Positions 1 to 35,689 of a DNA stretch of 35,689 nt are shown piece after piece. Numbering within the stretch: the stretch's first letter is position 1; every line of letters starts with the position of its first letter. A program made the position numbers and the translations under genes. Source of the stretch: Solemya velesiana gill symbiont (GTDB taxonomy: Bacteria; Pseudomonadota; Gammaproteobacteria; Chromatiales; Chromatiaceae); contig NZ_MPRJ01000020.1 in assembly GCF_002020805.1 (NCBI RefSeq), positions 1 through 35,689 on the forward strand. The letters run 5' to 3'. The notes under the pieces are model-generated. The model saw only the letters and a list, made by a program, of their open reading frames with translations, made no database searches and was not told the origin of the DNA.

Positions 1-188
1 CCACAAGAGGCTATCGATCACCGAATGAATTATTTATGGGGCGGCAAGTGGATTTGCTTGCTGCGTAATTGAATTGCAGTTATTACTTGAAACCGCCGAA
101 ATTGAATTCGCGTAATTATTGAGCTTACTCATGCAGCCATTTTGAATTAGGCTCCTATAAACTATAAAAATTACTCCGGCGTGCTCTC
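1..188. other. AT-rich non-coding stretch
   Basis: No convincing gene is visible on either strand. The stretch is AT-rich like the ligase gene beside it and unlike the GC-rich genes to the right, so it probably belongs to the same acquired segment, whose left end lies outside the window. I see no tRNA, no transposase fragment and no clear terminator behind the ligase stop. Confidence 0.5.
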
Positions 189-2138
189 CTAATGCTTTTT
201 TATTATCTGAAGATATTCATTCTCACTCAATATTCGTACGCCTTTATCAGCAGCAGCAGATATCTTCTTCTCACCGACACTTTGCCCCGTAACAAGCATA
301 GTTGTCTTACTTGTAACTGACTTTCCAATTTTTGCACCAAGCATCTTAGCCTCAGACTCCATATCTGGACGCTTTCCATGCTCCATTGAACCAGTGAATA
401 CTATCAATTCTCCACTTAGTAAAAGGTCTGATTCTGAAACTACCCTTTTAGTTTCTTTAAGATTAAAGCCTAACTTGTAAATTAATTGAAATTCCTTTTC
501 TATACTCTTCAATCCCTCATGGATAGTCTCCGCACTTGTTTCAGCAAACCCATCTATCTTAATCAGATCCTCTACAGTCAGATTAAAAACATCGGCAACA
601 TAGTGATGTGCTAGCAATTTCTCGCAATTACCTTCTCCGAGTCTTGGAGCGCCAAATGCAGCTAAAAACCTCCAATCCTCCACCTCTAAAGTTCGGCTTG
701 CAAATAGTTGCTCAATCAAATTCTCCGAAGTCTTCTCCCCGAAGCCCATTTCCACTAACTTTTCAATACTTAGATCGTATATATCATGAATCAACCCAAT
801 TCCGGATTTGTATATTCTTTCAATAACTTTAGGACCAAACCCATCTACATTTCTTAGTGTTTTAAAAAAATGGATCATCGTGTTTTCTGCCTGGGCTGGG
901 CAATCTGTAGTATTAGGACAAAATAAGTTATCTCCATCCCAGACCACATGAGACTGACAGCTAGGACATTCTTCTGGTATATCTGGCTTCGCCCTTTCAA
1001 TAACGCTTTCTATTTTTGGTATGACTAAACCACTTCTCAGCAGCTCGACCAAAGAACCTTTACCAATGCCTTTAGACTTCACCATTCCATAATGATGAGC
1101 AGTTGCCCGGCTGATAGTAGCCCCACTTAACCTTGTTGGCTCCAATAGAGCGACAGGTGTCAACTTCCCTGTTCTTGAGGTTTGAGGGACAACCCCTCTT
1201 ACTACCACCTTTGCAATTTCTGCGTTGACCTTATACGCGATTTGCCATCTATGACTCTTCCTTGTTGAGCCCATATATTCCTTCAGCAAGCTATTGGTTG
1301 CTTCCGCAATTATTCCATCAACCTCGTAATCAACGGCATTCCAAATCTTATCTAGAATATTATTAAAATCACTCAAGAAAACTTTATAGCTTCCTACCCA
1401 ATCATCCAAGAGCTCAAAGGGATAGAAAACGCAAGCCTCATCATCTATAGCCTGCTGTATTCTCTCATCTACCTTCTTCTCCGCAATAATTGACGCCTGG
1501 ACATTTCTAGCGTTTTCAAAATAGCCACTTAATTTATCGTCAAAATAGCTCTTTCTAATTACAATTTCGCCAGCACCAGATCCTCTCACCCCACCTTTAG
1601 CAACCTTCAATCCCCTGTCAAATGCTCTAGTTATATCTTGCCCTCTAAAACCATCACCTCTTGTGTATAGCTTTTCTCCATTATCATAAGCGGCGTAGCC
1701 ATCTAGTTTAGGCGTTACTCTGATTTCCAAATCGTCCAAACTTGGATCTATATCGTTAGCCGCTTTTACAAGTCGATTTACCCATTTCTCAATTTCTTCA
1801 TAGGAGTATGCTTTTTCTGTAGAAAGCATTCTTACCGGCAATTCAACAGTTTTTGATTCAATGACTGGCTCTGGCTCGACTGAAGCCAAAAACGCACTAC
1901 CAGGATCCTGTGTTTCAAGCTCTTTAACATACAAAGAGTCATACTTAGCATCAGACATTACTGGAACACCAGCTCTATATGTCGCATTCGCAATTTGAAG
2001 AATTAGTGTTAGATCTTCTGGGGAAAATGCCCACAATCCTTCATCTGTACTTAAAAGTTTTTGTGCCTTTATTTTATCTACTTCAATGCCTGCCTGTTTA
2101 ATAGCAGCCATTTGAGCATCGGTTAACTTAATAGACAT
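189..2138 (-). CDS. Divergent NAD+-dependent DNA ligase, complete, probably horizontally acquired
   Basis: This 649-residue protein has the full LigA layout and should seal nicks in duplex DNA using NAD+. The adenylation lysine is K144 in KLDG. Other nucleotidyltransferase motifs are GEIVIR (190-195), DGII (274-277) and the lysine in AYKVNA (about 303). The OB-fold contains SRTGKLTPVALLEP (321-334). A four-cysteine zinc finger (C391, C394, C407, C413) is followed by a helix-hairpin-helix region and a C-terminal BRCT domain (about 573-649). The N-terminal NAD-binding subdomain is recognisable (PVMSDAKYDSLY). It is clearly not a copy of the neighbouring ligA: sequence and codon use differ, with AAA, AAT, ATT and TTA common. 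By hand count 1321-1380 is 18/60 G+C, against 36/60 in 2941-3000 of ligA. It starts with ATG at 2138, directly downstream of the truncated ligA and on the same strand. I infer acquisition by transfer and functional replacement of ligA. Confidence 0.9.
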   Translation of the reverse strand: MSIKLTDAQMAAIKQAGIEVDKIKAQKLLSTDEGLWAFSPEDLTLILQIANATYRAGVPVMSDAKYDSLYVKELETQDPGSAFLASVEPEPVIESKTVELPVRMLSTEKAYSYEEIEKWVNRLVKAANDIDPSLDDLEIRVTPKLDGYAAYDNGEKLYTRGDGFRGQDITRAFDRGLKVAKGGVRGSGAGEIVIRKSYFDDKLSGYFENARNVQASIIAEKKVDERIQQAIDDEACVFYPFELLDDWVGSYKVFLSDFNNILDKIWNAVDYEVDGIIAEATNSLLKEYMGSTRKSHRWQIAYKVNAEIAKVVVRGVVPQTSRTGKLTPVALLEPTRLSGATISRATAHHYGMVKSKGIGKGSLVELLRSGLVIPKIESVIERAKPDIPEECPSCQSHVVWDGDNLFCPNTTDCPAQAENTMIHFFKTLRNVDGFGPKVIERIYKSGIGLIHDIYDLSIEKLVEMGFGEKTSENLIEQLFASRTLEVEDWRFLAAFGAPRLGEGNCEKLLAHHYVADVFNLTVEDLIKIDGFAETSAETIHEGLKSIEKEFQLIYKLGFNLKETKRVVSESDLLLSGELIVFTGSMEHGKRPDMESEAKMLGAKIGKSVTSKTTMLVTGQSVGEKKISAAADKGVRILSENEYLQIIKKH

Positions 2139-2208
2139 AATTAGAAACCCACCTGAGCAGGCTAGAGCGATTACTTTTACTTGAAAAAATAATAAGTGTT
2201 CTCATTCA

Positions 2209-4265
<2,057 letters not shown>

Positions 4266-4286
4266 ACGGGCTATCTGGTTCTGTTA

Positions 4287-4325
4287 ATTACACGATGGGT
4301 TTCGCTTTGCGCTACCCACCCTATA
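4287..4325. repeat. Dispersed repeat fragment of the GGGTTTCGCTTTGCGCTACCCACC type
   Basis: Just upstream of the zipA start is a sequence of the form CGATGGGTTTCGCTTTGCGC followed by TACCCACCCTA. The ends (GGGT and ACCC) and centre (GC-rich) are partly inverted. From general knowledge, very similar intergenic units recur across many gammaproteobacterial genomes. Only one copy is visible in this window. Confidence 0.5.
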
Positions 4326-4340
4326 TTTTGATAAAGCATA

Positions 4341-4438
4341 CTCCCTCTTCCCTGATTTAGGGAGGGGCTTGGGATTAGAGGGTGCAGCTTGTCTTGATTC
4401 ACCCTCACCCTAGCCCTCTCCCTCGAGGGAGAGGGAAC
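4341..4438. repeat. Palindromic CCCTCTCCC / GGGAGAGGG repeat
   Basis: Positions 4414-4435 are a perfect 22-bp palindrome with arms CCCTCTCCCTC and GAGGGAGAGGG, preceded by CACCCTCACCCTAG. This is the common gammaproteobacterial intergenic palindrome family. A related degenerate inverted repeat (CTCCCTCTTCCCT, then AGGGAGGGG) lies at 4342-4366. It could act as a transcript-end structure for smc but has no clear T-run. Confidence 0.65.
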
Positions 4439-4610
4439 CAAGCGAGTCTTCGACCTCGTGAAAGATTTTGGGACATCCAAGCCCCCAAAATCGACTCGGC
4501 CTTCGACAACCTATTAGTGCCCCGGACGTCCTGGTCAGCAGTGCGGCCTCACGGCTACCGGGGACTAACCGCCTCGGCTTTCAGCCTTCCATGGCGGTCA
4601 GCGAAAGATA
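4439..4610 (-). repeat. Structured dispersed repeat, full copy (three stem-loops)
   Basis: Positions 4439-4534 match 35594-35689 over 96 bp with a single difference (4482 C, 35637 T). Read on the minus strand, the unit begins just after the smc stop and folds into three stems. The first pairs CTGACCGCC (4601-4593) with GGCGGTTAG (4573-4565), nine pairs with one G-U. The second pairs CCCCGG (4563-4558) with CCGGGG (4525-4520) and encloses GCC-GTGA-GGC, a GNRA-type tetraloop. The third pairs GATTTTGGG with CCCAAAATC (4464-4472 and 4484-4492 on the plus strand), extended by CGAGTC/GACTCG. It may be a mobile repeat (MITE-like) or a structured RNA. I do not recognise a named family. Confidence 0.75.
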
Positions 4611-4613
4611 TTG

Positions 4614-7600
4614 TTACATCGCCGCCATCTGGGCGGCCTCTTCCACATCCACAGACACCAGCCTGGATACACCGGGCTCGTGCATGGTGACACCGGTGAG
4701 CTGGTTGGAGAGCTCCATGGTGATCTTGTTGTGGGTGATGAAGATGAACTGTACCCGGTCCGACATCAAGCGCACCATGTCGCAGAAACGGCCGACGTTG
4801 GCATCGTCCAGGGGCGCATCCACCTCGTCCAGCATACAGAAGGGTGCAGGGTTGAGCTCGAAGATGGCAAACACCAGGGCCACCGCAGTCAATGCCTTTT
4901 CACCACCGGAGAGTAGATGAATACTTGAGTTGCGCTTGCCGGGGGGACGTGCCATGACGGTAACACCGGTATCCAGTAGATCCTCGCCCGTGAGCTGTAG
5001 GTAGGCATGTCCGCCGCCGAACAACTGGGGGAACTTCTCCTGCAGACCGCTGTTGACCTTGTCGAAGGTCTCCTTGAAGCGGGTGCGTGTCTCGCGGTCG
5101 ATCTTGCGGATGGCGTTCTCAAGGGTTTCCAGGGACTCGGTAACGTCCGCATGCTGGGTATCCAGGTAGTGCATGCGCTCTGACTGTTCCTGGAACTCGT
5201 CGATCGCGGCCAGGTTGATAGGGCCGAGACGGCGGATACGCAAGTCCATACGTTCCACCTCCTGCTGCCATTTTTCGACGTTGGCATCCCCCGGGAGCTC
5301 CATGAACAGCTCCTCGCGCATAAAGCCGGTCTCCGCCAGCTGTTCTTCGATGGTCTTGCTGCGAACCAGCACCTCCTGGCGCTGCATCTTGAACTGGTCC
5401 AGTGAGGAGCGCTGGGTCTGCACCTCCTGCTCAGCACGGTGACGATCCTGCTCCAGGCCGCGCAGACGGGCATCGATCTCTTCCAGGGCCTGCCGGGCCT
5501 TGGTCAACTCGGATTCCATCTCAACGCGGCGGGCGAGCTGCTTCTCCAACTCTTCGCTCTGTTCAACCAGGGGGGCGGAGCTCTCTTCCAGTGCCAGCTT
5601 CAGCTCCTCCCGGCGAGTGGCCAGGCGAACCAGTTGACCCTGCATGCGTTCCAGGCTCTGGGCGAGGGACTCGCGGGAGCTGCGCATGGACTCGATGCGC
5701 AGGGCGATTTCATGGGCTCTGCCCCGCTGGGTGCCTGCCTCTTCACGGATCTCGGTGAGGCGTTGGCGCAGTTCGTCACGGCGCTGAATCAGACCGTCGC
5801 GGCGCTCGCCCAGGGTCTCCATCTCCTCCAGGGAGGCGTGAAGTTTTTCCCGGGCCATCTCCAGGTCCCCGCGACCCTGTTCCAGCTGCCGGGAGAGGTC
5901 TTCCATTTCGCCACGCACGTGGTCGATACGGTTGCGCAGGTGCTCAGCCCGGGTGCGCTTACCGGTGAGATTGGAGCGGATATCCGACAGGGTCCGGTTG
6001 GCCTCGTTGAGCTCTTTCTGACGTTGCTCACGTTCATGCTCTGCCTGGTGTACCTGTTCTCGCCCCTGCTCCACGGCAGCAGCCAACTCTTCGGCCTTGG
6101 TCTCCTGGGCATTGATCTGCTCGGCCAGCTCGCGGATCTCCTCTTCGCGCTCCAGCACACCACCGGTCTCTCCGGTTTCACGGCTCAGGCGCATCCAGTT
6201 GCTGCCGACCCAGACACCGTCGCGGGTGATGATCGACTGCCCCGCCTCTAGGCTGTTGCGCATACCCATGGCCTGCTCAATGCTATCGGCATGCAGAATA
6301 CCGCCGAGCACGCCGTCTAGGGGCCAAGGGGCCTTTACCTTCTCGGCAATGGAACCGGCTATGGAAGAGTGACGGGTATTGCTTGAGGTGTCGAACAGGC
6401 TCAGGCTGCCACTTTCCAGGGCAGCCAGCTCGGAACCGAGATTGCCGAAGTTATCCACGCAGACCGCTTGCAGATGGAAGCCGAGAACAGTCTCCACCGC
6501 ACGCTGCCATCCAGACTCCACCTCGATCTTTTCCGCCAGGCGCGAGGCGCGGTCCAGGTCGTGCTGTTCCAGCCACTGGGTGGTTGCGCTTTCGTCCTTG
6601 CCCAATGCAGCCTGCTGCAGGGCTTCCAGAGAGGCGTGGCGACCGTGCATGGTCTGCAGGCTTGCCCGCACCTCGTTGAGTTCGTTGTTCAGATTGACGC
6701 TGCTCTGTCGCAGGCCGGTTATGTTCCGCACCGCGGCGGCAACATGCTCCTGGAGCTGGGCGACCTGCTCTTCCCGGGCCGTCTCCTGGTTCTCCAATTC
6801 AACGATTTCCTGGGCAAGGCGTGGATCTTCCAGCCGGGTCAGCTCTTCAGTGAACTTCTCGATCCGGCGCTGGAGGTTCTGGTCCTGCTCCTCTATGTGA
6901 TTGATGCGGGTACGTTCGACCTGGGCAGTCTGGGCCGGTTCGGCGGCCTGGCGGTTGAAGTTCTCCCACTCGCTCTGCCAAGTCTGCATCGTCTGTTCAG
7001 CCTCGGCAAGGCGCTCAGCGGATTCCTGCTCGATTGCCCTCGCCTCCTCGAGCCGGGGCTCCTCTTCGGCCAGGGTCTCGTTGAGTTCGTTGAGGCGGTT
7101 TTCGTCCTGAACCCGGTGGTCGCTGGACTCCTGCCAGGCCTGCTCGGTCTGGTGCAGGTCGTGTTCGTTCTGGGCCCGGCTCTCCTTGGAGAATTGGATC
7201 GCCTGCTCCAGGCGTGCAATATCGCTGCCTACCGCGTAGAAGCGGCCCTGCACCTCGTTGAAGTGATCGTTGGCCTCTACATGGGTCTCGCGGTCACGCT
7301 CGATATCCGCTTCCAGGCGGCGCTGCTTGGCGATTGCCGCTTCCAGATCGGTCTCTTTCTCGGTAATGGTACGGTCGCGTGCCTTGATGTCCTCGTCAAG
7401 GGCGCTCCATCGCAAGGCCAGCAGCTCGGCCTTCAGGCGCCGTTCCTGCTCCTTGTACTCCTTGTATTTCTCTGCGGTCGCAGCCTGGCGCTGCAGATGT
7501 TGCAGCTGCTTGGCGATCTCTTCACGCAGGTCGTTGAGACGGTCGAGATTCTCGCGGGTGTGCTTGATGCGGTTCTCGGTATCGCGGCGGCGCTCCTTGT

Positions 7601-8117
7601 ACTTGGAAATGCCGGCTGCCTCTTCCAGGAAGGCGCGCAGATCCTCGGGCCGCGCCTCGATAAGGCGGGAGATCATACCCTGCTCGATGATGGAATAACT
7701 ACGGGGTCCGAGGCCGGTACCCAGAAACAGATCGGTGATATCCCGCCGGCGACAGCGGACACCGTTCATAAAGTAGCTGGACTGGCCGTCACGGGATACC
7801 TGGCGCTTTACCGCAATCTGGCTGTACTGGGCGTATTGACCACCCGCACCGCCGTCAGCGTTGTCGAACACTAGCTCGATGCTGGCGGTACCCACCGGTT
7901 TCCTGCTGGTGGAGCCGTTGAAGATGACGTCGGCCATGGACTCGCCGCGCAGCATCTTGGCGGAGCTTTCACCCATCACCCAGCGCACGGCATCGATCAC
8001 ATTGGACTTACCACAGCCGTTGGGGCCTACGATTCCCACCAGGTTGCTGGGGAATGGAACGGTGGTTGGATCAACGAAAGATTTGAATCCGGCTAATTTT
8101 ATTTTTTCTAGGCGCAT
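4614..8117 (-). CDS. smc: Chromosome partition/condensin ATPase SMC (MukB-independent type)
   Basis: This 1167-residue protein organises and segregates the chromosome as a dimer, normally with ScpA and ScpB. The N-terminal head has the P-loop GPNGCGKSN (about residues 32-40) after the typical MRLEKIKLAGFKSF start. Two long coiled-coil arms rich in Glu, Arg, Gln and Ala (about 170-500 and 660-1000) flank a hinge (about 510-650). The C-terminal head carries the ABC signature LLSGGEKALTAVAL and Walker B FCMLDEVDAPLDD. Length is normal for bacterial SMC and no lesion is seen. ATG at 8117 matches the conserved family start. It diverges from queF across a 211-bp promoter region, and zipA and ligA follow on the same strand. 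Confidence 0.97.
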   Translation of the reverse strand: MRLEKIKLAGFKSFVDPTTVPFPSNLVGIVGPNGCGKSNVIDAVRWVMGESSAKMLRGESMADVIFNGSTSRKPVGTASIELVFDNADGGAGGQYAQYSQIAVKRQVSRDGQSSYFMNGVRCRRRDITDLFLGTGLGPRSYSIIEQGMISRLIEARPEDLRAFLEEAAGISKYKERRRDTENRIKHTRENLDRLNDLREEIAKQLQHLQRQAATAEKYKEYKEQERRLKAELLALRWSALDEDIKARDRTITEKETDLEAAIAKQRRLEADIERDRETHVEANDHFNEVQGRFYAVGSDIARLEQAIQFSKESRAQNEHDLHQTEQAWQESSDHRVQDENRLNELNETLAEEEPRLEEARAIEQESAERLAEAEQTMQTWQSEWENFNRQAAEPAQTAQVERTRINHIEEQDQNLQRRIEKFTEELTRLEDPRLAQEIVELENQETAREEQVAQLQEHVAAAVRNITGLRQSSVNLNNELNEVRASLQTMHGRHASLEALQQAALGKDESATTQWLEQHDLDRASRLAEKIEVESGWQRAVETVLGFHLQAVCVDNFGNLGSELAALESGSLSLFDTSSNTRHSSIAGSIAEKVKAPWPLDGVLGGILHADSIEQAMGMRNSLEAGQSIITRDGVWVGSNWMRLSRETGETGGVLEREEEIRELAEQINAQETKAEELAAAVEQGREQVHQAEHEREQRQKELNEANRTLSDIRSNLTGKRTRAEHLRNRIDHVRGEMEDLSRQLEQGRGDLEMAREKLHASLEEMETLGERRDGLIQRRDELRQRLTEIREEAGTQRGRAHEIALRIESMRSSRESLAQSLERMQGQLVRLATRREELKLALEESSAPLVEQSEELEKQLARRVEMESELTKARQALEEIDARLRGLEQDRHRAEQEVQTQRSSLDQFKMQRQEVLVRSKTIEEQLAETGFMREELFMELPGDANVEKWQQEVERMDLRIRRLGPINLAAIDEFQEQSERMHYLDTQHADVTESLETLENAIRKIDRETRTRFKETFDKVNSGLQEKFPQLFGGGHAYLQLTGEDLLDTGVTVMARPPGKRNSSIHLLSGGEKALTAVALVFAIFELNPAPFCMLDEVDAPLDDANVGRFCDMVRLMSDRVQFIFITHNKITMELSNQLTGVTMHEPGVSRLVSVDVEEAAQMAAM

Positions 8118-8228
8118 GGGACGCTACGATACCTTCAGAGGCTCCCGGTGACAAGGGAAAAACAAACCTGAATCGAACTTTAAGAAATAATTGTAACTTA
8201 TTGTTTTATTACATTAAACGCGACATTG

Positions 8229-8290
8229 TATAATAAATGGACAGCCCGCTTGTGCGCACATTTCAGGCCCTTGGGGAAGTTGCGTATAAT
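8229..8290 (+). promoter_or_regulatory. Putative -10 elements for queF in the smc-queF divergent region
   Basis: Two TATAAT hexamers face queF. One is at 8229-8234 and the other at 8285-8290, the latter followed by a C-run about 40 bp before the queF ATG. Neither has a good -35 hexamer at the ideal distance, so the exact start point is uncertain. The region 8118-8228 is AT-rich and probably also contains the smc promoter on the other strand. Confidence 0.4.
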
Positions 8291-8328
8291 CCCCCCATTT
8301 TCCATAACCCTGACTCCGGAGCAACCCT

Positions 8329-8718
8329 ATGCCCAGCCAGCCCAGTAAAACGCTGGAAACCTTTGAAAATCCTCAACAGGATCGCGACTTCACCATCCGC
8401 ATCCGGGTACCCGAATTCACCTGCCTCTGCCCCAAGACCGGCCAGCCGGACTTTGCAGAACTGACCCTCGAGTACATTGCCGACAAGCTTTGCGTCGAAC
8501 TCAAGTCCCTGAAGATGTACGTCTGGTCCTACCGCGATGAAGGCGCCTTCCACGAGGCGGTGACCAACCAGATCCTCAACGACCTTGTAGCAGTTACCCA
8601 GCCCCGCTTCATGCGCCTCACTGCCGACTTCAATGTCCGCGGCGGCATCTACACCACCGTGGTGGCCGAGCACCGTGCAGAGGGTTGGGAACCTGCACCA
8701 GCGGTCAACCTCCCCTAA
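8329..8718 (+). CDS. queF: NADPH-dependent 7-cyano-7-deazaguanine (preQ0) reductase, short type I
   Basis: QueF reduces the nitrile of preQ0 to the amine of preQ1, a cytosolic step in queuosine biosynthesis for tRNA wobble modification. The 129-residue length fits the unimodular YkvM subfamily. The active-site cysteine is C34 in [11 protein letters not shown], with D41 as the matching acid. The NADPH-binding QueF motif is ELKSLKMY (57-64), and FHE (74-76) supplies the substrate-binding His and Glu. A CCGGAG ribosome-binding site precedes the ATG. It is a single gene here. The FGGY kinase starts 23 bp downstream on the same strand and may be co-transcribed, but the functions are not obviously linked. 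Confidence 0.95.
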
Positions 8719-8741
8719 CTTTATGAACCTGCTCTAATCCA

Positions 8742-10028
8742 ATGATTAAGCAGGCATTTATTGGCATCGATCTCGGCACCTCCGGGTGCCGAATCATTGC
8801 AATCGACGAGGACAAAAAGCCCCTGCTGGAGCTTAAGTCCGATCTTCCTCCTTCACAACGAAATGCCACCGGCCACTCTAGGCAGAATCCTGAAGACTGG
8901 TGGCAGGTGGTGCTGCAACTTCTGCACACCTGCGCCAGAGAACTGAAGGACTACCGCCCTGTCGCTATCGCGGTAGACGGCACCTCCTCGACCTTGCTGC
9001 TGACGGATAGCTCGGGCAGCCCCCTGACCCCGGCATTGATGTACGACGACCCCAGTGCCCGCAACTTTACCGACCGGATTGCCCAGGTCGCCGACCCGCA
9101 AAGTAGCGTCCACTCCGCAGGTTCCAGCCTGGCCAAGCTGCTCTACCTCGCCGATCAGACAGGGGGTGATTCAGTTCGACATGTGATGCACCAAGCTGAC
9201 TGGATCAGCGGCAGGCTCTGCGGGCGCCACGGCTTCAGCGACGAAAACAACTGCCTGAAACTGGGATACGACGCCGTCAACCGGTGCTGGCCCGAATGGA
9301 TGGAAGGATTCGGCTTTCCCCTGGCATGGCTGCCCGAAGTATTCCCCGCCGGGACTGATATCGGTTCCCTCGCACCGGAGGTCGCCCGAGAGCTGGGATA
9401 TCCGGCAGACACTCGCGTTGTCACTGGCACTACCGACAGCACCGCGGCGGTGCTCGCCTCGGGAATCAGGCAGCCGGGCCAGGCCCTCACCTCCCTGGGA
9501 AGCACCCTTGTCCTCAAGATACTTTCCGATACGCCCCTGTCGTCTCCTGAACACGGCATCTACAGCCAGCGCCTGGGGGACCTCTGGCTGGTAGGCGGCG
9601 CTTCCAACAGTGGTGGTGCCGTACTCAGGCAGCTGTTCAATGACGAAGAGATCGAACGACTGACCCACAGTATCGACCCGGATTCGGAGACTGGCCTGGA
9701 CTACTACCCCCTGCCCGCTTCTGGTGAGCGATTCCCGGTCAACGATCCTGAACTCCCTCCCCGGCTGAGCCCCTGGCCTGAAGACGACGCACACTTCTTC
9801 CAGGGCATCCTGGAGGGTATCGCCGATATTGAAACAGCCGGTTACCGGCTGTTGCAGGCATTGGGAGCTCCACACCTGGTCGAGGTCTTCTCCATCGGCG
9901 GCGGCGCAGTCAATAAACCCTGGCGGCTTATCCGGGAGCGGAAGCTCGGTGTCCCCGTTCATCGCTGCGACCACCAACAGGCAGCTTTCGGCAGTGCGCG
10001 TCTGGCCCGCAGTTCAGCCCTTCGATAA
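8742..10028 (+). CDS. FGGY-family carbohydrate kinase (D-ribulose/xylulose kinase-like)
   Basis: This 428-residue cytosolic sugar kinase has the FGGY actin-like ATPase fold. Visible motifs are the N-terminal phosphate loop FIGIDLGTSGCR (residues 6-17), the sugar-binding AVDGTSST, a second ATP-site segment GTTDSTAAVLASG, LGSTLVLK, and the C-terminal adenosine motif SIGGGAVNKPW. It is shorter than typical XylB (about 480-500 residues). Its compact form and motif spacing recall the plant/cyanobacterial XK-1-like group reported to phosphorylate D-ribulose; that assignment is from memory and tentative. No sugar transporter, isomerase or regulator lies beside it, so the context does not reveal the substrate. 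The ATG at 8742 is 23 bp after queF. Confidence 0.85.
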   Translation: MIKQAFIGIDLGTSGCRIIAIDEDKKPLLELKSDLPPSQRNATGHSRQNPEDWWQVVLQLLHTCARELKDYRPVAIAVDGTSSTLLLTDSSGSPLTPALMYDDPSARNFTDRIAQVADPQSSVHSAGSSLAKLLYLADQTGGDSVRHVMHQADWISGRLCGRHGFSDENNCLKLGYDAVNRCWPEWMEGFGFPLAWLPEVFPAGTDIGSLAPEVARELGYPADTRVVTGTTDSTAAVLASGIRQPGQALTSLGSTLVLKILSDTPLSSPEHGIYSQRLGDLWLVGGASNSGGAVLRQLFNDEEIERLTHSIDPDSETGLDYYPLPASGERFPVNDPELPPRLSPWPEDDAHFFQGILEGIADIETAGYRLLQALGAPHLVEVFSIGGGAVNKPWRLIRERKLGVPVHRCDHQQAAFGSARLARSSALR

Positions 10029-10059
10029 GTAACCTACTTCCTGAGCAGCCGGAAGATTC

Positions 10060-10082
10060 TCGTGAATCAAAATGTTTCACGA
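10060..10082. repeat. Inverted repeat downstream of the FGGY kinase
   Basis: TCGTGAA (10060-10066) and TTCACGA (10076-10082) can pair around a 9-nt loop, about 30 bp after the kinase stop. No T-run follows on either strand, so it is a weak candidate for a transcript-end hairpin or an operator of the next gene. Confidence 0.3.
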
Positions 10083-10246
10083 ACTCTCAACCGTCTTTAA
10101 CTGCACCGGCTAAGAGCCAGTAAACATAGGATTTTCAGAATTTCCTGCTAGGCTTGTATCCAATATTAAAAATAAGAATCGATATCGATGCTTTTCGCTA
10201 CCCGGCCTTAAAACGGAGGTGCGGAAAAGCAGCCAAGGGGCTCACT

Positions 10247-10948
10247 ATGCAGTCGGACGAGCGGACAAAAAGCCTGGCAGACCAGTGCCGTGAATATCGG
10301 GAAGCCTCCATGTCAAAGCTTCCCGATGACACGTTGCGCGTGGTACAGGACGCATCCCGTCGGCTGATGGATTCAGATTACGGAAGCCAGGCCCTGCGTA
10401 GCGGTGACAACAGTATAGACTTCACCCTGCCGGAGTGCCGCGGCGGTGAGGTCAATCTCAAGGAGCAACTCGCCAGGGGACCTGTCGTGCTGAGCTTCTA
10501 CCGGGGATCCTGGTGTCCCTACTGCAACCTTGAAATCCGCGCCCTGGGCCAGGCCCTGCCAGAGATCACCGCGGCAGGCGCCCGGCTCATTGAGATCTCT
10601 CCAGAACGCCCTGAACACAACCAGTTCGACCCCACCGAACTGGGGGAAGGCTTCGACCTCCTCGCCGATCTAGGCAATGGCGTTGCTCGTAAGTACGGGT
10701 TGATCATAGCGGTGTTCGAATCCCTGAGGCCGCTCTACAAAACCTGGGGTTTCGACATTCCGGAGCATAATGGGGATGACAGTTGGGAACTTCCCATCCC
10801 GGCGACCTACGTGATCGCCCGGGACGGCACCATCAAGGCCCACTACGTAGACAAGAACTACACCGCCCGCATGGAATCTGACGATACTGTAACCGCATTG
10901 AAGGAGATGCAGGTAGCCTCGGCGTTTGACGACTCTTGCCCGCCGTAA
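10247..10948 (+). CDS. AhpC/TSA-type peroxiredoxin-like protein
   Basis: This 233-residue thioredoxin-fold protein is probably a cytosolic peroxidase or disulfide reductase. The core from about residue 55 reads as an AhpC/TSA domain (IDFTLPECRGGEVNL), then VVLSFYRGSWCPYCNLEIRAL, where the CPYC pair is the likely redox centre. LRPLYKTWGFDIPEHNGDDS and the strand IPATYVIARDGTIKAHYVD complete the fold. The first 50 residues form a helical extension (SLADQCREYREASMSKLPDD) seen in this peroxiredoxin-like subfamily. I chose the ATG at 10247, which has AAGGGG 6 bp upstream. An in-frame ATG at 10154 would add 31 residues that do not look family-like. It has no signal peptide. It stands alone, with a 218-bp gap before it and a REP-like region after it. 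The substrate is unknown. Confidence 0.82.
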   Translation: MQSDERTKSLADQCREYREASMSKLPDDTLRVVQDASRRLMDSDYGSQALRSGDNSIDFTLPECRGGEVNLKEQLARGPVVLSFYRGSWCPYCNLEIRALGQALPEITAAGARLIEISPERPEHNQFDPTELGEGFDLLADLGNGVARKYGLIIAVFESLRPLYKTWGFDIPEHNGDDSWELPIPATYVIARDGTIKAHYVDKNYTARMESDDTVTALKEMQVASAFDDSCPP

Positions 10949-10983
10949 TCAGCTCACAAGACCAATACCCCTCTAATCTCTTC

Positions 10984-11145
10984 TCTTGTGGGAGTCGCGC
11001 CTTATTACCCGGAGGATGCCCGTGGCGACTGGCACCTGATTCAGATTTAGTAGCAAATCCCTATCGGGCTGAGGGCGGCCCTCCCACAAACAAACCCTTT
11101 ACACCTGATCGATAGCACTTGTGGGCGCCGCGCCCCGCGGCGATA
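10984..11145. repeat. REP-like extragenic palindrome cluster
   Basis: TTGTGGGAG (10986-10994) faces its inverse CTCCCACAA (11081-11089), bracketing GC-rich sequence. A third unit, CTTGTGGGCG, follows from 11118 and runs into a strong hairpin: CGCCGCG (11126-11132), CCC, CGCGGCG (11136-11142). The TGTGGGAG headed, GC-rich form is typical of REP/BIME units in gammaproteobacteria. The last hairpin sits 16 bp beyond the rdgC stop and could end or stabilise that transcript, though no T-run is present. Confidence 0.65.
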
Positions 11146-11157
11146 GGTGCTGAGAAA

Positions 11158-12069
11158 TCACTCCTCCTCGGCCAATCCGCCGAAGGTCTCCACCAGGCGC
11201 GGTATGAAGCGCCCCAACTCAAGGGTCATCAGGGAGAAGTCCACATCGAAGCGGGCGGCCTCGTCATCCGTCTCTGCCTCGGCAGCCTCTTCCTGGATCA
11301 CGTCCATGAACTTCAGGCGTTTGATGGACATCTCCTCGGTCAGCACCAGGGACAGGCGCTCGTGCCACTCAACGGCCAGTCGGACCACCTGTTTGCCGGC
11401 ATCCAGGTGGACTCGGATCTCCTCCCCTTCGAGGTCCTGGCGGCGGCAACGGATAATCCCCCCCTCTTCCACCGTGTCCCTGAGTTCGCACTCGTCCTGC
11501 ACCAGGAAATCCGCTGCCGGATCCACCCCCTTGAGCCAGGAGGTCATGACGTAGGCCGGGGACTGGGCCACTTCCAGGGGCTTTAACGGAAGGGTACCGA
11601 TGGTTTCACGCAACAAGGTGATCAGCTCTTCCGCCCGCTTGGCGCTGGCGGCATCCACCACCAGCCATCCGCCCTTGGTATCGACGTAGGCGTAGGTGGT
11701 CGAAGACTTGGTGAAAGACCTGGGCATCAGGTCTGTGAGAATTTCGTCCTTGATCTCCTCGCGCTCCCGGCGACGCACCTTGCGTGCTTCGGCTTCCTCG
11801 ATTGCAGCAACCTTCTCCACCAGGTGCTCACGTACCACCGCGGCAGGAAGAATCCGCTCATCGCGGCGGGCACACATCATGATGCAGCTGCCCACCGCGT
11901 GGGTGAACAGTTCGGCATTGCGTCCCAGGGGTTGCACCCAGCCCATGGTGGACATCTCCAGGCTGTCGCACTCCCTCGCCTCCTCCTGCTGGAGCTTTTC
12001 ATGCAGCTCTTCAGGGGAGAGATCAAAGGGTTTGCTCAGGCGATAGATCTGGAGGTTCTTGAACCACAT
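11158..12069 (-). CDS. rdgC: Recombination-associated protein RdgC
   Basis: RdgC is a nucleoid-associated protein forming a ring-shaped dimer that binds double-stranded DNA and restrains RecA. The 303 residues match the family from end to end: N-terminal MWFKNLQIYRLS, then MGWVQPLGR, CARRDERILPAAVV, ARKVRRREREEIKDEIL and DLMPRSFTKSS in the first half, and SIKRLKFMD and RFDVDFSLMTLELG near the C-terminus. I set the start at the ATG at 12069, matching the conserved MxWFKNL opening. The reading frame stays open for 54 more codons upstream, but that part is unlike RdgC and overlaps the radical SAM gene's end. GGAG lies about 10 nt upstream. It is the last gene on its strand before the REP cluster. 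Confidence 0.96.
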   Translation of the reverse strand: MWFKNLQIYRLSKPFDLSPEELHEKLQQEEARECDSLEMSTMGWVQPLGRNAELFTHAVGSCIMMCARRDERILPAAVVREHLVEKVAAIEEAEARKVRRREREEIKDEILTDLMPRSFTKSSTTYAYVDTKGGWLVVDAASAKRAEELITLLRETIGTLPLKPLEVAQSPAYVMTSWLKGVDPAADFLVQDECELRDTVEEGGIIRCRRQDLEGEEIRVHLDAGKQVVRLAVEWHERLSLVLTEEMSIKRLKFMDVIQEEAAEAETDDEAARFDVDFSLMTLELGRFIPRLVETFGGLAEEE

Positions 12070-12143
12070 GTAGGAGGACTCCGGCAAGAAAAAAGAGGGA
12101 TTATCCCGGATGCCGTCCTCTCTTGCCAGCCGGAATGAGACTG

Positions 12144-13229
12144 CTAGCGAGCCATTCTTATGGGAAGACGCTTGGGCCCCCAGGTGCCAGGCCCCGCGGG
12201 ATCGAAAACACCGGCAATGTGGGCGCCGCATTTGCTGCAGCTACCGCTTTCCTTGAGGTTCCAGCTTCCCAGCCGGTACCAGTCGCGCTCGATCAGCAAC
12301 TCGCCACACTCGGGACACCAAGTGCTACCCCTCCGGCTGTCGTGGACATTGCCGGTATAGGCGTAATGGACACCGTTACGGATGGCGATCTCCCTGGCCA
12401 TGGTGAGGGTGGATACCGGCGTGGAAGGTTTATCCATCATCTTCCAGTCGGGATGGAAGGCGGTGAAGTGCATCGGCACATCGGGTCCCAGGTTCTCAAC
12501 CACCCAGGTGGTCATCCCGTCCAACTCCTGCTCGGAGTCGTTCTCGCCAGGAATCAGCAGCGTGGCCAGCTCGAACCAGACATCGGTCTCCTGTTTGAGA
12601 TAGACGAGGTTGTCCAGGATCGGTTGAAGATGTCCGCCGGTCAGCTTGTGATAGAAGCGTTCCGTGAACGCCTTGAGGTCCACATTGGACGCGTCCATGT
12701 AGCTGAAGAACTCCTCCCTTGGCCCCGGGGAGATATACCCCGCCGTCACGGCCACGGACTTAACCCCCAGTTCACGACAGGCGATAGCGGTATCGATGGC
12801 GTACTCGTGGAAGATAACCGGGTCGTTGTAGGTATAGGCCACGGAGCGGCAACCCAGTTCCTTGGCGGTTTGGGCGATAGCCTCGGGGGATGCGGCATCG
12901 GCCAGGGTGTGCATTTCCCGGGATTTGCTCATATCCCAGTTCTGGCAGAAACGGCAGGCCAGGTTGCATCCCGCCGTGCCGAAGGAGAAGACCGGTGTGC
13001 CGGGCAGAAAGTGATTGAGGGGTTTCTTCTCGATGGGATCAACGCAGAAGCCGCTGGAAAGTCCATAGGTGGTCAAAACGATTTCACCACCCTCACAGGC
13101 CCGCACAAAACACAGCCCCTGCTGCCCCTCCTTCAGCTTGCACTCACGGGGACAGAGGTCGCACTGCACCCGCCCGCCTTCGAGCTTGTGCCAGCACTTC
13201 GTCAGATGATGGTGGGGAACCGGCTGCAC
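12144..13229 (-). CDS. amrS: AmmeMemoRadiSam system radical SAM enzyme
   Basis: This 361-residue radical SAM enzyme is of the pyruvate formate-lyase-activating type. The [4Fe-4S]/SAM motif is CNLACRFC (CxxxCxxC). Before it lies an N-terminal cysteine group CDLCPRECKL...GLC, and near the C-terminus a probable zinc or iron site, CPEC...CSKC. The core contains VAYTYNDPVIFHEYA and DVPMHFTAFHPDWKM. GTG at 13229 is the likely start because a strong AGGAGGGAGG lies about 8 nt upstream. The gene is divergent from amrB and amrA, the standard partners of this three-part set found across bacteria and archaea. The reaction is unestablished to my knowledge. The partner pair suggests a modification or metal-dependent C-H chemistry, but that is inference. 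Confidence 0.93.
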   Translation of the reverse strand: MQPVPHHHLTKCWHKLEGGRVQCDLCPRECKLKEGQQGLCFVRACEGGEIVLTTYGLSSGFCVDPIEKKPLNHFLPGTPVFSFGTAGCNLACRFCQNWDMSKSREMHTLADAASPEAIAQTAKELGCRSVAYTYNDPVIFHEYAIDTAIACRELGVKSVAVTAGYISPGPREEFFSYMDASNVDLKAFTERFYHKLTGGHLQPILDNLVYLKQETDVWFELATLLIPGENDSEQELDGMTTWVVENLGPDVPMHFTAFHPDWKMMDKPSTPVSTLTMAREIAIRNGVHYAYTGNVHDSRRGSTWCPECGELLIERDWYRLGSWNLKESGSCSKCGAHIAGVFDPAGPGTWGPKRLPIRMAR

Positions 13230-13256
13230 TGTTTCAACCTCCCTCCTGATAACCTA

Positions 13257-13262
13257 ATTATA
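13257..13262 (-). promoter_or_regulatory. Putative -10 element for the radical SAM gene
   Basis: TATAAT on the minus strand lies 28 bp upstream of the GTG start of the radical SAM gene. The -35 region is poor. The same 128-bp divergent interval should hold the promoter for amrB and amrA on the other strand, where I find no clear hexamer pair. Confidence 0.4.
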
Positions 13263-13357
13263 GATCGCTGCACGAGCCTTGATTTTTGGCCCTTATGGTT
13301 CCATTGTTACTAGAGAAGCAGATGCTGAACTTGCACTCCTGAACGGGGGACGCAACC

Positions 13358-14146
13358 ATGAAGAAAATTCGCAGACCTGCCGTAGCCGGACTCTTCTACC
13401 CGGCCGATCCCGATGAACTGCGCAGTAAAGTTCGCCAATTCCTCCACGACGCCACCCCGGGACGCATCAAGACCCCAAAGGCGTTGGTTGCCCCCCATGC
13501 GGGCTACATCTATTCCGGCCCCATCGCCGGCAACGCCTATGCACAGCTCTCTGAAATCAAGGAGACCGTAAAACGGGTGATCCTGTTCGCCCCTTCCCAT
13601 CGCATGGCCTTCAGGGGCCTGGCCTACAGTGCCGCGGATTACTTCGAGACCCCACTGGGCAACGTAGCGGTGGATACGGAGGCCCTGGCAGCCATCGATG
13701 ACCTGCCCCAGGTCAAGCAGCTCGAACAGCCGTTCGAGAACGAGCACGCCCTGGAGGTGCATATCCCCTTCCTCCAGGAGAGCCTAGATGATTTCCGCAT
13801 CGTCCCGCTGCTGGTCAGCGACGCCACCCCGGAACATGTTGAAGAGGTATTGGAGAGGCTCTGGGGCGGCGACGAGACCCTGATCGTAATCAGCTCCGAC
13901 CTCAGCCACTACCTGGACTACGACTCCGCCAAGAAGATGGACAGCGAGACCACCCGCGCCATCGAAGAGCTCGACCCCGACAGCCTCGGATACAACAATG
14001 CCTGCGGCAGAACCCTGGTGAGCGGTTTGCTGCTGGCAGCCCGTCATAACCACCTAAAGGTCACAACCCTGGATCTGCGCAACTCCGGCGATACGGCGGG
14101 ACCGCGCAACCAGGTCGTGGGATATGGCGCTTATGCATTCTCCTGA
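13358..14146 (+). CDS. amrB: AmmeMemoRadiSam system protein B (Memo-like)
   Basis: This 262-residue protein belongs to the MEMO1/extradiol-dioxygenase-like fold family. The metal-site residues known in human MEMO1 are recognisable here: His in APHAGYIYSGP (residues 46-56), His in FAPSHRMAF, Asp and His in SSDLSHYLDYD, and the Cys in NNACGRT. The characteristic N-terminus RRPAVAGLFYPADPDEL is present. A GGGGG ribosome-binding site precedes the ATG at 13358. The gene overlaps amrA and is divergent from the radical SAM gene, so all three can be controlled from one interval. Iron or copper binding is likely from the family. The substrate is unknown. Confidence 0.94.
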   Translation: MKKIRRPAVAGLFYPADPDELRSKVRQFLHDATPGRIKTPKALVAPHAGYIYSGPIAGNAYAQLSEIKETVKRVILFAPSHRMAFRGLAYSAADYFETPLGNVAVDTEALAAIDDLPQVKQLEQPFENEHALEVHIPFLQESLDDFRIVPLLVSDATPEHVEEVLERLWGGDETLIVISSDLSHYLDYDSAKKMDSETTRAIEELDPDSLGYNNACGRTLVSGLLLAARHNHLKVTTLDLRNSGDTAGPRNQVVGYGAYAFS

Positions 14147-14732
14147 AAAAATCGGAAGCAGACTCTACACGGCTGGCAGAAAGACCCTTCTGGAACTAGC
14201 CGAAGCCTCCATTCGCCACGGGCTGGATACCGGTGCACCCCTTTCTGTTGATGCCCGGGATTACCCGGGAGAGCTGCAGGCCGAGCGGGCCTGCTTCGTC
14301 ACCCTGAACCACAGCGGGATGCTCCGTGGCTGCACAGGCCACCTGGAGACGATTCAGGAGTTGGTAAAGGACGTTGCCGAAAATGCCTTTTCAGCCGCAT
14401 TCAGGGACCCGCGCTTTCCCAGGATGACCCCGGTGGAGATGGATGGTCTCGAGATCCACATCTCGGTGCTCACCCCTGCCGTCCCCCTGGAGTTCACCAC
14501 CGAGCAGGATCTGATTGCAAAAATGCGGCCCGGGGTGGATGGCCTGATTCTTCAGGAGGGGATGCGCCGTGGAACTTTCCTGCCCTCGGTGTGGGAACAG
14601 CTCCCACAGCCTGAGCACTTCCTCAAGCATCTCAAGCTCAAAGCGGGGCTGCCCGCCGATCACTGGTCTGACGACATCACTATTTTCCGCTACGAGACGG
14701 AGTCCTTCTCCGCGGAAGATATCAGCGCTTGA
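14124..14732 (+). CDS. amrA: AmmeMemoRadiSam system protein A (AMMECR1-like)
   Basis: This 202-residue AMMECR1-domain protein has the hallmark LRGCTGHLE and, around it, CFVTLNHSGM, AFRDPRFPRM and LEIHISVLTP, which define the family; GTFLPSVWEQLP follows near the end. The LRGCxG cysteine is the best candidate catalytic or ligand residue, though no activity is settled. It overlaps amrB by 23 bp from the ATG at 14124, or by 14 bp from the ATG at 14133. Either start keeps the domain whole, and coupling to amrB is expected. The 3' end overlaps the convergent pentapeptide gene by 11 bp. It is presumed to act together with amrB and the radical SAM enzyme. Confidence 0.93.
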   Translation: MALMHSPEKIGSRLYTAGRKTLLELAEASIRHGLDTGAPLSVDARDYPGELQAERACFVTLNHSGMLRGCTGHLETIQELVKDVAENAFSAAFRDPRFPRMTPVEMDGLEIHISVLTPAVPLEFTTEQDLIAKMRPGVDGLILQEGMRRGTFLPSVWEQLPQPEHFLKHLKLKAGLPADHWSDDITIFRYETESFSAEDISA

Positions 14733-15633
14733 TGCACCTTCCCACGGAGCCCGCCGCGCAGGTCTTCCCGTCGGTCCATATGGCGTTATCGAAACGGGCA
14801 CCGGCCAGCACCGATCCGCCAAGATTGGCCCCTGTCAGATCGCTGAAACTGAGATCGGCGTTGGACAGGTCGGCATAGGAGAGGTCCGCCTTGCGCAGAC
14901 CCGCCCCCTTCATCATAGCATTTTTCATTTCGCTGTAGCTGAGATCAGAACTGCTGAAATCCGCGTACTGAAGATCGGCATCGTTGAAACGGCTGCCGGA
15001 GAGTTTTGAACCCCGAAGCACTGCATTATTGAGATGAGCACCCTGCATATCCTTGCCTTCGGCATTAAGACCATCCAGGCGGCAGTTGCGCCAGTTGACG
15101 CCGGGAGCAGCCGCGGCCAGGCAATCCGGATCGGGTTCTTTTTCCGAACCACCTATCATGAAACCATATATGATGACTGCCGCTACTAGCAGACCGATGA
15201 CCCCTGCACCAATCAGGGGGAAAGTACTGCTCTCCCGCTCCTCCTTCAGAGCGGTCCTTGCCTTGCGATGTTGCTGAGCCACTTCGGGCTCATCATCACG
15301 CCGCTCCCCCTTGCGACGGCCTGCAAACTCTTCATCATCCTTGGCCGTTCTGCGCTCGCGACCTGTACGCTCGTCTTCACGCAACTTGGCTGGCAATACC
15401 TCATACAGTCTTCCTTCGGCAGCCGCTTTTCGCACCTCAGGCGAGACCACCTCCGGCACATCGGAGACTCTCTGCCAGGTCTCCCTGTCCATGCTTACCT
15501 CATCGGTCAGGAGCACGCGCCCCAGTGTTACGAAACGCCGAATCGTACCGCTTGAAAATGGCCCCTGGGCTTTCCCCTTGCGCCTGACATACCAAAGGTT
15601 CTGTTTGCCTGTTTCTTCTATTTCTTCAGTCAT
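14722..15633 (-). CDS. GYF-type domain, transmembrane helix and pentapeptide-repeat protein
   Basis: This 303-residue protein has three parts. An N-terminal GYF_2-like domain (about residues 12-62) shows LWYVRRKGKAQGPFSSGTI and DEVSMDRETWQRVSDVPEV. A charged linker with many Arg and Glu residues (about 85-135) leads to a single transmembrane helix (about 139-160, FPLIGAGVIGLLVAAVIIYGF). The C-terminal domain (about 175-290) is a right-handed beta-helix of A(D/N)LxX repeats such as ADLSYADLSNADLSFSDLTG and has Cys pairs at both ends. The predicted topology is GYF domain in the cytoplasm and pentapeptide solenoid in the periplasm. No catalytic residues are seen, so it is probably a binding scaffold. 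It converges on amrA and diverges from fliK. Its function is unknown. Confidence 0.85.
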   Translation of the reverse strand: MTEEIEETGKQNLWYVRRKGKAQGPFSSGTIRRFVTLGRVLLTDEVSMDRETWQRVSDVPEVVSPEVRKAAAEGRLYEVLPAKLREDERTGRERRTAKDDEEFAGRRKGERRDDEPEVAQQHRKARTALKEERESSTFPLIGAGVIGLLVAAVIIYGFMIGGSEKEPDPDCLAAAAPGVNWRNCRLDGLNAEGKDMQGAHLNNAVLRGSKLSGSRFNDADLQYADFSSSDLSYSEMKNAMMKGAGLRKADLSYADLSNADLSFSDLTGANLGGSVLAGARFDNAIWTDGKTCAAGSVGRCIKR

Positions 15634-15659
15634 AACTTTTATATTTAACCACTAATCAA

Positions 15660-15686
15660 TAAATAGTTCGGCATCTCTGCCGATAA
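15660..15686 (+). promoter_or_regulatory. Sigma-28 (FliA) promoter of fliK
   Basis: TAAATAGT (15660-15667), an 11-bp spacer, then GCCGATAA (15679-15686). The -10 octamer equals the enterobacterial FliA consensus, and TAAA sits at the standard N15 distance. It points at fliK, whose ATG is 75 bp further on. This predicts late-class control of fliK and the gene after it. Confidence 0.8.
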
Positions 15687-15761
15687 ACTGTAGAGCAGTC
15701 AAAGAGAAAACGCTATTTTGTTAAAAATCACGGCAGGAAGCTCCATTGCCCCTGGATAAAG

Positions 15762-17414
15762 ATGCAAATATCCGACCTGATCAACAACCCGCGTCTTTAC
15801 ATTGAAGAGACCCGCCTGCGGGCAATCGAAGACCTCAGGCCAGGACAGACGGTCAAGGCCACCGTGCTCGCCCCGACCCGCGACAATGTCGCCAAGCTAC
15901 AGGTAGGTCGCCTGGAGGTCCTGGTGCGTACGCCCATCGGCCTTGAAAAGGGCCAACAGTTGAATATCAACGTGGTAAAAGCTGGCAGCAGTCCCGAATT
16001 GAGCCTGCTCCGCGAATCCACACTTGCTGAACTCCAGGCCCGTTTTTTTCGAGCCGTGCTGCCAAAACAGCAACCATTGCCTGCATTTTTCAACAAACTC
16101 AGAACCATCCTCAACACGCCTGTGGCTCCCCTGCCGAAAGATCCGATCAGACCCGACAATTCAGGTAACCTGCAGAGGACACTGACCGGAAGTAACCAGC
16201 CAACTCCGGGACCTCAGCTCCGAGCCGATTCAACAAGGGCAATGCCCCCGTTCATCCAGGCCTGGAAGGGGCTGGCGACACCGTCTGCGCTCATCGCCAC
16301 CCTGAAGCAGATGCTGCAGAGTGCACAGCCTGCACGAACCTTTCTGCAGATTGTGGCTCAAAACGCCACCACACCCCCAACTGTTGAGCGTAATCAGAAT
16401 CAATCCCCATCTCTGGCTGCGACTAGACAGTCAGACGGTCGGGCATTGACTCAAAAAACAGGTATCCCCCTCGCCTACCGTATTGCACAGGCAGAGGGAA
16501 AACCGACACAGACGGTGGCGACAGGAAACACCACGACACCACCACAAACACCAAGCAGGGAGATATCGGGCAACCGTACCAATCCCAGTTCACAAGCACC
16601 CCCGGTCGCCATCAAGGGCAACAATGCCCCGGCACCATCCGGCATTGAAAACGGGCTACCTCAAAACCTGCTGGAAGCGCTAAAGCGGGTACTCAGCCAT
16701 ACGATTCCCAACAACGAACCGATTACACCTGAACGCCTGCGTGAGGCATTGCAGGCATCCGGCCTGTTCCTGGAATCGAGCCTGGCTCAGAACGTGACCC
16801 CGCAATCCGATTTCAAGGCCAGCCTGTTGCAACTGCTTTTACTGCTGCAACGTGCTCCGGCCAACGCCCCCACTACCTCGGGCACACAGCAACAGCCAGG
16901 CACCCCCCAACAACCAGCCACAGCTGGTGCAGAAGGTGCATTGGGGCGTTTTTTAGCGGAGTTGCTGGGACACGCCGAAAGCGCCCTTGCCCGTGTTCAG
17001 ATGCACCAGTTGGCTTCTGTGCCTGTGGACGACCAGCCCAGGCAGACCTGGCACCTGGAGGTCCCTGTCAGTAATGCCGGGAACACGGACAGCTTTAAGC
17101 TGCGTATTGCCCGTGAGAACCACGCTACCGATGGTGATGATGAGACCCTGTGGACCGTGACCCTCAATTTCGATCTTGAAAACCTGGGGCCGGTAAAAGC
17201 TGTTCTGACCCTGACCGACGACCTGATCTCCAGCCACTTCGTGACACAGCTGCCGGAGAGCGCCCGGCGCATTGAACGCGAACTGCCAAAGCTCGATGCA
17301 GCATTTGAGCGGGCCGGCCTGAGAGTTGGCCGGGTATCCGCCCGGCAGGGAAAAACAGACGATGAGGAGGTCAACCTGCAGAGGTTCCGACAACTGCTGG
17401 ATGAGAAAGCATGA
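15762..17414 (+). CDS. fliK: Flagellar hook-length control protein FliK
   Basis: FliK measures hook length and triggers the FlhB export-specificity switch. The 550-residue protein has the expected plan. An N-terminal globular part (about 1-95, LRPGQTVKATVLAPTRDNVA) precedes a long Pro/Gln/Thr/Asn-rich disordered ruler (about 125-400, with segments such as TTSGTQQQPGTPQQPATAGA). The compact C-terminal hook-length domain (about 425-530) includes WHLEVPVSN, LWTVTLNFDLENLGPVKAVL and ESARRIERELPKLDAAFERAGL. Unlike the common fliEFGHIJK order, this gene lies tail-to-tail with fliJ and has its own sigma-28 promoter. Its TGA overlaps the next ATG (ATGA). Confidence 0.92.
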   Translation: MQISDLINNPRLYIEETRLRAIEDLRPGQTVKATVLAPTRDNVAKLQVGRLEVLVRTPIGLEKGQQLNINVVKAGSSPELSLLRESTLAELQARFFRAVLPKQQPLPAFFNKLRTILNTPVAPLPKDPIRPDNSGNLQRTLTGSNQPTPGPQLRADSTRAMPPFIQAWKGLATPSALIATLKQMLQSAQPARTFLQIVAQNATTPPTVERNQNQSPSLAATRQSDGRALTQKTGIPLAYRIAQAEGKPTQTVATGNTTTPPQTPSREISGNRTNPSSQAPPVAIKGNNAPAPSGIENGLPQNLLEALKRVLSHTIPNNEPITPERLREALQASGLFLESSLAQNVTPQSDFKASLLQLLLLLQRAPANAPTTSGTQQQPGTPQQPATAGAEGALGRFLAELLGHAESALARVQMHQLASVPVDDQPRQTWHLEVPVSNAGNTDSFKLRIARENHATDGDDETLWTVTLNFDLENLGPVKAVLTLTDDLISSHFVTQLPESARRIERELPKLDAAFERAGLRVGRVSARQGKTDDEEVNLQRFRQLLDEKA

Positions 17415-17710
17415 GCGAGACCTACAACCAACCACCAGAATCTGCTGTCGCCCTGCTCTACGATGGAGAGAATGCCCCGCGGGTGACTGCCAAGGGTCGC
17501 GGAGAGTTGGCTGCGCGCATATTCGAGCTTGCCGAACAACATGGCATCCCTCTGGAGAAGGACCCGGAGCTGGCCGCCATACTTGCACAGATACCCCTGG
17601 GTGACGAGATACCCGAAACTCTCTATCGGGCCATAGCGGAGGTGATCGCTTTCGCCTACCTGGTATCGGGAAAGCGGCCGCCGGGATTCAAGGAGCCCCA
17701 ATCAGAATGA
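17411..17710 (+). CDS. Small FlhB C-terminal-domain homologue (EscU/YscU/HrcU switch family)
   Basis: This 99-residue protein resembles only the cytoplasmic tail of FlhB: AVALLYDGENAPRVTAKGRG, then IFELAEQHGIPLEKDPELAAIL, IPLGDEIPETLYRAIAEVIAFAYLV. It has no transmembrane segments. The autocleavage NPTH of FlhB is replaced by PPES, so it should not self-cleave. Such stand-alone proteins (FhlB/FlhB2) often follow fliK and can partly substitute for the FlhB tail in export switching. Overlap with fliK as ATGA implies coupled translation, and therefore a joint role in switching hook to filament export. Confidence 0.9.
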   Translation: MSETYNQPPESAVALLYDGENAPRVTAKGRGELAARIFELAEQHGIPLEKDPELAAILAQIPLGDEIPETLYRAIAEVIAFAYLVSGKRPPGFKEPQSE

Positions 17711-17746
17711 TTTGGGAATTCCGATAAATCTGTAAATTCAAAAGAG

Positions 17747-18181
17747 TTAGTTACGGCGGTTACGCTGGTTGCGATCGTCAAGCTCTTTCTGCTCCCTGCC
17801 CTCTTCGACTTTCTGTTCCGCACTGCGCATGCGGTCGACTGCCTTGCCCAGGACCTGGGTTCTGACGTGCTTCTTCTGCCACTCCTGTTTGCGGCTGGTG
17901 CACTCGTTCTGGCTCAACTCGACGATGCGGGTCTGCTCCCGGATCGCCAGTTCGAGTTTTTCGAGAAATGCCCGGTACTCGATCAGTTGGGCTGTCGAGA
18001 TACCGTTCCTCGACGTTTCCTGGAAGCGCTCGAGGTACTCCTGGTGGTAACGCTTGAGTTCCTCCAGCTTCGCCTCCTGCTCGTGCACGTGGCGCTTGGA
18101 GTCTCCAAAGCGTTTGGCTGCTTTCCTCTCCCTGGACTCAGCTATGCGTTTGACTGGTAGCAACCGTTTCGATGCTGTCAT
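17747..18181 (-). CDS. fliJ: Flagellar export protein FliJ
   Basis: This 144-residue, almost wholly alpha-helical coiled-coil protein is rich in Glu, Lys, Arg and Gln (LKRYHQEYLERFQETSRNGIS, EYRAFLEKLELAI, EWQKKHVRTQVLGKAVDRM). FliJ is the stalk of the FliI ATPase ring and a chaperone-escort factor in the flagellar type III export apparatus. The C-terminal KAVDRMRSAEQKVEEGREQKELDD is typical of the family. It is the last gene of the fliEFGHIJ run, 24 bp downstream of fliI, and converges on the FlhB-like gene with only 36 bp between them. No terminator is evident in that gap. Confidence 0.9.
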   Translation of the reverse strand: MTASKRLLPVKRIAESRERKAAKRFGDSKRHVHEQEAKLEELKRYHQEYLERFQETSRNGISTAQLIEYRAFLEKLELAIREQTRIVELSQNECTSRKQEWQKKHVRTQVLGKAVDRMRSAEQKVEEGREQKELDDRNQRNRRN

Positions 18182-18205
18182 GTTCTATCCGTGTTGGACA
18201 TTGGG

Positions 18206-19576
18206 TTATACCGTTACCTCTACTTCCCGCGCTGCTGGAAAGAGCGTCATCAGGGCAGCCAGGCTCTCCTCCAGGGGCACCCTTGTAAACATATCCTGCC
18301 GTAAAAACGCCTCGAGGGATGGCATAGCATCGATCGCCGCATCGATCCGCTCGCCCGAGCCCCTCTCGTATGCCCCCACACTGATCAGGTCCTGGTTCTG
18401 CCGATATATTGAGTATAGTTGTTTAAACGCCCTGGCTGCATCCTGGTGATCCATGTCGGTAATTTCGTTCATGGCCCGGCTGATGGACGCTTCGATGTCG
18501 ATGGCAGGATAGTGTCCCGTGTCGGCCAGCTTTCTGGACAGCACAATATGGCCGTCGAGAATCGCCCGCGCCGCGTCAGCAATGGGGTCATTCTGATCGT
18601 CCCCTTCGGTGAGCACGGTATAAAAGGCGGTAATGGAACCACCCGTATCACCGTTACCCGCCCGCTCCACGAGCTGTGGGAGTTTGGCGAATACGGAAGG
18701 CGGATATCCCTTGGTGGCCGGCGGCTCGTGAATGGCCAGGGCGATTTCACGCTGTGCCTGGGCAAAGCGGGTCAGGGAGTCCATCAGCAGCAACACCTGC
18801 TTGCCCTGGTCGCGAAAGTGCTCTGCAATGGATGTGGCCAGCATGGCGCCATGCATTCGGCGCAGCGGCGTGTTGTCCGACGGCACGGCCACCACCACCG
18901 CCCGCGAAAGACCCTCCTCGCCAAGGATGTTCTCTACGAACTCTTTCACCTCGCGTCCGCGCTCTCCGATCAGCCCCACCACGGTGACATCGGCATTGGT
19001 GTAGCGGGTCATCATGCCCAGCAGCACACTCTTGCCCACACCTGAACCGGCAAACAGCCCCAGGCGCTGCCCCCGACCTACACTGAGCAGCGCATTGATG
19101 GCCCGGACACCGACATCCAGGGGCTCTTGAATCGGCGCTCTCGCCAGGGGATTGAACATCTTTCCGGTCAGCGGGCGGCGCTCCACGGTATGGATCGGAC
19201 CCTTGCCGTCCAAAGGACGCCCGGCCCCGTCGATGACACGGCCCAGCAGGTGATCCCCAACCAGTGCTTCGCAAACACGGCCCGTGGGCACCACCCGTGA
19301 ATCCTGTTCCAGTCCGCGGATGTCACCGGTTGGCATGAGGTAGAGGCTCTCACCGGCAAAACCCACCACTTCCGCTTCGATGGTATCACCGCTGCCGCTG
19401 ATCACGTTGCACTGACCGCCAATCGCTGCGCGACAGCCAACCGCTTCCAGGGTGAGTCCCACCATGCGGGTCAGCCGCCCTTCGACCACCAGGCCGCGGC
19501 TGTCACTGATTTGTTGTCTGCAGTGGGCAAGCCGTTTTGACCAGATACTATTGCGATTGGCTTCAGGATCGGTCAT
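18206..19576 (-). CDS. fliI: Flagellum-specific ATPase FliI
   Basis: FliI is the F1-beta-like ATPase of the flagellar export apparatus, located at the cytoplasmic base of the basal body. The 456 residues include Walker A AGSGVGKS (about 176-183 in [18 protein letters not shown]), the [10 protein letters not shown] motif, Walker [21 protein letters not shown], and the [16 protein letters not shown] segment of the type III ATPase group. The N-terminal beta-barrel ([15 protein letters not shown]) is complete. It lies 3 bp downstream of fliH and 24 bp upstream of fliJ, in the standard order. Confidence 0.97.
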
Positions 19577-19579
19577 CGA

Positions 19580-20254
19580 TCACTCTCCTGGCGTTCCACT
19601 ACTGTCGTCCAGATCACGTTCGCCGCCAAGGATGGGGGCCACGAGAGCGGCCAGGCGAGATTCCAGGGTAGCATCCACCTGGGAAGTTTCGGTCATCACC
19701 CGGCAGCCGCCCCTGGCGATCTGGGGGTCCTCTACGATTTTCCAGCCGAGTTCCTTCTCGCCCACTTCGTAAACCTCACGCACCATTGCAGCGTCGTCCG
19801 GATGGACCACCAAGCGAACATTGCGCGAGGCAACCGGCAGTACGGCAACGGCTTCACGCACCACACCGACTATCTGCCCGGGATCGGCCCGCACCTCTCG
19901 TCTGACCAGTTGCTTCACCATGCTGACAACCAGTTCGACGAGTTCGTGCTCCACCTGTTCGTCGAGTTGGCGCAGTGGGGTATTCAGGGTCTGCATCAGT
20001 TCATCAAACTGTTTAAGCTGCTCACTGCCCCGAACCAGCCCTTCCTTGTGACCGCACTCGAAGCCGGCCTTTTTACCCTGTTCGTAACCCTCGTCGTAAG
20101 CTTCCTTCTGCAGCTGTTCAAGTTGATCAGCGGTCAGCAGTTTTCCTGGCTTGGCCGCATTCAGGGCGCCCTTGCCTCCCACGTCCGGCGGTTGCCATTG
20201 GCGGGCTTCGGGGGATTCCTGGCCTGAAATGACCTTAGACGAACTCTTCTCCAC
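19580..20254 (-). CDS. fliH: Flagellar assembly protein FliH
   Basis: FliH binds FliI and anchors it to the switch and export gate. I favour the GTG at 20254, giving 224 residues, because a GGAGG sits 5 nt upstream and the overlap with fliG is then only 20 bp. The in-frame ATG at 20284 and TTG at 20302 lie deeper in fliG and have no good ribosome-binding site. The middle shows the FliH helix with GYEQGKKAGFECGHKEGLVRG, a glycine-repeat pattern (GxxxG-like) typical of FliH. The C-terminal domain (VELVVSMVKQLVRREVRADP, ...IARGGCRVMTETSQVDATLE) matches the FliH/YscL fold. The proline-rich N-terminus (about 1-40) is disordered. Confidence 0.93.
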   Translation of the reverse strand: MEKSSSKVISGQESPEARQWQPPDVGGKGALNAAKPGKLLTADQLEQLQKEAYDEGYEQGKKAGFECGHKEGLVRGSEQLKQFDELMQTLNTPLRQLDEQVEHELVELVVSMVKQLVRREVRADPGQIVGVVREAVAVLPVASRNVRLVVHPDDAAMVREVYEVGEKELGWKIVEDPQIARGGCRVMTETSQVDATLESRLAALVAPILGGERDLDDSSGTPGE

Positions 20255-21251
20255 CTGCGCCTCCGAGCATGATTTCTCCGGCATCCGCCAGGCGGCGGGC
20301 AACGGTCAGAATCTCTTTCTGTGCCATCTCTACGTCGCTGAGCTTGACGGGTGCTGCTGCTTCCATGTCGTCGCGCAGCATCTCCGCAGCACGCTTCGAC
20401 ATGTTCTTGAATATCTTCTCCTTGAGCATTTCGTCTGCACCGCGCAGGGCCACCAGCAACTGTTCCGAGGCGATCTCCCGCAGCAGGGTCTGGATCCCAC
20501 GATCGTCCACATCGATCAGGTTGTCGAAGACGAACATGTTGTCCTGCAGTTCCTGGGAGAGCTCTTCGTCCGCCGAGGTGATCGTCTCCAGCACCTCTTC
20601 AGAATTATCCAGGAGGTTGAGAATGTTTGCTGCGGTCTTCACGCCCCCCAGGGACGAGGACTGGACGCTGGTCGCACCACTGAACTGCTTCTCGAGAATC
20701 GAGTCGAGCTCCTGCAAGGCATTGGGTTGTATGCCTTCGAGGGTGGCAATGCGCATCAGGATGTCGGAGCGCGCCCTCTCCGGCAGTTCACCAAGCACTT
20801 CCGCCGCCTGGTTGGCATCCAGAAACGAGAGAACGATAGAGATGATCTGGGGATGTTCAAGCCTGATCATCTCGGCAATGGCCCGGGGGTCCATCCACTT
20901 GAGCTGATCCAGGCCCTTGCCTGCCCTACCCAGCAGAATGCGGTCGATAACGCCGCTGGCCTTGTCCGGGCCAAGGGCCTTGGTGAGTACGTTGCGGATG
21001 TATTTGTCTGAGTCGAGTCCCAGGGCGGTCTGGGTCCTGAGGGACTTGACGAACGAACGCATCACCGTTTCCATCTGCTCGGTGGAGACGTTGCTCAGTC
21101 CCGTCATGGCAGCCCCGAGTTTCTGGACCTCCTTGGGGCCCATATGGGATAGCAGAGCTGCTGCATCCTTCTCGCCAAGTGCGAGCAAGAGGATCGCGGC
21201 CCTGTCTACACCCTTCAGATCACTCGCAGTAGATTCAACCTCATCCTGCAT
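20235..21251 (-). CDS. fliG: Flagellar motor switch protein FliG
   Basis: FliG forms the upper C-ring, contacts the stator and sets rotation. The 338 residues have the three expected domains. The N-terminal FliF-binding domain is DRAAILLLALGEKDAAALL...; the middle domain has an EHPQ motif (IRLEHPQIISIVLSFLD). The C-terminal motor domain includes MFVFDNLIDVDDRGIQTLL and the charged torque helix segment LREIASEQLLVALRGADE...KIFKNMSKRAAEMLRDD. Length and motifs are normal. It overlaps fliF by 11 bp and fliH by about 20 bp, indicating tight translational coupling in the fliEFGHIJ run. Confidence 0.97.
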   Translation of the reverse strand: MQDEVESTASDLKGVDRAAILLLALGEKDAAALLSHMGPKEVQKLGAAMTGLSNVSTEQMETVMRSFVKSLRTQTALGLDSDKYIRNVLTKALGPDKASGVIDRILLGRAGKGLDQLKWMDPRAIAEMIRLEHPQIISIVLSFLDANQAAEVLGELPERARSDILMRIATLEGIQPNALQELDSILEKQFSGATSVQSSSLGGVKTAANILNLLDNSEEVLETITSADEELSQELQDNMFVFDNLIDVDDRGIQTLLREIASEQLLVALRGADEMLKEKIFKNMSKRAAEMLRDDMEAAAPVKLSDVEMAQKEILTVARRLADAGEIMLGGAGGEEFV

Positions 21252-22914
21252 CTTCGGCTACCCATTGTTTAACAACCTGCGCCACGCGTTTGGGGTCCTC
21301 GTGGACCATGCGCCTGGCAGCATCCAGTGTATCCTCGTACCGCTCCGGACCGGGAAGCCTCAACGAGTCTTCATCACCTCCCGCCAAGGCGCCAGCTGCT
21401 CCGCCCGCACCGGCCATACCACCTGCCCCGGCCATACCTGGCACACCCTCGGGGGTTTCAGCCGGTACAGGAACAGCGGTCAGTCGCTTCATGGTGGGTC
21501 GCAGCACCACAAGGATCAGTACTAGTACCAGTATGACACCACCCACCTGTTTCGCCATATCCCAGACCCAGGCCTGTTCCCAAATGGGAATTTCAGGCAG
21601 GGGCTCGGGGGGCGGTGGCGCCAGGAAGGAGGCGTTTATCACCTGTACACTGTCGCCGCGCTGGGCGTTGAAGCCAATGGACTCCTTGACCAGCTGGGTG
21701 AGACGGCTGAGCTCCTCGGGGGTACGCTCGATCCGACTGACGGCACCATCCTCGGCGACGGACGCCTTGTCATCCACCACCACGGCGACGGAGAGCCTGC
21801 GCAGGTCTCCCGTGGAGAGACGGGTGTGGCTGATGGTCTTGTCCAGTTCGTAATTGCGCGTCGCGCGCTTGGTGGCACTGAGGGGGCCTGATGTCTGCTG
21901 CTCTTCACCTGTTCCTTCCTCGACAGCCACTTCAGGTGCGGTTCCTGCAACCGGCGGCTGATTGCTAAAAGCTCCTGGCACACCCTGGGCTCCGGCTGCC
22001 GACCTGCTGGAGGTTTCGTTGATCTGCTCGCTGCGCAGCGCAACGATATCCGGGTTGTAGCGCTCCTCGGTCTGCTCGGTGATGGTGAAATCCACGTCTG
22101 CAGTCACCTCTGCACGAACGTTGCCCATGCCCAGCACAGGCGTCAGGATATCTTCAATGCGCTGACGGTAATGCTCCTCAAGCTGCTTGGTGTATTCGAA
22201 CTGGTTTGCACTGAGTATCATCTCGCGGCTGTCGCCCTTGCCACTGAGCAGTCTGCCCCGCTGGTCCACCACGGTAACGCGGCTGGTATCGAGCTCGGGC
22301 ACGCTGGAAGCCACCAGGTGAACGATAGAGTCAACCTGACCCTTCTCCAGGGAACGCCCACTGTAGAGTCCGACAACCACCGAAGCACTGGGTTCCTTGC
22401 GCTTGCGCACGAACACCGACTGTTTGGGTGTTGCCAGGTGTACCCTGGCAGATGAAACGCTGTTGAGCGAACCGATGGTGCGGGCCAGTTCCCCTTCCAG
22501 GGCCCGGTGGAAACGCGCCGCCTCCAGGGCCCGGCTTGTGCCGAATCCGGTCTCCTGCTGAAGCAGTTCAAAGCCCATCGCATTGCTGCGCGGCAAACCC
22601 TGTCCGGCAAGTTGCAACCGCGCCTCGTCCACCTTGCCGCTGGCCACCATCACGGCGCCGGTTCCCTCGTCCACTTTGAAATCGATGTTTGCCTGCTCGA
22701 GGGCGGCTACCACCTCCATGGCATCCTGCTGGGAAAGGCCACCGTAGAGCAGGCTGTAGTTGGGTGTCCAGGACCAGAGGGCGATGGTGATTCCCAACGC
22801 CACACTGGCCGCAAAACCGATCCATGCCGCCAATTGCCTGACGATGGGATTATGCCCCAAAGAGGGTGTCTGCACCGGTACTCCGGTATTAGCGTTTGCA
22901 ATTTCGTTTGCCAT
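21241..22914 (-). CDS. fliF: Flagellar MS-ring protein FliF
   Basis: FliF builds the membrane/supramembrane ring on which the basal body assembles. The 557-residue protein has an N-terminal transmembrane helix (about 28-47, AWIGFAASVALGITIALWSW), then the YscJ/FliF ring-building domains (NYSLLYGGLSQQDAMEVVAAL, ARVHLATPKQSVFVR, ASVVVGLYSGRSLEKGQVDSI). A second transmembrane helix (about 456-476, QVGGVILVLVLILVVL) is followed by a cytoplasmic tail that binds FliG. The tail carries an unusual Gly/Ala-rich insert (GMAGAGGMAGAGGAAGALAGG, about 499-519) before the conserved final helix. The ATG at 22914 is preceded by a 46-bp gap after fliE. Confidence 0.97.
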   Translation of the reverse strand: MANEIANANTGVPVQTPSLGHNPIVRQLAAWIGFAASVALGITIALWSWTPNYSLLYGGLSQQDAMEVVAALEQANIDFKVDEGTGAVMVASGKVDEARLQLAGQGLPRSNAMGFELLQQETGFGTSRALEAARFHRALEGELARTIGSLNSVSSARVHLATPKQSVFVRKRKEPSASVVVGLYSGRSLEKGQVDSIVHLVASSVPELDTSRVTVVDQRGRLLSGKGDSREMILSANQFEYTKQLEEHYRQRIEDILTPVLGMGNVRAEVTADVDFTITEQTEERYNPDIVALRSEQINETSSRSAAGAQGVPGAFSNQPPVAGTAPEVAVEEGTGEEQQTSGPLSATKRATRNYELDKTISHTRLSTGDLRRLSVAVVVDDKASVAEDGAVSRIERTPEELSRLTQLVKESIGFNAQRGDSVQVINASFLAPPPPEPLPEIPIWEQAWVWDMAKQVGGVILVLVLILVVLRPTMKRLTAVPVPAETPEGVPGMAGAGGMAGAGGAAGALAGGDEDSLRLPGPERYEDTLDAARRMVHEDPKRVAQVVKQWVAEDAG

Positions 22915-22960
22915 AGCTCTCCAAGCCTCTATCTATAATTTTAACTGATTATTCAGCTAG

Positions 22961-23278
22961 TTAGATCGGCATATTCATGACATCCTTGTAAGCTTCAACC
23001 AGCTTGTTCCTGACCTGCACCATGGCTTCGAAGGAGAGACTGGACTTCTGAATGGCCGCCATCACCTCGGCCAGGTTCACATTCTCCTCTCCCATCTCGA
23101 AAGCCTTTTTCAAGGCGCCGGCATCCTGTTGAGTTTCGTTGACCTTGTCGATGCTCTGCTTCAGCAGGTCACCGAAATCCGCCTGGCCAGTCTCCTTCGC
23201 AGGCTGTGTCTCACCTGATGCCTGGGCAGACATCAGTCGCATCTGTGCCAAAACCTGATCGATATTCATTGTGCTCAT
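22961..23278 (-). CDS. fliE: Flagellar hook-basal body protein FliE
   Basis: FliE links the MS ring to the proximal rod and is the first rod-type export substrate. The 105 residues show the family C-terminal signature NVNLAEVMAAIQKSSLSFEAM, then VQVRNKLVEAYKDVMNMPI, and a variable polar N-terminal half. It is first in the fliEFGHIJ run, 61 bp downstream of flrC. I looked for a sigma-54 site in that gap and found only a poor match, so its promoter is undecided. ATG at 23278; a second ATG three codons in is possible. Confidence 0.95.
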   Translation of the reverse strand: MSTMNIDQVLAQMRLMSAQASGETQPAKETGQADFGDLLKQSIDKVNETQQDAGALKKAFEMGEENVNLAEVMAAIQKSSLSFEAMVQVRNKLVEAYKDVMNMPI

Positions 23279-23339
23279 GGTCTGCTTACTCTGTTCAATA
23301 CAACGCTAACACTTACTTATATACACATTGCGCACCAAC

Positions 23340-24674
23340 TCACCCCGGGATCGCCACTCCGGCCTCTTTTAGGCGGGCAATCTTGTATCTGAGGGTTCTC
23401 TGACTGATGCCGAGCCTTTCTGCAACACTCTTGCGGCTACCGTTTTCATCCCGCAGGGCGTCGAGAATCATCTGCTCCTCAACCGAGCGGAGATCGTCAT
23501 TCAACCGCCCCACCGGCTTCTCGCCAACAGCGGGCTTGGCGCCCTGCACTTCCATCTCGAAGCTGAGATCATCGGGGCCTATATCGGTGCCGTTGCAGAG
23601 GATCAGTGCCCGCTGAATCACGTTGTCCAGTTCACGAACGTTACCCGGCCAGTTATGGCTGAGCAGGCGCTGTTCGGCCACCGCTAAAAACCGCGGTGCC
23701 TGCATGTTCTGCATGGTGCACTGTCGACGCAGCATGAACCTGGCCAGGGGCAGAATGTCACGGGTGCGCTCACGCAACGGGGGGAGATGAATCGGGAAGA
23801 CGTTCAGCCGGTAGAAGAGATCCTCGCGAAAACGGCCGGCGGATACTTCTTCACGCAGGTTGCGGTTGGAGGTGGCCAGTACCCTCACGTCCAGGGGGAT
23901 CACCTTGCTGCCACCGATGCGCTCGACTTCGCGCTCCTGCAGCACACGCAGTAACTTCGCCTGCAGACCGAGATCCATTTCCGAGATCTCATCGAGCAGC
24001 AATGTACCGCCCTGGGCCTGTTCGAATTTACCGGCCGCAGAGCTGTAAGCACCGGTATAAGCACCCTTCTCGTGGCCAAACAGCATGGCCTCCAGCATGT
24101 TGTCCGGAATAGCTGCACAGTTGATGGCAACGAAAGGCCCCTCCCTGCGTGATGAGTTGCGATGGATATAACGGGCGAAGACCTCCTTACCGGTACCGCT
24201 CTCGCCACCGATCATGACCGTCGTATCGGTGTTTGCAACCCGTCCCGCCAGTGCAAGCAGTTCCCGGGTGCGCAGATCGTCGGCGATGACCTCTTCATCC
24301 ATGGACCCCCAGTCGACCACCGACTCTCTTACTTTCTCCAGCAGGGTCTCGGGCTCAAAGGGTTTTGCCAAGTAGTCCACCGCACCATCGCGCATGGCGG
24401 TTACCGCCTTTTCAATGTTGCCGTAGGCAGTCATCAGGAGTACGGGTACGGCCGGGTGATCGGCCTTTATCCGGTTCAGCAGTTCCTGTCCGTTCATGGG
24501 GCGCATCTGCACGTCACTGACCACCATGCCCACACTCTGCTGCTCCAGCACTTTGAGTGCGGCTTTGCCGTCACCAGCGCTGATGACTGAATAGCCCGCC
24601 AGGTCCAGCGTATCGCACAACGCCTCTCTCAGCGTCGGGTCGTCTTCAACAACGAGAACCGTTGCATTATTCAT
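23340..24674 (-). CDS. flrC: Sigma-54-dependent flagellar response regulator FlrC (FleR)
   Basis: This 444-residue NtrC-type activator of mid-class flagellar genes has an N-terminal receiver with acidic pocket EDD (10-12), phospho-acceptor D54 in VVSDVQM, and the lysine in AKPFEP. The central AAA+ domain shows Walker A GGESGTGKE, the sigma-54 contact loop GAYTGA (Tyr in place of the usual Phe) and Walker B LLLDEISEMD. At the C-terminus is a Fis-type helix-turn-helix (SVAERLGISQRTLRYKIARLKEAGV). The ATG overlaps the flrB stop as ATGA, so the pair is translationally coupled and probably transcribed from the sigma-54 promoter at 25918-25933. Its expected targets include the fliE run downstream. 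Confidence 0.95.
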   Translation of the reverse strand: MNNATVLVVEDDPTLREALCDTLDLAGYSVISAGDGKAALKVLEQQSVGMVVSDVQMRPMNGQELLNRIKADHPAVPVLLMTAYGNIEKAVTAMRDGAVDYLAKPFEPETLLEKVRESVVDWGSMDEEVIADDLRTRELLALAGRVANTDTTVMIGGESGTGKEVFARYIHRNSSRREGPFVAINCAAIPDNMLEAMLFGHEKGAYTGAYSSAAGKFEQAQGGTLLLDEISEMDLGLQAKLLRVLQEREVERIGGSKVIPLDVRVLATSNRNLREEVSAGRFREDLFYRLNVFPIHLPPLRERTRDILPLARFMLRRQCTMQNMQAPRFLAVAEQRLLSHNWPGNVRELDNVIQRALILCNGTDIGPDDLSFEMEVQGAKPAVGEKPVGRLNDDLRSVEEQMILDALRDENGSRKSVAERLGISQRTLRYKIARLKEAGVAIPG

Positions 24675-25864
24675 AAAGCACTCCTCGTCAAACCGTTCAC
24701 TGCGTTGTTGCTGCTATCCAGTGCAGGAAAACTCAAAATAAAACTTGCACCACCACTCTTGCTGGCATCTACCTCGATCTCTCCCTGGTGGGCCAGGACA
24801 ACAGACTGGACCACGGCGAGACCAAGCCCGGTGCCATCTGAACGGGTGGTGTAAAAAGGATCGAATATGCGTTGGCGGACATCGACGGGGATTCCGGGGC
24901 CGTTGTCCTCAAAGCGAATTTTTACATGCTGACCCTGGCGATAGGCTCTGATCACCAGTTTCACATCGTCTCCGCCATGTTCCAGGGCATTGATGGCCAG
25001 GTTTGCAAAGGCACCAATCAGTGCATCCTTGTTGCCACCGATGGGCGGCACGGATTCGATCTCGATGATCAGTTGGGCATTGGTACCCTGGTACTCGAAC
25101 AGTGGTGTCAACGTCTGCCTCAGGTCACCTAGCAGCAGCGCGATATCCATCGGCTCAGGGGTATAGCGCTGGCCGCGGGCAAAGGACAACATGTCGTTGA
25201 TCTGGCGCTCTATGTGCATGAGTCGGGTACGGCAGTGATCGGAAAAGCGCTTGCGCTGCTCTGGCGTGAGGTCATCACGTGCCAGGTGGGCGTTGTAGAG
25301 CAGTACCGATGAAAGTGGTGTTCTTACCTGGTGGGCCAGTTGGGCGGACATCTCACCCATGGCGCTGAGACGCTGCTGGCGCTCCACCCTGCTCTGCAGC
25401 TCACGGGTTTCGGTGATATCCAGCAACAACAGGATGCGTCCGGATTCAGGCAGTAATGACCGCTCCGTCAAGCTCACCAGACGACCGGACTTGAGGCGAA
25501 TCTCGTCCCCCGGGCCGTGCCGGGTGAATTCATCTTCAGCCAATGTCTGCCAGTTTTGCGAGGTGTTGATCCGGGGGAATAACTTCTGGGCTGCAGGATT
25601 GAACTCCTGCACCCGTCCATCACCACCCACAACGATAACCGCAGCTGGCAATGTGTCGAGCAGCTTGGAGAGCCGGTTGGCCAGGCGTTCTTTCTCGGCG
25701 AGCTCAACCATCCGCTCGCTGCGAGCAGCGGCAAGCTCCTCGCTCAGCTTTGAAACTTTCAGCTCAAGTTGCTGATAGGAGTCGGCAAGCTGCTCGGAAA
25801 CCTGGTTGAAAACCTGGAAGGCATCCTGGAGTTTTTGTCTCTCTGCGGGAATTCCGCTGCTCAT
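24671..25864 (-). CDS. flrB: Flagellar sensor histidine kinase FlrB (FleS)
   Basis: This soluble sensor kinase is the partner of FlrC. About 397 residues from the ATG at 25864; a GTG two codons upstream is also possible. The N-terminus is a coiled coil (QQLELKVSKLSEELAAARSERM), followed by a PAS domain (about 70-155, LPAAVIVVGGDGRVQEFNPAAQKLF). The H-box AQLAHQVRTPLSS carries the phosphorylated His (about 178), and the ATPase part has N-box NLAINALEHG, G1 DNGPGIP and G2 GTGLGLAVVQSVV. No transmembrane segment is seen, consistent with a cytoplasmic checkpoint that senses basal-body assembly. It directly follows a consensus sigma-54 promoter. Confidence 0.94.
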   Translation of the reverse strand: MSSGIPAERQKLQDAFQVFNQVSEQLADSYQQLELKVSKLSEELAAARSERMVELAEKERLANRLSKLLDTLPAAVIVVGGDGRVQEFNPAAQKLFPRINTSQNWQTLAEDEFTRHGPGDEIRLKSGRLVSLTERSLLPESGRILLLLDITETRELQSRVERQQRLSAMGEMSAQLAHQVRTPLSSVLLYNAHLARDDLTPEQRKRFSDHCRTRLMHIERQINDMLSFARGQRYTPEPMDIALLLGDLRQTLTPLFEYQGTNAQLIIEIESVPPIGGNKDALIGAFANLAINALEHGGDDVKLVIRAYRQGQHVKIRFEDNGPGIPVDVRQRIFDPFYTTRSDGTGLGLAVVQSVVLAHQGEIEVDASKSGGASFILSFPALDSSNNAVNGLTRSAL

Positions 25865-25917
25865 CTGCACTTTTCACCACCATCGGTTTGCCCGTATTGG
25901 GCCGCTGACAGTACAGC

Positions 25918-25933
25918 AGCAAAAAGTGTTCCA
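25918..25933 (-). promoter_or_regulatory. Sigma-54 promoter of flrB-flrC
   Basis: On the minus strand TGGAACACTTTTTGCT carries the invariant GG and GC dinucleotides exactly 10 bp apart. It matches TGGCAC-N5-TTGCA at nearly all positions. The expected start point is near 25908, giving a leader of about 44 nt before flrB. Activation by FlrA/FleQ is predicted from the Pseudomonas and Vibrio scheme. Confidence 0.82.
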
Positions 25934-25999
25934 GAATAATGATTTACTTAATTAACAATGAGTTACGAATAGATCATTAGAAGGACGTCAAATTCCCGA

Positions 26000-27469
26000 C
26001 TACTCCTGGCCACGCTGTAAGCCATATTTCCGCAATTTTTCGACCAGGGTGGTACGGCGCATTTTCAGACGCTTGGCGGCATGAGCGACAACCCCGCCGG
26101 ATTCATCCAGTGCCTGCCGGATCAGGTCCAGTTCCATGGCACTGAGATGGGCCTTGAGATCTATCCCCTCATGGGGCAGACGCGAGACATTGATTACAGA
26201 TTGGGGCTCATCACCGGAGATGCTCACCTGGGGCAGCTCTTCAGATTGATCGGAGAGCGCGGTATAACCGGCCCTGAACTTCTCCGGCAGATCCTTGGCA
26301 TCAACCACGCCATAGGGGAAGAGGATCGCAAGCCGTTCAATCAGATTGGCCAGTTCCCTCACGTTGCCCGGCCAGCGGTACTGGGTCAGGGCCATGACAG
26401 CGCCAGGGGTCAGCCGAACCGATCCCCTCTTCTCTTTCTCAATACGCGAGATCAGATCGTTGACCAGCACGGGGATATCCTCGGCACGGTCACGCAGCGG
26501 CGGCATCTCTATAGGGAACACATTCAGGCGATAGTAGAGATCCTCACGAAACTTCTCCTTCTGTATGGCCTCTTCCAGGTTGCGATGGGTCGCCGCAATG
26601 ATTCTTACATTGCATCGCATGGTCTTGCTGCTTCCCACGCGTTCGAAGGTGCGCTCCTGTAACACACGCAATAGCTTGACCTGCATCGGCATACTCATAT
26701 CACCGATCTCATCCAGGAACAGCGTACCCCCTTCGGCCAGTTCGAAACGGCCCTGGCGGGAACTGATGGCCCCGGTAAAGGCACCCTGTTCATGGCCGAA
26801 CAGTTCACTCTCCAGGAGGTCTGCCGGTATGGCACCGCAGTTGACCGGCACGAAAGCCTTGCCGCGGCGCGATGAGTTGTAGTGGAGCTTGCGTGCCACC
26901 ACCTCTTTGCCAGTACCGGATTCCCCGAGTACCAATACGGTGGCCTCGGTATCCGCCACCTGCTCTATCATCTTGTTGATGCGACGGGTTGCCCGGCTGT
27001 TGCCGGAGAGGCTTCGGAAGAGCTCCAGGGGGCGCAATCCACCCCGCTCGGCCATCTGGTGCTCATGGAAAAGCTGGGCCTTGTGGAGATGGTTGACCAT
27101 GATCTCGTAGCGCGTGGGGAGTTGGAAGGCGCCGATATAGGGACTGCCGGACTCTTCCTCCAAGGTCTCGCCAGTGTTGCTGACCCTGAACAGCGCCGGC
27201 TTGGGATCGGCCTGTTCCACCATCTGAATCAGCTTTGACCGCTCGCTCTCGGGAACATCGGGTCCAACAATGACTGAAAAACAGGATTCCTCATCCTGCT
27301 TCTGCAGATGCTTCTTTACCTGGTTGATGCTGCCCGTGGAGTCAAAGTCGAAGCTCAGGAAACGAAAGATACTTCCCAGGTAATCGATCCGCTCTTCATC
27401 TCCATCCACCAACAGAACACAGCCGCCGTGCAACATATGGAATGTCCCGTCCTCTGTCTGTGCATCCAT
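26000..27469 (-). CDS. flrA: Master flagellar regulator FlrA/FleQ (sigma-54 activator, c-di-GMP responsive)
   Basis: This 489-residue enhancer-binding protein sits at the top of the polar flagellar cascade. The N-terminal degenerate receiver (about 12-125) starts CVLLVDGDEERIDYL and lacks a clear phospho-acceptor arrangement, as in FleQ. The linker has LFRSLSGNSRATRR, close to the FleQ loop that binds c-di-GMP. The AAA+ domain has Walker A GESGTGKE, the sigma-54 loop GAFTGA, and Walker B LFLDEIGDM. The C-terminal helix-turn-helix is GGVVAHAAKRLKMRRTTLVEKLRKYGL. A good sigma-70-type promoter lies upstream (27531-27558). It sits next to flrBC on the same strand, and the sigma-54 site in front of flrBC is its likely target. 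Confidence 0.95.
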   Translation of the reverse strand: MDAQTEDGTFHMLHGGCVLLVDGDEERIDYLGSIFRFLSFDFDSTGSINQVKKHLQKQDEESCFSVIVGPDVPESERSKLIQMVEQADPKPALFRVSNTGETLEEESGSPYIGAFQLPTRYEIMVNHLHKAQLFHEHQMAERGGLRPLELFRSLSGNSRATRRINKMIEQVADTEATVLVLGESGTGKEVVARKLHYNSSRRGKAFVPVNCGAIPADLLESELFGHEQGAFTGAISSRQGRFELAEGGTLFLDEIGDMSMPMQVKLLRVLQERTFERVGSSKTMRCNVRIIAATHRNLEEAIQKEKFREDLYYRLNVFPIEMPPLRDRAEDIPVLVNDLISRIEKEKRGSVRLTPGAVMALTQYRWPGNVRELANLIERLAILFPYGVVDAKDLPEKFRAGYTALSDQSEELPQVSISGDEPQSVINVSRLPHEGIDLKAHLSAMELDLIRQALDESGGVVAHAAKRLKMRRTTLVEKLRKYGLQRGQE

Positions 27470-27530
27470 GTCTGGCGTATTACCCCTAATTCCTCCCAGG
27501 TTTATTTAATATTGTTATTTCTCACAGCTA

Positions 27531-27558
27531 GTTATACACCACATTACCCGCATGTCAA
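27531..27558 (-). promoter_or_regulatory. Sigma-70-type promoter of flrA/fleQ
   Basis: TTGACA (27558-27553), a 16-bp spacer, then TATAAC (27536-27531), reading on the minus strand about 60 bp before the flrA ATG. The -35 hexamer is perfect consensus. It overlaps one arm of the inverted repeat at 27553-27586. Confidence 0.75.
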
Positions 27559-27586
27559 AATCGCGACACATGTAATATTTTTGACA
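27553..27586. promoter_or_regulatory. TGTCAAAA / TTTTGACA inverted repeat overlapping the flrA -35
   Basis: TGTCAAAA (27553-27560) and TTTTGACA (27579-27586) are perfect 8-bp inverted arms 18 bp apart, just downstream of the PilZ-type gene and covering the flrA -35 element. It could be an operator for a regulator of flrA, or a weak AT-rich transcript-end structure. There is no T-run to support termination. Confidence 0.45.
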
Positions 27587-27599
27587 AATTCCAGGCCGC

Positions 27600-28181
27600 C
27601 TAATCATCTTCCCTTTTCTGTTCCGCTCTCAACTGGGCAACCTGTCGGCGATGGTGTCTGAAGATCACTTTTTGAAGGAGATCCGTGAATCGCTCTCCCT
27701 GTTCGAGGAAGCTCGCAGTAATCCAGCGTCCCTCTTCATGGTCGGCAATCTCCTTGATCAAGACGGGCAGTTTCAGGGATTGGGGAAGGCGTGGGTCGAT
27801 CGCCAGACTGATCCAGGCATGCTGCCCCACTTGCAGATCTGCCTCCCCCCCGGACCAACTCATGCCCATGGCGCCTAAACGCAAGCCGGAAGGCACTTCA
27901 ACGTCTTCCTTCTGCTGAACCAAACCGGAGACCAGCTCCAGCAGCATGTCCAACTTCGCCTCCAGTCTCAGCAGTTCTGCTACACGATCATCATCTTCTT
28001 CGGATACCTCTTTGCGATGCTCATCCAGTGCGATCAGACACTGCAACAACCGCTCGTTACGAGCAGCAGCACGCGGCATGCCCTCGACAACCGATTGTTC
28101 AGATGCGACTTCGCATTTCAGTGGAAGCTTGGTTTCGAAAACCAGCCCATCACCCAGATACTCTTCCATAACCTCATCCAT
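27600..28181 (-). CDS. Atypical PilZ-domain protein (tetrameric XC_6012-like), putative c-di-GMP-pathway effector
   Basis: This is a cytosolic protein of about 193 residues from the ATG at 28181. The frame runs up to a TTG at 28223, and the true start is uncertain. It has a beta-rich N-terminal part (LVFETKLPLKCEV), a long central helix (RLEAKLDMLLELVSGLVQQ) and a beta-barrel half (LRLGAMGMSWSGGEADLQVGQH). It ends FLEQGERFTDLLQKVIFRHHRRQVAQLR. The RHHRRQVA ending and the central leucine-rich helix recall the Xanthomonas XC_6012 group of atypical PilZ proteins, which often lack the RxxxR motif. RxxxR is not seen in the expected place here, so direct c-di-GMP binding is doubtful. It lies just upstream of flrA on the same strand, pointing to control of motility. 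Confidence 0.75.
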   Translation of the reverse strand: MDEVMEEYLGDGLVFETKLPLKCEVASEQSVVEGMPRAAARNERLLQCLIALDEHRKEVSEEDDDRVAELLRLEAKLDMLLELVSGLVQQKEDVEVPSGLRLGAMGMSWSGGEADLQVGQHAWISLAIDPRLPQSLKLPVLIKEIADHEEGRWITASFLEQGERFTDLLQKVIFRHHRRQVAQLRAEQKREDD

Positions 28182-28286
28182 CTCCCGCAATATGACACGA
28201 CTGTTACTGAATTTATCATGCAACTTGACATGGCGCCCCCACAGTCTTAGAAAGATAGGTGATTTAACAACCTAAGGCTCCCTCTT

Positions 28287-29573
28287 TTGAGCGACATTCC
28301 CACAAGTATGCTGTTTGGCGTACTTGCACTACTAATCTTATTCTCTGCGTTCTTTTCCGGCTCCGAAACGGCACTCATGACCTTGAACCGTTACCGGTTG
28401 CGGCATCTTGCAAAAGATGGCCATAAGGGCGCGGTTCGAGCCGAAAAACTGCTGCATCGCCCAGACCGGTTGATCGGACTGATTCTGCTTGGAAACAACT
28501 TCGTCAATATCCTTGCATCTTCCCTGGCGACGGTCATCGCTCTGCGCCTGGGCGGTGAAGGTGCAATTGCCATCGCTGCCGGGTTACTGACCCTGGTCAT
28601 CCTGATATTTGCCGAGGTTGCACCCAAAACCCTGGCCGCGCTCCACCCGGAACGACTCGCCTTTCCGGCAGCATTTTTATATGCCCCCCTGCTCAAACTG
28701 CTCTACCCCCTGGTCTGGGTCGTCAATGGTATAGCCAACGCAGTCCTCAAGAGACTCGGCGTCTCCCCGGATGACTCGGAGGGCCAGATCCTCAGCCAGG
28801 AGGAGCTGCGTACCGTGGTGACGGAAGCAGGCGCCATGATCCCCAAGAAGCATCAAAAGATGCTGCTCAGTATCCTCGACCTTGAGAAGGCTGCTGTCGA
28901 GGACATCATGGTGCCACGCAACGAAGTCGACGGTATTGAATTAGAAGAGCCCATCGAGGATATCCTCAGACAGCTGCAGAATAGCCCCTACAGCCGCCTG
29001 CCCGTATTCAATGACGGCATCGACCACATTGTAGGCATGCTCCATATACGCAAGGCGATGTACGCTCTCACCCAAGGGGAGTTGACCAAGGAAATCATTC
29101 AGGAGGCGTGCGATCCCCCCTATTTCATTCCTGAAGGCACACCTCTCAACAAGCAGTTGCTCAATTTCCAGCGAAAAAGGGCACGCGTAGGCCTGGTGGT
29201 GGACGAATACGGTGATGTATTGGGACTGATCACCCTGGGAGATCTGCTGGAAGAGATTGTCGGCGAATTCACCACCGATCCCTCAGACAGCATTCAGGAC
29301 GTCCAACCCCAAGAGGACGGCAGCTTTCTGGTTGCAGGCAACGCCAACGTAAAGGAGTTGGTGCGCACCTTACACTGGGAACTGCCAATCAATGGCCCGA
29401 GAACGATAAATGGACTGATTACCGAGTACCTGGAGGCTATACCGGAACCCGGCACCAGCCTGCTGCTCGAAGGCTATCCGGTTGAGATACTGCTGACCCA
29501 GGACAACGCCGTGCGTATGATCCGCATAGAGCCGGATAAACGTCGCAAAACGCGCAAAATCCCCACGAATTAA
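28287..29573 (+). CDS. CNNM/HlyC/CorC-family membrane protein (YfjD-like), putative Mg2+ or cation transporter
   Basis: This 428-residue inner-membrane protein of the CNNM family is close to E. coli YfjD. The DUF21 transmembrane domain (about 1-185) has LLILFSAFFSGSETALMTLNRYRLRHLAKDG and LIGLILLGNNFVNILASSLAT. A CBS pair follows (about 200-325, AAVEDIMVPRNEVDGIELEE, SRLPVFNDGIDHIVGMLHIRKAM, RVGLVVDEYGDVLGLITLGDLLEEIVGE). The C-terminal CorC_HlyC domain (about 335-415) is complete. The start is most likely TTG at 28287, which gives the same N-terminal length as YfjD and has AAGG 9 nt upstream. ATG at 28308 would cut into the first membrane helix. It diverges from the PilZ-type gene. Confidence 0.93.
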   Translation: MSDIPTSMLFGVLALLILFSAFFSGSETALMTLNRYRLRHLAKDGHKGAVRAEKLLHRPDRLIGLILLGNNFVNILASSLATVIALRLGGEGAIAIAAGLLTLVILIFAEVAPKTLAALHPERLAFPAAFLYAPLLKLLYPLVWVVNGIANAVLKRLGVSPDDSEGQILSQEELRTVVTEAGAMIPKKHQKMLLSILDLEKAAVEDIMVPRNEVDGIELEEPIEDILRQLQNSPYSRLPVFNDGIDHIVGMLHIRKAMYALTQGELTKEIIQEACDPPYFIPEGTPLNKQLLNFQRKRARVGLVVDEYGDVLGLITLGDLLEEIVGEFTTDPSDSIQDVQPQEDGSFLVAGNANVKELVRTLHWELPINGPRTINGLITEYLEAIPEPGTSLLLEGYPVEILLTQDNAVRMIRIEPDKRRKTRKIPTN

Positions 29574-29615
29574 ACTCCATTCAGGAAGACTTTTCCCTTA
29601 TACTGGTAAGCTAGG

Positions 29616-29643
29616 TTGCATATTTTTGTCATCTGCCTATACT
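29616..29643 (+). promoter_or_regulatory. Putative sigma-70 promoter ahead of the FHA gene
   Basis: TTGCAT (29616-29621), a 16-bp spacer, then TATACT (29638-29643), in a 230-bp AT-rich gap without genes between the CorC-type gene and the FHA gene. The palindrome at 29685-29700 lies about 40 bp downstream of it. Confidence 0.5.
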
Positions 29644-29684
29644 TTGGTAGGTAGAAAATGTGTTATAAATTGAGAAGTTATTAG

Positions 29685-29700
29685 CGTGACTTAAGTCACA
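29685..29700. promoter_or_regulatory. CRP/Clp-type palindrome
   Basis: CGTGACTTAAGTCACA contains a perfect 14-bp palindrome (29686-29699) and differs from the CRP consensus TGTGA-N6-TCACA at one base. Its location upstream of the FHA gene suggests an operator for a CRP/Vfr/Clp-family regulator. Confidence 0.5.
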
Positions 29701-29803
29701 TTTTAAATTGCGACTAATTTCTAACACGAATAAACCCAGAGTCACCGCATCACGCTGAACACCCTGAATGGTTACGGATCGGCACTGCCCACGGAAAGTT
29801 CGA

Positions 29804-30478
29804 ATGGCCAAGTTGACAGTTTTTTACAAGAGCCGCGCTTTGGACGTTCACCACCTCGGTGAAGGAGAAACCCTTATTGGCCGCAGCAGCGACTGCGATC
29901 TGCAGATCGACAGCCCCGCAATAGCCTATGAACATGCGCTGATCTGACGTGAGGGTGACAGTTACATTGTGAAACCGGCACAGAGCGTGCTGGTGAACAA
30001 CTACCCAATCGAGAAGCATACCCTTACCCATGGTGACCTGATCAAGGTGGGAAAACACGTCCTCGGTTTCTCCAAGAGCGCTATTACCATTGATTTCCCA
30101 AGACCTTCCCCAACGCCGGAAGTCAGCGTAGCGAAGAAGGACATCGAGAGTGGCCCCAACCTGGAGCGCATCGTCAGCACCATCGACACCCTGCCCACCG
30201 GTTGCATCCAGGTACTCACTGGAGAACACATCGGTAAAATTCTCCGCCTGCAGCGCTCACTGATGCGCCTGGGTATCCGGGGAGACGAGTGCGCTGTCAT
30301 TGCACATCGAAGCGATGGCTACTACATCTCTCACCTTGAAGGCGATACACCGCCATTGATCAACGGCACCTCCATCGGGCAACGCAGCATCAAGCTCGAA
30401 GAGGGCTGCACCATACAGCTGGGTGCAATCACCATGCGTTTTCACGAGAACGCCATCAACCAGGCGGAAGCGAGCTAG
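29804..30478 (+). pseudogene. FHA-domain protein gene interrupted by an in-frame TGA
   Basis: From the ATG at 29804 the frame encodes an FHA domain (MAKLTVFYKSRALDV, ETLIGRSSDCDLQID, EHALI) for 47 codons. It then meets TGA at 29945-29947 and continues in the same frame without further stops to TAG at 30476-30478. The text across the stop, EHALI-stop-REGDSYIVK, is exactly what an FHA fold expects, and CGA (Arg) to TGA is a one-base change. The second half (about residues 95-224) holds an FHA-like domain (GEHIGKILRLQRSLMRLGI, GYYISHLEG, ISHLEGDTPPLINGTSIGQR). FHA domains bind phosphothreonine. A GTG at 29969 with GAGGGTG upstream could restart the second half. It is either a recent pseudogene or a sequence error. 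Confidence 0.8.
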
Positions 30479-30494
30479 GGACCGGCTTTTCGCT

Positions 30495-30500
30495 TATACT
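30495..30500 (+). promoter_or_regulatory. Putative -10 element for the PilZ gene
   Basis: TATACT, followed by a C-run, is 40 bp upstream of the PilZ ATG and just after the FHA stop. The arrangement resembles the TATAAT plus C-run before queF. No good -35 is visible because that region is within the FHA reading frame. Confidence 0.35.
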
Positions 30501-30539
30501 TCCCCCCAATAAGCAACGACGGATTGCAGGGAGAGTTCC

Positions 30540-30908
30540 ATGACCAGTGAACAGATCGAGGAGCGACGCAATTTCACCAGACTGCTCTTTGATGCCCCTG
30601 TTATCATCTCTTACCAGGACCAAACCACAGAATCCAGGTTGATCGATATCTCCCTGAAAGGTGCATTGGTGGCAAGATCCGAAAACTATGCCATCGACAC
30701 AGACGCTCCTGTCACCCTTGAGATCTCGCTGCCTGGCAGCGAAATCCGCATCCGTATGCCCACCCTCCTGGCGCACACACAAAATAACAGCATGGGGTTT
30801 CGCTGCACCCACATCGATATGGAGAGCGTCGGCCATCTCAGGCGATTGATCGAGTTGAACCTCGGTGAACCCGACCTGCTGGAACGGGAACTGGCCGCCC
30901 TGGGCTAA
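30540..30908 (+). CDS. PilZ-domain protein (c-di-GMP receptor)
   Basis: This 122-residue single-domain cytosolic protein has both canonical c-di-GMP-binding motifs: RNFTR (RxxxR, residues 10-14) and DISLKG (D/NxSxxG, about 41-46). The rest is a beta-barrel (APVIISYQDQ, APVTLEISLPG, MGFRCTHID) with a C-terminal helix (VGHLRRLIELNLG). AGGGAGAG lies close upstream of the ATG at 30540. It is the second PilZ-type gene in the window. Unlike the one beside flrA, it should bind the nucleotide directly. Its target is not revealed by context. Confidence 0.93.
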   Translation: MTSEQIEERRNFTRLLFDAPVIISYQDQTTESRLIDISLKGALVARSENYAIDTDAPVTLEISLPGSEIRIRMPTLLAHTQNNSMGFRCTHIDMESVGHLRRLIELNLGEPDLLERELAALG

Positions 30909-30962
30909 ACCGATTATCAGAACGCCCTCTCCCAAATACTGGAAGTCGCAACCCGGCAATTA

Positions 30963-30988
30963 AAAAAGGCTTACCGAGCACCGGTAAA
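30963..30988 (-). terminator. Rho-independent-type terminator behind the rhodanese gene
   Basis: On the minus strand TTACCG (30988-30983) pairs with CGGTAA (30977-30972) around a 5-nt loop, followed by GCC and six T (30968-30963). It lies 46 bp past the rhodanese stop at 31034. The unshifted frame of that gene would run into it, which supports the frameshift interpretation. Confidence 0.55.
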
Positions 30989-31033
30989 TCTTTGTATGTG
31001 TTGAACCATCTGTCCCAGCTGGGTGGGTCCGGA

Positions 31034-31484
31034 TCAGTTTTTGGCCTGCATCGCGTCCTTGCTCGGCACTTCCACCCGCTGGCTGGCATCTCTCCAGCCG
31101 TTGTAACCCGCACGGTAGTAATAGATCCGGCTGTAGCCCCACTCGACCGCCTGTTGCGCCGCCTGCGAGCTCATCATGCAATCCTTGCCACGACAATGCA
31201 GAATCACCGAATCGTCGGGACTGGCGGTTGAACTTTCCGCCAGGAAGGGGAAGGCTGACCGCGCCTGGAATCCGCCCTGCCTGATACATGAACTCGGGAC
31301 GCACGTCCACGAAGGGAACGCCTTCGGCAAGTAGCTGCTGCGCTGTCGCCGTATCAACAAAGGTGGTACCCGCAACCGAAGCTGGGGCCGGGCCATCCAG
31401 TTCGTCTGCCGCTACTGTCACCCCTGGCAACAGAATTAACAGGGGCAGTACAACTGTCTTCAACAGGTCTTGCAGCCGGTGCAT
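31034..31484 (-). pseudogene. Periplasmic rhodanese-like protein gene with a frameshift
   Basis: The 5' part encodes a signal peptide (about residues 1-26, LLKTVVLPLLILLPGVTVAA) and the first half of a rhodanese domain (TAQQLLAEGVPFVDVRPEFMYQAGRIPGAVSLP). The second half is in another frame: SPDDSVILHCRGKDCMMSSQ, then VEWGYSRIYYYRAGYNGWRDASQ, with the active-site loop CRGKDC. Dropping one C from the run of four (31247-31250, G on the plus strand) joins the two halves smoothly as LPFLAES. A function in sulfur transfer or thiol redox in the periplasm is expected if restored. It may be a true pseudogene, a phase-variable homopolymer or a sequencing error. An FNR-like palindrome lies upstream. 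Confidence 0.82.
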
Positions 31485-31562
31485 GTTTTCCCACCAATAT
31501 TAATAAATGATCATTTTTACGTTTCAGGGTCCAAAGTGAACCACAACCCAGACCCGATAGGC

Positions 31563-31576
31563 TTGACCTTGGTCAA
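31563..31576. promoter_or_regulatory. FNR/CRP-family-like palindrome TTGACC-TT-GGTCAA
   Basis: A perfect 6-2-6 inverted repeat lies in the 205-bp gap between radA and the rhodanese gene. TTGA-N6-TCAA fits the FNR/DNR half-site frame (TTGAT-N4-ATCAA), with C/G in place of T/A at the inner positions. It lies about 80-90 bp upstream of the rhodanese ATG. Confidence 0.45.
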
Positions 31577-31689
31577 ATTGCGTTGTTGAGGCCCATTCAC
31601 ACAGACCTGGTTTTCGGCTCTTCAGATTGACCTGGAAAGACAGGAGAAATATCAAAAGATGTGAAAAACTCTAAACGGGGAAAAGTTGT

Positions 31690-33060
31690 TCAGAACACAT
31701 CCAGGATATCCGGCAGGCGTTCCACGGCTATCACCTCGAGACCCGATATCGATTTTTTAGGCGCATTCTTGCGCGGCACCACTGCCCTGCTGAATCCATG
31801 CTTGGCCGCCTCTTTCAAGCGATCCTGGCCGTTGGGTACCGGACGGATCTCTCCGGCAAGGCCCACCTCACCAAACGCCACCAGGTCCCTCGGGATGGTC
31901 CTGTCCCTGAAACTGGAGAGCACCGACAGCAGGACAGTGAGATCGGCCGCGGTCTCGGTGATCCTGACACCACCGACCACGTTGACGTAGACATCCTGGT
32001 CGAACATGGCAATACCGCAGTGGCGGTGCAGTACCGCCAACAGCATGGAGAGACGGTTTTGCTCCAGGCCAAGGGTGACACGGCGTGGATTGGCCAGGGG
32101 GCTCTCATCCACCAGTGCCTGCACCTCCACCAGCAGAGGACGGCTGCCTTCGCGGGTAACCAGGATGCTGCTGCCGGAGACATCCTCGTCGCCGTGGCGG
32201 GAGAGAAAAATCGCTGAAGGATTGCTCACCTCCTTCAGCCCCTTGTCGGTCATGGCAAAGACGCCCAGCTCGTTCACGGCACCGAAACGGTTCTTTATGG
32301 TTCTGATCAGCCGGAACTGTGAACCGGAGTCCCCTTCAAAGTAGAGCACCGTATCCACCATGTGCTCCAACACCCGCGGGCCGGCGAGCGCCCCTTCCTT
32401 GGTGACGTGGCCCACGAGAATCACCGCGGTGCCGGTTTGCTTGGCGAAACGCACCAGTTGGGCCGCTGACTCCCGCACTTGGGCCACAGAGCCGGGAGCA
32501 GACTGGAGCTGCTCAGTGTAGATGGTCTGGATGGAGTCGATCACCATCACCGCCGGCCGGTCCTGCCCCGCAACGGCCAGCACACGCTCCACGCAAGTCT
32601 CGGAGAGCAGTCTCAGGTTCTCCCTGGGGAGACCAAGCCGGTGGGCACGCAGGCTGATCTGCTCCGGCGACTCTTCACCACTGACATAGAGCGTTGAGAG
32701 CCGGCTTGAGAAATCAGCCAGTGTCTGGATCAACAGGGTGGACTTGCCGATACCGGGATCACCACCAATCAGCACAACGGAGCCTGGCACCAAGCCGCCG
32801 CCCAACACACGGTCGAGCTCACCTGTACCCGTAGGCTCACCACTTCGTACCTCTGCTTCCACCTCGGCGAGAGAGCGTACCCTGCTCTGGTTGGCATCCC
32901 CCGCATAACCGCCGAAACGGCTGCTGCGATTGCCTACCGGCGCAGCCACAGCCTCCTCCAGGGTGTTCCAGGCCTGGCAGTCGGGACACTGCCCTGCCCA
33001 CTTGGGAAACTGCCCCCCACAGGATGTGCAGCTGTAGATACTCTTAGTGCTCTTGGCCAT
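31690..33060 (-). CDS. radA: DNA repair protein RadA (Sms)
   Basis: RadA is a hexameric RecA-like helicase that processes recombination branches. The 456 residues include an N-terminal zinc finger CTSCGGQFPKWAGQCPDC, Walker A GGDPGIGKST, the RadA-specific KNRFGAVNELGVF motif, and a C-terminal Lon-protease-like domain (TLGLEQNRLSMLLAVLHRHC, YVNVVGGVRITETAADL, GEVGLAGEIRPV). I use the ATG at 33060 because GAGGA lies 6-10 nt upstream and MAKSTKSIYSC matches the family start. It overlaps the alr stop by 17 bp. It is the last gene of dnaB-alr-radA, a common gammaproteobacterial order. Confidence 0.97.
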   Translation of the reverse strand: MAKSTKSIYSCTSCGGQFPKWAGQCPDCQAWNTLEEAVAAPVGNRSSRFGGYAGDANQSRVRSLAEVEAEVRSGEPTGTGELDRVLGGGLVPGSVVLIGGDPGIGKSTLLIQTLADFSSRLSTLYVSGEESPEQISLRAHRLGLPRENLRLLSETCVERVLAVAGQDRPAVMVIDSIQTIYTEQLQSAPGSVAQVRESAAQLVRFAKQTGTAVILVGHVTKEGALAGPRVLEHMVDTVLYFEGDSGSQFRLIRTIKNRFGAVNELGVFAMTDKGLKEVSNPSAIFLSRHGDEDVSGSSILVTREGSRPLLVEVQALVDESPLANPRRVTLGLEQNRLSMLLAVLHRHCGIAMFDQDVYVNVVGGVRITETAADLTVLLSVLSSFRDRTIPRDLVAFGEVGLAGEIRPVPNGQDRLKEAAKHGFSRAVVPRKNAPKKSISGLEVIAVERLPDILDVF

Positions 33061-34129
33061 CGACTTCCTCAAACCTTACCCGCCGGGTGACACCGCAAAA
33101 CAATTCATAGGCAATAGTACCGGCAGCCCGGGCGATCTCATCCGCGGGCAGTCCCTCCCCCCAGAGTGTCACCGTATCACCTACTTCCGTATCGGGCTGG
33201 CTACGCAGATCCAGGGTGATCATGTCCATTGAGACGCGTCCCACCAAGGGCACGCGCTTGCCGTTAACCAATACCGGGGTACCGGATGGGGCGTGCCGGG
33301 GATAACCGTCACCGTAGCCAATGGCCGCCACCCCTACCGGCATCGCCTCCGGGCAGCACCAGGTGCCACCGTATCCAATGGACGATCCCTCGGGTAGATG
33401 GTTTACTGCCATCAGCCGGGTCTCCAGGGTCATTACGGGCCGCAGGCCGTCCTGCTCTGCAGAACCGTTAAGAAAAGGCGATGCGCCGTAAAGCATGATG
33501 CCGGGCCTGACCCAATCACCGTGAGCATTTGGCCAGCCCAGTGTAGATGCCGAATTGGCAATACTGGTTTGGACTCCCAGTCGTTCAGCCACTGGATTGA
33601 AACGTTCCAATTGGGCAATGGTTGCGTTGTCGGAAATATCATCCGCATTGGCCATGTGAGTCACCAGGCGAACCTCGCCCTGCACCGAGGGCAGTTCAGA
33701 CAACCGTTGCCAGACAGTCTCCGCCTCCCCTGGCAGAAAACCGAGGCGATGCATGCCGCTGTCCACCTTTAGCCAGCAAGTGACGGGACGGGCGCTGTCG
33801 TGGTTTTCCAACAGGGTCACCTGGCTGTGATGATGCACCATCAACTCCAGGTTGCTGTCAGACCCATCACTGAGCTCTTGTGCAGTCCTTGCACCACCTA
33901 ACACCATGATGGGCTTATCGATGCCTGCACTGCGCAACTCGATCCCTTCACTGACCCTGGCCACCGCGAAGGCATCCGCCTCGGCCAACCCCTTGGCCGC
34001 ACGCAATACACCATGCCCGTAACCATTGGACTTGACCACCGCGATCACGCGACTCGCTGGAGCGGCGCTGCGAGCGCGCCGAAGGTTGTGGGCAAGTGCT
34101 GAGAGGTCGATAAGGGCGCGGGGACCCAT
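33044..34129 (-). CDS. alr: Alanine racemase
   Basis: This PLP-dependent enzyme converts L-alanine to D-alanine for peptidoglycan. It has 361 residues from the ATG at 34129. The PLP lysine is K33 in VVKSNGYGHG, and the catalytic tyrosine is in SIGYGGTW (about 253). GYGDGYPR and GRVSMDMI are conserved family blocks. The start overlaps the dnaB stop as TGATG, so translation is coupled. A TTG one codon earlier is possible but less likely. Between dnaB and radA it forms the usual three-gene run. No lesion is seen. Confidence 0.97.
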   Translation of the reverse strand: MGPRALIDLSALAHNLRRARSAAPASRVIAVVKSNGYGHGVLRAAKGLAEADAFAVARVSEGIELRSAGIDKPIMVLGGARTAQELSDGSDSNLELMVHHHSQVTLLENHDSARPVTCWLKVDSGMHRLGFLPGEAETVWQRLSELPSVQGEVRLVTHMANADDISDNATIAQLERFNPVAERLGVQTSIANSASTLGWPNAHGDWVRPGIMLYGASPFLNGSAEQDGLRPVMTLETRLMAVNHLPEGSSIGYGGTWCCPEAMPVGVAAIGYGDGYPRHAPSGTPVLVNGKRVPLVGRVSMDMITLDLRSQPDTEVGDTVTLWGEGLPADEIARAAGTIAYELFCGVTRRVRFEEVDGQEH

Positions 34130-35529
34130 CAATAGTCGTCCCTGTAGACGTCGTCGATGTAGTTCTCGAACTTGGTGTAGCGACCCAGGAAGGTGAGCTT
34201 GACGGTACCGATGGGACCGTTACGCTGCTTGCCGATGATGATCTCCGCCATCCCCTTGTCCGGACTGTCCTCGTTGTAGACCTCGTCACGGTAGATGAAG
34301 ACCACGATATCCGCATCCTGCTCGATGGCGCCTGATTCACGCAGGTCCGACATGATGGGACGCTTGTTGGTGCGCTGTTCCAGGCTGCGGTTGAGCTGGG
34401 AGAGTGCGATCACCGGTACGTTGAGCTCCTTGGCCAGTGCCTTGAGGGAGCGGGAGATCAACGAGATTTCGTTGGTACGATTTTCAGTCGCGCCGGGCGC
34501 CTGCATCAGCTGCAGGTAATCGATGATGATCAGGCCCAGTTCGCCGTGTTCGCGCATCAGGCGCCTGGACCTGGCGCGCACCTCGGTGGGACTGAGGGCC
34601 GGTGTGTCGTCGATGAACAGTTTCGCTTCCGCCAGGATACTCACGGCTGAGGTGAGACGGGGCCACTCGTCATCTTCCAGTTTACCGGTACGCACGCGGT
34701 GCTGATCGATACGGCCCAGGGAGGACATCATGCGCATGGAGAGCGCCTCGCCGGGCATCTCCATACTGAACACCGCAACTGGCTTGCCGCTGTTGATAGC
34801 GACATTCTCGGCGATGTTCATTGAAAAGGTGGTTTTACCCATGGAGGGGCGACCGGCGACGATGATCAGGTCGGCGGGCTGGAGCCCCGAGGTCATACCA
34901 TCGAAGTCGACGAAGCCGGTGCTGAGGCCGGTGATGGGCTCATCCTGTTCAAACAGGGTCTCGATACGATCCACGGCCTTGGTGAGCAGGTTCTTGATGG
35001 ACTCGAATCCACCCTTGCCGCGGCTTCCCTGCTCGGCGATCTCGAATACCTTGCACTCCGCATCATCGAGCAGTTCGGTACTCTTCCGCCCTTCAGGCTG
35101 AAAACCGCTGTCGGCAATGTCGGTACCCACAGAAATCAACTGGCGCATCACCGAGTGTTCGCGTACGATCTCGGCATAGGCCCTGATGTTGGCTGCACTG
35201 GGGGTATCCTTGGCCAGGCTGCCAAGGTAGGCCAGACCACCGGCATCCTCGAGCTGACCGTGACGCTCCAACTCTTCTGACAGGGTGATCACGTCGAAGG
35301 GCTGGCTCTGTTCCGCAAGGGACTCGACAGCCCGAAACACCAGGCGGTGCTCCCTGCGGTAGAAATCCACCTCTGAGACCTTCCCGCCGATCTGATCCCA
35401 TGCAGAGTTGTCCAGCATCAACCCGCCGAGTACCGACTGTTCCGCCTGGATTGAATGGGGCGGCACACGCAACGAATCCGTAACCTGATTGCCAAAGGGT
35501 GCTTCAGAGGGGAAAGCCGGTTCTTGCAT
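34129..35529 (-). CDS. dnaB: Replicative DNA helicase DnaB
   Basis: DnaB is the hexameric 5'-3' helicase of the replication fork. The 466 residues comprise the N-terminal primase-interacting domain (PPHSIQAEQSVLGGLMLDN, VDFYRREHRLVF), a linker helix and the RecA-type motor: Walker A VAGRPSMGKTT, LFIDDTPALSPTEVRARSRR, Walker B LGLIIIDYLQLMQ, and SQLNRSLEQRTNKRP. The C-terminus GTVKLTFLGRYTKFENY is normal. I use the ATG at 35529. The frame stays open to 35664, but those 45 codons run through the repeat at 35594-35689 and do not resemble DnaB. Confidence 0.97.
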   Translation of the reverse strand: MQEPAFPSEAPFGNQVTDSLRVPPHSIQAEQSVLGGLMLDNSAWDQIGGKVSEVDFYRREHRLVFRAVESLAEQSQPFDVITLSEELERHGQLEDAGGLAYLGSLAKDTPSAANIRAYAEIVREHSVMRQLISVGTDIADSGFQPEGRKSTELLDDAECKVFEIAEQGSRGKGGFESIKNLLTKAVDRIETLFEQDEPITGLSTGFVDFDGMTSGLQPADLIIVAGRPSMGKTTFSMNIAENVAINSGKPVAVFSMEMPGEALSMRMMSSLGRIDQHRVRTGKLEDDEWPRLTSAVSILAEAKLFIDDTPALSPTEVRARSRRLMREHGELGLIIIDYLQLMQAPGATENRTNEISLISRSLKALAKELNVPVIALSQLNRSLEQRTNKRPIMSDLRESGAIEQDADIVVFIYRDEVYNEDSPDKGMAEIIIGKQRNGPIGTVKLTFLGRYTKFENYIDDVYRDDY

Positions 35530-35593
35530 TGAAATCCAAATAGGTTGGTGTTTATCCGAAGTAGAAAGGATAAGTGAAAAACAGTTTACAGGA

Positions 35594-35689
35594 CAAGCGA
35601 GTCTTCGACCTCGTGAAAGATTTTGGGACATCCAAGTCCCCAAAATCGACTCGGCCTTCGACAACCTATTAGTGCCCCGGACGTCCTGG
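35594..35689 (-). repeat. Structured dispersed repeat, partial copy running off the window
   Basis: These 96 bp are identical to 4439-4534 except for one base (35637 T, 4482 C). The match continues to the last base of the window, so the rest of the unit lies outside. The GATTTTGGG/CCCAAAATC hairpin (35619-35627 and 35639-35647) and its CGAGTC/GACTCG extension are retained. It has the same orientation relative to dnaB as the first copy has to smc, but it lies upstream of dnaB rather than downstream of its gene. Confidence 0.85.

Follow-up and report, generated by a model that had tools for sequence, protein, structure and literature searches.

The window, a stretch of 35,689 nt that is one whole contig (G000:C40) of the window genome (G000), carries the same short sequence behind smc and again ahead of dnaB. 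The preliminary description of this locus left open whether such a pair reflects a mobile MITE-like unit or a selected RNA. The comparisons below point to mobile DNA, an element here called E, which probably belongs to neither class in the usual sense.

The repeat in the window

The 96-nt direct repeat is borne out: positions 4439–4534 recur at 35594–35689, 31,155 nt away, with one mismatch. Both copies adjoin essential genes, as had been noted; copy 1 starts 10 nt past the smc stop codon and copy 2 precedes the likely dnaB ATG by about 60 nt. The repeat is real, but 96 nt is not its unit. Copy 2 stops at the contig end, so that its length is set by the contig and not by biology, and the stretch is a mere fragment of a dispersed element of 280–303 bp. 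Similarly, the extent first given for copy 1 (4439–4610) is correct in placing it in the smc–zipA gap, but the element itself covers 4439–4603 and is followed by its target site. The features are as follows.

4439–4603, plus strand: copy 1 of element E in the smc–zipA gap, as assembled 165 of 288 nt; begins CAAG, ends GGTCAGCG; internal gap near 4537
4439–4603, minus strand: functional folded strand of copy 1 (the complement)
4455–4461, plus strand: CTCGTGA, left-end motif, invariant in 13/13 species-level sequences
4464–4492, minus strand: left-end hairpin (P9 in the fold of the complement), GATTTTGGGAC...CCCCAAAATC, from alignment and fold
4565–4601, minus strand: right-end hairpin beside the cut site (P1 in the fold of the complement), CTAACCGCC...GGCGGTCAG; 4/10 pairs show compensatory double changes between species
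4604–4607, plus strand: target motif NNNG (AAAG), which is CTTT^ on the complementary strand, with C at −4 of the cut; G in 133/135 distinct G001 copies and 19/19 in G000
35594–35689, plus strand: copy 2 of E, cut down to its left 96 nt by the contig end; some 60 nt ahead of the likely dnaB start

A BLAST search of G000 returned 46 matching places, which is above chance, and these resolve into a single element with the left part CAAGCGAGTCTTCGACCTCGTGAAAGATTTTGGGAC... and the right part ...GGGGACTAACCGCC...GGCGGTCAGCG. G000 is a MAG of 2.55 Mb and 84% completeness in which no complete copy of E is assembled; its intact element of 288 nt was pieced together from two halves. Nearly every short copy in this genome either has one arm of 96–104 nt or misses the last 97 nt, and the contigs that end inside E mostly carry 96–99 nt of it. 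Varying “internal deletions” with one arm of constant length are a typical outcome of short-read assembly for repeats. As the arms are about as long as the pieces of E carried at contig ends, the internal deletion of the window copy (165 versus 288 nt) is probably an assembly artefact, and for the same reason neither the 165-nt form nor its three-stem fold is trusted. That fold, noted in the preliminary description, is in any case no better than that of shuffled sequence (z = −0.8 and −0.5). A first reading of the deletions in G000 as true decay products was abandoned, the arm lengths most likely pointing to assembly joins.

Copy number, carriers and age

Intact E measures about 290 nt and has no gene of its own. 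Its left-end core occurs 380 times in G001 (Ca. Sedimenticola endophacoides, a lucinid clam symbiont of the same genus as G000) and 131 times in G020, a member of the same family. Most relatives have no such cores, and a reversed-pattern control gave zero in all genomes. E is found in symbionts of lucinids and of tubeworms; named carriers include Ca. Thiodiazotropha, the symbionts of Escarpia and Lamellibrachia and further gammaproteobacterial MAGs; in an even sample of Gammaproteobacteria, 8 of 369 genomes carry E. With hundreds of near-identical copies, the suspicion of a mobile unit is well founded.

The 0.99 Mb of G001 that was read contains 117 complete copies of 300 bp, of which 109 are 100% and 8 are 99% identical, values perhaps inflated by assembly within repeats since G001 and most other carrier genomes are MAGs. 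Fragments away from contig ends are almost absent from the same 0.99 Mb. Judged by this near-identity and scarcity of fragments, the expansion in G001 is very recent. The family is also old, as shown by a single divergent relic in G001 at 73% identity.

No autonomous copy of E was found by left-end to right-end spacing across all loci; long spacings were due to neighbouring copies, to an unrelated IS inside E, to an N gap or to a chance match of the right end. Phage and plasmid records gave no match, and IMG/VR holds E in two contigs, with a complete copy in one. This copy (L333, 424–712) sits in a 65-kb viral contig and is flanked by ATCG, which fits NNNG. Phages may thus carry E between hosts. 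A text search of the published genome paper on Ca. S. endophacoides gave no mention of such a repeat.

Exact insertion and the target rule

The 73 complete G001 copies examined first all share the same ends. The left flank of E is random, and so is the right flank in G001 except for a G at +4, i.e. four bases past the right end. This G was present in 78/78 copies of the first set and in 133 of 135 distinct copies of the larger one; a mixed set from other species and G000 gave 22/23, and G000 itself 19/19. Within NNNG there is a weak preference for AAGG or AATG. Read on the complementary strand, the arrangement is 5′-CNNN^CGCTAACC...CTTG^-3′, with C four places before the target cut. The 3′ end of E on this strand follows the same rule: C at −4 is invariant in 13/13 species-level sequences and the next three bases vary.

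Deletion of exactly 300 bp, with the first C counted as part of the element, restored, in 62 of 129 copies, ORFs that extend for at least 100 codons to either side, whereas the other two frames did so in just 23 and 31. FliG_M, the middle domain of FliG, aligns gap-free and residue for residue over an E junction, and matches to FlhA, AMP-ligase and DctM (TRAP transporter) also span E junctions. Likewise, the alignment to a paralogous empty site, in a repeat that E has not interrupted, runs gap-free through the junction. No target duplication was found, the left and right flanks of E being uncorrelated, and E has no terminal inverted repeats. As read from these junctions, E inserts exactly: target bases are neither duplicated nor lost, and no inverted repeats bound the element. 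The term MITE-like is therefore not applicable in its classical sense, which implies both inverted repeats and a target-site duplication.

Two of the interrupted genes in G001 are fliG and flhA, each split by a copy of E (L108 and L175), which suggests motility loss or polymorphism in the clam symbiont. Insertions into genes run 32 one way and 30 the other, and the idea that intact copies are self-splicing introns was rejected on this count.

A conserved fold on the complementary strand

Intact copies fold better as the bottom strand, i.e. the complement. The consensus energy is −56.5 kcal/mol for the bottom strand versus −44.1 kcal/mol for the top strand, and in 10 of 12 sequences z is lower for the bottom than for the top strand. 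Its predicted fold comprises nine helices with 24 doubly changed pairs, compared with 14.4 in shuffles and 5–11 in slid controls. The fold scores 81 cells versus 26.5, and its covariation score is 0.361, compared with 0.162 in shuffles and at most 0.10 in slid controls. Two conserved G–U pairs (2–42 and 5–39) are possible on the bottom strand only. These comparisons show a conserved, covarying fold predicted for the bottom strand, whose first hairpin is separated from the cut by a single base. The conserved pairing proposed earlier is thereby upheld in that covariation extends over the whole 290 nt, but in intact E it belongs to the other strand. The outcomes that had been named beforehand as refuting, a lack of further copies and of covariation or a match to a known rRNA, tRNA or named REP family, did not arise: copies are many, the covariation is clear and E matches nothing in Rfam.

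Orientation relative to replication

Of 158 G001 copies, 116 have the bottom strand on the G-rich side (p = 3e-9), as do 85 of 118 copies from other genomes (p = 2e-6). With one vote per locus, G001 gives 29/37; G000 alone, with its short flanks, gives a non-significant 12/21. In the closed genome of a family member (G004), the sign of the skew switches at dnaA and the G-rich strand is the one along which the rpo and rRNA operons read, so that the G-rich strand is taken as leading-strand sequence, that is, as the lagging-strand template. By this assignment, the bottom strand of E is shown to favour the lagging-strand template. Interrupted genes of either direction display the same bias (23/32 and 20/30), which hence tracks replication rather than transcription. 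This favours single-stranded DNA over a regulatory RNA as the form in which E acts, albeit the bias of about 72% is below what a strict strand rule would give.

A transposon that would move as single-stranded DNA

The data are best described by a non-autonomous mobile element that probably moves as single-stranded DNA. From the strand polarity, the exactness and the end rule observed in the copies we infer a folded single-stranded intermediate, a circle and an enzyme. The bottom strand would be exposed at the replication fork and fold; an enzyme acting in trans would then cut 3′ of CNNN at both ends via a 5′-phosphotyrosine link. Release of E, probably in the form of a single-stranded circle with CNNN^ once more at its joint, would be followed by joining into another exposed CNNN^ site. 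No copy seen encodes the enzyme; candidates are an HUH (Y1 or Y2) nuclease encoded elsewhere or a host type IA topoisomerase. Single-strand transposition on the lagging-strand template is established for IS608 and ISDra2 (PMC6006769). Among the points that weigh against this description, no enzyme is tied to E, and a conserved structure of nearly full length, G–U pairs included, would suit an RNA too.

Candidate enzymes and other explanations

The cut-site rule directs attention to host topoisomerase I (type IA, TopA), which could cut and rejoin folded E from the lagging-strand template, at CTTG^, to other CNNN^ sites, making E a transposon without a transposase. On single-stranded DNA, topoisomerase I enzymes favour cuts with a cytosine at −4 (PMC7587558). 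In E, C at −4 with nothing else fixed is found at the target (133/135) as well as at the element end (13/13), and an aberrant tandem junction of a 196-nt left part obeys it too. The carriers G000, G001, G020 and G037 each encode one type IA topoisomerase and no second one, so that the acting enzyme, if a topoisomerase, would be TopA itself; moreover, genes for Y1 transposases and reverse transcriptases are both absent from the two same-genus genomes. The literature searched, however, yielded no precedent, intermolecular joining would be required, and TopA occurs in nearly every genome, most of them without E, so that its presence discriminates nothing. TopA is accordingly entertained here as a tentative candidate that falls well short of probable.

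E could instead be a passenger of an IS200/IS605-type Y1 (HUH) transposase, in the manner of a palindrome-associated element or a REPIN. The expected chemistry is the same, with no target duplication, hairpins near the ends and a bias for the lagging-strand template, as in IS608 and ISDra2 (PMC6006769). Y1 enzymes choose their sites by means of 4-nt guides next to the hairpins (PMC6006769), but E fixes one of four target bases (133/135), and the space ahead of its first hairpin is too short for a guide. In addition, Y1_Tnp (PF01797), a model that does find its controls, has no match in G000 or G001, the two genomes of the same genus; matches are present in G005, G010, G020 and G037. A Y1 enzyme is thus considered unlikely.

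Less likely again is an IS91-family Y2 rolling-circle transposase, which would move E like the short IS801 fragments of Pseudomonas syringae. The geometry is shared, namely no inverted repeats, no target duplication and a tetranucleotide by the right end that resembles the first four bases. IS801 sites read GAAC, GGAC, CAAG or CGAC (PMC3189936), and E begins with CAAG. G001 also encodes an intact Y2 protein of 497 aa. Nevertheless, no E ends surround this gene, and the ends of its element, like those of the other Y2 elements that were read, show no similarity to E. Y2 genes do not track E either: none was found in G000 or G010, yet 10 of 32 E-free relatives have one. Finally, E does not use a tetranucleotide such as GAAC or CAAG, only one base of its site being fixed (NNNG).

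An RNA, whether a ribozyme or a retro-element, whose bottom-strand transcript inserts into single-stranded DNA would account for whole-length covariation and for conserved G–U pairs on one strand, and reverse splicing likewise gives exact insertion without duplication. Against it, neither G000 nor G001 contains a match to the reverse transcriptase model PF00078, E has no Rfam match, and gene insertions fall equally in both orientations, giving no sign of splicing. This explanation is judged improbable.

Selection for a regulatory RNA or a REP-like site at smc and dnaB, to which the position of both window copies beside essential genes had lent some appeal, is hardly credible: hundreds of copies lie at unrelated places, many of them inside genes that they disrupt in either orientation, and folding of the window copy is not in excess of shuffled sequence. 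That both copies share an orientation relative to the essential genes is meaningless at n = 2, and elsewhere up to about half of the copies lie within genes, in both orientations.

Comparison with known mobile elements

On the features tested, E is a new family that behaves most like single-strand transposons and stands outside IS200/IS605 and IS91. With IS200/IS605 and the non-autonomous palindrome-associated elements (IS608, ISDra2) it shares end hairpins, the preference for the lagging-strand template and the lack of target duplication and terminal inverted repeats. It differs in having no tnpA or tnpB, with no Y1 gene in the two same-genus genomes, in fixing one target base rather than recognising a target of 4–5 bases and in being structured over the whole element. 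REP/REPIN sequences mobilised by TnpA-REP (RAYT) are likewise high-copy, dispersed hairpin elements moved in trans, but they are tens of nt long compared with about 290 nt for E and lie only between genes, whereas E is often inside them; no RAYT gene was found in G000 or G001.

The miniature IS91-family fragments (IS801 derivatives of 229, 360 and 679 nt) resemble E in exact insertion, in one-strand geometry and in the right-end tetranucleotide resembling the first four bases. E is set apart by ends dissimilar to the Y2 elements seen, a target cut down to NNNG and a very high copy number. Bacterial MITEs such as MITEPsy1 are short, gene-free and dispersed like E, but as DDE-mobilised elements they possess the inverted repeats and target duplications that E lacks. 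HEARO/omega-RNA and the guide-RNA elements of IS110/IS1111 are also mobile units with a large structured nucleic acid; unlike them, E matches no Rfam family, was not seen with a nuclease or DEDD gene and lacks a sequence-guided target.

If single-strand movement of E is correct, Gammaproteobacteria harbour an unnamed, gene-free family of mobile DNA that recently came to make up about 4% of a clam symbiont genome. The many genes split by E, motility genes among them, would then afford a direct view of symbiont genome erosion. The route itself would be a rare one, with a cut-site rule unlike that of any transposase considered and like that of topoisomerase I, and it would raise the question whether an element can spread on a housekeeping enzyme alone. 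Repeats of this kind break and mis-join short-read assemblies, which is probably why they have been overlooked.

Rearranged copies and neighbouring features

Several loci carry altered copies. In the Escarpia symbiont, an IS with an apparent IS110-type transposase gene sits in the left-end hairpin of an E copy (L150, 2691–4350). A fold-back remnant in G001 (L330, 10444–10520) joins left-end positions 1–33 to an inverted 53–1 and has no right end. At L321 (7757–8448), two 196-nt left parts stand head to tail ahead of a full copy, and their joint fits CNNN^. Tandem arrays of E together with adjoining DNA occur at L212/L215 (G001:C143), at L071–L073 (G001:C104) and at L191, with units of 1198, 639 and 838 nt; one array includes part of an IS91-type transposase gene. 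The G001 arrays were discounted as evidence for a rolling circle, as ordinary recombination could yield them.

In the window, a second repeat-like palindrome, CCCTCACCCTAGCCCTCTCCCTCGAGGGAGAGGG, directly abuts E at about 4396–4436 and looks like a separate REP-type unit. Two neighbouring genes on the minus strand (189–2138 and 2206–3432) both match NAD-dependent DNA ligase. One product, of 649 aa, has a weak adenylation match plus OB, zinc, HHH and BRCT domains, and the other, of 408 aa, has N-terminal, adenylation and OB domains. The pair at 189–3432 looks like a partial tandem duplication or a split ligA.
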